From: Saksenaea vasiformis B4078
Lineage: Eukaryota > Mucoromycota > Mucoromycetes > Mucorales > Saksenaeaceae
Assembly (NCBI GenBank): GCA_000697055.1
Contig: JNDT01002321.1
Location: 1 to 64,000 of the forward strand
Direction: 5' to 3'
DNA length: 64,000 nucleotides
The translations under genes were made by a program, and so were the position numbers. The notes under the pieces were generated by a model. It had not been told where the DNA came from and did no database searches. It worked only from the letters and a program-made list of their open reading frames with translations. Shown piece after piece: positions 1 through 64,000 of the stretch. The first letter of the stretch is position 1. Each line of letters starts with the position of its first letter.

Positions 1-409
1 GCTTATCGGTCAGCTTGGGTCTACGGACAGGACGTCGCGAAGAGAAGCCAAGATCGTGTACCGCTTTGGCAAATGTTCTCAATGACACCTTCATCAGGGT
101 GTCGGAGAATATGGCGCCATGGACCTTCAGGGGCATTCGAGGATCTCGCCGAATATCTCGCTGAATAACTCTACATGACCGTTTGGAAATCTTTTTTGGT
201 CTACCTGGTCTCGGCTTTGATACTGCAGAACCAGACTTTCTCACGTTTTCTACAATGCGTTGAACGGTTGCTCGACTGAGTCCCTTGGCCTTTGCAATCG
301 CGCCATACGACATTCCTGCTTGGTTCATTCCATAAATCGCGGCGCATTCTTCTGGCGAAAACTCGGTATTAGGTTTGCGTGTATTGTTTGAAATATCTGT
401 AAGCGACAT
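1..409 (-). CDS. Tc1/mariner-family transposase, N-terminal part (runs off the left edge)
   Basis: An uninterrupted minus-strand frame starts at the ATG complementary to 407-409 and continues past the window edge, giving about 136 residues. It reads as a Tc1/mariner DNA-binding region: a first helix-turn-helix (SPEECAAIYGMNQAG, then SYGAIAKAKGLSRATVQRIV), a basic GRPKK linker in the position of the AT-hook-like GRPR segment, and a second HTH-like segment ending in TFAKAVHDLGFSSRRP. The catalytic DDE part would lie left of the window. No stop or frameshift is visible, so this copy may be intact. The start sits about 40 bp inside a pair of inverted repeats (451-553) that could be its end structure. 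Family assignment is strong; activity cannot be judged. Confidence 0.8.
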   Translation of the reverse strand, partial: MSLTDISNNTRKPNTEFSPEECAAIYGMNQAGMSYGAIAKAKGLSRATVQRIVENVRKSGSAVSKPRPGRPKKISKRSCRVIQRDIRRDPRMPLKVHGAIFSDTLMKVSLRTFAKAVHDLGFSSRRPVRRPKLTDK

Positions 410-450
410 AGAGAACTTTTTTATACAAAAACTTTTGAGATATTAAGTTA

Positions 451-553
451 CAGATTGCGGAGTTTACTCAATTGCATGCACATTTTTTCCTCGCAGTGTA
501 TATTGTGATGGATAATGCTCCAATATACACACATCAGCGACTTTCGCAATCTG
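451..553. repeat. Nested inverted repeats next to the transposase start
   Basis: Two nested perfect inverted repeats lie just upstream of the transposase ATG. The outer arms are CAGATTGCG (451-459) and CGCAATCTG (545-553). The inner arms are GTGTATATTG (496-505) and CAATATACAC (521-530) around a 15-nt loop. They may be part of the terminal or subterminal structure of the Tc1/mariner element. The other end of the element is outside the window, so no terminal-repeat match or TA target duplication can be confirmed. Confidence 0.5.
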
Positions 554-2171
554 ATTGAGTATTACTATTGTGTTTACATGGCTGGCTCGCAAGAATTCAT
601 GATTCGTCCTTTGATACCCAGTAATGGAATCAAACTACATCTGTGATGCAGCTGGGCGATCGTACCACATGAAAGAGTACAGGATACTCCCTCTTTTTCA
701 TATTTTCCTACAGATAGGTGACTACTGTGCCGTTTAATGACTGAAGCTCTCGGAGCTGCAATGCTTCTTCGCGGGGGGTTCACTTTCTGAGGCACTTGCT
801 TCTAAAGTTTACCTGAATACATACCACTCTTCCTCTCTCAATGTCACTGGCTGAAAAAAGCCAATCATAGTGCAAGATTTGCTTTCGCTTAAATGGAACG
901 TTGGAAGGGAAGCGTGGTATCAATGTAAAAAGGTATAGCTGATAAGTGAGGATGTACTGTTAAGCGGTACAAATGAGAATACTATGATACTGTCGTATAT
1001 CCCTTATTGGAACGGGTTTAACTTCCCTTTCTGTACGCCATCTCAAGTAAAAGTTAGTTTGATGGACTGATTGTAGCTGAGTTTGACTTTTTATGTGGAT
1101 CACTGGTGTGAATACCACAACGATGCTCCCACTTATTCGCGAAATATACTGCGACAGATATTCCCAGAATGTGTGAGAGCTTTCAAGCGTTCGCCGCATA
1201 AAAATGATACAGCTAACGTAATTGAACTCTAGATCAAGCAGATCGTTCATGTGTCAATTTTCACAATCGTACAGCATGACTTTCTAGATATCCCAATGAT
1301 GATACAATCAATTGGCTCCTTACTCTTCACAGCTGTTTTTTCCATAGATCGAACTATTAGAGAGTACAAGCAACTATAAAATCCAGATCTCGATATGATG
1401 TTCACGTAGGCAATGCTCTGCATGAATTTGCCACAGGAAGAGACCACGAAGGAACAAACACACATCAACACGGATATAAAGAAAAACGCAAGTGTTGAGA
1501 TCGATGGATGCGGGAGCTCCAGAGCTGCGGGACTGCCCGGTCACCAAAAACGCAGGATTTTTAGAAAGTTCAGTATCGTTTCAGGCAAGATAAAAACCAA
1601 AAGACGGGTTTCTGGTTAATGCCAAGCAGATCTATATATAAGCGATGCTTTGACGTTTGCGATATCTGTTTTGTTCGTTCCTGGAGGAGGTTTATAAGTC
1701 GATGGAAGGTTTTTGTGTATATGTGGTAAAAAAGAAGTTCTGCGGGATCCTAACTGAAACAGGTTCCACCTAAAGTTGATGCTCTTTCTGTGCCTAACTG
1801 CTAACTTCCTCTTTTTTCTTCTTGGTAATGATAAAGGATGAAAAAGATGTGAGTAGTTCATCAGTTATTCAAATTGCAATAAAATGGAATCTATAGAGGA
1901 TGTTCTTGTAGGATGTGAAGCATTATGCGATCTCACTGCATAGTCCTGAAAATTCATGTTTCACTTACAAGTCTTTCTCCGATCACGAAACGACATAAGG
2001 AGGGCTTCTCATAAAATATTCGATAATACTACAATGTGAACAGGGAGGGTAGTTCAGGATCTTTTAGACAATTATTCAGCTTGTATACGCAATGCGTTAA
2101 GCGATACGGGTACTTTGCTTCCGTTGGGGATCTCCTACTGCTGCCCGGATGCTTATCTTAGACGATTTTAA
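554..2171. other. Gene-poor stretch between transposase and Fanzor gene
   Basis: Only short, low-complexity or overlapping open frames occur here; none has a recognisable motif or a convincing splice-linked partner. It probably contains the 5' region of the Fanzor gene and old repeat sequence. A first Fanzor exon could be hidden near its right end, because the first exon called there has an atypical hydrophobic N-terminus. Confidence 0.4.
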
Positions 2172-5118
2172 ATGTTGTCAATCTCCCTTTTCGTGGCCCT
2201 AGAAAGACAAAATTTATTGGCTTTTCTTTTTTCACTTCCTTCATCTTCAGCAATGTTATTTGAACTATTTTTGTTGCTCTGCCTGTATTGCGTTTTCATT
2301 TTCGTCGATACGCCGAAGAGGATCATTTTTCGAAAGAAAAAGGAGAAGTTACGCTTTGTTGAAGAACAGCAGGAAAGGGAAAGCCTAGAACGGCAGCGAA
2401 GTATGTCTTCAATTATAATGTGCGTTAAACTGATATGATTGCAATCATAGTTGTGTGTTCAAGTTGCGGCGAAAGAGGACATCGTGACAGAAGAAGTAAA
2501 ATATGCCCTAATCGTGCTGCAAACAAAAAGGGTTAGTGATAACGGATATAGTATCTATCCAAATTTTTGTAACGTATCCTTGTAGCTGGAACAAAACGCC
2601 AACGATCGGTTCAGGAAGAAGCCGAAACTTCGATGCGTAAGCGCCGAGGTCGCCAGCAACGCGCGCGAGATACAGCAAATCCCCGAGCCCAGGGGGTTTG
2701 TGCGTCGTGCGGACAGACAGGTCATAAAACGTCTGCATCATCTACATGTCCAAATCATGCTATGAACATCAATGAAAGAATAACCATGAACTTCGGTTCC
2801 GATTGCGAACGATTCACACGCAAGCTCCTTTTTGGCAATGTTGTCAAAGAAGAATTTAAGCAACCACTGCGGGATGGCATCAAGCGACTAAGCACGTTTG
2901 TTCGTGAAGTCGTAGTACGTTCACAACTCTTTGTGAATAGCTACATCATTGAACATAAGGATGTACCTGCGTATGTCTTTACACAATCGTTTTGGTACTC
3001 CGTTATGCAACTTGTCATGGATTCACAGATCACAAATGATAATCCAAATCTTCCAGAAGACGTTACAGAGAGATGGACTTCATTCTGTACGCGGCACCCT
3101 GGAATACAATTTTCGGCGGATCGACCTTCCGGTTACAGCGGCTCCCTTTCGGCCATGTGCAAGACTTTAGCCACCGCGTATAGCACCAATATCGTGGAAA
3201 ATTTCGAAACACGCGTCACTTTCTATATAGAACGTAGACTGAGCAAGGAAATGGAGGTATGGATATGAGGTCATTCTAGAAAGTGCTAATCTTGATGCGT
3301 TGTTCAGGATCTTGAAAAAGCAAAACTCAAAGCAATCGCATCCGAATATATCTACGAGCGTATTGCCGGTGGCGAGCCTATCTGGCCACAGTGGGTCAGT
3401 GAAGTTTCTGTTGAACTTCATGATCTAGTGGAAAACATATGTCAAGAGTTAGAACCTCTTGTTGTCCGGCCAGCAACTCCACAGACAATCTCACAATTGC
3501 CAGGAGAATATCTACAGGTTATACGATATATACTACTGAATTACGAGGAAGAACATCAGCGTGCCACAAAGGAGACCAAGGACTTACCACGTCTGTTCTC
3601 ATTATGCCCCGTACCCTCCATGCAATGGCGTTTTGTGACAGTTAACGCCGGGACATTGGCAGCTCTAGTTTCAGAAAAGAGTCCAAGAACATATGATGAA
3701 AATACCGCCTTGTTTTGGCGAGTATTTAACTTTCACAAGCTGGGTTTCCAAAGGTATACCTCTATACTCACTGTGAAGATGGCTGAATGACTTCTGTGCT
3801 AACTAGTTTTGAAGATTGGAAGGATCCACAACAACGAGGCATCATGTTTACCAATCAAATTCTCACCGACGGGTTTGCAGTCGACTTACAATTTGCAAGG
3901 AAGGCAAAACCGAAATTTCAGACAGTGGATCTTAGTCTTGATGACTTCTCTGCAGAGGAGGTTGACATGCAGTACCGTGTCTGCGCGGTCGACCCTGGAA
4001 TCAACCAAGTGTTTACCGCCTCATATGGCTGCGGCAATATAGAACATGAAATTCGTCGTTGCTCCAGCAATGAGTATTACCAGAACACGGGTTCGCCTCA
4101 CCGCCGCAAACAGTTGCAAAAGCTGAAAGATACGGCTGGTATGACTAAAATCGAGAGCAAGTTGACGAGCGCGAAGACAAACTCAGTAAAACAGTGTCAT
4201 CAGGGGATCGATGAAATTTTGCTACAAAAGGAAACGCTTTTCGCTTTCTACGGCTTTGATAAGGCTTCAATGCGATTTCGGGGTTATCAAGGCGTGCAGA
4301 GAGCTTCAGAAGAGCTGATCAACGTATTGGTTAATGGTGGCAAGGAGTACAACAGGAGAAGACGAAAGAATACGAAGAAAAACAGGAAGTTACGCAAATA
4401 TCAGAGAAAACGGAAACGACTCAAGGAGAACACATCAAGAGGGAGGTATGTATTTTGCATAATATTTCTCTTTTTCTGAAAAGCGATAGGACCCCTCGAC
4501 AAAATACATCGTCTGTCCGATCCACGCTGCGAATTACACGACCGCGAAAGTGGACGTCGCTGAAATTCCAACAGTCAGAAAAGATTCCGCTTATTGTCTT
4601 TGGAGACGCCATGTTTGGAAAAGATCGCCGATATAAAGGAAAGCGCGGCGGTGTGGTAAAACGGTGTTGGCATATGGTCAAACGACGAGAAACACGAGGC
4701 GAACTTGTAGCAATTAAAGTGGACGAATATTGCACCTCTCAGGTTTGCTTTTGGTAATATTTTGGTTTGGCGCGCTCAACTTGTGATACAGGTATGTCAC
4801 AGATGCATGAGGAAGGGATTAGAGAAAATCAAAACGGCCGATAACATCACGCACCACGGTGTCCTGGTTTGCAAACACTGTAGGACACTGTGGCAGCATG
4901 ACGTTAATGCAAGCAAAAACATGTTCGCCATAGCAAGCAGCATCTGGAGAGGTCATTGGCAACCTAGCGTGTTTTCTCGGCCCACAACGTCAACAAATAT
5001 CACCGTTTCGAATACGGGTTCTTCGTAAGAAGATTTGGATTTTTACGGTTAGTATACTTTGTATGCAATCTATGTTTCATTTACTAATACGATCTTTTCT
5101 AGGTGGTTGCACCGGTAA
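2172..5118 (+). CDS. Fanzor (eukaryotic TnpB-like) RNA-guided endonuclease
   Basis: Exons 2172-2400, 2451-2531, 2586-3256, 3308-3753, 3807-4445, 4490-4742, 4792-5024 and 5103-5118 join in frame to about 855 aa. If the last intron is retained the protein stops at 5028 (851 aa). Domains in order: two CCHC knuckles (CSSCGERGH and CASCGQTGH, each closed by CPN); a helical recognition region; FTNQILTDG just before the nuclease; RuvC-I with DPG (Asp at 3991-3993); VFGDAMFG where TnpB has its RuvC-II Glu; an alternative Glu in VDEYCTSQ (4725-4727); a C4 zinc finger (CHRC...CKHC); and RuvC-III HDVNASKNM (Asp at 4900-4902). This order and the displaced Glu are typical of Fanzor proteins, which cut DNA using a guide RNA made from sequence at or beyond the gene's 3' end. 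The first exon (hydrophobic residues from 2172) is doubtful, and an upstream start exon is possible. No stop codon or frameshift breaks the joined frame. Confidence 0.85.
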
Positions 5119-7194
5119 GACTTCTTCTAAAGGATTGTGTATAATACTCATCATTGAAACGTTTACGATGCTGGAAATGTTTTATGCGTCGCCAAAGATC
5201 AAGTTGAACCCAGTGGTAGCGTATGGCTATGGTAAGTACACAACTGAGAATTTCATGAACACTTTCTATTTTAACTAAACAATTTATATGTAATCTCATG
5301 CTAGGGCAAACTTGGTCTTTAAGCGACGCAAAATCACATTTCCAGAAACGCAAATGTTTCTTCAAAATACAGTAACGGTTGACTAGCCCTTCTCCACTTC
5401 GCTTCGCTCGTTCCATTGCAGCCGCACGCGGCTGGGGCAGACGCCGTATTGTTTTTATTGTTTTTTCTTTTCATCTCACTGTCCGACTGTGGCAAGAGAT
5501 CTCAGAGAAGATGATACGAACTAAGAGCTCTTGTAGCGAAACGATGTGTTGAAGGAGAACCAGCAATTAATTTGCGGATCATACCGTAAGCTAAAAAAAG
5601 ATTCTATTCCAAGCAGAAACTGTAAGGTATACCATAGAAGAAATAGTGAACAGGTATATAATAATAAAATCCGCTGCAAGGCGATATATAGCAATGAATA
5701 TGTCAGCAACAGATGACTTTGCATACAGGACAGACTGAAAAAGGATACGTAACAGAAGAAACATCGAAGGAACATATAGATCCTGTAACTGCACATCCCT
5801 TTCGCCTTGTTATTATTCATAAAAAAATATGATTATGTCGATTACGAAAAAGTGGTCAAGCCTAAAAACGAATATGTTGATTTGCCAATAAATTGTTATT
5901 GGTATTCGCTGCGTCCTACAGCCTTGGTTTCTGCATCAGAGGACTTAGAAACAAAACGAAAGTAATTATGGAGAAAGGCGCGAAAACGCTATGACGATAA
6001 TCGAAGAGGCGGCTGTGTGGGTAAGAAAGATCAAGGTCCTACGGAAATGATCGAAAAACGGACATCAATATGAGAACCACTGTGAGAAGGCGCCCTGTTA
6101 GGAAACAGCACTGAGATTGGCACTTCATTTCAACAAACACGTTCCGATACGTATCAGCCATGATATAGCCTGCATTCGATTCTGCCCGAAGTCCTTCGGA
6201 TTTTTGTTGCTGTCGTGTGCAGAATTTTTACGATAATCAGAAGAACAATGATTAAAAAAAAGATAGTGGTTAGGAGAATGACCGGCAAAAAGTCTTTGGA
6301 CGCAAAAGCTTTGGAAACTGCAGCAAGAATACTGGACCGGTAATCCATTGTAGGATGATACAGAATGAAGAAAATACAGCAATCGAAGGCATGGAAAAAG
6401 GCTACATCACAAAAGGACATTCCAAACCGGGACACACTGAAAGGGATACGTGGCAAGATGAAGTATGGAAAGAACATACATTGTGTAATTGTGAAGATAT
6501 GATGGAAGCAAGATACACTGGGCCGATGTACATGCAGATGTTCATCACAGGAAGCCCTTTTACCTTCGCTTCGCTACGGTGAGCACTTGGCTTTCCATTC
6601 ATCTCTGATTGCACAGCGTTTTCGTCGACTAATATTCCTTAGAAAGAAGATACGGATACATGACGGTGACGAATAGAAATTCAACATAGAGATGTGCACA
6701 TATGGTAAGAACTTGAGGACGTGGCTGTGAGGGAAGAATGATGAAGATGCTATGGGAGTAGCTGAAGAAGAAGTGACATCGGTATAAGCAGCACTGCGAG
6801 AAGACTCATCGCGAGAAAACAGCATTGATATACTATTACAGCAAGTATATTATAATAAACGTAGGCAGTAATGGTTTACCCTCGATCCTGTCTGATATCA
6901 TCTTCCCAATGGCAACAGTCGTAAGCATTTTCCTCAGCAGAAGCTACTCTTGCCTGCTGCTAGGAAAAGCTATCTCCTTGAAGTATCAAAAGTTGTATAC
7001 ACTCAAAACATCCGCCATTGTTTTGGAAAGAAATATAATGAAAAAAAAGAAGAGTTACAGCATAATGAAAGAAGAACAGTAGAAAGTAATCGAAAAAAAG
7101 GAATCACCGTTGACAAATCAGAAGAGAAGAAAAGCTCGGTAAAACGTTTTTGCGCGCAAAAGTTTTTCGAAAATACAGTACATATAGAGTAGAA
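5119..7194. other. Fanzor 3' flank and gene-poor AT-rich DNA
   Basis: No supported gene. The first few hundred bases are the place to look for the Fanzor guide RNA. Open frames further on are short, AT-rich and overlap on opposite strands without motifs. Confidence 0.35.
5419..5434. other. GC-rich hairpin downstream of Fanzor
   Basis: CAGCCGC followed by AC and GCGGCTG forms a perfect 7-bp stem about 300 bp beyond the Fanzor stop, in otherwise AT-rich DNA and followed by T-rich sequence. Fanzor and TnpB guide RNAs are encoded around and after the 3' end of the gene and are structured. This hairpin is therefore a candidate landmark for the guide RNA scaffold or element end, but no RNA boundary can be read from the sequence. 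Confidence 0.3.
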
Positions 7195-7520
7195 CCCTCC
7201 GTCGATCAAAACATCACAAATCTTCAGCAGCACGCTTCTGGCTATCTGGGACGCCCATTGGCGCTTCATCTTCGATGCTACGCCAATGGTACCTGCCCTA
7301 ATCGCTCAAAAGGCTCTATCGCTCACTGAATCATTCCCTGACGAACGTCTTCTCCCTTTCCTAGACTAGACATCCCATCCTCCCATCCTCCCCTCCCCTT
7401 CACTGAGACCATAATGTTTTGTACTTTCCTTTGACTTTGATCGGCACGTCCCTTCTTAGAACACGTGACTGAATAAACGGCGCATAGCGCCCTTACAAAA
7501 AAAAAACATATAGAGTAGAA
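7181..7520. repeat. Target-site duplication flanking a LINE insertion
   Basis: The 14-mer catatagagtagaa occurs at 7181-7194 and again at 7507-7520, immediately before and immediately after the LINE fragment with its A-tail. An extra shared A may extend it to 15 bp. Direct repeats of this length next to a poly-A tail are the hallmark of target-primed reverse transcription. Confidence 0.85.
7195..7506 (+). mobile_element. 5'-truncated LINE (non-LTR retrotransposon) insertion
   Basis: The segment is bounded by a 14-bp direct repeat and ends in a run of A residues (to 7506). Its first part is an open frame running from about 7196 to the stop at 7367-7369. It reads LLAIWDAHWRFIFDATPMVP and ends FPDERLLPFLD. 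The IWxAHWRF pattern followed by a short tail is what the C-terminus of fungal LINE polyproteins looks like, as I recall that family. A roughly 130-bp 3' untranslated region follows, with AATAAA at about 7473 close to the A-tail. Only the last ~58 codons remain, so the copy is dead on arrival. The exact LINE clade cannot be told from this piece. Confidence 0.75.
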
Positions 7521-7822
7521 GCACGAACCTCCAAATTTTCATGATTCACGTGACGTAGTTTTTCTCAGTAATCCATTCTTTTTCAGTATAGCAGTATTTC
7601 GTTAGTTGAGTGGTTTCAGTAGTTGGATAAGTACTTTTATTTTTTTATTCTTTTAGTCAGTTCTCTACCTTTTTCATTACTCTCAGAAAAGTGAGTTATT
7701 TCGATGTTTTGTTTAGAAGTAGTCGCCACTGACAACCCTAATAAAATAGACTGAATTTCTCAATATAAACGTCACGTACATCACGGTACTGCTCCTGCCT
7801 TTCCCTTTGACCAATTCCAGAC
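7507..7822. other. Upstream region of the Rpn13 gene
   Basis: No open frame worth calling. It contains T-rich tracts and is the likely promoter and 5' UTR of the Rpn13 gene that starts at 7823. Confidence 0.3.
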
Positions 7823-9260
7823 ATGAGCCTATTCCCAACTGCACCAGTACCACAACACTTAGTCCAGTTTAACGCTGGAAGATGCACTCGCGAAGGAAAC
7901 ACATTGAAGCCTGATTTGCGTAAAGGGTAAAGAAAAAGAGCAGTTGTACATCGCTAAAGCAATATGTCTCACACATTCATTGATTCTTAGCATGATATAT
8001 ATGGATCAGGTACAATAGAGAGCTCTATCAGTGATAATCTCACGTTTGCATGACTAGAGCGAGGATCAGCTCATGCATTTCTACTGGAAAGAACGTCGAG
8101 CAGCTAATCCAGAGCAGGTAACTCTTTTTTTTTGGGCGGACGTCGGCTTTTTTTTTGGTACTCAGCACGCTTTACAGGATTTGATCATCTTTCCAGACGA
8201 GGCAGAATTTGTCCGTGTTCCGGAATGCACTACCGGACGCGTTTATCTTCTTAGGTTCAAGACATCGGGAGAGAAATTCTTTTTCTGGATGCAAAGCAAG
8301 AACAGTGATAAGGATGGAGAACTCGTCCGTCGAGTGAACCAACTCATTAATGATACGCTCAACTCCATGGATGATCGTCAAACGAGTCCTGAGGGCGACG
8401 CTTTGATGGACTATGAAAGCCAAAGTAAGGATTTTGATTGTACCTCTGGCATCGACTCTAACATTTATCAGGCAATTTAGGCAGGGCACCCCAGCAGCTC
8501 TTTCAACTTCTGCAAACTGCAGGTGGCCCTGGGTAAGTAATCCTGTTTTCTTTTAAGTGAGCCAGGAACTTATAATTTGGTAGCGGCTCCGTTCCTAACA
8601 CAACGCCGGCTGGAGGGGACGGACCTGTAGATCAACCGGCGGAAATTACCAGTCCGACCTTGCAGCGAGCAACAACCACGGCTGAACATGAACAACAACA
8701 ACAAAACCAAACACAAGATGGAACGATTAGTTCGGATCAATTGAACCAACTACGTAACATTCTGTCTGAAGTCAGAGTGCCAGGTAATATACCACTACTC
8801 TTTTTCTTCTTCTTCTTTTTGGATGTACTTACCAAATAACGCTGTCGCGACACAGACGAAAGCGGCCCTGCCATCCAGCTTTCTGATGTACTAACGCCGG
8901 AAGCACTTGGACCTCTGCTGAATGATCCTGAAATATGTGCAACTTTGTTTCCTTTCCTCCCAGAGAATGCGGAGCATACCCCGGAGGAGGTGCGTCAGGT
9001 TGTCCAGAATCCACAGTTTCAGCAAGCTTTACAGTCTTTGACAGCTGCACTTCAAAGTGGGCAGCTTGGACCATTGCTAAGCCAATTGGGACTGGATCCG
9101 ACAGCCGGAACAGGTAAAAAGAAAACGTGGCTGCAAGTTCTTTTTTATTTAATGCAGAATATCATTTTTAGATGTTGAAGCGTTTTTGAGAGCAATTGAA
9201 GAGCAAGCACGACGCAGAGAAAACGAACGACACAATGATGATATGGATGAGGATAATTGA
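7823..9260 (+). CDS. RPN13: Proteasomal ubiquitin receptor Rpn13/ADRM1
   Basis: Rpn13 sits on the 19S proteasome cap, binds ubiquitin chains and recruits the deubiquitinase UCH37. The N-terminal Pru domain is clear: FNAGRCTREG, LKPDLRKG, LMHFYWKERRA, LIIFPDEAEFVRVPEC, GRVYLLRFKTSGEKFFFWMQ. A Gly/Ser/Gln-rich linker follows, then a C-terminal DEUBAD-like helical domain (LTPEALGPLLNDPEIC, FLPENAEH, LGPLLSQLGLD, VEAFLRAIEEQ) and an acidic end. The first exons are 7823-7926, a 19-nt micro-exon at 7991-8009, 8058-8117 and 8178 onward; further exons end at the stop 9258-9260. The ATG at 7823 gives MSLFPTAPVPQHLVQFNAG, the expected N-terminus. The gene converges on the MGST gene with only 70 bp between stops. 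Confidence 0.93.
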
Positions 9261-9330
9261 ACTTGTTTTCCGCATTTGCAATTTCAATAAACAGTAAAAT
9301 CAAAATCAGACTGCTCCTGGTTGTTGATTT

Positions 9331-9927
9331 TCATTGAAGGAGAGTGTAGATGGAAAGGACAGAGCACGCTAGGTTAATGAGCAGTCCGACTTGGCCTACG
9401 ACACCGGGTAGACGTTTGGCTGGCTCACCAGTAGAATAACCTCTTGCATAAAAGCAGCGTCCTGCGATCCAAAACAGACCGGCTGCGGTGGCTGTACATG
9501 GGTAAACAAGTCCACCCACAAGCAACAGCGTAGCAAAAATGGGAAAGAATTCGAGAGTGTTCTATTTTTTTTTCGAAATCCACATGAGGATGTGTGTCAA
9601 ATGTGTTTCATGTTTACCTGGTGGGCACGTTGCGCGCAGTTAAAAACATGCTTTTTAACATCTTTTTCTGCTTCGGCCTTTTCTGCGTAGGCTGGTACAT
9701 AGATACATGAGTCTTTAAGAAATAGAATTGCTTTTTTACTTACCATACGGGTATGGCACATTAGCGGCTGATCGAGCGCGACTGACCTTGAAGGTCAGGC
9801 TAAAAAGAAAAATTACACTGGCAACCAGTGTAGCGAGTACCTGCCAAAATAGATTTGTTATTATGCATGTCAGGGAGATCCAACAACCTACATAGCCGTA
9901 ATCGGAAGGGATAATGACAGCAACCAT
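9331..9927 (-). CDS. MAPEG family, microsomal glutathione S-transferase 3-like
   Basis: Four exons (9927-9892, 9840-9744, 9691-9618, 9561-9331) join to 145 aa, close to the roughly 150 aa of MGST3. The protein has four predicted membrane segments: VLATLVASVIFLFSLTF, IFATLLLVGGLVYPCTATAAG, an AGLFWIAGRCFYARGYSTGE region, and QVGLLINLACSVLSIYTLL at the C-terminus. The family signature FNCAQRAHQNTLEFFP is intact and supplies the glutathione-binding Arg/Asn/Glu residues. MGST3-type enzymes act in the ER or outer mitochondrial membrane as glutathione transferases and lipid hydroperoxide peroxidases. In fungi the precise substrate is uncertain. Confidence 0.9.
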
Positions 9928-11484
9928 GATAATGGAATAACAGACGATGAAGAAGCAGTGGATATTTTTCTATTTTATTCTATCATCTAAATAAATAAAT
10001 AAAAAATTGGCCTCGCAATGCTTACGCAATCCATCGTCAGATCGTCAGAAGTAGTGTAGATCAATGTGTCATTGCCCACGCGTTCTGCCGTTTTTGGAAG
10101 GCTACGTCATGCGTACGCATACCTGTCGGAGCTGCTTTTCGATCGAGACAGCACGCATCCTTACTGGCTGCTGAGATTGCGCAAACGAAAGGAAAGGGGA
10201 TTCTGTTGACTGCAAGAGTAATGGTTCAGCTGCCGTGATTGCTAGTCAACGTGAGTACCGTGATCCATTCCATTTATGATTTTTCTGAGGCTAACGTTCT
10301 CGCTGGCCTCAGCCCATGCTACGCTATGATCACTGTTTTTGCGAAACTGAGACACACTAAACGCTGTCCAGCGACCTTAAGTTTCTGGGCGTCTTCCCAC
10401 AACCGCACAGATACAGCGATACGAATGGCCGACGGCATTGTCAACAATTGAAATTATTAGGCCAACAGATACATTTCTCTTTAACACTGGTACGTTTCTT
10501 TGCCTCTGGACGCTAGGAAATGACTTTTTTCCTATTTTGGTGTGATTTTAAGAATTCTGATATCACAGGGACTGCAGTTCTGTCGTGTCTCATCTTCCAA
10601 AGACAGCACGTATTGCGAATTGTCGAATACTTTTACATGCACGAGGGGCAATAATTATCATTATCCATAATGTCATCACTATCATACTCAAAGTTTATTC
10701 CCGTCGAGGAAGTTCAAACAAACTCAGCACCTTGCATCAAACTTTCAATAGTACTCTAAAAAGAATTGCCTATGCTCCTCCATAAGAGTATGCCGACGGT
10801 TGGCCTTTTTTAGACTTTCAAAGTTCTAGCGGGGTTTTCATTGTATCGTTTTGCCGATCCCTAAGCTGTACAAACGACAGTGTAGCAGCAACATAGTAAA
10901 AGTATTCGAATATACAGTAATTTAAGTTAGAAGGATAAATCCTTTTCCTTAGCAAGAGGACTTGATAACGTTGTCTACCGGATCTCTCCATGTACTTGTC
11001 TTTTTAGAAATTGTGTATGAGATCTTATTGGTTCGATAACGGACAGGCTATGGTCGACTCTAAGATCCATAGAATCAACTCCGTCTATTTTCAAAAAGAC
11101 ATTCTATAGCCGTCTCAGCTTCGGCGACAAACTAATAAAGAGAAGGAGAAGTGGATGTAATGGCAAGCCTATAGAGATCAAACATTGCTCAGGTCTGCTA
11201 CAGGATACACGAATGTAAGGAATGCCACCACAGCCGAGACGGTTCGGGGCAGAGATCATGCAGGCTGAGTGATACACAAAGGACAAAACTGTTTCTGCGT
11301 AGGTATCTCCATCAAAAGCGCACCCCGCGGATATAAAGTAAACAGAACCGAAGGAAAACGACAAAGAGATCAGTGTTGCCTCGCGTACCCACGTATTCCG
11401 TTTATTTTACGCATTCAACATCCGTTCGTTATCAAGGCAACACAATAGCTGGCTGATGTAAAACTGTTTATTTTTTAAAATTCG
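9928..11484. other. Intergenic stretch, no supported gene
   Basis: Contains short open frames on both strands without motifs or linked splice partners. The MGST promoter should lie within the first few hundred bases. Confidence 0.3.
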
Positions 11485-11847
11485 ATGGTTTTCTGGGAGG
11501 ACTTCACTGCTTACCACTTTTGCTTTGGTGCACCTCGTGGGACTGGTTACCAAAACAGAAACGATTCACAGCTCAGATCGGACGCGGCTCAATCATTTGC
11601 CGTCAACGGTGTCATGGATTGGGCCAAGATCCGGTTTCCCGATCATCTACCGAAAATGCCAGGCCCTTTACGAAGGGTTGGCTTGCTCTCTGCAGGAATC
11701 GTCAATGGAAGTAATGGTGTCACTGACAGCACTTCGATCATGAATGCAACAGTTTTGTTGTACACACACTATCCATGTTTTTCTGATCTTTCATTTCCCG
11801 ATAAACAATGGTTGCAAGCCTTCTCTACAGAAATGTCATATACTTAA
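11485..11847 (+). pseudogene. Possible degenerate transposase relic (Tc1-like)
   Basis: A 120-codon frame contains VFWEDFTAY. In another frame, bases about 11600-11690 look like a scrambled version of the Tc1 catalytic block (tryptophan followed by a Pro/Arg/Ser/Pro-Asp-like segment and an IENAW-like segment). The resemblance is spread over different frames, as expected of a decayed copy, and is weak. It could equally be chance. No inverted repeats were found around it. Confidence 0.18.
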
Positions 11848-12140
11848 TAACTAAACTCGCAGACTCTAGCATGTACTGCTAGATAGATAGCACTCAGGAT
11901 TAACTCAATCATTTTTCAAGACGTATTGCCATTCCTTTTTTTTTGTTTCACGAGTCTCGAGTAAATTGGTCGTGGTGCTACATTTATTTTTACCCGGCTC
12001 TTATGGAGCGATTCAGATTCTCCATAAAGTGGAGATCTCCGAAGGCATGTTCGTCTATTTTAAACACGAATTCAATCCTACACTTCGCTAACGAAAAGGA
12101 GTGAATTGAATAAAACACGTACTAACAAGGAAAAAAAGGT

Positions 12141-12778
12141 TCAGTAGGATACTGTGTGATATATATATCCGTCAATCGGCTGCAGCCGATGTCCACAGGG
12201 CTTTGGCAAAGAGCTACGTCGGGTTACTCGTCTTACTGTAACCTCGTTCACGATTATCTCGGTAGCATAGCTACCCATACCGAAGGGCCGAATGTTCAAC
12301 ATAGGGAAATCACCATCGCTTCTTAAGCTGTGGGACGTGTCGTTCACCAGCAGTAGCTCTTCATATCCTTCCAGTTCGTTACACAGCTCCTCATAAACTA
12401 CTAAGGGCATCCCGCTTTTCCAAATAAAACAAGTCGAGTGTACAGGATTTTCTATGGAATCTGAGAAGGTCTTGCAAAATCAGAATGAGCTCTACCAAAT
12501 GACTGATGCGTGAATAGACAGTAACAGAAATAAGGGTCAATTTTGTTTTACAATGAAAAATCCAGACGTACCTTGATAATGTCTGTACATGGGGCTTCTA
12601 TGTCGGCACAGGAATTGAGGCGCTGTATCTCGTCAGTCTGCACCATAGCCCAGTCCCAAAGTACGTTCGTTGTGGTCCCAAATATTAAATAAGGCCTTGA
12701 ATGGTCAACTAATTTATAGAGCGGTATGAATAACAGAACCAGCAATGGGATGGCTGAGCTAGAACGACCGACAAGAAC
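12141..12778 (-). pseudogene. Unidentified two-exon coding remnant
   Basis: Exons 12778-12572 and 12470-12141 join in frame (phase 0, donor GTACGT, acceptor GCAAG) to about 178 codons ending GYIYHTVSY. The text is protein-like (VLVGRSSSAIPLLVLLFIPL, then FPMLNIRPFGMGSYATE, VNEVTVRRVTRRSS). No ATG opens it. The same frame continues upstream through a TAG at 12779-12781 into LRKAAREI, so either an upstream exon is spliced at that TAG or the gene is broken there. I do not recognise the family. Confidence 0.3.
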
Positions 12779-12781
12779 CTA

Positions 12782-14087
12782 AATCTCTCTAGCAGCCTTT
12801 CTCAGGGTCTTGCTTTTTTCGTTGCGACATGAATCAACTGCAATGTATCTGGTGGCCAAACATAGATTATCAACTGATCATCAGTTGGTAACGTGTTTAA
12901 AACCAAACGTCGCATGCTATCCGTAGAAATTAATTAATATCACGTCGTTCACTTGTGTGAAAATGTTTTACGGAGAGAAAGGCGTCAGCTGAATTGTAAA
13001 ATACGACGCTCTTATGGCGCCTTTTGCTTACAGACGTCGCGGAATATCGGAGGACACTCCAGCAGGGAAAAGGGAAAGACAATGCTGCGCGCACAAATAT
13101 TCTTCCGGCATGATCACAGTACTGGCAGATGGAGACTATCGAGCAATTCCAGCTCCTTACATAGTTGCTTAAGTAGGAAATTTGTTACAGGAGAGGTAGA
13201 ATTAGTCATATCAACGCCAACTTTTTGTCATACGATATAAATTTTCTAATACATTTCCAAGCATTGATTTACTCCACAAAAACCAGGGAACACAAGGGAG
13301 GGCCCACCGTGGAGTGTCCTACTGAAGTTATATTTGTCCGAGGATGCTATTTGTAATAATGCAAAAAATCGATCCTGACGGTTTAAAATACAAGCAAGGT
13401 AAAAAAGAAAATTGCATGTTTATTTATGGAACAGTCTAACGGAACCACATTCCGTGGGATACATAGAGAGTGCATTCTCTCTTTTGTTCGCTACCTTTTT
13501 TTGTTGGAGGACAACGTTTTCCGTTTCTCATTTATTGGTAAATGAAACAAATGAAGGAAAATAAGGGTTTTTTTTTCTTGGCAAAGATAAATAAAGAACT
13601 CCCAATAGGATTTTAGTCTCAAGCTATAAGATTTGTTCTTCATTTTGGATTTAAAAGAGAGTATTCAATTGATGATGCGTGAGTAAAATTCATCAGGTTG
13701 TCTTGCGTATTCGATGGTCTAGACTTTCCTGTGATAATGACTCTTTAATTGAAGCCTTGCTTGGTTGTTGATGATCTGCATAGTCAGCTGAGCCTGCTCA
13801 TAATTTAACGTCTGTGAGTCATCAGCCTAACGTTGACATCTATCAGATCTGATATACGTTATAACGGCTAATCTAATAATATCGTTGCAAATGTCTCCGG
13901 TAATGCGCTTAGAAAGGGATAGTTCAGGTAGGCGTTGTAAAGCAATTCGTGGCGTAAGCTTTTTTGTTTTTTTTTTGGTCCGAAGGAAAGATGTATAATC
14001 CGATTTTCTGTCTTTTTTTATTATTATTATGCTTTTTTGTGAGGAAAGAGAAAATTTTTCAACAATAATATACAACCCGCGTCATTG
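12782..14087. other. Intergenic region downstream of the C2H2 factor
   Basis: No supported gene; frames are short and AT-rich. It presumably includes the 3' UTR of the C2H2 transcription factor on the minus strand. Confidence 0.3.
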
Positions 14088-16098
14088 TTATTGCTGAGCT
14101 GACCAGGCAGCAGGATCAGGATTTACATGAGCTGTGTCTCCCTTACGGGTTTCGTGCAAACGTTCGTGTTTACGTAATGAACGTAGGTGGTAATATGCTT
14201 TACCGCAATCTCTGTATTGACATAGATACGGTCTTACGTTGCTGTGGATTTTTGTATGCGTTGTCAATGAATCAGGCCGAGAAAATCGTTTGCCGCATCC
14301 TGTTTCTATTGTTAACGATGGCCCACGGTGTCCAGTTCATGTACCTGGCTCAGTGCAAACAAACGGCCGTTCACCGGTATGTGTTCGAAGATGGTTGTGC
14401 ATTTTATGTCGTTTTGTAAACGGTTTTTGGGTACGAATACAATCTTTCCAGCCACAGTAATATAATGCCTAGCAAGACAGAAAGAAATAAACAAAGAGAA
14501 AAGGAAGTAGAATTTTTTTTTCTTTTTTGGGGGGTTTTACCTTGCCGCTGCCGATATGTTCGTCTTTGACATGGTTGATTAAGTCTTCTAAATTACGTAA
14601 TTCAAGGAAACAATGCATCCAGAGACATTGGAACTTTTCTTCTTCTTCTTCTCCATCGTCTTCATCTTCGCCGTCGTCCGCATCAGTCGTCTTTTCAAAT
14701 CTAGAAGCTTTCATGTCAAGGTTAGTTTTCTGCAAGAACGCATGCAAAAGCATTGAACATTAATTTCTCACAGTTTTTAAGATTATCCGCTGCTCGTTTT
14801 TCTTGCTCAAGTTCCATCACTCGTTCCATAAGTTGTTCGTGGGAAAGTTGTTCGAGTTCTGCCGACAAAGGGCTACTGACAAGAGGTGAAGAAACATCCA
14901 TTAGACGTCTTTCCATTTCGCTTAAGCTCGGCGTCGGTGGAAGCTCGAGTCTTCCAAGCGATTGATGTCTTTTTGATTTTAATAGTTTACGAAACATAGC
15001 CTGAGGCATATCAGCATTCATTTCCTTTGTTTCGCTCGGTTGATCTTTTGATTTAGCAGAATAGGGTGTCGACACCGTATGGCGACGTGGTAATGGTCGC
15101 CGATTCCTGCGATAAAATTCTTCTGGTTCCTTGATTGCTGGAGCACCATAGTTCTAAATAAATGATTAATATAAACTGTGGCAGCAAGGATACTTTTTTT
15201 TTACTTGTTGGAAGGTTTGAGGTACATCATGCATCGTTAAATTCTTTGTGGATGCTTCGAGCATGGTTGGAACAACGGGAAAGGCTTGATGTTGTGTATA
15301 GAATGAGTTGCCATTTGCTGTAGTCATAGATCGATGTGAATCGGTGGTAGTGCCAAAGTAATCTCCCGCAAAATTGATCACCACTGGTGATAGATTTGTC
15401 GGCATCTGTTCAAATGGCTGCTGTATAAACATTTGTGGCTGTTGTTGATGTTGATGTCGATGTTGTTGTTGTTGTTGTTGTTGTTGTTGCCGCTGCTGCT
15501 GCTGCTGCTGCTGCTGTTGTTGTTGTACCGTAGATCCTGAATAGTCAGGTGATACTAATAATGGCTTCTGCACCACCTGACTGTAGACAGGGGGCGTTTG
15601 TGGACGAGGTTGATCGAGTGGCATCATCATATTCATCATGCCCGTTGAAGGCATGGGCATTTGACTTTTGACGATCGGTGCTGGTGTAATATGCATTGCT
15701 GTTGTCATACCTACTGGAGAAGCTTCTCGCTGTCGCTGCTGAAACAAGCTAGCTGCATGATGTTGTGCCTGAATTGTTGCATCATTCAAATAATTCTGCT
15801 GCAACATGTATGGCTGCTGCGAAGGAACAGAAGGCGTCCCTAGAGCCTGTTTTTGTTGTTTTAGACAAGACAAAAAGAAAAAGAAAAGAAAAAAAAAGAA
15901 AAGTAGGATGAGCTAAGCTGTTTAATAATATAAAGGTTAAGATTGTCTTACCATGCCTGTATGGAATATTAAATCATTTGGTATACCACCGGGTGGTATC
16001 ATTTGATTCAGGGCACCATCACGGTTATGACAGGTATCGTCAGCAGTAGTAATAACTGTACAAGTTAATGGATGGCTATCCATGGGAAGCGGAGTCAT
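14088..16098 (-). CDS. C2H2 zinc-finger transcription factor with polyQ tract (GLI/ZIC-like fingers)
   Basis: Exons 16098-15952, 15846-15205, 15153-14772, 14707-14541, 14468-14345 and 14299-14088 give about 557 aa. The N-terminal half is Gln/Pro/Met-rich with a polyQ run, followed by a Ser/Pro region and a coiled-coil-like stretch (LEQLSHEQLMERVMELEQEK). An acidic segment (DADDGEDEDDGEEEEE) precedes four C2H2 fingers: CLWMHC...H-x4-H, CGWKDC...HNHLRTH, CTEPGCGKRFSRPDSLTTH and CQYRDCGKAYYHLRSLRKH. The first two have the CxxxxC spacing and Trp seen in GLI/ZIC/PacC-type fingers. TGERPF linkers support DNA binding. It is a nuclear regulator of unknown targets. The intron before exon 4 uses the acceptor at 14708-14709, after a CTAAC branch point; the nearer AG would create a stop. 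A later Met (16083) is an alternative start. Confidence 0.85.
15461..15526. repeat. TTG/CTG trinucleotide repeat encoding polyglutamine
   Basis: On the plus strand this is a run of TTG then CTG triplets, reading CAA/CAG (Gln) on the coding minus strand, broken by one Arg codon. It codes the polyQ tract of the C2H2 factor and is expected to vary in length between strains. Confidence 0.9.
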
Positions 16099-16715
16099 AT
16101 GCGGGAAAGAGAGATAGACCCGAAACAAGATAGAGGTTAATATATTTATGTATGGCAGAATTTCTCTTGTCGAATATAAAGGGATCTAAATAGACATGAG
16201 CAAAGAATACGATGGCATGACAATGACAACTACCTACATTCGAGAAACTAGATCAGTAATAACCCAGCAAAGCTCAGCCGCATAGACGACTAACTAAAAC
16301 TACCTCGAAGAAGAGAAGGAAAATTGATGTGAAAAAGAACGTTATAACATCGTTGGTACCAATCCAATCATCTCTCTGTTTAGGAAGAGCAGTCTTTTTT
16401 TTTTGTGTTGCGATGACAACAAATCTAAAGTTTTCCGTTTTCATGAGTTTTTTTTTATTTTGTTATCATTTCTTTATTTCTTTCTTTTTCTTTTGACTGT
16501 CGATCAATTTTTTTTAGCCGACATTGCTATAGAATATGTTTAGATTTCCTTGTATCAATGTCGTTTTGCCTTGGCAAAGTTTCGTGTTGTACGACCTAGT
16601 TCGAGACACAAATAGCCATGCAAAAAGAACAACATAATTTTTTTTTTCTTGGTACTTTAACCGCACATAAAAAATGTGTGTTCATTTGGCAAGGTCATCC
16701 TGTACTCCCGTAGCT
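16099..16715. other. Intergenic DNA between C2H2 factor and Maf gene
   Basis: AT-rich with several T runs and no supported open frame. It probably holds the promoter of the C2H2 factor and the terminator of the Maf-like gene, both on the minus strand. Confidence 0.35.
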
Positions 16716-17620
16716 TTAAACTCCGTCTTCGAGTTGCGATAGTTCTCGATAGAGTCGGTTTTTGGGCAATCCAACCTAAATGTTATATATCCATATTAAA
16801 TCAATCGGTATAGTTAGGTCTATTACTACTACTACCAACTTACCACATTCCAATAATCTCCTTCAATTGACTGAACAAATAATGAAGCTTCTCCTTGAAT
16901 GCCATATCCTCCAGCCTTGTCAAACGGTTCACGCGACTCAACATCTGGGATAAAAAAATTAGCTCAGCCATTGCACCGATATGTTCGTAACGTACATGCT
17001 TTAATTGTGTCTGCATCAATCTCGGAGAATGTAACACGTGTGGATTCGACAAACGTCCGCTCACATGGACCAAGCACACAGACACCCGTCAAGACTTGGT
17101 GTGTCTTACCGTTTAATTTTTGCAACATCTCCGTAGCGTGATCGCTATCCCGTGGCTTCTCTAGCACGTGGCCATCAATGACGACAACTGTATCTGCCCC
17201 AATGACGATATCTGCTTGGGGAAGCGAAGGATCTGCCTAAAGGTTTTTTTTTTTTAGTTAGGCAAAAGAGTCCTTCACCTCCGCGCGCACTACAAAAACT
17301 TTAAATCTTTTTTTTTCGCTTTCTTACTACGCACTTGGCATCTTGATAACACTTCCTTTGCTTTCATTGTTGCTGTATCTTTGACATAATCTTTAGGTGT
17401 CGCGTAATCAAGTGGATTATTTTCATCTGGTTTCAAAGTAGTGACAACTTGGAAGGTCAGTCCCTGAAAAGGGAAAAAAAAAAAGCTTAAGCCACAATCG
17501 CCAATTTATCTGTCCTTTTTTTACCATTTCTGAAAGGATCTCTCGTCTTCTTGGAGAAGCAGAAGCAAGGATCACTGTTCTATTTGACAAGAAACGCAAT
17601 CTAGGCCACTGGATAGGCAT
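16716..17620 (-). CDS. Maf/HAM1-like nucleotide pyrophosphatase (ASMTL N-terminal type)
   Basis: Exons 17620-17525, 17463-17335, 17236-16996, 16944-16844 and 16775-16716 join to 208 aa, the normal length of Maf proteins. These enzymes hydrolyse dTTP, UTP and modified nucleoside triphosphates to monophosphates. Conserved blocks seen: [13 protein letters not shown] (substrate loop), [14 protein letters not shown] (catalytic Asp), [38 protein letters not shown] and a C-terminal [12 protein letters not shown]. The intron removing 16995-16945 restores [20 protein letters not shown], the best-conserved Maf segment, which confirms that splice. It probably acts in the cytosol. The start at 17620 gives a short N-terminus before ILASASPRR. 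Confidence 0.93.
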
Positions 17621-17807
17621 GATAAAAAGAGCAAAAAAAAAAAAAGAAGGATGAGGTATGAAAAAGCGGCGCTGGGTTCCCCCCCTTCCATCGTTTGCCT
17701 CCGACAAAAAAAAAATGAGTTCCTACGTCATCATTTAAAACATGCGCGGCATCGCCTGGTTGTTTTTCTGAAGCCCACATTTCCCAACCTCCCCACTCTG
17801 ATCGACA

Positions 17808-18126
17808 ATGGTAACGTTTCAAACTCGATTAGGATCTACGACCGCTCACCATGTTCATCACAGCCCGTTCCATTTGAATCGTTGTTGCCATTCGGTATCA
17901 TTGGTGCTTTCTTCGCTGCCACCACCGTAGGTTTGTCTGCAGCCAAATACTACTCGAACGAAAGAAAGGTAAACTGCTTTCCAGCAAACGTTCCATGACT
18001 CATCCAAAGTTGTTGCTTGGTTAGCCTACCCGATACAACCTTGATAACTGGGATATTCAAATGATGGAACGCGATAGACGCTTAACGGGAACGAAAAGAG
18101 GCCAATCGGTAACCTCTTTTTCTTGA
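17808..18126 (+). CDS. NADH:ubiquinone oxidoreductase subunit NDUFA1/MWFE
   Basis: Exons 17808-17810, 17864-17968 and 18025-18126 give 69 aa. The first coding exon is only the ATG. The protein reads M-PVPFESLLPFGIIGAFF, a single membrane segment, then YNLDNWDIQMMERDRRLTG and KRGQS. MWFE-family proteins are about 70-80 aa with one N-terminal membrane anchor and the conserved W-x3-MMERDxR block, and are needed for assembly of the complex I membrane arm in mitochondria. The GTAACC near the end could be a further donor, so the extreme C-terminus may be longer in the spliced mRNA. Confidence 0.88.
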
Positions 18127-19384
18127 CGAGAAACACGTAAATTAACCAAACGCCATACTATAGACCAATCCTGTAGCACCGCCAGCATTCGCAACTAACA
18201 GGTAAAGAAATAAAGGGTTGCATCTATTTACGACTGACGCGAAATTTTGTTTGAAAGTGTGTGGTACTTGGAGAAGTCCAGAAAAAACTAGACATTTACA
18301 TGTATAAACAAAATGTACGAAATACAACGTTATCTGTAACGAAATTTGGATGGCATGAAGCGAAACAAGGAAATAGTTGTGTTTAGACATATTTACTTTA
18401 TGACAATGAACGGCATGAACAATAACTTTGAAAAAGGAAGGAGGCGCGAGCGTCCATCTGCCACAACAAACAGTGACCCGAGATCGACGCATTAAAAACA
18501 ATGGTCGTTCCGAACGTATACAGCCAAGTAAAGAAGAAAGAAAGAAAGAGAAATGTTGCCATGCTGCATATAAACCCCGTTAGAATTTTCGGCAAAATTC
18601 AGTTACTTCTTGCACGAGATCAGCAATGTTCCGCCTCCACTATTCCCGCTCAACAAAGAGGATGCGCGCATTTGTGATATCGAAGAAAGATCCCCAGCTG
18701 CATGTGTTTAACGTGACGAAAGCAATAGTACTTTAGCATTATGCTTAAATGGGCATTTCATGCAAGTTTGTCCAGCTAATTTTTGCACGTCAAAAATTTC
18801 TGTCACATAGGGGCATCGGTCTTTCATCAACTTAGCCCCTACATAATTTATGGAGCTCTGACAATCTGGCAGCGGAAACATCTGAAAAAGTTTCTACAAT
18901 AGAGATACTATTAGGTAAACCTCGGCTAGAGAGACGTCTGACGCAATCAAGCGATTCCAATCGACTTGTCTCTTTCGCTGTAAGGATTGCTAATCAGCGA
19001 AAATCTGACTGGAAAAATTGATGCCCTGATTGGGTGCATTAAAAATTGAATTCGTGTGGGAGTTTGGAAGGAATAGCGATCATTGGATCTAGCCCTGCGA
19101 GAAATAAATATTCCGTTTACTAACGTAACCATTATAGTAATTCAAAAGAAGTCTACAACCTTGAGAAGGATTCCCTTACCCGATATCAAAGTCAGCTATC
19201 ATTTTCAGCCTTTTTTTGCAAATCATGAATGGATCAAAAAGGGTCTCGCCCAACCGATCTTGCACCTGCATTTCAATGATGCGGACTATCAAATTCCCAT
19301 AAATGGCATTCTTTTGTTTTTCGTTTCACCTCCAGTTCCGAGAGTTCCAGTTTCTTCCTCACTTCTACTTTATCCAAATAAACC
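18127..19384. other. Intergenic region between NDUFA1 and the sulfate permease
   Basis: No supported gene. Open frames here lack motifs and good splice partners. The last few hundred bases should contain the sulfate permease promoter. Confidence 0.35.
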
Positions 19385-21827
19385 ATGGCAACGCCTCATG
19401 GTTCCGCCGTTTCCTCCACTCACAGTAAAGTTTCTATTGTTTCTATTAGATTGATCTTATACTTCCCCTTCCTTAGGTACGAGGTCACTGCATCTCAATG
19501 ACAGCGACGACGACGACGAGGTCCTCATTCCTCGCAATGCCATTGAGAACCGTGCATTGTTGTCAGCAGACGACCATATACCCCGGTACATGACCGCTTC
19601 ACCAAGTGAGTTACTAGAGAAACGGCCGTGCCATTTCTTTTCTCTTTTTTCCTTTTTTTTTGTTTATATTTTTGTGGGCTCTAGTTCCTTCTGCTCGTAT
19701 TCTGACAGAAAATACCCCCAAGAATACCTGGAGCCTGATCAAGATTCGATCCAAGTACTACCTTCCGATTTTGCAGTGGCTACCACTTTATAACCGTCAA
19801 CTGTTCTGGGGTGATGTTATCGCCGGCCTGACCTTGTCATCCTTGCTGATTCCTCAAGGTCTGTCATATGCTACGGCTTTATGCAAACTGGATGCCATTC
19901 ATGGTCTGTACGCTATCGCGTTTCCGGCTATCACCTATGCTGTTTTTGGAATGTCAAGGTACAATGGGGAGTGGCCATGTGATGTTTTTCTGACTGGGGG
20001 ACACGCCAAATGGGCAGACAAATGTCTGTAGGACCCGAAGCAACACTCGCGCTATTGGTCGGATCCTCTATTGCGCAGGTGACACACCTGGACAGTGAAA
20101 CTCCGGTAGATCCACTCGCCTGGGCATGCCTTGTGACCCTATTCGTCGGTCTATTCACGTTTTTACTTGGTATTTTCCGCCTGGGCTTCCTTGATAGTTT
20201 GATGAGCCGCGCGCTGTTGCGCGGTTTTATTACCGGTGTCGCCTTGGTAGTGATGTTACAGCAGAGCATTATTTTGCTGGGGCTTGTGGAACAAAGCGAA
20301 GCGTGGGGTATCACCGAAGCTTCATCGAGTGTGGACCGAGTGATCTTTCTACTCAAGAACTTCCGGTCGGCGCATGGCCTTACCACCTACGTCTCGGTCT
20401 TTTCCGTCACCTTCTTGCTGGGCATACGTGTACTGAAATCCAAGCTGGGCCGCTACAAATGGATTCAGCTGTTCCCGGAAGTGCTACTCACCGTCATCGT
20501 CTCCGTCTTATTAACACAGTACTTTGCATGGGACGACCAAGGTCTAGGAATTCTCGGTGAGATCCAGAGTTCTGGTATCCCTTTCCCTTCGATCCCAGCC
20601 TTCCCTGATCGCAAACATATGAAGGATCTACTTGTGACGTCGGCCATGATTTCGGTTATTGGCTTTGTCGAAAGTGTCGTGATTTCGAAAACCTACAGTG
20701 GAATCCACCACTACCACGTGAGCGCCAACCGTGAACTCGTCGGCTTGGGTGTCGCCAATGTCGTTAGCGGACTTTTCCAGGGTATACCTGCGTTTGGATC
20801 GGTAAGGTTACATCGACATGCACTATTGCGTTTTTCCGATAGTATGGTTTTCTTGCGGCCGCTCATCTCCTTTCGCTGTTCTAGGTTGCTCGCAGTAAAA
20901 TTAATGACAAAGCGGGGGCGCGGACACAAATGGCATGTCTGATTGCCGGTGTCATGGCTCTGGTGGCCATTTTCTTCCTTTTGCCCTGCTTTTACTATCT
21001 TCCCAAAGCCGTCCTATCTGCCATCATCTTTGTTGCAGTTCTATCGCTTTTGGCCGAGCTCCCGGAAGATTTACACTTTATTTTCAAGCTTGGCGCCTGG
21101 CGCGACTTTGCTCTGCTCAGCATCACCTTCTTGGCAACCATTGTGATTTCTCTAGAGTTTGGAACGTTGATTGCGGTGATTATTTCACTTCTTTTGACTA
21201 TCAAGGAGACAAGCTATCCCCGCATCACGATTATGGTAAGTTCTAGGATATAGTTCTTTGTCAGAAGTTAACTCCGCCTTGCAGGGACGGGTGAAAGGAA
21301 CCAACAACAAATTTAGGCCTATCCAAGATGGACCGGACGAAATTGAACATTTGGAAGATGTATCCATTGTCCGCATTGAAGAACCGTTGTTCTTTGCCAA
21401 CACCGGGCAATTAAAAGACCGTCTTCGTCGTTTAGAACAGTTTGGCGATATGTCTATCCACCCTTCGGAGAGTCCTCGTTTGGCTGAATCTTCGTACATT
21501 ATCTTTGATGTGGACAACATGCCCTACATCGATGCCAGGTAAAAAAAAAAAAAAAAAAAAGGAAAAAAAGGAAAAGGAAATAGGTGCAACATGACATCTT
21601 ATTGTGGCTGATTTAGTGCTATGCAAATTCTATATGAAATCGTCGAGGCGTATCATTCTCGCCAAGTCACTGTCTATTTTGTCCGATTACGTGAACGGCC
21701 GATGGAAATGTTCCAGAAGGCTGGATTAATAGATTTGGTAGGCGAGGAGGCACTTTTCCGCAAAGTATCGGATGCTATCGAGGCGATTGAAAAGGATATC
21801 CTAAAGTCGGGTGCAGATAGACCATAA
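19385..21827 (+). CDS. SulP-family sulfate permease with STAS domain
   Basis: Exons 19385-19424, 19477-19605, 19685-19958, 20018-20801, 20885-21235, 21285-21538 and 21617-21827 join to 680 aa. After an acidic cytosolic N-terminus (NDSDDDDEVLIPRNA) come the SulP blocks: WGDVIAGLTLSSLLIPQGLS, YATALCKLDAIHGLYA, MSVGPEATLALLVG, GFITGVALVVMLQQ, SVVISKTYSG, NRELVGLGVANVVSGLFQ, GIPAFGSVARSKIND and GARTQMACLIAGV. The membrane part is followed by a C-terminal STAS domain (VSIVRIEEPLFFANTGQLKD, IIFDVDNMPYIDA). It should import sulfate or a related anion across the plasma membrane; STAS domains regulate such carriers. Whether it is a high-affinity sulfate transporter (SUL1/2-like) or a SulP of another compartment cannot be settled here. 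Confidence 0.93.
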
Positions 21828-22678
21828 TTAAAATTTTTTAAACATGTTGTGGCACCTTTCAGAGTGTCATCGGCTTCTTGAGCGAAAAAAGATGCATTTT
21901 TGTGATTGACAAGCTGGATTATCAAGTTACACAGATCGTTGTACTACCCCTACTTGGCTATATGAGGACAGTGAATGAGAGTTATCGATGATGAGAACGG
22001 TGATCGTGAAGTGAATAGCATGCAAAGAAAAAAGAAAACACAAGAATAGTATGTTTGCATTCTGAAGGAAACAGGATACTCCTCCTTTTTTTTTTCTTTA
22101 TCCATGCGGATGTGGCTCATTAATCTACTGGCTCTGGCTCTATAGTAGAGAGAGAAAAAAAGAGAGAGAGGCTGGAAAATGAAATGCAGGGGGAGAAGTA
22201 TCAAACCTTGATCAAACGCGTATTTGATGTAAAAAAGAAAGGAAGAAGGGTTCAATCTAGCCAAAAAGGCAAAACAAGAAGTTTTTTTTTCTTGTGATGG
22301 CGTAACTACCATGTATTAAGAAAAAACGTGTGCTTTTCAGGTTACCATGTGGCACTTTGTTTATTCTGAGTTTCCTGCAGCAATGAAATTGTGTAATGGA
22401 TTCGTCATTATTGAGGGGAACCAGCCGGCGATTCTTTGTTTCCCCTGCGCTCCCTGTTCTATCCCTTATTTTCTGCTAAAGCGGTCAAAATGTGTCTGTT
22501 TGATGTGTGCCAAAAAAAAAGAAGAAGGAAAAAAAAGCTATTTTCAGAATAAACAAGTATGGTTTAGCTTGAGCCTATTTGTAAGACGCGTCATTTCCAT
22601 GGTAGATGTGTGCATGCATAACTTTACTTTAATCGTGGCACTTGGCAGCATGTTAAGCGATGATAAATCTCGGAGGCC
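21828..22678. other. Intergenic DNA after the sulfate permease
   Basis: Contains the permease 3' UTR and A/T-rich tracts. No open frame has recognisable features. Confidence 0.3.
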
Positions 22679-22958
22679 ATGGCAAGTATAACGTATTTGT
22701 TTGTTTTGGTCTCTTCTCTCGCCTCTTCTAGTTTTCTTATTTCTTTATGGCTCGATGGTGGTTTGTCGGAACAATAGTAAAGAAAACTCTATCCCTATTG
22801 ACTATCCCTTATTTCGAAATGATATTGACCATACAAAGACCGTCCACGTGCCTGCGTCCAGTCCGTACAACAACGAAAAAAGAGGTTCTGTCTTGTTACC
22901 CACACCAATCATCCCACGTTCTCCTCGTGCCTACCTTCTTTCAAATGACTTCTTCTAA
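22679..22958 (+). CDS. Small hypothetical protein with N-terminal hydrophobic segment
   Basis: A 7-nt first exon (22679-22685, ATGGCAA in a CCATGG context) spliced to 22732-22958 gives 77 aa: MAIFLFLYGSMVVCRN, then a polar, proline-containing tail ending SPRAYLLSNDFF. An AATAAA signal begins within a few bases of the stop, and a pyrimidine-rich tract precedes the acceptor. The N-terminus could be a membrane anchor or a short signal sequence. I do not recognise a family. A second frame (22747-22962) overlaps it and is a competing reading. Confidence 0.42.
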
Positions 22959-23746
22959 ATAAAATATGGTTTATCGAGATAATGGTCAGCCCAAAAGGAA
23001 TTTCGTCGCCGATACTGTATAAAGGAAATTCGTTCGTCAAGGGTCTGTGCGTTGCCCGAGAGAGATGATCGTTTTTGATGCATATTCGGCATAAATAATA
23101 AGCTTTTTTTTTTTTTTTTTAGCGACGTCGATAGTGACAGCCCCTTTTATTCTCCAGATAGCATGTCTTTTTTTTTCCGAAAAGTAGGGGTTCAATGTGA
23201 TGTGATGTGGTTGCAAAAGTGAATGAAAAGATGAGGGGCAGGGGAAGATGTTTACCTCGATCTTGAGCCATTTATGGTGGAAAAGGGAGATGTGTGTTTT
23301 CTAAAGGCGTAAATGGAAACGCAATAGGGAGCCAAGTAAGATGGAAAGAGAGCAGAACGATCGAATGACTCAAAGCATATGGGCACAAAAAAACCGCAAA
23401 CCCTATCGGTACATTTCCTTTTTTTGTGTGCTCCCAAAACTCCCTTCCAAGACAATGATGATGAAAACTACTGACGACGTTTTTTTTTTTGTTCTTTATT
23501 CTGATTCATAATAAGAGCCCATACAAAGAACCTTTTATATAAAAAGGGTACTTCTGAAAAAAAAATGATCGTTACAAGCAAAACCTTCCACGGACCGACC
23601 AGTACATTTTCTTTTTCTGTTCTTTTTTTGCGCCGCCTTTCCTCCATCATTTTCACCACGACAACTACTACCACTACCATCACTACCATCACTACCACTA
23701 CGGAACATTGACGATCCTCACCTTACCTTTGGTTTACTCTGTAGCC
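22959..23746. other. Intergenic, homopolymer-rich
   Basis: Dominated by A, T and purine tracts (for example T runs near 23105 and 23480) with no convincing gene. It ends in a CTACCA/ATCACTACC microsatellite. Confidence 0.35.
23655..23701. repeat. ACTACC/ATCACTACC microsatellite
   Basis: Imperfect tandem ACTACC and ATCACTACC units. The minus strand reads as GTGGTAGT repeats, which produce a spurious Val/Met-rich open frame. Confidence 0.75.
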
Positions 23747-23923
23747 ATGGAACGGCGGAAACCACGGCCACAGAATCCTCGACCCAGACCACAGCCGGAA
23801 CCGCCCATGTCTCCTGCAGGTCCACACCACGAACAGACTAATAATACCTTTCGGTCCGTGACATCTACATTACGAAAAATATTCTGCATACCTCATACAC
23901 CTTGCTCTTCCTCTTCTTTGTAA
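23747..23923 (+). CDS. Small basic proline-rich hypothetical protein
   Basis: An intronless 58-codon frame starts at an ATG in good context (GTAGCCATGG) and is rich in Arg, Pro and Gln (MERRKPRPQNPRPRPQPEPP), ending in a Ser run. No homology recognised. The biased composition makes it plausible as a small real protein or as chance within repetitive DNA. Confidence 0.28.
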   Translation: MERRKPRPQNPRPRPQPEPPMSPAGPHHEQTNNTFRSVTSTLRKIFCIPHTPCSSSSL

Positions 23924-24580
23924 AATTTTATGACCATTTCCTTATTTCTCTTCTATGATGATGATGATGAACAACCTTTTTATTTTTATTTTTGCTTTTT
24001 AGAGATCTTTAAATATGCTTATTTATTTTCATTACCCTTTTCTTCTTCTTCTTCTTTTATGCTATTCTATGTATGCTGGCTGCTATGGTAACTTATTCTT
24101 ACACTATGGTAATAAAACAAGCACAAACAATATAGTAGGGAACACAACTTCTATCGGAATGAGATACGGGGAAGAATGTCAGTTTGTGGTAGTTGACATT
24201 TTCTTAGTCCTCCACCTCCCCCCAAAAAAATTTTTTTTTCTTTTTTCCTTGTTCTCCTAGCCTGTCCCACAGATGTGGATAATGGTTGATGCACCACCCA
24301 TATATAGACTCTATGTGATGTAATCGATATTCGTCGATCGCCGAAAAAAAGAAAAAGAAAAAAAACGTCAAGTATGATCGGACGAACGGTGAGTTGCTAT
24401 ATACGGTTAAATCATGAAGGAAATTGTGATTGAAGGATCGACATTGTCTGTCTTGAGTTTCTTGCTCCGAATGTTGCGGACTGCTTTATCTTGACGGGAA
24501 AAGTTCATTGGGTGGTGAAAAGGAAAGAGGGCTTGGAGGGAAAAACCTTTTTTCTTTTTCTTTTCGAAAACACCATCGCC
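23924..24580. other. Intergenic upstream of the methyltransferase
   Basis: T-rich tracts, a short GAT repeat and no supported gene. The promoter of the methyltransferase at 24581 should be here. Confidence 0.3.
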
Positions 24581-25550
24581 ATGAGCTCCACCATGACCGT
24601 TTGCCCAGTCATGGGCTATGAATCCGACCGAGACAGTGACAGCGGCAAGAGTACTGCTAGCAACCCCTTTGCTGGTATGAAGGTCGAAGAGCGTGCACCG
24701 GAAGTTGAGAAAGGTGTCTCAACCGTTGACGTGGGCGGTCAAACTATTTTGTTAACACAAGATTTGAGCGGTGGATGTGGCGGAAAAACCTGGGAAGCGG
24801 CATTTGTGATGGCAGATTATTTCGCTTGGAAGCAAAATCTCCAAGGAAAAAGTATTATTGAACTTGGCAGTGGCACCGGTCTGGTGGGATTGGCCATTGC
24901 AAAAATGGCTCCACTTGATAAACTGCTGATTACGGATCAAATGTAAGAAGGATCAACCTAAACCCTATTTCATACTGAAACGTTTTTTTATTAGACCTAT
25001 GCTTGGTATCATGGAGGAAAATATACGACTGAACGGTCTCTCCAGAAAGGTCCAGGCAACCGTACTAGACTGGTAAAGCTTGAACCTCTTCATGAGAAAT
25101 TCTCCTTCAAAGAGAAATAGAAATCAGAGCTGTTGGCGACTAACCTTATCTTCGCTTGGAAACTTTTTTTCCTACCAACTTTACTCACTGTTGCTAGGGG
25201 AGCGCCTTTGCCTCAGGTTGCGAACTTCCATCCTGATGTCATTCTAGCGTCGGACTGTGTCTATCTGGAAGTGGCGTTTCAACCATTGATAGATACTTTA
25301 CTGATATTAGCTGATGAACACACCGATATCTATCTGAGTTATCGGAAACGAAGAAAGGCCGACAAAAGGTTTTTCCAAATGGCACGGAAAAAGTTCATTC
25401 TCACAGAGGTAACGTAAAAAGCAAAGAAAACGCAGAAGAACCGTGACATTGACAAAAGCAAAACAACAACCATCATAGATAGAAGATGACCCAAAAAGAC
25501 AGGACTATCAGAGACAAGGATTGCATATGTATCTATTTAAAAAGAAATAA
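24581..25550 (+). CDS. METTL21/Efm6-like protein-lysine methyltransferase
   Basis: Exons 24581-24942, 24995-25072, 25198-25408 and 25479-25550 join in frame. It is a seven-beta-strand SAM methyltransferase of the METTL21 group: GKTWEAAFVMADYF, IIELGSGTGLVGLAIAKM (SAM loop), LLITDQIPMLGIMEENIRLN (acidic loop), DVILASDCVYLEVAFQPLID (post-I motif, in the position of the family DxxY/ADxxY) and LSYRKRRKADKRFF. Such enzymes methylate single lysines on chaperones and elongation factors; yeast Efm6 (eEF1A) is the closest description I can offer, from memory. The start has a CGCCATGAGC context. It ends 114 bp before LEU2, which runs convergently. Confidence 0.85.
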
Positions 25551-25664
25551 AGAAAAATAAAAAAAACGAAGAAAAAAAAACGAGAGACACACGATCTTAG
25601 CTATTATTGCATGACGAATTATATATATTACACAGGTGATTTCTTTTCCCTTTTTTTTTTTTTT

Positions 25665-26857
25665 TTAGTTCAATGCTTCTAGCAATGGACGCAAGACTTC
25701 GACAATCTTGTCACCGACTTCTGTTGTTGATTTGTCACCTTTGAGATCTCTTGTGCGGAAACCATCATCCAAGACTTTTCGCACAGCCGCCTCCACAGCC
25801 TCCGCTTCCTCCTGAAAACCAAGGGAGTATCTTAACAAAAGTGCGGCGCTCAGGATGGTGGCGATGGGGTTGGCCACGTTTTGACCGGCAATATCCGGAG
25901 CCGACCCGTGAATGGGTTCGTACAAACCCACGCATTTGCCCTTACCATCAGGTAGACCGTTGAGCGAAGCAGATGGCAGCAAACCAAGCGAACCAACAAT
26001 GACAGAGGCCTCATCAGACAAGATATCACCAAACATATTTTCCGTCAACACAACACCGTTCAACTTCTTGGGGTTCTGTACCATCGCCATGGCAGCCGAG
26101 TCGACCAGGTGATGTTCGTACTTGATTTCGGGGAATTCGGCGTCCAGGGTTTCAGACACCACCTTACGCCACAGGCGGGAGGTGGCCAGCACATTCGCCT
26201 TGTCGATGGAATGGATTACCTTGGGACCGTTTTGTTTCAAAGCCAGCAGAGCAGCCAGACGTGTCACACGTTGAATTTCCTCAGTGGAGTAAGGAAGGGT
26301 ATCATAGGCCTTGCCATCTTCGCCTGCTTCCTTACGGTCACCAAAGTAGATACCGCCGACCAGTTCGCGAACAAATACAAACTCTGTACCCTGGACAACA
26401 TGATCCTTCAATGGAGACAATCCTGTCAAACTATCCGAAGCAAAGCTGACGGGGCGCAAGTTGGCATAAAGGTCAAGCGACTTGCGCAACTTGAGGAGAC
26501 CTTGCTCGGGTCTTGGTCCACTTCCGATCTGAGCACCAGGAAGTCCTCCAACAGCACCCAACAAAATGGCGTCAGCAGCCTTGCATGCGTTCAGGGCATT
26601 ATCGGGCAACGGGTCATCTTTGTAAAAATTGTTGAGTCAAATCAAATCTCCTCGTCTTTATCTCCTTCTTATATATAACACTTACTTGTTTTTTCCAGAG
26701 CAGCAAGACCAATTAAATGATCTTCAAAAACGAAGTTGACATCGCGTGCTTTGGCTCGGCAGTCGGCAACTACCTTGAGAACCTTGACGGCTTCACCAAC
26801 GACTTCGGGACCAACACCATCACCAGGAAGACACACAATAGAAATAGGACGAGGCAT
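25665..26857 (-). CDS. LEU2: 3-isopropylmalate dehydrogenase
   Basis: Exons 26857-26686 and 26617-25665 give 374 aa. The enzyme oxidatively decarboxylates 3-isopropylmalate to 2-oxoisocaproate in leucine synthesis, normally in the cytosol of fungi. Diagnostic segments: [106 protein letters not shown] and [20 protein letters not shown]. The active-site Arg, Tyr, Lys and Asp positions are present. No mitochondrial presequence is seen. It is followed upstream in the same orientation by ILV5, so two consecutive pathway genes lie head to tail. Confidence 0.96.
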
Positions 26858-27278
26858 GTTTTGAAAGAAGAAGAACAAGAAGAAGAAGGGAGTACGTGAA
26901 AAGAAAAATGGAATAAATGCGTTCATATGCACCGTAAAGCGATAATGATTCATGTTGATTTGGGCCAATCACAAGGCTGATAAAATGCGAGCCTTTCATT
27001 GGTTAGAAGCATGTGTCATTCTGAGGAGTGAGGGAGAGATCATCGTGGAGGCAAAAAAATTAACCGAGACGCGTAACGTTAGCGCGTCTGGGATCTCTCT
27101 AGCATAACGTAGCCACTGTGTGATGAAGATGTGTTTTTTTTCCCTTTTTTTCGGTGTGTTTGTTGTTGATGTGGAAAGAATGAACTTTTTATTTTATTTA
27201 CTTATTCCATATGTTACATGAAAAAAATGGGATGAAAAGAAGAACGAATTTTTGAGAATTGGGCGCAATTTAGGGGAT
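26858..27278. promoter_or_regulatory. LEU2 promoter / ILV5 3' region
   Basis: A 421-bp gap between the ILV5 stop and the LEU2 start (both minus strand). It holds CCAAT-box motifs (GCCAATCAC near 26962 and its complement in CATTGGTT near 26998) and a GC-rich d-yad at 27067-27089. No TGACTCA Gcn4-type site was seen here. It must contain the ILV5 terminator and the LEU2 promoter. Confidence 0.6.
27067..27089. promoter_or_regulatory. Palindrome upstream of LEU2
   Basis: Arms AGACGCG and CGCGTCT surround a palindromic core TAACGTTA plus one G, making a nearly perfect 23-bp dyad about 210 bp upstream of the LEU2 ATG. It has the look of a dimeric regulator site. It does not match the CCGG-N4-CCGG site of yeast Leu3. 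Confidence 0.4.
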
Positions 27279-28588
27279 TTAGTCCTTTCCAGCGTTTTCT
27301 GGTCGCAATTGTCTAACAGTCTTTCCGGCTCTCCAGATTTCAGATTCTCGGATTTCCTTGAGTTCTTCTTCCAGACGCTCACGGTAATCGGGTTGAGAGT
27401 TGCGATCCAAGGAGCGAGCAGTCTCGGATCCATCACGGACAGACTTGTAAAGTTGTTCGAAGACTGGCTTGGAAGCATCGTGGAATGGACGCCACCAATC
27501 CAAAGCACCACGCTGGGCAGTGGTGGAGCAGTTCGAGTACATCCAATCCATACCGCGTTCACCAATCAAGGGATACAAGGACTGAGTAGCCTCTTCCACG
27601 GTTTCATTGAAGGCTTCCGAGGGAGAATGGCCATTGGCGCGAAGCACTTCATACTGAGCTTGGAACAAACCTTGAATAGCACCCATCAACACGCCACGTT
27701 CTCCAAACAAATCGGAGTAGACCTCCTTCTCAAATGTGGTCTCATAAAGATAACCCGATCCAATACCGATACCCAAGGCAATCGTGCGTTCCTTTGCCTT
27801 ACCACTGGCATCTTGGTATACAGCGAACGAAGAGTTGATACCACGACCTTCCTGGAACAAACGACGAACAGTGAAGCCGGAGCCCTTGGGAGCAACAAGA
27901 ACAACGTCGACATCTATAGCAAAATGGTATGATTAACTTAAAACTTCCATCTTTTTTTTCTTTTATCTTTACCTTTGGGAGGGACGACTTCGGTCTGATC
28001 CTTGTAAACGATGGAGAAACCATGGGAGAAGTAGAGGGTCTTTCCGGGAGTGATCAACGGTTTCATCTGAGGCCAAATTTCCTTTTGATAGGCATCGGAC
28101 AACAGGTTCATGACAACAGTACCCTTTTCAACGGCATCCAGCACAGGGAAGAGATTCTTTCCTGGAACCCAACCTTCCTCAATAGCCTGCTGATAGGTCT
28201 TGCCTTCACGCTGACCAATAATCACATTGACACCGTTGTCGCGCAAGTTCAAAGCCTGACCACGACCTTGAGGACCATAACCCAATACGGCGATCGTGTC
28301 ATTCTTAAATGTATCAAGCAACTTCTCTCTGGGGACATCAGAACGTTCATAAACAACTTCCTCGGTACCACCAAAGTTCAATGTCTTGTAACCACGGACC
28401 TGGGCGGGGATCTGTAAAGAGGATGATGATGAATTCACTATTTCATGGGGCAGAGAGGATGATTGACTTACGGTTGCTTTGACAGCCATGGTGGGTGTCA
28501 GCATGCGTGGGGCGACGGATCTCGTCAATGTAGGACGAGCAACACGAGAGGCAGTGCGCAATGCGGTAGCAAGTATTCTGGAGGACAT
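27279..28588 (-). CDS. ILV5: Ketol-acid reductoisomerase (acetohydroxyacid isomeroreductase), mitochondrial
   Basis: Exons 28588-28472, 28411-27973 and 27913-27279 give 396 aa, the usual fungal length. The enzyme converts acetolactate and acetohydroxybutyrate to dihydroxy acids using NADPH in mitochondria. A basic, acid-free N-terminus (MSSRILATALRTASRVARPT) fits a mitochondrial targeting peptide. Domains: Rossmann fold IAVLGYGPQGRGQALNLRD with NVIIGQREGKTYQQA, substrate region LYFSHGFSIVYKDQTEVVPP, VVLVAPKGSGFTVRRLF, then the C-terminal knotted domain with SDLFGERGVLMGAIQGLFQ and the metal-binding ETVEEATQSLYPLIGERGMD. Its start is 814 bp from the divergent ILV2 start. Confidence 0.96.
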
Positions 28589-29043
28589 GGGGGGAAGGAT
28601 GAGAAGAACGAGGAAGAAAGAAAGAGAGGAACAACCGAACGGTTTTGTAGACTGAACCCACATTGGGGAGTTGGCTTTTTTAGCATGACATGAAAAACTC
28701 CGCTCTTCCGACATCTGGAGTACACAAAGCAAACGGTTGACAGGTAAAAAAGTATCTCGTCCTCTTTTTTTTTTTTAGATTTCTGGAAGATAAAAAAAGA
28801 AATTTATTGATTGGCAAGCTTATTATCATTTCAGTGTAGAAATAGAAAAAAGAAAAGAGTAAATAAAGAAGTGTGGGGGGAGGAAGATGTGGTAACAAGG
28901 AGTCATGATGAGGAAAGACATTGGATTGGATGGTGAGCAAAAGCGATACATCTTGCGTGTTAGCCAATCATTAGCCATGTGATACTTATCTTATCAATGC
29001 AAACGACAAAAGTAGATTTGGCAGCGGAGCAATTTGATTGGTG

Positions 29044-29050
29044 TGACTCA
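29044..29050. promoter_or_regulatory. Gcn4/CPC1-type site TGACTCA
   Basis: Exact match to the TGASTCA consensus bound by the fungal amino-acid starvation activator Gcn4/CPC1, about 360 bp upstream of ILV2 and adjacent to a TGATTGG box. The 7-mer also occurs by chance elsewhere in the window, for example in the NDUFA1 intron near 17996 and within XPO1. Confidence 0.5.
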
Positions 29051-29224
29051 TCTCGCATCCCTCCCCCCAATACAACAAGGAAGGGTGTTCCGAGGAAGAA
29101 ATAGAAGAAGAAGAATAGAACTATATTGTTCATAACGAGGTGTACAGTTCTATAGAATAGAGTATAATAGAAAATGATAAAATATGTTGATTGGTTGTGA
29201 TTTCAAGTAAAAGAACGATCGTTT

Positions 29225-29231
29225 TGACTCA
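29225..29231. promoter_or_regulatory. Second Gcn4/CPC1-type site TGACTCA
   Basis: A second exact TGACTCA 172 bp upstream of the ILV2 ATG, within a typical distance for an activator site. A related TTGACTCT lies near 29331. Confidence 0.5.
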
Positions 29232-29402
29232 CATTCATTCAGTCGCCGTCGCAAAGATGATTCGTCCTACTCCACTTTTTTGTAAAGATTATTTCAAATG
29301 CAGACAGACGCACATGGAAAGTCCATATATTTGACTCTTTGTTTTTTTTGTTTTTTTTTGTTCTTTCTTCAAATCGTCTTTTTGTTTCTTTTCTTTCTGT
29401 CA

Positions 29403-31600
29403 ATGTTTGCAACGACAAGAAATTCTGCAAGGTTCCTTCCACAAAGGACAGCGCTTTATCGACAACGTTTTGCTCCAGCTGCATGTTTGATTCATACCAC
29501 CCGTAAATCGAAAAGTGCTGCAGCTATCAAGTAAATGGAATTTATATATAAAAATGTGAATCTCATATATAACTAACGTCCCCCCCTTTTTTTTATAGTG
29601 TGAATTCTCAACCATCTTCCGGTCATTCTACTTCGCCTAAACAACAAAAGTTACATCCACTTGTCAAACAACAAGTTCAAGAAGATGTTGATCATTCATT
29701 TGTTGGAAAATCCGGTGGTGAGATTTTTCATGAAATGATGCTCAGACATGATGTCAAGCATATCTTTGGTTACCCTGGTGGTGCTATTTTACCCGTCTTT
29801 GACGCCATTCATGAATCGAAATACTTCCAATTCATTCTACCAAGGCATGAACAAGGTGCTGGCCATATGGCAGAAGGTTATGCACGCGCAACGTAAGACA
29901 ACGATTTTTTTTGTGTTCCCTATTTATTTATTTTGACACATTCTTTTTCTACTATACTCTAGTGGTAAACCTGGTGTTGTTCTTGTGACATCTGGACCCG
30001 GAGCAACAAACGTCGTTACTGCCATGGCCGACGCTTTGGCTGATGGTACTCCTCTTGTTGTATTTACTGGTCAAGTACCAACAACTGCCATTGGCACTGA
30101 TGCTTTCCAAGAAGGTAAATAACAATACGAGAAGTTGGATGTATCTTATTAACAACCTGTTGCTTTTTATTAGCTGATGTCGTTGGTATTTCCCGTGGCT
30201 GTACCAAGTGGAACGTGATGGTCAAGGACATTGCTGAACTTCCTCGTCGTATTAACGAAGCATTTACGATTGCTACCAGCGGCCGACCAGGACCTGTACT
30301 TGTCGATCTACCCAAAGACGTAACAGCTGGCATTCTGCGACGTCCGATTCCCACCAACGCATTGATTCCCTCCCGTCCTGCACCCATTCCTAACACGGCT
30401 ATTGGGGCATTTACCGAGGAAGCCGAATCAAAGCCCCACCATTCGCTCCTTAAGGCCGCCCAGTTGATCAATCAGGCCAAACGTCCTGTTATCTATGCAG
30501 GTCAAGGTGTTCTTGGCCATCCAGAAGGCTCCAAGTACCTGCGAGCCTTGGCAAACAATGGTAATATCCCTGTCACAACCACCTTGTGTGGACTCGGTGC
30601 TTTTGATGAAATGGATCCCAAGTCTCTTCACATGCTTGGCATGCACGGTTCATGTTACGCCAACTTGGCAATGCAGAATGCTGATTTGATTATTGCTCTT
30701 GGTGCTCGTTTTGACGATCGTGTTACGGGTAATGTTAAGGCCTTTGCCCCCGAAGCCATTCGTGCAGCAAAAGAAGGTCGCGGCGGTATCTTGCACTTTG
30801 AAATCATGCCCAAGAATATCAACAAGGTGGTCGAAGCTACCGAAGCCATTGAAGGCGACGTCACCGAGAACATCAAGAAAATGCTGCCTCACATTGAAAG
30901 TTTGGAACGTAAGGACTGGTTTGAGACAATTCACGGCTGGAAGGAAAAGTATCCCTTCTTCTACGAGAAACCCACGTCGGATAGCGAACCCTTGAAACCA
31001 CAGCAGTTGATTGAGGAATTGAACAGACAAACAATGGACAAGAAGGAAGACGTCATTATTACCACCGGCGTCGGTCAGCATCAGATGTGGGCGGCTCAAC
31101 TGTACCGCTGGAGACATCCTAGAACCTTCATTACCTCGGGTGGTTTGGGTACGATGGGTTATGGCCTTCCTAGCGCCATTGGTGCCAAGGTGGCGCAACC
31201 AGATAAAATCGTTGTCGACATTGACGGTGATGCCTCGTTTTCCATGACAGCTATGGAATTGGCTACTGCAGCTGAATTTAATATCGGTGTCAAGGTCTTG
31301 CTTCTGAATAACTCCTTCCAAGGTATGGTCAAGCAATGGCAAGATTTATTCTATGAAAACCGGTATTCGGGTACCACCATGAAAAACCCGGACTTTGTCA
31401 AGCTGGCTGAAGCCATGGGCGTCAAGGCGATCCGTGTCACCAAAACGTCGGAGATCCCGGAAAAGATGGCCGAATTCCTTGCTCATGATGGCCCCGTTTT
31501 AATGGACGCTGTGGTCTGTAAAAAAGAACATCTTTTCCCCATGGTTCCTGCAGGAAAGGCACTCAATGACTTTATTATTCATCCCAAACTTCAAAAGTAA
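29403..31600 (+). CDS. ILV2: Acetolactate synthase catalytic subunit, mitochondrial
   Basis: Exons 29403-29530, 29599-29892, 29963-30114 and 30174-31600 give 666 aa. This ThDP enzyme makes acetolactate and acetohydroxybutyrate, the first common step of valine/isoleucine synthesis, in mitochondria. An Arg-rich N-terminus ([20 protein letters not shown]) is a likely presequence. The ThDP glutamate lies in [20 protein letters not shown]. Further family motifs are [71 protein letters not shown]-like [20 protein letters not shown] and the ThDP-Mg motif [20 protein letters not shown]. The C-terminus [16 protein letters not shown] is conserved. Promoter shared with ILV5. Confidence 0.97.
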
Positions 31601-31792
31601 ATAGTATTTTCCCTCACTTCTCTATATTATAACTCGTCATTCATTTCTTTTTTTTTTCCTTTGCATGTTCATTGTTCTCTAAAAAAGTTTGTTTCTTTTG
31701 CGTAATTGTATAGTCCTATGTTTTGTATCTATGCAGAGAAAAAAAAAGATATCATAAAAAGTTTACTTATGAAAAGAAAAAAATAAGGAAGT

Positions 31793-32953
<1,161 letters not shown>

Positions 32954-34306
32954 CTAAGGTCCAAGTCGGACCGTGGATAATACATGGTTGGTATCTTTGG
33001 ATTTGTAGGCCCAAGCTATACAGTAATGGCCTGCTAATAATCGCCATTCTTCCAATTCGTCCAAGATCTCTAATCGTGCCATCCTATGCAACGGAGTTCA
33101 GGCCTCCCTCCCTCCCTTCCTTCCTTCCTGTATGCTATCCTCGCTTACCTTGTCATATCACCTCTATCCAAGTACTGATCATGAATTGTGTTGATATCAA
33201 CCGCTTTGGCGTCATTCCAACCTAAATCCCTAAATCGACGTTCCTGGTCGGCTAGCTCTGGAAATGCATGAATTCCTCTTAATTCAATATTACGGCTCTA
33301 AATTGGAGGGTTACGCTTTGTCTTGATACACTGCCTTTTTCACCTGCAAGTTTCTGATCATCATCTGACCAAATGCGTCTCCAGGTCGGATCTGTTCATA
33401 CAACGTAAACATGACGTGGTCCATTTTCTGGGTAATCCAATTGAGGATCGTTTTGGCATCCTCTGGTGCCAAATAGATAAGGACACATTCGGACAAAAAC
33501 AAGGTAGGCGCGCTAGATTCATGTCAACTATTCAATGTTACACCTACAGGCTCTACTTACCTTGTATCCAGACCATAATGTAACAATCGTACCACCACAT
33601 CCTCCCATCGCCGCAAGTCACCGCCGATCAGAGCATAATCTTTGGAAGAAAGTTCCATGCCTCCCTTATCTTTGTGATTGAGTGAGTCGTAACAGAAAGT
33701 ATGTACAGGCGACATTTACCAAGTTTGATCTCTTCTGGAGAGCCTAACCATTGGTTCAGTTCACGGTGTCGTTTGATCGCCATAGCCTTTTTGACGGTTA
33801 ATTCAGGAAAATCAATTTCAAAATAGCGCGCTAAGTTTGGGGATAGAGGTGTCCCTTGATCAAGATGGCCTGCCTATACAGATAACGCTTTCATATTTCT
33901 ATTTTTCCTGCACAACGACTTACTTTGATCATGAAATATCGCGTATCAAAACCAGCTCCGAGCGATATGATTTGTTTCTTTTCAGTAGGCATTGCTAGAA
34001 ATCGACGTACAAGCGTATCGAGCGCATAATTTCGAATATATGACCCTGCAAAGAGTTGTTCTTCAGTCGTTCGATCAAATGAGTCCGTTTCTACCTCGGT
34101 TTATAATGGGTGATCGTCGTACAGGACGACGTACAAAGTAATGGACGAAGGGATCGTTGAAATAACCCAACTGAACCGCCGACCTACAGTAACTTGTCTA
34201 GTCTAGCACATAACAAGAGAAAAAAGCGAACTTGCATTCGGCTCACGGTGGCATCATCGTTCGTGCCACGAATGGCATCGTCCTGAGTTTCGGAATGAAA
34301 ATGCAT
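32954..34306 (-). CDS. PPM1: Leucine carboxyl methyltransferase (PP2A methyltransferase)
   Basis: Eight exons (34306-34247, 34197-34095, 34045-33924, 33873-33720, 33669-33561, 33512-33344, 33297-33149, 33083-32954) join to 331 aa. It methylates the C-terminal Leu of the PP2A catalytic subunit, controlling holoenzyme assembly. Family segments: DDAIRGTNDDAT, SYCRSAVQLGYFNDPFV, RSPIINRGSYIRNYALD, IISLGAGFDTRYFMI (SAM site), ARYFEIDFPELTVKKAMAIK, YALIGGDLRRWEDV, LFLSECVLIYLAPEDAKTIL, YEQIRPGDAFGQMMIRNL, and LLAGHYCIAWA near the C-terminus. Several splice choices were made by frame and homology; the first intron (GTGAGC donor) is the one that restores the C-x-R-x-A-V block. Confidence 0.92.
33103..33129. 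repeat. CCTCCC/TTCC pyrimidine microsatellite in a Ppm1 intron
   Basis: Three CCTC units followed by TTCC units inside the last intron of the Ppm1 gene. Length is likely to vary; no functional role inferred. Confidence 0.8.
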
Positions 34307-35413
34307 AGAAGGAAAAAAGGGACTCGCGAAGTGATCTCAAAATGTGTAGCGGGAACCCCGGCCTAGGGTTCGCCGGACCGAGGCCGGACTAAGACGGTAG
34401 CTGAATGTCAAGCACTTCATACTATGTCAAGTTGTCTAAGCATGAAAGCAGATAGCTTCACGATTGGAAGCTACCTTATGCTCGACTCGATCTGGGCATA
34501 TATACCACAGAAATGGTATACAGAACTAGACTGAGTCAATGATTCCTATCCTTCCTACGTTGCAACTATGCGTTTAACATCCCTCACTTATTTCCTGACG
34601 GTTGACAGCGTCGAAGGATTACTGTGCGAAGCATTTTCGCAACTTGTATGTCGATTTGGTTGATGTGTTGAAAACAAGAAGAGAAGTTTTATGCATCAAT
34701 GGCCCCTTGGTCTACGTGACATGCAACGCTCCAGGTATTAGTAAAACGTCTCGAGCCCCTTATAGTTTATCAAGCATTGATAGTCATTTGGTGTTGTTGA
34801 TCATGCTAGCAATGTTACCGATGTTACCGCCGTGCTGAAAAAGTAAAAAGCGGGAAAGCCACATGCAGTTCAGAGATTCTGTACCTGCAAGTTTATCTTC
34901 TAACCCAAAAGGTGACAAACAAATAGGCAACGTCTGAGTGTCACGACATCATAGCCGATCGAAGTGCAGCAATCCGATAATGTAAACGTTTTAAAAATGA
35001 CATGCTTATTCATTTCGCGGAAGCCTCGAAGGACATGGGGGAACGACGTACACATATGCAGAAGCTTTGCAACTCTCGGATGCTCCGCAGTATTCGGCCA
35101 TTATCAAAGGATCTCTATGCTATGTGCATGGAGGGTCTTTGCAGAATACTCGTGAGAATTGGCTGGGATAACCTTCGGCGCATAACAAAAGCTCCTTTGG
35201 GCGCAGATTTGCTTTTTTTCTTCTTTTTAGGATAGCTATAAACGTTTTAAGAGACTGATCACATTTTGTCAGAGAGAAAAAAGAAGGGAAAAAAGCCTTG
35301 TCAGTAACCTACACTTTTAATGTGGTGGCGTTGTGAGACCTGTGTAACACATTGGATGATCCTGTGGCTTTCGCTCACTCGCTCTGACCTTCCACTTTTT
35401 TTTTCTTTGGCCC
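34307..35413. other. Intergenic region with nested GC palindromes
   Basis: Between the divergent Ppm1 and TRM61-like genes. No supported gene; the open frames near 34602 and 34964 lack motifs. It contains a GC-rich inverted repeat at 34354-34387 and a TGAGTCA motif near 34533. The 34346-34620 stretch (starting TGTAGCGGGAACC, with TATATA inside) could be the remains of an LTR, but no matching terminal CA or duplicated flank was found. Confidence 0.3.
34354..34387. repeat. Nested GC-rich inverted repeats
   Basis: CCGGCCT (34358-34364) pairs with AGGCCGG (34381-34387). Overlapping it, GAACCC (34354-34359) pairs with GGGTTC (34366-34371). Two alternative perfect stems in about 34 bp is unusual in this AT-rich intergenic DNA. 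Confidence 0.55.
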
Positions 35414-36508
35414 ATGTTTTCTAGCCTAGTAAAGAAGGTGATCCGAGCACCTCTCGAAGCGTTCAGTCGTCGTACGACAAGCACATTTCAACCCGGTGAT
35501 TTTTGTATGCTCCGTCATGTGAGAACAAATAAGAAATATTTCATTGGACCTCTGGAACCTAATGGCAAGCGCGATCTCAAAGGAGGCATCATCGCCCACA
35601 CGCAAGTACTTGACAAACCTGTGCGATCCATTATAAAGACACATAACGGTAAGACAATCTTGTGTGAGCAAGCGTCAGTTCGGTACTTAAATATGTAGAG
35701 TTAAGATGCTACGGCGTACATGGCCCATTTTCCCACCCTGGATGAGTAAGCGGTAGATAACTTTGATGGAAGCATACTAAACCCAGGTCCTTTACTAGGT
35801 ACGTGTTGAATGTGCCACGTAGCTGTACTCCTATCTATCCAAAAGATGCATCCACTATTGTAAAGTTGAATTCTTTAGAGAAGCTATATTATTTTAACCA
35901 AGTCGGTATAGGTTCAGTTGTTGGATATTGAACCTGGTCAGCGAATTCTCGAGGCAGGCACTGGAAACGGTTCGTTGACATTGTATCTGGCACGGGCTGT
36001 CGGTCATGGCAAAGTGTATACGTTTGACGTCCGTGAAGCACATTCACGCACGGCACAAAAACATGTGCAGCGCTATGCAAGAGGTGCTTTTGTTCCTACG
36101 GTTGATTTTCACCTTGGATCAGTCTCGGAAACATTACCGACCATCGTACAAGAAAACGAGTTTTTTGACGGGGTCATTTTAGATATGCCGAATCCAAACA
36201 AAGAGATACCAGATTTATTACGTTTCCTACGTAACGACCGGTTCTTGGTGTGCTATTTACCGAACATGACGCAGGTGTTGACGTTGGCAAAGATGATCAA
36301 AACGTTACCATTGATCATGGAAGATTGTATTGAGGCAGAATGGAAAGAGTGGGAAGTTCGGTCAACACATATTCGAAGTAAACAAGAAGACGAACAACAG
36401 GAAGAAGAAGGAACAGTAGCATGGGTGTGTCGACCAAAGAACTTTGACGTACGCGGTCACACGGCGTTCCTGGTCAGATTGAGGAAATGCGAAAATGTTG
36501 TAGTTTAG
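35414..36508 (+). CDS. TRM61-family tRNA (adenine-58 N1) methyltransferase, TRMT61B-like
   Basis: Exons 35414-35648, 35706-35745, 35799-35859 and 35912-36508 join to 310 aa. It has a basic N-terminus suggesting mitochondrial targeting (MFSSLVKKVIRAPLEAFSRR). An N-terminal beta domain (FQPGDFCMLRH, GGIIAHTQVL) leads into FPTLDEYVLNVPR, then IYPKDASTIVQLLDI. The SAM methyltransferase core follows: PGQRILEAGTGNGSLTLYLA, KVYTFDVREAHSRTAQKHV, FFDGVILDMPNPNKEIPDLL. The C-terminal WVCRPKNFDVRGHTAFLVRL matches the Trm61 ending. Trm61 proteins form m1A58 in the tRNA T-loop; the N-terminus points to the mitochondrial (homo-oligomeric) type rather than the nuclear Trm6/Trm61 subunit. The first intron needs the acceptor at 35704-35705 to restore frame. 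Confidence 0.87.
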
Positions 36509-36684
36509 ATGATGGGAAAAAAGACCATCTTGATTTAGACCTGAATAGAGTGGCTATGTTCCACAGCTTAGAACACTTACAGTTAGCATCATAAGACATC
36601 CTAATAAGTCATTCATGCATTCTTTTTTCAAAACATCCCATTCTTTTTCCGTTTCGTTACTTTTTCTTCCCGACAACACTTCCC

Positions 36685-37012
36685 ATGGATTCTGATACAT
36701 CAACAAATTACCAACATCAACGTCCAACAGATCATACAGAAAGGCTTGGTAAACTGTTGGATTATATCAATATGGTACAAATCACTACCATAGTCAAATC
36801 ATGCGTTATGCTTATGAAAATCCCCACTTCTTCTTCTTCTTCCAGCAACATCATCGATCAAAAGAAAAAGAGCAGGTTAACCGCTTTGGAACGAATAGTA
36901 AAGTGAGCAATCAAAGCGGACATTCAATGAAGCAGGATACGTCGCATATGTTTGAAAAAAGGTCAAACAGTCCGATGCAAGAAGCAATATTGAAAGGACA
37001 GTTTTTGGACTG
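36685..37012 (+). CDS. Hypothetical protein, splicing unresolved
   Basis: A Kozak-like CCCATGG opens MDSDTSTNYQHQRPTDHTER; a GTAAAC donor follows at about 36749, and a TAG acceptor lies at 36791. Two frames continue beyond it. The longer ends EKRSNSPMQEAILKGQFLD with the stop at 37010-37012 but needs a non-GT donor. The other, VKSCVMLMKIPT, stops at 36906. Both pass through a TTC/TCT microsatellite. No family recognised; this may be a small real gene. Confidence 0.3.
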
Positions 37013-37121
37013 AGGTTTGGGTCACGGCATTACTCCAATTGTACTCCGAGTTTAAAAAAAGAAATTTTTGATACACTTCTCTCTTTCTTGTCTTTCTTTC
37101 CTACTTTTTCATTTTTCCCTT

Positions 37122-37896
37122 ATGGCTTCCGCGTCTCTTGCTAAACAAAACTTCGGCACTGCTGCTGAAGATGCTCTTAATCAACAAATACAAGTTGAAC
37201 AAATTGCTGAACAAGTATACATGTCAGCTGCCGGTTATTTTGGACATGCCGATGTTGCTTTACCTGTAACTTATCAAACATACACTCCCCCCCCCCTTTA
37301 ATGCTGACCACTCTTTAAGGGTCTTGAAAAATACTTTAGAGAGTTAGTTGAACATCAACGAAAGCGTGTACAGATCTTAATCGACTATCAAAACACGCGT
37401 GGCGGTATGGTTCAAATCAAAGAGATTCCAGAGCCACCTGTAAGAAAAGAATCCGGCTTTTGACGGTGTTTGTGTAACAAAACATATTTTTCTTCTGCTA
37501 CTTAGAAAAACTGGGCATCCGCTGTTCAAGCCATTGGTAAAAAAAAAAAGAGAGGGAACGACTACTTGGGAAAACAGCTTATAGTGCCTTTATAGAAACC
37601 GCACTTAATGTTGAGAAGGACGTGAACTCATCTTTACTAAAACTTACAACACTGTCCATCAGCAACAAGGATAGTCATCTGAAACATCACCTCAAGTAAG
37701 CGGAAGCGTGAATTAGCTTCCCCGACGCCATTTTAAACCTTTTTTTCTCTTTCTTAGGTCAACACATCTAGGATACCGAGTTGATATGATCGAAAAAGTG
37801 GTCAAAGCTCTCACGCAGCTTAATCGTGTTGGCGGAGATGGTCTTGGACTTCATTTATGGGATGCTCAACTATACGAACATGGACTTACTGTGTGA
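37122..37896 (+). CDS. Ferritin-like protein (H-type fold, altered ferroxidase residues)
   Basis: Exons 37122-37265, 37320-37439, 37506-37536, 37596-37695 and 37758-37896 give 177 aa, the normal ferritin length. Helix segments align by eye with animal ferritin: QVEQIAEQVYMSAAGYFGHA with DVALPGLEKYF (helix A-B), LIDYQNTRGGMVQIKEIPEP (after helix B), ALNVEKDVNSSLLKL (helix C), SHLKHHLKSTHLGYRVDMI (helix D) and LGLHLWDAQLYEHG (C-terminus). Ferritins store iron in 24-mer shells. In my alignment the A-helix Glu (human E27) and the C-helix Glu (E107) are kept. The helix-B EExxH positions (E62, H65) are replaced: the segment reads EHQRKRVQ, placing Gln and Arg there. That argues for weak or absent ferroxidase chemistry. 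An intronic C run (about 37287-37296) is present. Confidence 0.88.
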
Positions 37897-38307
37897 AAGC
37901 TAGTTTAGTCAGCACGAGCGGAAATCGGTAACACCATTAAAGAGAAGGGATATCGATTTTCTTTTCACACTGTTTCGTTCCATCGAAAGGTTATGTTTAA
38001 CGGGATTTGTGCGACAAACAAGAAAACATGATTGTTAAACGCACTACTTTCTTTGAAAATGACTATATGGTGCTTGATGAAATACTGGGGGAGGGGGGGG
38101 ATTTCCATTCCTTGTTGTTCTAAGTAGAATTCTATGATAAAAAGTGTTGAATTATCCAAAAGAGAGGATGCCGCGCGTCATGCTTTACTGTGAAGGAAAA
38201 GGGGAAAAAGTGAAACCGTGTAAAAATTTCCAGGAGTAAAGTATTGTTGCCCTTCGACGCCTGTCACTTCTCTTTTCATTTTCCCCCCTTCTCTGTTTGA
38301 TGAAATA
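37897..38307. other. Intergenic between ferritin and arrestin genes
   Basis: Ferritin 3' UTR and arrestin promoter. No supported gene; a G-rich run lies near 38088. Confidence 0.35.
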
Positions 38308-40189
38308 ATGAATATTGACAGTGCTAGAGGACTATCACAGGCTTTTCGTGCCGCTACCGGTAGCAACAACAACAACAGTAGACATAGACAAACTGCCTCA
38401 GTATCCGCGCTTCCCGTACCGTTGCCATTACATACCAATGCACCTCATCATCCTAGGCAACGCCCTCGTTCACAGGATTTAAGCAGCTTAACCGATCGGC
38501 TTCTTCCTTCACCATGCTCACCATGTTCACCTGAACCACAAAACTCAATCACCATTGAATTCGATGGAGGATCCAATGTCATTGTTCGACCCAACCGTAT
38601 TATTCGAGGTTCTCGAGCAAATTTTCTTTTTTCTTGCTGTGAATCGAAACATAACTGACACCAAAGGCTGCAGGAAAAGTAATTTTACATGCGGCAGAAC
38701 GTATGTATGCAACCAGAATTCGCATCAAGGTTTCGTTCGGACCAACCTAATTGTGTTTCTTTTTTGGGACTAACATCAATGCCGACTCGTTCCTTTTTTT
38801 CTTTTTGTTGATAGTTCCGAGGAGAGGAGACAGCCATGGTGAAAGTGGATGAGACAGCCACAGGCGACAAAGCAAATGATCGTATCCACCATACTATCAC
38901 CTCCTTTTTCGAGACATCCTGGAAATTATGGGGATATACGTCATGCGGTAAAGTCCAGCCCAACAATGTACACAGCAAGAAATTCATCTGATAAGTTCTT
39001 CAGCTTATTCGCCCTCAGGATGGGACGAGTTAGAACCGGGCGAACATACATTTCCATTTGCTTTAAAGGTAACTATCGGTTGCAGTGATCCCAGGGCTTA
39101 TGAAGGGACTCCCCTTTCTTGTTCTACAGTTTCCCAATGTCAATTATCCACCTTCGATCGAAGAACCCGCAGGATTCAGTATTCGCTATATCTGGACAGC
39201 CCAGGTAGACGGACCAGCACTCCAAACAGGTCTCAAAAGTAGAGAATACATCACGCCCTATCGTCCTATTATCGTTTCGACACCAGGTAAATTCATTTTC
39301 GTGACCCTTGTCATCATAAACAGATCCATGTTTCACAGACAAGGAGTGGGTGTACAAAACCACCCTGATGCGAGATAAGAAACAATACATGGCAGAGGTC
39401 CAAGCAAAGTTATCAAAACAGTCCTACTGTCCAGGTTAGCTAATCATAATACTTGCACGTCGATCCGATCAATGCAAAACTCATGAATTCCCGTCAGATG
39501 AACCCTTTTCTATGCAACTGAACCTAACGACCCTGCATTCAGACGCAAAGATCACAGCCATTACCTACAAATTTCGAAAACACCACGAAGGAAGGATGCT
39601 AGTGCAGCGAGGCACGGCTTATCAGGAACATGTCCGCATTGTGTCTCAAGGAACTCTCCAAATAAGCTCGGGCACTTGCCTGTCCGAAAGCTTGGCGTTT
39701 GACATACCGACCAAACTCGTATCTCCATCTTTCACCACCAGACATACACGTATACGGTATGACCTCCAGTTTCTCGTCACGACGGAGTACGGAAATCTGT
39801 TCAAGTCGACGCATATCGCCGAATTTGCTGTCCCAATCACCATTGCCAATCTCCCCTACGAACAATTGCTCTTAATACCCGACCTAACAACTGTCAAATG
39901 CTACCGCCAGTCTTGCGAAAGTCCCATCTTTTTCGATCCTGCACTCGAAGAACCTTCGACGCAATTACCGAGCGAGATCGCAGCTGCCGTTACACCTTAC
40001 ATGACCACCCCTCTTAGTGAAGATCCACCGAACTATTTTAGCTTACCCCAACAACTCCAACTTTACACTGAACGAAAAGAGCGAACGGTATATCTTACAG
40101 GCTCTGCTAGATCGTTCTACCGATACGGCACAGGCCCGGAACTAACCGAAGCAGCCATCATACCTGGGCTGTTTCACGAAGAATGGTAG
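38308..40189 (+). CDS. Arrestin-domain protein (ART/ARRDC-like)
   Basis: Exons 38308-38608, 38674-38729, 38815-38947, 39019-39068, 39130-39286, 39339-39434 and 39498-40189 give 494 aa. A Ser/Pro-rich N-terminal extension precedes the arrestin N domain (ITIEFDGG, VIVRPNRIIRGKVILHAAE, RIRIKFRGEE, LEPGEHTFPFALKFPNVNYP, FSIRYIWTAQVDG). The C domain follows (YMAEVQAKLSKQSYCPDEPF, IRYDLQFLVTTEYGN). Fungal arrestin-related proteins act as adaptors that bring Rsp5-type ubiquitin ligases to membrane transporters for endocytosis. A PPNYF segment (SEDPPNYFSLPQ) near the C-terminus could contact a WW domain, although it is not a perfect PPxY (it is PPNY, which fits). It converges on XPO1 with 32 bp between stops. 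Confidence 0.87.
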
Positions 40190-40221
40190 AAAACACACTA
40201 TAATTATTTCCGTAGTTTATA

Positions 40222-43200
40222 TTATAAATGTTTCAAGAGCTCTAGTTCTGCTGCCTGTTCATGCAACTTAATATCCCCCGTATCTTCACCAATGGATTTA
40301 ATATCGACTAAAAAATCTCGCAAATCATTCTGAAATCTGGACAATTCGTCACTGTACTGGAACATGCCACGAACAAGCACTTCAATCTGGTTCCTATAAT
40401 TCCTTATCAGTAGGGCAGCAATCTCTTGCGGTCTGCCTCCTTACCTTTGTAGCCGTGGGAAGGCGTTGAAGAACAGCGTTCGTACATGGTCTTGCAAAAA
40501 ATCAACGTTCGATACATACGTATTTTGTACATCCCTAGGATCATACAGCGGTACATAGATCTCGCCTTCTTGTACTAAGCCGAGCATCCTTGCAAGTATT
40601 TCACTTTGAAGTTCAAAACCTTGATTTCATGTTAAATTGAGCATACAAGGATAAAGTAACCTTACCTTTCCTATAATCCGGATCCACCAGAAGAGCAATT
40701 GTCTCACCAAGGATTCGCAAGAAATAAGCCGAATAAAAGTCACTCGCCACGTCTTCATCCTCCAGTTGACTCACGCGATCAACCAGCACGAGTACTGTCT
40801 CCAATGCCACACTGGAAACCTCACTTGCAGAATGTTTTGTACCCCATAACAGCGTTTCAATCAGTGGATTAAGTATAGGCTGATGCGTTTGTAGCAGTTC
40901 TAGAAAACCAGTGTGTTCATAAGCGTATCACGATGCATGTGAGTGCAGTGTACCTGAAAAATGGTGTTTGATGATAACATGAAGAAGCTTGTAGAATCCT
41001 TCACGAATATCCGGATAATCCACAAAATTCTGGCGAATCATTGGTAGCACGGGCTCCACGACGGATGGAAGCACAGCCTGTAGCAAATGAGGCCATTGAT
41101 CAGTCTACAAAGAAAAACATTAGTAAAGGTATTCCTGTCAAAAAATCATCACCTACTTGGAAATGCTCAAGCTGATGGGACAAAAGATCCAACAGTGCCG
41201 GTTCTCTTAGGCTTGCATGTGAACTTTTGAAATCATCCATAAACAGATAGACAAGTTCGGAAAGGATTGATTGATCGGTACCATCCAGATCATGCTTCGC
41301 ATCGGTATACATTTTAATCAAAAGGATGATTTCGTTTTTGACTTGTCGCATGGATCGCATAGATGGAGAATCGATAGAAGCCCCTACATCTATATCTGTG
41401 AGACAAACGACCATGACGTTTTTTTTTTCAATGTACCCTGCGAAAACTGTCCTATCTTCCCGATCATGGCTTTGTACGTGAGAAGAAGATAGGGATGGAT
41501 TATCTGAAGCTGTCTTTGGAAACAGTCCCCCACCGCAGAACATGCAGATGTATTCATCTTTATCACATGGGCTAATTTAGTGAGTGCTTCAGGCGTGTCC
41601 AGCATTTCAGGGTGGTCTTGAAACTGCTGAGAAAGGAGCGTGTACTAAATATCAAATGAATATATCAGTAATAAGCGTATTAAAAACTAAGATATTACCA
41701 GTTTATTTGGCCCGTCCATGAACACAATCATTGCACGTTGCTGGTACTCCGTAGGAGCAGCCGATAAAACACAACCGATAGCGTGAAGAACAGTGCAAAT
41801 CTAACCGCAACCAACATGAGATACATAACATACATGTCTTCTAGCACGTACCTGGTGAGGATCCAAGTCTTTGGTAAAAGTTTCTAGTTCCATTACAAAC
41901 GATTCCAGTAGAGGTGGAGCCCCATCTGGCTGCACACCAGAGAGTTCACGACTACAACCTTGACATATCTTCAAAAATGCGTCACACGCCATCTCAGCGA
42001 TGGCCGTATCCATCATATGGACACATGTACTGATCTTGCCAAGGGCAATCTTTAACAAATCCCAATGCTTTTTGAGGAAGCGAGGGTTTGTTCCGCAGAT
42101 GTAAAGAAGACAAGCAGCAACAACAAATTCTTGATTCCTGTTTGTAACCTTGATCTTGACCAACTCGTCTGTTAAGTACTTCAAAAATCTGTCTTCATCC
42201 ATTTCGTTCAAAAAGCTGGAAATCGATCCCACGGCCCAGACAATTTTGCTTACAGCGGACCACGACCAGTCCGTTCTACCAAACTAATCAACACTAAACG
42301 TTAACTCCATAAAGAAGAAGAAAGGTCATGTACCTGTTCGCACAGTTTTTGATGTACAATTGCCTCTGTCGTCGCAAAGTCAATCTTGGCCAAGGTTCCC
42401 AGTAAATGTTGCGTGGATTGATAAAGCGCTGTCATGCTGCTTTGTCTGACAAACTCCTTCTCGTTCACATCATCCTCATCCCTGATAACTAGGACCTATC
42501 ACGTCTGTTGATACTATGTGGGAACTTTTATGGAAGTACCTCCTCTGGTGGGGTCATCTGCTCAATCGCGACAAACTGTAGGTCATACAATGTCTGTCTA
42601 TAAACCATCGATTGTGGTGCTGTCTCATATACGTAGGATACCTGTTTCGAGAGGGTTAGCTAAAACCTGGAAAGGAAAGGTAGTACATACAAACTTCTCC
42701 CAGTATTCCAGACAAACTTTCCACAGTTCTACGTCGTCAATGCGAGACAGCTCGAGAAGATAGTGGTAACCCTCTAACACGGCGGCATGTCCCAGATTGG
42801 TCTCAATAAGCTAGAATACACTTGCTTAAGCTACATAAGCGACTTTCCAGACCTTACTTCAAAATGTCTACTGAGCACAGTTGCCAAAAACAAAGTAAGA
42901 TCTTGTACTAGGGCCTGATCCTCCATTGCCATGTTATGATAGGTTCCTGCAATATCTGGTGTCATCCAGCGACGTAAGTACAAAGTCTTGACCTCAAAAC
43001 AATTATCCATCCTTACTTGAAGATACTGGTATAATGGTGGTTATCGCCTTCAACACATCTTGATAAATGGCCAAGACATTTGCGTTGCGTGCAGGGGGAA
43101 TATCACGAGACATGATTTGAAGAAAGCATTTTAACGTGGCGTTCCTCTGTGTTGCGTTCCCGAAGAACTAAACCCGAGCGTACACTTAAATTTTAGCTCT

Positions 43201-44275
43201 ATCTGTTGTAATCGATTTCTCGTAACTAACCTTCGATTTGATTGCGTCAATGAGATCTGTTTCGAACACATAATCAAGAGGTATCCAGCTCAAGAAGCTT
43301 ACAAGAGCCGATAAAGTGAGCTCCACGAGTTTTGGTCTACCCTCGTGCTGATTTTGTAAAACCTCCCGGAAGTGGTCAAGGACTGGTCTAAATTCTTTCA
43401 GCATCTTTTCCTTCAATAATCTCATTTTTTCCGCTGTCAAGTAGCTGCTCGAATAATCAAAAACCTCCTCACTATAGGTCAAAATTAGCTTGGTTCACGT
43501 CCAGCGCACAATTGCACCTTAGCAATTTGAAGATGTTCACATTGTTTTCCAGTGCACTTGGAGAACTCTTTCCCACTGCGATTAGTTCCTCGACAAACGT
43601 GGGCCAGGAAGAAGGCCACTCTTTTTTCAATATCTGGAAAAATGAATAAATTCGGTATGTCAGAACTGTTGAAGGGGTGATGCTTTTTACCTGTATAAGC
43701 ACAAGATCTAGCTTATTAAGATAGATGTTATGAAAAGAGGGCGTCTGAGCCGGAATATCGGCGATTGTTGCTTCAAGAATGAGAGTACTTGTATAGTTGC
43801 GAATATCTGTTTCTCCATAGTAAGTTTTTCAACGGAAAGAGTGACGCGTAGAAAAATACCAAGCTTCGGGCAGTCGGGATCGTTCCATTGTTCAAAAACT
43901 ATCTTCTCAAGTATTTGAAGGGCGAAGATCTAGCAATCGTTGTCAAGATCTCCCATGAAGACACAACCTTTCTGTACCTTGGCATAAAATGTCGTTGATC
44001 GTTCCAGAATCTGTCGGATCTGATCCCATTTAAAAATGTGTTGTTGGAACTGTGCGAGAACAAGACCTGCTTCCGTTTGCTAACAACGCGTACAATCGGT
44101 AAAGGACCAGCAATGGTTGAAATGTGTGTACCTTCTGTGGTTCAGTGTAAAACGTAACTAATGCCCGATCCAAAAGATCAACATTGACTTCATTCAAATC
44201 GGCATGAACTAGAGGTTGCTATTAACAGCATTAGGTTAATGAATGGCCTGCATTGCCACCTACATTGAGTTCCAT
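40222..44275 (-). CDS. XPO1: Exportin-1 (Crm1) nuclear export receptor
   Basis: About nineteen short introns split the gene. The frames cover the protein from a 12-nt first coding exon (44275-44264; MELN, then QPLVHADLNEVNVDLLDRAL) to GEDTGDIKLHEQAAELELLK. Crm1 carries leucine-rich NES cargo out of the nucleus with Ran-GTP. Recognisable HEAT segments: IRNYTSTLI, LDLVLIQILKKEWPSSWPTF, NNVNIFKLLSEEVFDYSS, FLSWIPLDYVFETDLID, MGSISSFLNEMDEDRFLKYL, TNPRFLKKHWDLLKIAL, EMACDAFLKICQGCSREL (Cys aligned with the leptomycin-reactive Cys528 of human CRM1), and LRDFLVDIKSIGEDTGD. The protein ends soon after, so the C-terminal regulatory helix and acidic tail seem missing or greatly shortened. Sequence is rather diverged, so this could be a paralogue. 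Some exon edges were not resolved individually. Confidence 0.9.
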
Positions 44276-44796
44276 GACAGAAAAAAGAGGAACATATCGG
44301 GTACAAACTAATTCTTGCAGGTCGCGTTACTTGAAACCACCCCTGCGCCAACCAATAGAGTAGGCGTCATGTTTGAGAAATGGATGTGCTTTTACGTTTC
44401 TGCATTGGAAAAGAGCTCTATGCGATGGAAATCTACAACAAGTAAACTGTCGATAGCCTTGCTCGCCTTGATTTCCCCAATGCATGTTTGATGCTCCAGG
44501 TCGTATCCATCATGAATGCTGCGTGTTCGCGCAGCACTCATCACCTCTTCCAATGACCTCTTCTAAATAACACGCGTGTATTTTCTTTATAAACGTTTGT
44601 ATTATCGTGCAGCAGCAATGATTTCAATCAACCACATTTCTTAGAACACTGGCTGTTGCTCGGCATTGCATATTTATTCGTCATCTTTCAAATCGTAAAA
44701 CGATTTCATAATTACAAACTTTCTACATTTCTCTCCACTCTGGTCAATATTTAGGCTGTCATTAAAATAACAAGCGATTTATCAAAGGAGGTAGAT
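44276..44796. other. Intergenic with dispersed repeat
   Basis: Upstream region of XPO1. It holds one copy of a dispersed repeat (44555-44717) and no gene. Confidence 0.4.
44555..44717. repeat. Dispersed repeat, copy 1
   Basis: Starts GACCTCTTCTAAATAA and shares TTTCAATCA, TTAGAAC.CTGG, GTTGCATAT-like and TCGTCATCTT.CAAATC blocks, in the same order, with 54632-54791. Identity by eye is around two thirds to three quarters. Neither copy encodes anything recognisable. It lies just beyond the 3' end of the decayed gene at 44797-45540. Confidence 0.55.
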
Positions 44797-45540
44797 TTAT
44801 GACCGTGACTTGGATGAGGATAAGGTAATGACTGAGGTCAAAGATGGTTTTCTCTTGACAGGCAGAATTTTCTTGGCATGGAGGAATTGAAAGAGGAGAG
44901 TTTGCAACTTAATAATGGGGGTATTACTTTTACCAACGGATGCGTGCATGAGGGCAACCGAATAAATGTCATCCAGGTAAGTATAGATGCAACTTGTATA
45001 TCTTGCTTGCCCCTTGGTATCCTGATCACTACAACTTCTGTGAGTTGTTTAGGCACTACAGCTCCTACAATGGCGCATAATTTAGCTAACTGGAATAATC
45101 TCATCTCATTTACCTTGTAACAGCATACCCTTGGCGCAGCTATCTTTCATTGATTGCGCTTTCACAGCATGATCGAGCATGTGCTTCAATTCATTGCCCA
45201 ATTTCGCCAAGTCGTTATAAACTCCAACACACTTGCGGTTCAGCTTCTTGATTTCACCGCCAACGCATTCATCACCGTTCTTAGAAACAATGATATCAGG
45301 TTTCAGCGCGATCAAAGACGTGTCAAATGCATTGTACGCCTCCTTAGCCGTTTTCGATGATATGGTAGGACTAGATAAAATTTAAGATTCTTCGCTGGAG
45401 TGGCTTGCTTCCAATATCCTATCTTTTACCCTGGATGGTAAACTGTTCTTTCCTCGGGAAAACGAACGTGAGAAAAGGCATGAAGACACGCTCAGTGAAA
45501 CGCAGTTCTTCGAGGTCCGTGAAATCACACACGTTCTCAT
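44797..45540 (-). pseudogene. Decayed gene with PD-(D/E)xK-like motif (repeated Mucorales-type family?)
   Basis: Minus-strand frames carry, in order: CDFTDLEELRFTERVFMPFL; then IALKPDIIVSKNGDECVGGE followed by IKKLNRKC; then LAKLGNELKHMLDHAVKAQS and MKDSCAKGMLLQ. In another frame come NEMRLFQLAKLCAIVGAVV, and finally LDDIYSVALMHASVGKSNTP to a stop at 44797-44799. A stop near 45390 and a one-base frame change near 45113 break it, and no intron with correct phase was found to explain them. The spacing PD...GEIK resembles a restriction-endonuclease-fold active site. I believe similar proteins occur in many copies in Mucorales genomes, but this is from memory. Confidence 0.45.
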
Positions 45541-45597
45541 AGTAAGTCGTTCTTTCAAATAATCAATTGATATATCAAGGGTACATGGACAACGCTT

Positions 45598-45729
45598 ATA
45601 TCTGATCTGGACAATGTGAGAATCACTCCAGTACCAGGTCGCTTCTGGATTTTAACAAAAATCAAGGACATTATTTCGCATTTTGCAGGGTTCATGCTTG
45701 GGCAAGTGCTCGTAGCCGTCAGCAATGCG
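45598..45729 (+). pseudogene. Isolated coding-like fragment with splice donor
   Basis: Reads LISDLDNVRITPVPGRFWIL then TKIKDIISHFAGFMLGQVLV and AVSNA, directly followed by a GTAAGT donor. The next bases do not supply a recognisable partner exon. It may be a remnant of an unidentified plus-strand gene. Confidence 0.25.
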
Positions 45730-45899
45730 GTAAGTTCGCCGTGTAGTGCGGTTCGCGACGCTTTGGGGAGAAGCCTTGACACCTCATTATCTGTTTTTCG
45801 AGGGAAAAGATAAATGCTATTGAGACATCTAAACATCGCCCATATGAATATGAGGCACTTGCTCATATGAAGTGAACTTCCAGCTTACAAGATATCTGT

Positions 45900-47465
45900 T
45901 ACAGAGCGAAGATCGCCAGAATCCACAAAGTTTCACAATGCGTTGAGTATTTAAATCATTTTGCCAACTTACGATCCACTGATAAATGGTTAAATTATCT
46001 GCATGATCATCCTCATCGACTATACGTTACTTTCGCCTCTTCGCCATTCATTTCTTCATAGGATCGTTCTGGCTCAGCCAACCATAGGAACCTATGTTTT
46101 CGATTTATTTCTTCAATGTTATCTTCTGTGCCTGCATAATCCTTGATCAAGTATTTAGGAGGAAGCAAACTCGCATTATTGTACATACTATTAGAGCCAT
46201 TTGTCTTATACATTGTGACGCTGTTACTTTGCATGAGAAAACTTGTATAGCTTTCAGCGTATTGTCAGAAAGTGATTAATGAAAAGAATTTGACTCGAAT
46301 ATTCAAACTTTGGGTTAGAAAAGTTCATTATGCTCTGTCCGAGAGTCATTGCTGGCTTTGGTCGACACTGGCTCTGACTCTGAAAAAGTCGGATATGGCA
46401 TAGAGGGCTGCCTTCTAGTTGTTCAGTTGGATGTGTCAGCCTGGTGGAAGACAATCATGGCTGGGTTATGAGTATCAGAAGGTGGAACCATTCTGTGATG
46501 TACAATTTGTCAGATCTTCCCAAGATCTATTGAAAAGAAACAAAAGGCAGGCCGATCATGGACATTCGTGACTTCGTTGTAGTTGTCTGAAGGGAAACAC
46601 ATTTCACTTAAATTCAAAACCTTTTCCGAGTACAATGACCGACGAGCAATCACCATTTCCTTTAAATAAGCATAGTCATGGTCCTAGCGGCACCCCTGAA
46701 CCTCATCGCTGTAATGGTCACCTTGAAGATGTATTGATCGGTCTTTCCAGTTGGCCCATGGATGTCGCAAAACCGTTTTCCATTTTTTTGAGTTGTTTGC
46801 GATCAAAGCCAGGTCGGCAACACGTAGTTGCTTGATTGTTTCGATACTAATGTGAGTCATGTGATAGGAAACGAGCCCCCTCGGTACTTCAAGCAAAATC
46901 AAGAATCGACGCAACGAGACGAATAGAAACTTAGATTAGTCTGTCATACATATATATATGCGAACATATTCCCATCAAAATCCAACACAATATAACGACT
47001 GCAAATAAAAAAGAGAATTGTAAGTGAATATCAATGAATATTTATGAAATGTGCCGCACGTTGAAGTTGGATATGGGGCCATAATAAAGGCTGTCAGTGA
47101 CACCGTTCATGCTGATATTTGACGTGCCTTGCTTTCTCAATACAAAATTCAGCGCGCGGACTTTCTATTCAAGTGGATGCTCACAATTCAAACCTGTTGC
47201 CGCTTGACAACGGGAGACCTTGCGCCTACAACAAGTGTGTTTCCGCTTATAGCTAGAGCCTCCACGTTGATAACAAACATACATCTAAAGCTTTAAAGTC
47301 AAAAGCTTTGCATATATCTTGCGCTTGAGCCATAAGCTGCTCGTTAACGCAAAAAAGAATTTCGAGCGACGCACACGGTTCTTCCAAAAAAGTCGAGGTC
47401 ACCTTCGCAAATACCAGCTCCTTCCGTGCATTTTACTTTCTTTTCTTTTTACTGCTGCATATATC
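45900..47465. other. Relic-bearing intergenic stretch upstream of SAC2-like gene
   Basis: A minus-strand frame at 46684-46914 (VPRGLVSYHMTHISIETIKQ, then LIANNSKKWKTVLRHPWANW and KDRSIHLQGDH) looks protein-coding but has no identified family. A plus-strand frame (MTDEQSPFPLNKHSHG, 46635) overlaps it. Only one can be real. The rest holds no supported gene. Confidence 0.3.
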
Positions 47466-50400
47466 ATGATGCCGTCTATGCTGACGAACGACAATTTGGA
47501 TGCAAAAGAATCTATCCACCTGCATGTCACAGAAGATGCATTTGTTCTAGTCAGAGGAAACAACATTCTCGAAATTACGTTTGATGGGTTACGCATGGGA
47601 CGGAAAGGTGTGTGTGTGGAACGAAAAAAGAGAGAAGCGTTTTCTCTGACACCTGTCACCTTTTTAAACTTTTTCTTTTAGATAAATATGAATCTCCAAG
47701 AGACGCTCGACGTTACGAAATTTATGGTATTCTGGGTATTTTGGAAGGGATACGAGGTAAGCAGCACTTTACAGTGCATAAAGCGCGCTGACAACAGCTT
47801 TAGAAAAGTATCTTGTTGTGATCACTAGAGTCCAACGCCGAGGCCATATCTTGGATCATCCTGTGTATACCATTGAAAGAGTACTTTGTCTCAGCTTCGA
47901 TGCACGCAAAGCGCGAGAGAAACTTGATGCACGGGTAAACGCTTGTGTACAAGACATATGCATATCCTTAAGCCTTTTTTTTCATTTTCTTTTTCTAGAC
48001 CAAAGTGATCCAAGTAACAGAAGAAACTGATTCAGAGGAGGATGCAGATAACGTACCTGCCCTGAATAAACCTTCTCCAAAAATCAGCAAAAGCAGCTCC
48101 TCTACTACCTTTTCAACAACGCCAGAAAGGACACAGGATGATGAAAGCACTACTGCAGCCCGGCCCTCACTACGTCGTTCAAATTCGCTGATGGCTCGTT
48201 TCAATTTCTTTGGATCAAGAAAGAAAGGTGACACAAGCAAAGATCAACCGACAGAAGAAGATAGTGTAGACAATGAGCAAACATCAACAACTATGACAAC
48301 TAGTAGCTCGGATTTACCGCTAACAGAAGAGTCTACCAATATATCGAATCTCAACGAAGAAATAGCTTTGGAGCAAAAGATAGTGAAGCAAGTAACTGAT
48401 ATGTTTAGCCGGTCCATGTTCATCTTCGCCTACGATTATGGTAAAGAATGCGATCATCTGTATGCAACATTAACATGCTGCAGATATCACCAACTGCTTC
48501 CAACGTTCACACGACAAATCGGAATCACAAGCTTCAGAGAACGATACCTCACCATGGAAAAAGGTATCGTTGAATGTAGGACAGGCAGAGGTCAAACTCA
48601 TGACGAACGGAAGGTTGATAAGCGCTTTTGGTGGAACGAACATCTATCTCGTGATCTGATCTCACAGAATGTAATGTACAAACCGACCGGAAGACGAAGG
48701 ATTAAAGATGGCTGAGAATTTAGCTTCATGAATGGGTTCTGCTTGTTGTACAAGGCGCGGTGCAAGTAGAACGTTGCGAGATAGAAGGTTACGAGTTTGA
48801 TTTTGTCCTCGTCTCGAGACGCAGCCGGGAACGCGCCGGTAAGCGAACGGTTTGATATTTCGACTACTGACCAATAGAAGGAATGCGGTATCAGCGACGA
48901 GGTGTCAATGAGAGCGGCCATGTGGCCAATTTTGTGGAGACAGAGCAAGTGATTGTGTTTGAGGTGGGATACAAACGAGCACGCAGATCAGGAAATAATT
49001 TTTATATTTGGCAATCTGTAGCGCGAGAATATCAGACATGTTGCTTCATTTGTCCAGACACGTGGATCCAGTAAGACAGAGGATATGCAGCTAACGTCGG
49101 CGACATCTGATGCCATTGTGCGTAGTCCCCTTGTTTTGGAGTCAGTCGCCTTACAGTCTGCATCCCGTACCAACACTTGACCGTACCGAAGATGAAAACA
49201 ATGCGGCCTTTGCAGCCCATTTCGCGGAACAAGAAAAATTATATGGCCGACAGGTGGCTGTCAGTCTAACAGAATTGAGCGGTAGAGAAGCTATCGTTGG
49301 TTTACAGTACCGCAAACATGTCGAGAACCTAGGGGATCCAAATATAAAGTTGGTACCTATTTTCTTTGGCGTAACTATGGAAGGATTCACATTATAACGC
49401 TCTACGTCAAGATATGTAGAGTTTGATTTCCATCATGAAACGAAGGGGATGCGGTTTGAGAACATAAGTAAACTAAGCACAAGTCTTCACGACGACATGT
49501 CAAAGATAGCGTAAGTACAGCCATTCATTCTACAGTCATTGACACAGGTTGTAGTTATTTCTGGTCCGCAAGCAAGGACACAGTTTATTGCAGACAGCGT
49601 GGTGTTTTCCGAACGGTAGGTGAATACGAGCCACACGGAGGTCAGTCGCTCTGATGTTGTAATGATTTTGAAGAACTGCATGGATTGTCTAGACCGGACA
49701 AATGTTGTCCAAGTAAAGTCTAAGAACGAATAGAAGAGTAAAAGCTGATCTATGTCGTAGAGCGCCTTTGCACGAAATGTTTTAAATCTCCAGTTGATGC
49801 GATTTGGCATATCAGAGTACCCCGACCAGGGAATCAAATACTACGAGCAATTCGAACGCGTGTTTAATAACGGTGAGAATAGCAAAATAGAAACAGAATG
49901 GTGGCTGACACCTCTTTCAGTGTGGGCAAACAATGGTGATCTTATTTCGCGCATGTACGCTGGTACTAGTGCTCTCAAAGGCGATTTCACACGGTAACAT
50001 ACTGGCTTACGTAGAAACTAGTAGATTGATCCATATGTAGGACAGGGAAACGAAATATTACAGGCATTATGAACGATGCATCCAACTCGCTTGCTAGAAT
50101 GTACTTTAACACAGTAAAAGACTTTTGGAGACAAGCAACCGTGGATTATGTTCTAGGTACAAATCAGGGACAAAGTGACAGCTGGGTGTTGATCTCTATG
50201 AAGGTTACCATAAATCGGAAATTTTCCGCCATGTCCCACAAAGCGCACTTATGTCGGCAGAACCGGGCGTAGAGAAGCGATGGGCCAAGATCCGGTCAGA
50301 TGCAAGTGAGTAAGAGGTCCTACGTACAAGAACATGTGGCTGATAGCCGTATAGTCGAGATTAGCAAAGGCATAGTTATTGCAGACGATGAAGAGGTGAT

Positions 50401-51153
50401 CGCCGGCTGGACCTTGTTGTCTCCCACAGATCCTCAGAAACGGTAAGCATCTATATTAAAGTAAACAACGTAAATTCATATGGTATGAAAGACATTCCAA
50501 AAAGTTTGAAGAAAAGGTGGTGCTGTTGACGACCACAGCACTATACATTTGCAGCTACAATTACAAATTTGAAAAGGTCATGCAGTTTAAACGTATCGGG
50601 CTTGATACGATCCACGATATACAAATAGGAGAGTACATCTTGTCGTCCTTGACGCCAGAGTCAACCCTCGTCGATCAGAATTATGGCTTCCTTATCTATT
50701 ACCAGCTGAACGGAGGACTTGAACGATGGAATACTGGCAGCATACGTAACCAGAGTTTGGGTGATCTCAACATCGACGAGGACGAAAAACCGAATACGGA
50801 TGCGTCGAGCAATTCGGACGTTGACAGCAGTAACGACTCTCTCGATACAAACAAGGCGTTTGTGGTGTTTAAAGCCGTGCGCTACAATGTCTTGGGCGAA
50901 TTACCAAAGGAAGATGTACTAAATTGTCGTGAGCAAGTAGAGGATATCGTTTCGCGAATTGTCAAGGCATGCGGCTATACGATGGACGAAGAAGACGGCT
51001 TTGTCCACAGAAAAGCGATTATTAGGTAAAACAACATTGCCATCTTTATTTGATTTTGCTGACACCAGCGGATTTAGTCGTGAGCAAGCAGAAAAGACAG
51101 AAGGAATTTTTAAGAAGATGGGTTTCAAAATCAAGCAAGCGATTTGGCTATAA
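47466..51153 (+). CDS. Sac-domain phosphoinositide phosphatase, INPP5F/Sac2-like
   Basis: A multi-exon gene with an N-terminal Sac domain: YEIYGILGILEGIREKYLVV, ITRVQRRGHILDHPVY, a Ser/Thr-rich acidic insert, FIFAYDYDITNCFQRS, VDKRFWWNEHLSRDLIS, MRYQRRGVNESGHVANFVET and PVFWSQSPYSLHPVPTLDR. The catalytic CX5R motif is in TNCMDCLDRTNVVQ (about 49672-49713), followed by WANNGDLISRMYAGTSALKG and DFTRTGKRNITGIMND. A C-terminal hSac2-like domain (EVIAGWTLLSPTD, VVLLTTTALYICSYNYKFE, MQFKRIGLDTIHDIQIGEYI) follows, which groups it with INPP5F/Sac2 rather than yeast Sac1. Such enzymes remove the 4-phosphate of PI4P on endosomes. The first ATG pair at 47466 is taken as start. The last exon ends FKIKQAIWL after the intron beginning 51028. 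Confidence 0.88.
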
Positions 51154-51278
51154 AACATGAAAAAGAGGCAATTCTTTGTATTCATCAGAATGCATACTCT
51201 TATATGGAACTTTTCATCTAGATACCAATGAATATATAAAATCCTATATTCTTCTGTGCTAATTGACTCATCTCTTTC

Positions 51279-51583
51279 TTATTTGTCAGCGTCTTTCGTG
51301 CCACTAGCTCCATATACGTGCACAAACTTTGCTAGAAGACCTTGTATGTCTTCTGAAATGAACGACTTGATTTTGAAACAACTGTCATTTCTTTGCTGGT
51401 GAACGAGAGCTACACGCTTCTCGCCCTCACCATCCATGAAAGAGTGGTGCAAACAGATGAGGATCCGAGCGAGCTCCTAGATTCTTGAGAGTGCTGTCGG
51501 TGTTTCATCCATAGTAAGAAAGTGAGCATGGAAACTCTTTTATTATGCATTCACTACCGCTAAATGGCCAAGAGCTGACAGCC
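51279..51583 (-). pseudogene. Two-exon coding fragment, family unknown
   Basis: LSALGHLA (51583-51560) splices in phase to ELARILICLHHSFMDGEGEK (51476 downward), continuing RVALVHQQRNDSCFKIKSFI and SEDIQGLLAKFVHVYGASGT to a TAA at 51279-51281. The text and splice sites look genuine, but no start or further upstream exon could be joined. It is probably the 3' end of a decayed or unrecognised gene, antisense to and just downstream of the Sac2-like gene. Confidence 0.35.
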
Positions 51584-51955
51584 TGCAAACGTTACCGAAA
51601 TAGCACTTAGAATTGTGAGCCTAGCGAGGGAAGATACGCGCGTTTAAATAACCACCTTAGGAAAGTACCCTGCTAGGTTACTTATCAACTTGCTACTTCG
51701 ATATTTTAGTAGGGTTTTCTGAGAAATGGTTGACAGAAGTGAGGGTTAAAATAAAGTGAAGGTGAAATTATTGAGGGATTACTATGTCTCCAAATAGCAT
51801 CGTTCCTTGGACATGACCAGAGATCTCTGCGATTCAAAAGAAGTATCTACCAGACCCAGAATGCTAGAGGCCGCTAGATATCACTTTCTCTTGTCGAGGT
51901 GACAGAGAGTCCACGCTTCCGTACCTGTCGCGCAAGACTCAAGAAATCGTACCCT

Positions 51956-52254
51956 ATGAGCATGGAACCGGTCGCAGATGATGATGCCTCCCGAGAGACC
52001 AACGGTAGCGAAACGCTCGTTGTCGAATATCCTGTTTCACCTTCTGTTGGTCGAGGTAACAGAAACTTGGTTGTCTTTTTAATCCAGGAGACGATGACAG
52101 CTCCTTAGATGGTGGGCGCTTTTTGCTGAGGGAAGAGATCGTGCTGCAAGCTGGATCCAACGCTCTGGTTTTCCAAATTTTTCCGAATAGCCAGCTGATC
52201 CAGCGATGTTTTGCTCAACATTGGTGCTGTTTTCGTCCAAAGATATTGATTTAA
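51956..52254 (+). CDS. Hypothetical protein, two exons
   Basis: Exons 51956-52055 and 52088-52254 join in frame to 88 aa (MSMEPVADDDASRETNG ... LDGGRFLLREEIVLQAGS ... CFRPKILI). The 32-nt intron is shorter than others here, which lowers confidence. The acidic, polar sequence has no recognised domain. It may be the first part of the decayed plus-strand gene whose fragments continue to about 54.3 kb. Confidence 0.3.
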
Positions 52255-55200
52255 ACCATCCTTTGCTATTCCACAGAGGTCTGTCTTCAAGTGTTTGATT
52301 TTCTTTTGTATCTACGGCTGTTGGATTTCTCCAATGTATTTATGTCACTGCTCAAGAGCACAGGACATTCACATTTCGGGACTACTTGCTTTTCCAAGAC
52401 GTACCTGTCAAAAGGAGCAACACACCAAATATCAACGCTGTTCTTTGACCAGAAATCTAACAAAAGAAAAAAGACATATCGGTGGATAAACAGATGAATA
52501 AAGATTGCCTAGGTTAAGAAATCTCAATTACTGTAGTTGACAATCTTCTCCTTCAGCAATTCCCAAAGTGTAGCTTCAAGCTGTCCACCTGCAGGTAAAA
52601 TCCTTTGATTTAGCTTTTCGTGAACGTGTCTCTGTCATGGAGATTGTGAAAGCGAAGGAAGACAGTATCCTCAAACGAAATAACTGGGCCACTAGTTTGG
52701 GATCTGTTATGATGATATATGGTACACAGACTCAGAATACTTGCCAGTGATATTACCTGGAGACGCTCGGACAGAAGAACTGATATGACCTAGAACCTCA
52801 CTGGTGTCCCGTCGCCTGTATCTGGTCATATTCGTATCGGTACAGTCATTTACTTCTGCGCCCTTCATTCGCATTTTTTTCTCCGTCGTGGTTCTCTCCC
52901 GTTCATATATGTTCTGCGATCTTCTTTGTACGGCTCCACTTTTGCTGATGCTGCATTTTGCACTCATGCTACCGACTGATATTCTGCAGAGTTGGCATCG
53001 CGCCTGAAGTTAGCAAAAATCGGACACATGTCAAATGTTGCCTTCTATTGGTCAAAAGATGGCTAATAGATACCGCGATGAAATGATGAAACAATATTAG
53101 TCGCATTTACGCCGCAATTCACAATATCGGAGCAGGTTCCAAGCGTTCGATTTCATCTTCTTTTCCAGTCGCCTTCTTCTAAGCGTTTAATAATCCGTTC
53201 CATTGGTCAGGAGACAGCATCCTCATCATCACATTAAAACTGTCGTCCGATTCTTTTGGAATACCGTATATGACAGAAAGAGAGAAGAGGTACCATGCAA
53301 AGTGATTTTCTGTCCGACCACTACGTATGACTGAGCCTTCCTTTTTTTGTGGGAAGAGCGACAACAGAAGATCCGACGATCTCTGCACGATTTTCCTTCT
53401 TTCTTTTCAGCTTACCGGCGCTTTCAAAATGTAAAGGTTAATTCTTCGTAAGTAAGCAATATGAGCTAACCAAGTGGTTTGGCTGCAAATCATGAAACAT
53501 TGGATTTATCGGTCATGATGACGCTTCTTGTATCATTCTGACGTGTTTAACGAGAGTAGATTTGTGCGAACTTGACTTTGGTTGGACCATCTCAATTCGA
53601 GTAGAAATGCACGTCTGACTCGAGACCTTGCGTTCACAAAATAAACATATGTGCGTGTACTTCACATAACGTCCACTCAACCGCGCCAGTAACAGCGTCA
53701 CTGGCACTAAAAGATGGTTTTGGGATATGATGTGTGAATTTAAACATATACTTTGATTTTACACTTGAATGGCATTGCCTTGGATAGGCAGCGTGTGAAA
53801 AGATTCAATGAGATTCAGGATCATGTTTCAGATAGTTTCTTTATAAGCAGTCCAGTAAATGTTGGCCTTTTCTTTTTCAACCTTTGTTTGTCTCCTTCGG
53901 TATGTACTGCTGCAGTAATTCAGTAATGTGATATAACAGTATGATTAATGGATCGAATCGATTAATATTGAGCTTTCCTGTAGCCCTCCCGCTCTTCTTT
54001 TTCCATTTTGCTTGTTTCTCCAAATGTAGTTGTGTCATGAGGGACGATAAGAAAGCACGCGAGACCGAGCCTTATTCTTCAGGAGGATAATTCAAAATAC
54101 ATTACTACACTCTCCTATCCTTTCTCTATATTCAACTGAAAGGTAAACGTTAGATTCTCGTGGACAAGATTCATTAAAAGCACATTACAGGAGAAAGTTG
54201 ATGAAATTTGGGATGCTGCAGATATCAAAGATTTCCTTGATCCAGTAGTACAATTTGATGTGAATTGCGTCCGTCAGACTTGCCTGGATATCCTGTCCTG
54301 CTACCGTTGGAAACGCAAAATGAACCACTTCTCAGCGCCAAGACTTATCATCTTCCAGTGCAAAAATTATTCGGCTTGAATGTCTCATAATACCTATCCG
54401 ACGCAAAGATGGATTCCAAATCCTTACTGATATTTTCAGTTCTCCGAACCAAATTGGCGCTTATGGACTGTCCTGACGGATATGTGTGCCGCCTCCGCCA
54501 TTCTTGTGAGCTGGAGCTCCCGCTGGATGTCGCCCTACTTCCCAGAAGATGAGGACGGTCAAACTCTCCAGAATTTTCGGAGCTCGAGTGAATACTGCGT
54601 AACCGCGCATCACGCGTCGTCTCTTTTAAAAGACTTCTTCTAAATAAAACAGTGCATCTTTTTTGGAACATCCGTTTTATCAGAGAGCACCGATTATTTC
54701 AATCAAATGTGTTTTTTTAGAACGCTGGACGTTCCTTAGACGTTGCATATCTATCGTCATCTTCCAAATCATAAGACAGCTTTGCACCTACAGTACTTCT
54801 GGACATCCGACAGAGTCATGTCGATACTTGAGATCTCTCAAGACGCAAAGGTGCGTACTAGATAAGTGATAAGTACAACACATTAACAAATGGTTGGAAG
54901 CATCTCGTTCAATGGGCTGTATAAGTATTCCAAAGAGGACCAAATGAGTGCGTCTATCTGATAAACATGCTAATTCAATCAATCCTCATACCGTCAGTCC
55001 TGAGGTCTTGTCGATGCGAGCAGTGAGCATCAAAAGAAAGTGTTAGGGATAACACGTCGTTGTTCTGTGTTTGTCTGACATGTTTGAGTTTATTTCTTCA
55101 AGGTGGCAGATTTCCCATGAACTATGGGCAATATATTTTCTTTTATCATTGTTAAACTTTTTATGACCGCCATTAGCATTTATTGAAATTAAATAGAAAG

Positions 55201-57327
55201 AATCAACAAATATTTAAGTTGTTAGTCTGTCGTCATATGTGGAGAAACTGGTCAAGTATAGTCAGACAGGAGGCTGCCGCTTTATTCAGGTAGAAACAAG
55301 GCCAGTAAATAATCACTAGTTTCGACTGTACATAGGATCGACGATTAAGTCTACTCATTGACGTGGTAATAGAATACATCTTAGCCAGACAACATTTCCG
55401 GGACGTAGGCGTCAACACGTTGTCATTAAATCCATGAATATTTTTTTCCAACCACATTAGGTTTTCTGGACTAAATACGAAGTTAAATTTTGTACTAGCT
55501 ATCAAAAGTCTAACGAATTCGTTAAATAGATGCGGAGAATGTTACCCTGTCGTCGAATGGAGAGTGGTATGATATCAGTTTCAGGGTTGAGTACATCGAC
55601 GTCTGCGGCCTGCAAGACCAGGTGGGGTAATCGTACCTACTGCATCGCGCCATCTGGCATCCTATGCGATTTACCCCTGAAAGGTGGCAGCGTGCCTGTA
55701 TTATTGGTCAGGAACGACAAAAGCCCAGGCAAGTAAACAAGGTCTTCTACTGAGTTACTGTGTATATCTGCTTGAATACATTTTATTTCATGGTTCTTGT
55801 TTTCATCTCATGCCATGGCTAGAGGATAAATGGTGCACAACGCTATCCGTGTAGTGCTCAGGATTTTCTGATCTCAAGCCGCCTATTCACGTAGTACGTA
55901 CCTGAATTCCTTTCATCATACTGCTATGGTGGGCTGACCATCCACCAGACGTTGAACAATGCTGTCATACCGTTCAAAATCTTCTGTAACCTCCATGTGA
56001 AAGTTGAAGAAGGGTCTGATAAGATCAAACAGGTCAACAGAGAACGGATGATTTTATTACCGAGCGGATGATCCTCGCACAGGATTGGTCATCGAATGGA
56101 GCCATTCTCTCCTTGTGCAATGTTCCACTTTTTCCCTAAACGCAAGCATTCGTCATTTGTGCACAGGCATACAGAGAGATAGACATATCATGTTGTCATG
56201 GGTTCCCGCTCGATGTATTAACAAGCTACCAGAAATATCAGATTTTGAAACAGAACTTGACAAAAATGTCCATATGCAGGCTTTGCGAGAAATATACACC
56301 GGAATAGAGAGTACCCTTTATCACAGGGTATGATCAGCTTACAGTGCTGGTCATCTGCTAAAGCTTCACTTGCCATTCACACAGGCGTGAGTAGTACCTG
56401 CAGCTGCTATCAGATTCTGCACTACCATTTGTGCCTTTTGCCTATGGTTGTCTGCAAGCTTGTTGCTCGAAAGAAAGAAAAATCAGGGGATCCAGGAGAC
56501 CGTTCCCCAGGTGCCCTGTCTTATTACCATTTCACATGTAAAAAATCATGAAGATTAGACAAGCAAAGATTAATATCCAAGGAATAGGCATACCCTGTGC
56601 ACGTGCGGGAAAGTGATGTATCACAGCATAAATTCGAGCTTACTATAGTCTGTTGTGGTCATGATGCTATCGAAACCATCGAAAGCATATCCGAGGTGTG
56701 GTGCATAACGCTTTTACTTCTTTTAGTACGACAGCGCGTACACGCGCTCACCCCTGACATGGTCTGTTTACAAATTTCAGTAACGTAAAACCTTGGGTTT
56801 GTAGGTGGCTGTGTGGCAATGAAAAGAACATCAATTGTACCCCGGTTATTAACCGTGAATTTTAAGGAATTTTAACTTTTTTTGAAATCGAAGTTTAACG
56901 GGAAAACAGAGTATTGCCGATCGTGCATCTTTCTGTGCTGCATGATTTGGTTATACTGCTTTGGGTAAATGATACTACGTAATAAAAAGGGACCAAAAAA
57001 ATAAGGAAAAAAAGGGAAGAAGGACAAGGTATGAGTGCTAAGACAATTACGGCACCTTTTCCCTATTATAACACACCCGGTACTTTCCTATTAGAATCAG
57101 GCCCGAACGACTCAGTCCAGGGCCAGTAATACGCTGTCCTCCCATCACGCCTGGTTCTGGCATGACGATCGGATATATCCATATACTTGTATTGTAACCG
57201 GTGGTTACCGTTGCACTCGGAACCTATGTTTTTGGGTACACTTGTATCATTTGACGTGAGCAGCATAATGCCATATAAATAATCGTATCCATTTTTCTCG
57301 CTTGATGAAACGAAAGACGAGAAAAGA
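52255..57327. other. Accessory region with scattered gene fragments
   Basis: No intact gene could be assembled. Plus-strand protein-like pieces include LAFRERVSVMEIVKAKEDSI then LKRNNWATSLGSVMMIYG (about 52608-52721); LASRLKLAKIGHMSNVAFYW (about 52994-53060); and EKVDEIWDAADIKDFLDPVV then QFDVNCVRQTCLDILSCYRW (about 54191-54310). A further piece reads AYREIDISCCHGFPLDVLTS (about 56170-56235). Their order and strand suggest one or two decayed multi-exon genes. Copy 2 of a dispersed repeat lies at 54632-54791. The last few hundred bases should hold the promoter of the phosphoesterase gene. Confidence 0.4.
54632..54791. repeat. Dispersed repeat, copy 2
   Basis: Starts GACTTCTTCTAAATAAAAC and aligns in the same orientation with 44555-44717. 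Similarity may extend somewhat to the left (CTGCGT...CGCGCA blocks in both). Confidence 0.55.
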
Positions 57328-58440
57328 ATGAAATTATTCGGATTTGCCGTTGCCTCCTGTTTTGCCGTTCTCGCCACGGCTCTGCCTGTCAAACGTTCCT
57401 TGGTACCTGGAAAATACTTTGATCGTGTTATGATCATTATTTTCGAAAACCAAGATTACGACACGGCAAAAGCTGATGCTTATTATTCTTCGTTAGCTGA
57501 AAAGCACAATGGTAACGTCTTCTCTCTCCTTCCGAATCCTATTTGACTCCGTTCGTTAGGTGTCATTTTGAGCAACTACTTGGCGCTTACGCATCCATCA
57601 CAACCAAACTACGTATACCGTTTGATCGCTTCTTAATTTTTTGTGCTCATCTGTACCTTTATTTAGATTGGTCTTATTTCGGGATCGACAGAAGGTGTTT
57701 TCAGCGATTTCAAGGTGGACATTGACCGCAAAACAATTGTCGATCTTTTGGAGGAGAAGAGAATCAGCTGGAAAGCTTATCAAGAGGCTTACACAGGTAC
57801 AAGACGTGCCACGTTCCTTCTGTCATTTAACTTTCTTCATCAACAAAGGCGGTTGTAACACGAAGATGCGCATTGGAACGTACGCTCGCAAGCACAACCC
57901 ATTCATCTCTATGTTGAACATCCAGAAGAACCCGCAGCGATGTGCACACATTGTCAGCAGCGATCAACTTGATAAAGACATTGAAAATGACGATGTTCCC
58001 CAGTACATCTTCTTCACTCCCGATGTAAGTTCTCGGTGGTTTATTTATTCGAAATTCAAACGGAGAATGGGTACAGATGAACAACGACGCCCATGATACC
58101 GATATGACCTATGCATCCAAGTGGTTGGAAGGCTTCCTGGAACCCCGCATTGGCAAGACAGCACTGAACAAGAACACAATGTTTGTTACAACCTTTGACG
58201 AAAACGCTACATATATCATTCGAAACCAGATCATGACTATTCTGTTTGGCCCTGACTTCAAACGATCTTCGAACCAGACAGAGGACGATACAGCTTACAA
58301 CCACTACTCTCTATTGAAGACCATCGAGGATAACGTAAGCTCATTGTTCTTGTCAGTGTCCTGTTGCTTATTTCCTTTTATAGTGGGACCTTGGTGATCT
58401 CGGTCAGAAGGACGCCAGTGCAACTCCTATCCAAATTTAA
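57328..58440 (+). CDS. Secreted phosphoesterase / acid phosphatase (phospholipase C-like PF04185 type)
   Basis: Exons 57328-57511, 57560-57612, 57667-57796, 57849-58024, 58077-58334 and 58384-58440 give 285 aa. A clear signal peptide opens it (MKLFGFAVASCFAVLATALP). Family motifs: RVMIIIFENQDYDTA (metal site), LALTHPSQPNYIGLISGSTE (nucleophile region), PQYIFFTPDMNNDAHDTDMT and TMFVTTFDENATY, with the His/Asp metal ligands expected of this alkaline-phosphatase-like fold. Fungal members include secreted acid phosphatases (PHOa-like) that release phosphate from organic esters. No GPI signal or membrane segment is seen at the C-terminus, so the product is probably extracellular. Confidence 0.9.
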
Positions 58441-58816
58441 AGTGTCGGCACTATAGCAAATCTATATACAATATCATTGAAATAATTCATTCTCCGACAC
58501 GTGTTGTTGTTCTGAACAGGGTTTATTTGATTTTTGCACTGCTTTGTTAACATCCAAAGAGAACAGCAACAAACAAAGGTTAAAGTAGACGGGCTATTGT
58601 CATCATCAAAAAGGTACACCTGTTTGTATATAGATATATATGTGTGTATTGTGTGCGTGAGTGGGTGGGATTTTGAGTATGTATATGCGTGCCCTGCGTG
58701 TATGTGTGAGTTGGTTGCTTGTAGATGTGTATAGTACGTAGAAAGGTTCTGCATGTAGCTTATAGGGAGAGAGATAACAACAAAGTGTTCCTTGTTCTTT
58801 TTTAACCAAAAACAGT
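58441..58816. other. Convergent 3' region with TG-rich repeat
   Basis: Between two converging genes (phosphoesterase and LARGE-type transferase). It contains GT-rich sequence (about 58640-58740) that gives spurious frames; no gene supported. Confidence 0.4.
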
Positions 58817-60207
58817 TTAGTGTTTCACTTTGGAGATAACGTCGTTAAATCCTTTAATCTTTGCACACTCGCGCTTGACGTTGTCTGCAATGGGAGTGTC
58901 CCATTGACCAGCGGATATCATCATGCGTGCATAGCGGAGACACGCTTCCTCTCTGTAGTAATCATACAATTTTTTGTTATAGCGTCGCTGTAATATATTC
59001 ATCGTTAGCATGTTAATTTGCTTAATACCATTTCCTCACCTCTTTGGTTCGAGCGTCTTCTGGATAGTGATGTGTCTGATGGATTAAGAAATCATCCGGT
59101 AAGACCCAGTAATCAATTCCAGCCAAATAGATCTCGTACAGGCACGCAGCTTTGTTTGCACCATAACCAATAAACCGTTCATCACACCATGGAGTGCCTT
59201 CCTTTTTAAAGATGACATAGGGTTCGTAGGAGTAGTTGTAATCGGTGACTTTGTACGGATCCGTCGCTTCGTACCAGCGCGTGTAGTTGGTTGAACCGTG
59301 ACCGCGCTTCCAAGATCGATGGAACATGTCGATCTTATCCGCTTTCACAATGTCGAGCAGTTCTTCCTTTGTCTTTGGGAAGGTATGAGAGTCTTCACCA
59401 TCCTCCTCCCGTAAAAATTCAAATGCAGGGACAACAATGGCGCCGCGCCCTGTACGAAGCTGTTCCATCAAAAAGTCGTTCTTTTTCAGCGCATGTCTGA
59501 AATCTGTACACAGATGGAAATCGACATCCAGCATCATCACATAATCCGTGCGAGCAAAAAATTTGGCAACATTACGCCACATATTGAACTGGCGATCAAA
59601 CTTGTCGACGACAAGATGAATATCCACGTGGCGTCGCATATCCGGGTTCTCATCGTAGACACGGTGCAGATCGGTCAAGATTTGCTGCTTGCTTTCGTCG
59701 TCGTTAACATGGATTGCTACTGAGACCGGACCTTTGTATCGGGTAGCCAGTCGGCTAAGCACTCGGAAACGATCGTGTGTCACTAGTGTCGCGATGGTCC
59801 CCTCCTCCTGTGCGGCCCCCGCCTCTGCCTTGAAATAATAAGGAATGACCTTGCTTGGACCCATAGCTTCCGAAAACACCTTGCTCAAGATGAGATCTTC
59901 TGGCATTGCCACTTGTTTGCCTGTTTCAATGATGAGAACAGATTGTGATGACGAGCTGGCGTGATGACTTACCATCCGCGTTATCCCATGTCACTTGTTG
60001 AATGCCCATGTAACGTTGTTGCAATGCACCCACACTTATACCTTGATCATCTACAGTGGAACGAGCAACATTGCGGTGGCCCAATGTCCGAGATTGACCC
60101 AATCCCAGTAGATGAGCGGTGGAATACAATAATGAGCCAATAAGATACAGGAAACCGATATACTTGAGTGCCTTTGTGAACATGATAGGCAACGTATTAT
60201 CATGCAT
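58817..60207 (-). CDS. LARGE-type glycosyltransferase (Glyco_transf_49)
   Basis: Exons 60207-59973, 59920-59040 and 58987-58817 give 428 aa. A type II membrane anchor lies near the N-terminus (YIGFLYLIGSLLYSTAHLLG), as in Golgi transferases. The lumenal domain shows VTHDRFRVLSRLATRYKGPV, VSVAIHVNDDESKQQI, HVDIHLVVDKFDRQFNMWRN, the DxD metal motif in YVMMLDVDFHLCTDF, GRGAIVVPAFEFL, YEPYVIFKKEGTPWCDERFI, GYGANKAACLYEI and LPDDFLIHQTHHYPEDARTK. This matches the LARGE C-terminal (GT49) domain family, which transfers glucuronic acid in animals; the fungal substrate is unknown. An internal Met at 60183 is an alternative start. Confidence 0.88.
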
Positions 60208-61071
60208 TATTTGGCGCTACTTCTTCTCACGAATATAATGAATGTACAAAACGGAACCCAAAAAAAGTGCTTCCCTTTCAACAAGACAACAAGGATAAAA
60301 CTACAGATCAGTGATACGTGGAAGAAAGAAAGAAAGGGATAAGGGAAAACGAAGCGGAGAAAGAGAGAAGGGATACAGACACCGGCAGAAAGACACAACA
60401 CCAAAAAGAAGGGTGGACTTTTTATTGCACGCCTTTCGTCCGAGGGGGGAAATTGAACATGATTTCAAACTCCATGATGATTTGCAACATCTAAAAAAAG
60501 TCCGACACTTTCAAAGGGATACAGGGTCTGGAATCAACCTCTTTTTCCCCTGGAGATGTGCAGAAACCATCAACCGTGTATACACACATATATATACAGA
60601 GTAGAGAGATTTTTAGTATTATCTATTAAAAAATGATAACGGGCAAAATGAAGTTTATTTTTGATGAGCATAACTACTAGATCATCCTAAAAAAAATTAG
60701 AAAGGTACCAAAAGAAGAGATGGTATTCGGTCTTTTGATCGGTTCCTTATCCGATGGAATTAGCTTGTTTGAACTTATGCTCACGGGCCTCGAAAGGGGT
60801 AAAATAGAAAATGACAACATATAGAGTATATCCCTTGCTGCAGAAACATCTAGATGGAGCAAATATATGCATTCTGCCCTCAGCGATGTCTGTTCCTTTG
60901 ATGTGTATATTTCAACGAAGGCAAAAAAAAACCGAACCACTGGACGTAAAAGGAATTCATTTTTGGCTGCACGAAATGTACCAAAGCATTAAAGATGCTC
61001 GGCATACCACGACATTATAATCATTCCTCCCTTAATTGTGTATTTATTTTCTTTGTTTATTAATGCGCGGG
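60208..61071. other. Intergenic between the LARGE-type gene and malate synthase
   Basis: 864 bp holding the promoter of the LARGE-type gene and the 3' UTR of malate synthase. Purine-rich tracts near 60310-60400 produce a basic spurious frame. No gene supported. Confidence 0.35.
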
Positions 61072-62870
61072 TTACAGTCGAGGTTTTGAGCAGGAGATGA
61101 TTTCGTCATAAAGGAGTGTTGTTAAAAAGTCATCGTAACGTTCACCCGTGATATTAGTGGCAAAAGCCCTTTTTGCCGTATCATACTTGGACTCCACGTA
61201 TTTGTTGCCTAACTGCTGCTTAATCTTTTCAGTTTCCTCCTCCAGGACACGGAGCATAAATTCGGGGATGATTTGAATACCCTCGGCCGTTGTCGACCGA
61301 TGACGAGTCCACTGCCAAAGTTGAGACCGGGAGATTTCGGCTGTAGCAGCATCCTCCATTAAATTATGAATAGGCACACAACCAATGCCCCGTAACCATG
61401 ATTCCATGTAAGCGAGACCGACCTGAATATTGTCACGCACACCATGTTCTGTGATCTGACCTTCAAAGTTGATATTAAGCAAATCTTTTTGCGTAACAAC
61501 GACGTCGTCGCGACGGACAGATAGTTGATTGGGCTGAGGCATATGTTCATTGAACACTTCCATCGCGATCTTTATCAAATCAGGATGGGCTACCCAGGTA
61601 CCATCATGCCCTGCCTTTACTTCCCTCAGCTTATCTGATCTCACTTTACGCATAGCCACTTCATTCGCCTCCGGATCGCTCTTGATGGGAATCTGGGCAG
61701 CCATACCTCCCATTGCATGAACACCTCGTTTGTGACAAGTTTTGATCAGCAAACGTACGTAGGCATCCATAAAAGGAACGGTCATGCCTACACTTGCGCG
61801 ATCAGGAAGAACAAATTCAGGATGCTGGCGGAAACATTTGATAAAAGAGAAGATATAATCCCATCGACCGCAGTTCAGTCCGGAAGAGTGTTCTCGAAGT
61901 TCGTAGATAATTTCTTCCATTTCAAACGCTGCCAGAATCGTTTCAATCAGTACTGTGGCGCGGATCGTACCACGTGGGATTCCTAATCTGTCCTGAGCCA
62001 CATTGAAGATATCGTTCCACAGCCTTGTCATGGTATCACAGGTAAGTTGTCAGAACAAAAAGAAAAGTGGGTTTCTTTGTCTTACCTTGCTTCTAAATGG
62101 GATTCCATCTTTGGAAGATAGAAATAGGGACCTTTTCCTCGTTTAATTAACTCGTGAGCGTTGTGGAAGAAATAAATGGCAAAATCAAAGATGGAAGCCG
62201 ACACAGGTTCGCCATCGATCAACACATGCTTCTCTACCATATGCCATCCTCTTGGTCTATCGATTTTTATAGTTATTTAACTAGCAACAAGGGGGGGGGG
62301 GGGAGTATAGTTACCTCACAAGTAATGTCGCCACTTTCTCCTTCAGTTCATACTTCTTTCCATCGGGATTTGTAAAACTGATCGTTCTACGAATAGCATC
62401 TCGCAAATTCACTTGGCCATCGAGGTTATTTTCCCACGTAGGTGAATTCGAGTCTATAATGACCATATCAGTCAGTTAGTGTGTTGATGACAATATACGT
62501 TACCTTCGAAATCAGCCATAAATGTGGATGCGCCAGAATTAAGTGCATTAATGACCATTTTACGTGCAACGGGACCAGTAATTTCGACACGACGATCTTC
62601 GAGGCCCGGGGCTGGTGGAGCAGCACTCCAAGTAAGATCATTACGAATTTGAGTAGTTTCAGGCAAGAAATCGGGCAAAACGCCTTGATCAAGTTGTTTC
62701 TGTCTTTCACTACGTTTTTGCAGTAAGACTTTACGTCTTGGGTTAAATGCCCGATGTAGTTTAGCCAGGAATTGTAATGCTTCTGGTGTAAGAATTTGAG
62801 CCTGTTCTCCATTAACAGGAGCAAGAACAGTAATGCTGGGGTCCAAGAATTCTGTGGTTTGAGTCGACAT
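61072..62870 (-). CDS. Malate synthase (glyoxylate cycle)
   Basis: Exons 62870-62504, 62453-62315, 62256-62086 and 62023-61072 give 542 aa. It condenses glyoxylate with acetyl-CoA to malate. Conserved blocks: [119 protein letters not shown]-like [46 protein letters not shown] and GVPI-like [20 protein letters not shown]. The catalytic Asp of the QLWQW-adjacent region is in place. The C-terminus is SKPRL, whose last three residues PRL may act as a non-canonical peroxisomal (PTS1) signal. Fungal malate synthase is peroxisomal/glyoxysomal and induced on C2 carbon sources. Confidence 0.96.
62291..62303. repeat. Homopolymer G13 in a malate synthase intron
   Basis: A run of 13 G on the plus strand (C on the coding strand) lies in the intron between 62315 and 62256, near its branch/acceptor end. 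Length errors in assemblies are common at such runs. Confidence 0.9.
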
Positions 62871-63450
62871 GATGTAATAAAAGGAAAGATAAACGTTTAC
62901 TTTTCTTTTTATAGTGATTCTTGATGATGGATCAATTCGGGAAGTCTTTTTTTTCGGACTCGGTGGAGAAACGTCACGTCGAGCATGAATGTTTCATCGG
63001 AAAACCAAACCAAATAAACGTAGGTTCGGCAGGTACGATGTTTTTAAACGACAGCATGGCAACTCTGCACATGCTTCCCCGGATCCTTCCATAATGTATA
63101 ACCGGGACCTTTCTATTTAACTTCCGTCATTTCTTATCGTCAGTCATTTGTGCGACTCTGCCCCACATTTTTCATAGTTATGGATAAACAATTAAACTTG
63201 ACTGATAACTTTGTTCGGTTATTTTTCTTTTGTATTTAGAGAGAAAACAAGCAGGCAGAAGCGTTTTGATCTTATTAGCCTAATGGAACGACCAGAACAT
63301 ACTGTGTTTCTTTTTTAAACGAAACACCTCGTTTTTCTAAGAAACAACGAGATGCGTTGAATGTGAATTCTATTTAAAAAAAAAGTGAAACATTTAACTA
63401 CATATAAATACTGTCAAACGAAAACTGAATTATAGTCCTATCCTTTCAGA
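62871..63450. promoter_or_regulatory. Divergent promoter region: malate synthase (-) and pyrophosphatase (+)
   Basis: 580 bp without a gene between two divergent starts. It contains TATA-like AT-rich stretches (for example near 63400) but no motif that I can name with confidence. Confidence 0.45.
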
Positions 63451-64000
63451 ATGTTTTTATACTCTATTGTCTTATTTTGGCTGTCTGTAGTTACTGTTCA
63501 ATGTACACAGTACATGACACGATCAGTGGGTAGACCCGACACGTTGGATTACAAGATTTACTATGGTAACCCAAAACAAACAAAGCGGTGAAATCACTTC
63601 CTAATGGAAATAACAGTAAATGCCCGTGATCAACTCATTTCCCCTTTCCACGATATCCCTCTAAATTTCGATGATGGTGTATTTAACATGGTCGTTGAGA
63701 TTCCTCGTTGGTCTAATGCAAAGTATGAGGTGCGAAAACATTTTACCGTGTACGGGATGCCATTTACCATGTTCAAACCTTAGATTAACAAGGAAACACC
63801 GTATAATCCAATCATACAAGACCGCAAAAACGATACTCTCCGATTCGTTCCCAACATCTTCCCTTATAAAGGTTACCTTTGGAACTATGGTGCCTTTCCG
63901 CAGGTAATGTGAACGTAATCCCCGGAAAACGCTTAACAAAGTATATTTCAGACGTGGGAAGATCCCAATTTCGTCACACCCGAGACCCAAAGCCGGGGTG
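63451..64000 (+). CDS. Inorganic pyrophosphatase with predicted signal peptide (partial, runs off the right edge)
   Basis: Exons 63451-63565, 63617-63729, 63784-63903 and 63952 onward join in frame. After [18 protein letters not shown], a hydrophobic secretory-type signal, the protein follows family I eukaryotic pyrophosphatase: [91 protein letters not shown]. This enzyme hydrolyses PPi. The usual yeast IPP1 begins near the internal MTRSVG, so initiation there would give a cytosolic form; initiation at 63451 would send it to the secretory pathway. The catalytic Asp cluster lies beyond the window. Confidence 0.9.

Follow-up and report, generated by a model that had tools for sequence, protein, structure and literature searches.

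The reading favored here, at a probability of about 0.7 and with splicing as a maturation step judged apart, is that a gene near the start of the window (the whole 64,000-nucleotide stretch of Saksenaea vasiformis B4078 DNA that was analysed) is a Fanzor1 transposon copy whose 3′ RNA is a guide RNA. It builds on four observations, namely the protein family, the element nature of the locus, conserved RNA structure, and intron signatures. Fanzors are eukaryotic RNA-guided nucleases, and little is known of how their guide RNAs are produced in intron-rich hosts. If the guide precursor does hold conserved introns, nuclease activity would be coupled to the spliceosome, guide maturation would depend on the host nucleus, and the possible failure of simple genomic cloning of such loci would be accounted for. 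The 47 loci that carry the intron motif described below are a ready test set, and at least 137 zinc-ribbon matches make this genome a good natural system for the role of Fanzors in transposons.

Table 1. Coordinates of the Fanzor1 locus and its surroundings in the window.
Feature	Position	Strand	Description
Tc1/mariner-type transposase N-terminus	2..442	−	different from the sisters' transposase region; sits at the expected 5′ end; runs off the contig
5′ part of element	497..2171	+	common to sisters; tail of degenerate transposase region from 497; own 5′ end missing
Exon 1	2253..2400	+	hydrophobic N-terminal segment (MLFELFLLLCLYCVFIFVD), then basic coil
Exon 2	2451..2531	+	first zinc knuckle, C-x2-C-x4-H-x7-C, at 2456–2506
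Exon 3	2586..3256	+	second zinc knuckle at 2699–2749; REC/WED part begins; fold from homologue
Exon 4	3308..3753	+	REC part
Exon 5	3807..4445	+	TDG block; RuvC-I DPG, Asp511 codon 3991–3993
Exon 6	4490..4742	+	repositioned RuvC-II Glu, Glu741 codon 4725–4727, six residues ahead of the zinc finger
Exon 7 to stop TAA (5026–5028)	4792..5028	+	C4 zinc finger, Cys codons 4795, 4804, 4870, 4879
RuvC-III Asp783 (in exon 7)	4900..4902	+	His at 4897–4899 just before; Arg in relatives
SL-A hairpin	5003..5017	+	over coding end; covariation in 28 sequences
SL-B hairpin	5020..5033	+	around stop codon, GUAA loop; covariation in 28 sequences
Motif TTACG, intron A, GTGnnnnCAYCGGTAA	5043..5118	+	halves able to pair once spliced (SL-C)
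Intron A (predicted)	5048..5102	+	GTTAGT ... TACTAAT ... CTAG
SL-D long terminal hairpin	5156..5360	+	fold z −5.24
Intron-like segment B	5232..5304	+	in SL-D loop; GTAAGT ... AACTAAAC ... CTAG
Right end of element	5374..5374	+	CAGTA; common to window and five sisters

The Fanzor1 Protein

By homology, the window protein is a Fanzor1. The proposal of a Fanzor nuclease in a fungus, made in an earlier note on this DNA, is borne out by a Pfam match, profile matches in the PDB, the catalytic pattern, and the fold of a homologue. A check against the TnpB/OrfB zinc-ribbon profile, which that note had recommended, gives PF07282 (Cas12f1-like TNB / OrfB zinc ribbon) above the Pfam cut-off, with E = 1.6e-8 and 35 bits against 26.3, across residues 763–817 of the 855-residue model discussed below. 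A profile built from the window protein and five Mucorales homologues reaches SpuFz1 (1.3e-11) and GtFz1 (2.1e-9) in the PDB, where the best match of the window sequence alone has an E of only 0.31. Five database homologues stand at E ≤ 0.001, from Mucor flavus, Rhizomucor pusillus, Rhizopus microsporus (two), and Parasitella parasitica; the profile from alignment A2 adds no further homologue at E ≤ 0.001 among 8000 candidates scored. The structure comparison, also recommended, was run on a model of the Mucor homologue P0001 rather than of the window protein (mean pLDDT 63) and returns the Fanzor1 fold. Its best Foldseek match is PpFz1 of Parasitella parasitica (PDB 9cf0, 9cf1), which is out of reach of the sequence profiles used here; GtFz1 is matched as well, and Fanzor2 entries match weakly, which excludes nothing. 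Membership of the Fanzor1 family suggests RNA-guided DNA cleavage as the role of the protein.

The TDG block, DPG, alternative Glu, four zinc Cys, and RuvC-III Asp can all be located in the protein, and the catalytic spacing is DPG-x227-E-x6-CxxC-x21-CxxC-x6-D. According to Yoon et al. (PMC10711439), DPG at RuvC-I together with a Glu repositioned to six residues before the finger is a Fanzor hallmark, and both are present here. Two of the spacings exceed the ranges of 120–160 and 12–18 given in that paper, ranges that were set for a TnpB search. The Fanzor1 motif of Bao and Jurka 2013 (PMC3627910), D-X(125,275)-[TS]-[TS]-X-X-[C4]-X(5,50)-RD, fits the window protein save for its Arg, which is replaced by a His private to one copy. 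The claim that all catalytic residues are retained accordingly holds for Asp-Glu-Asp and fails for the Arg that precedes the RuvC-III Asp. This Arg is found in 63 of 68 aligned rows, which are overlapping loci and not independent; four of the five rows with His are overlapping loci of the window copy itself. Among the close copies, the Arg-to-His change (residue 782) is private to the window and the majority carry Arg.

Two CCHC zinc knuckles had likewise been described. The pattern C-x2-C-x4-H-x7-C does occur twice, and these are its sole matches in the six frames of the 64-kb window, but the Pfam zinc-knuckle models remain below their cut-offs. Ahead of the knuckles, a hydrophobic stretch followed by a basic coil recurs in seven sequences: the window, L013, L016, L020, L024, L025, and L031, with the frame and end of exon 1 picked by the analyst in L020, L025, and L031. 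The Kyte–Doolittle value of the stretch is 2.39 in the window, 2.57 in L025, and 1.2–1.7 in the other five. Among 2000 shuffles of the same exon, the value is reached by 0 for the window, 10 for L020, 11 for L025, 149 for L024, 154 for L016, 228 for L013, and 685 for L031. A membrane anchor is a possibility for this segment, and the hydrophobic N-terminus and tandem knuckles of some of these proteins may anchor them or handle RNA.

Gene Model

Eight exons had been joined in the earlier model (2172–2400, 2451–2531, 2586–3256, 3308–3753, 3807–4445, 4490–4742, 4792–5024, and 5103–5118), and the join does read without a stop through 855 codons to a terminal stop, with GT/AG at all borders. Its start and its last exon are nevertheless rejected on the basis of broken sister frames upstream, the donor position of relatives, and the length of exon 1. 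The frame of the first 27 residues is open in the window copy alone because each of the seven sister copies extending this far has one extra base after 2192. When read from Met 2253, exon 1 encodes 49 aa, which matches relatives L013, L016, and L024 in length, and 2253 is most likely the start codon. At the other end, coding use of 5103–5118 would need a donor at 5025. Relatives use a donor aligned with 5048, so the stop stays at 5026–5028 and the protein, from 2253 to this TAA, most likely has 824 aa.

The window gene has six coding introns. As tblastn pieces of many relatives (~35–55% identity) break near the same places, intron richness is a trait of the family and not a hint of domestication.

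Structure in the 3′ Region

About seven Fanzor subfamilies, as grouped by the analyst, have in common a structured 3′ region that begins in the last codons and runs on to the element's right end. Its plan, 5′ to 3′, opens with SL-A and with SL-B enclosing the stop codon; the block GATTTAGATTTTTACG comes next, followed by intron A and GTGnnnnCAYCGGTAAG. Most subfamilies continue with the long hairpin SL-D, which holds segment B in its loop and in the window closes 14 bases before the right end; subfamilies L036/L037 lack SL-D. Positions 5130–5374 of the window fold at −69.4 kcal/mol (z = −5.24), with 0 of 200 shuffles as low, and the following 245 bases, used as a control, give z = −1.80 with 12 of 200 shuffles as low.

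Covariation supports a conserved RNA structure in this region. The 3′ region was aligned with 14 relatives picked by protein similarity alone, L020 and L033 having been excluded earlier for their differing ends; once L030, which breaks off, was dropped, alignment A1 comprised 14 sequences. It contains 17 cells with changes on both sides, a count reached by 0 of 500 shuffles and never above 5 when the pairing is slid. Pairs with a both-side change number 5 (21 of 500 shuffles as high), and further pair types number 10 (490 of 500 as high). For a wider test, 29 stretches were listed and 28 aligned, L020 being left out for its longer SL-B. Across the 8 pairs of SL-A and SL-B, 29 cells then show both-side changes, a count that 0 of 500 shuffles attain and that never exceeds 4 when the pairing is slid, and 94.2% of cells are paired; the count of pairs with a both-side change is 5 (15 of 500 as high), and further pair types come to 8, with 499 of 500 shuffles as high. 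One SL-A pair is U-A in 12, G-C in 8, and C-G in 7 of the 28 sequences. All of these sequences except L030 (27 of 28) were chosen for the intron A motif, and they are related, so that shuffles overstate the odds; the slid controls preserve the relatedness of the sequences.

The case for SL-A and SL-B rests on covariation because single-sequence folding is unremarkable, with 43 of 200 shuffles of the window's SL-A/SL-B segment folding as low. The helix across intron A (SL-C) is nearly invariant, shows almost no covariation, and proves nothing. RNAalifold gives no useful consensus for 16 spliced terminal hairpins (−1.9 kcal/mol) because the hairpin arms align poorly, and in Rfam the whole window has no family reaching its gathering score. 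Within the close copies, the 3′ region is not clearly more conserved than the introns, with 1, 2, 3, and 7 differences in 339–346 bases.

Predicted Introns of the 3′ Region

The signatures of intron A and segment B point to spliceosomal-type introns in the 3′ region, which would be removed by splicing. Intron A is bordered by GT and AG in 14 of 14 sequences of A1, and in seven subfamily representatives (analyst's grouping) its flanks are 89% and 84% identical and its interior 40%. Segment B opens with GTAAG or GTGAG and closes with TAG in the 18 sequences where it is delimited, which represent five subfamily types, the window family among them. It is absent from L036/L037, L073/L077, and L074, and L086 has TAT at the expected acceptor.

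Genome-wide, TTACGGTNNG-N(36-66)-AGNTGNNNNCAYCGGTAA is matched exactly at 47 places, against 0 for the pattern read backwards; one of the 47 lies in the window, and 100 shuffles of the window contain 0. A Fanzor coding match is found directly upstream of the motif at all 43 loci checked, which are the 47 less C37, C121, C438, and C609. The 43 are made up of 28 from a comparison with the matches listed (21 of at least 137 for PF07282 and 63 of at least 108 for the protein), locus L028, and 14 of 14 fetched.

The effect of removing the introns on the fold was compared with that of 100 random cuts of equal lengths in 23 of 34 distinct sequences, those in which the right end could be placed. Wherever segment B is present (18 sequences), no more than 5 of the 100 random cuts do as well. 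In the five without it, 3, 4, 18, 26, and 31 random cuts are as good, and removal is little or no better than random in L036 (31), L037 (26), and L073 (18). This control mainly shows that the segments sit in loops.

The Element and Its Copies

The genomic setting marks the window gene as a transposon copy and gives no hint of domestication. It is classed as an element, not a host gene, because ten near-identical places exist, and the five of them whose right end is seen share it with the window and have differing flanks. A DNA search of the genome (38.7 Mb, 666 contigs) gives 28 matches, which are the window, ten at 92–97% identity, and 17 short ones at 67–78%. The right end is seen in five of the ten near-identical sister places (C250, C481, C595, C54, and C656), beyond which the flanks differ from one another and from the window, and all six right ends seen finish in TA. 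Similarity to C380 is lost directly after the stop codon, leaving it without the 3′ region; C287 and C665 stop mid-gene, and C439 and C146 at contig ends. C250 and C146 have private mutations in common and may be pieces of one copy.

The carrier would, as part of the best explanation, be a Tc1/mariner-like, non-autonomous transposon family. Four sister loci are alike beyond window position 497, where a degenerate transposase region lies, and in one sister upstream region (L060) DDE_3 is matched at E = 0.0015, below the cut-off. The 5′ regions that were retrieved showed no left terminal repeat. Movement in trans is plausible because DDE_3 matches are abundant in the genome (at least 157, with 150 of 237 candidates scored). 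For PF07282 the genome gives at least 137 matches (150 of 388 candidates scored), many of them fragments, and for the window protein at least 108 at the level of exons (63 of 749 candidates scored). Protein similarity also assigns the host to the Mucorales, probably close to Apophysomyces, since acetolactate synthase, its best-matching host gene, shows 93% identity to Apophysomyces sp. BC1015 and 87% to the runner-up, Halteromyces radiatus.

Nine longer copies, the window and eight sisters, were compared, and the window alone has no stop, frameshift, or truncation from 2253. The longest sisters, C250, C481, and C380, have several lesions each, and the other five are cut off or also lesioned. 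Stops in exon 1, at codon 2388 in two sister copies and at 2346 in one, fit decay. Measured against the majority base of the copies, dN/dS is 0.51 for the window (18 synonymous, 32 non-synonymous changes) and 0.50 for the decayed C250 (16 and 28). It is 0.85 for C481, 0.36 for C380, 0.52 for C595, and 0.24–0.39 for the partial copies C439, C146, C287, and C665. Given that dN/dS of the window is no lower than that of the dead sister C250, there is no sign of special selection on the window copy. CpG-driven decay was considered and is not dominant, accounting for 9 of 74 substitutions of the window copy. The sister copies diverge by ~3–8%, and no longer sister is intact. The suggestion of either a recent element or a domesticated, selected gene is thereby upheld for the element and not for domestication or selection, and "recent" applies only in a relative sense. 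The window copy may itself be impaired, as its 5′ end is lost and the Arg-to-His change is suspicious.

Proposed Mechanism and Alternatives

In the proposed mechanism, where transcription, splicing, guide use, cutting, and a role in retention are deduced, splicing of the transcript would yield an mRNA that encodes an RNA-guided DNA nuclease of 824 residues. A structured guide (omega) RNA would come from the 3′ part of this locus, which stretches from the final codons as far as the right end, and the precursor of this RNA would hold one, and often two, spliceosomal-type introns in its loops. The scaffold would terminate at 5374 and the adjoining host DNA would give the guide, which by analogy with SpuFz1 would be the 14–20 flank bases past that position. 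Once a transposase in trans had taken the element out, the vacated site would be cleaved by the nuclease, and repair from an intact copy would put the element back. That the guide RNA is matured by splicing is put forward tentatively, at somewhat under even odds. The same caution applies to the wider proposal that throughout this Mucorales Fanzor1 clade the guide would be the spliced 3′ end of the nuclease pre-mRNA, with splicing needed for folding.

The extent and nature of the guide are the points at which other explanations enter. From SL-A to the right end, the spliced scaffold would measure ~244 nt, and because this exceeds the 75–150 nt of the Fz1 guide RNAs described in PMC11423790, SL-A, SL-B, and intron A might be parts of the mRNA. 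The guide could then be the last ~70–150 nt alone, derived from unspliced or separate transcripts, with introns A and B, SL-A, and SL-B as ordinary 3′-UTR features. Such a short guide would agree with the 70-nt stretch past segment B and with the subfamilies that have no segment B. It is nonetheless judged less likely than not, since SL-A and SL-B show strong covariation and extend over the coding end, like the GtFz1 guide RNA (PMC10432273), and since in the 18 sequences with segment B delimited the fold survives removal of both segments better than it does nearly all random cuts. Rather than forming an RNA structure, SL-D might function at the level of DNA, as an inverted terminal repeat that offers transposase sites or forms a nested MITE. 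To the eye, the 5′ arm taken from TACTCAT looks like the right end TACTGTATTTT in reverse complement, and a second such end lies at 7181. This is considered unlikely, as the loop carries intron signatures in the window family and in four further subfamily types, and terminal repeats cannot account for SL-A and SL-B.

Two further explanations concern the window copy itself. A domesticated host gene with a cellular function would be in keeping with the sole lesion-free frame from 2253 among the nine longer copies and with the loss of the transposon 5′ end. It is very improbable in view of the copy number, the shared right end, a dN/dS of 0.51 against 0.50 in a dead sister, the replacement of a nearly invariant Arg, and a divergence from the sister copies of no more than ~3–8%. 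Far more credible, at a little less than an even chance, is a dead transposon copy that has lost its function and is intact by chance, given that the longer sisters are broken or cut, the 5′ end is lost, and Arg has become His. Against this stand 824 codons without a stop or shift, compared with several lesions in each of C250, C481, and C380; a dead copy would in any case leave the family-level RNA result untouched.

Comparison with Known Systems

In 2013, Fanzor1 was described from transposons of Mucorales, with 10 families in Mucor circinelloides (PMC3627910); a report of Fanzor nuclease activity followed in 2023 (PMC10432273). In literature searches, no spliced Fanzor guide RNA stood out in titles and abstract starts. 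The terms "intron," "spliced," and "exon" are absent from the portions of PMC10432273 that were searched, as are "zinc knuckle" and "intron" from those of PMC10711439 and "knuckle" and "CCHC" from those of the main text of PMC11423790. Within this scope, no account was found of a conserved intron-bearing 3′ RNA, of a hydrophobic N-terminus combined with tandem knuckles, or of how large the expansion is in this host.

The preferred reading, a Fanzor1 transposon copy with a guide RNA in its 3′ region, has several relatives among the described systems. The Mucor circinelloides, Rhizopus, and Phycomyces families of Bao and Jurka 2013 are likewise Mucorales Fanzor1 proteins in DNA transposons. Carriers in that paper include Tc1/mariner elements, whereas its Mucorales families are MuDr-type or unclassified; the portions consulted describe no 3′ RNA that is structured or spliced, nor tandem knuckles or a hydrophobic N-terminus. 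PpFz1 is also from a member of the Mucorales and is the closest fold match of the P0001 model, but has a 75-nt guide RNA and a cyclophilin-binding RuvC insertion (PMC11423790). GtFz1 of Guillardia theta, which is matched by profile and by fold, has a guide RNA that overlaps the coding end (PMC10432273); it differs in that its third catalytic residue is Asn and its guide RNA is 150 nt long, and introns of the guide RNA are not mentioned in the portions consulted.

SpuFz1 of Spizellomyces punctatus (PDB 8gkh) resembles the window protein in its RuvC with repositioned Glu and its zinc ribbon, by alignment, and in its fold, and it too belongs to a transposon-borne multicopy family. Its guide RNA lies between the stop codon and the right end and takes the guide from the flank (PMC10432273), and the structure in the window is similarly placed. 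The SpuFz1 locus is a single ORF within 2.1 kb, with a 75-nt scaffold. Unlike it, the window locus has six coding introns, two N-terminal zinc knuckles by pattern, and a longer 3′ region with predicted introns.

Fanzor Load of the Host Genome

The 38.7-Mb fungal genome carries at least 137 matches to the zinc-ribbon domain TNB (PF07282), and a search of the same whole genome places the conserved 3' motif, which flanks a predicted intron (intron A) beyond the stop codon, at 47 loci. This motif is absent from contigs C531, C666, and C565, which hold the best TNB matches among those listed, and further Fanzor groups are therefore probably present besides the motif-bearing ones.

Copies with an Altered 3' Region, and Contig-End Copies

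A multicopy Fanzor subfamily (loci L036, L037, and L051, on contigs C561, C569, and C407) lacks both the long terminal hairpin and the intron-like segment B within its 3' region. It retains intron A as well as the region around the stop codon, and the copies named here also have a right end. The 3' region of this subfamily is possibly a natural short scaffold. For a close copy of the window Fanzor at C380:69841 (L042), similarity stops exactly at the stop codon, which means that its 3' RNA region has been replaced by other sequence. Two further copies, each at a contig end (C250:1-3116 and C146:1-1521), have private frameshifts and one stop in common, and may thus represent a single split copy or a duplication in the assembly.

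N-Terminal Features

The window Fanzor begins with a hydrophobic segment followed by a basic coil, as do its relatives L013, L016, L020, L024, L025, and L031, and this plan is common to Fanzors of several subfamilies. Hydrophobicity of the segment is strong in the window protein and L025 and moderate in the other five; it could serve to anchor the protein in a membrane or to target it. Of the two tandem zinc knuckles, both are found at 8 of 15 loci of relatives and a single one at the remaining 7.

Surroundings of the Window Element

In the window's Fanzor element, the 5' end is replaced by the start of a Tc1/mariner transposase. Elsewhere in the window, three branched-chain amino acid genes adjoin one another, a clustering that would be unusual for a fungus.

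Features of the window
Feature	Position	Strand	Remark
Tc1/mariner transposase start	2-442	minus	runs off contig
Hydrophobic N-terminal segment, then basic coil	2253-2400		
Tandem zinc knuckles, C-x2-C-x4-H-x7-C	2456-2506 and 2699-2749		N-terminal to Fanzor core
Second terminal-repeat-like end, TACTGTATTTTCGAAAAACTTTTGCGCG	7155-7181	minus	resembles right end of Fanzor element
Isopropylmalate dehydrogenase-like, ketol-acid reductoisomerase, and acetolactate synthase genes	within 25668-31597		side by side
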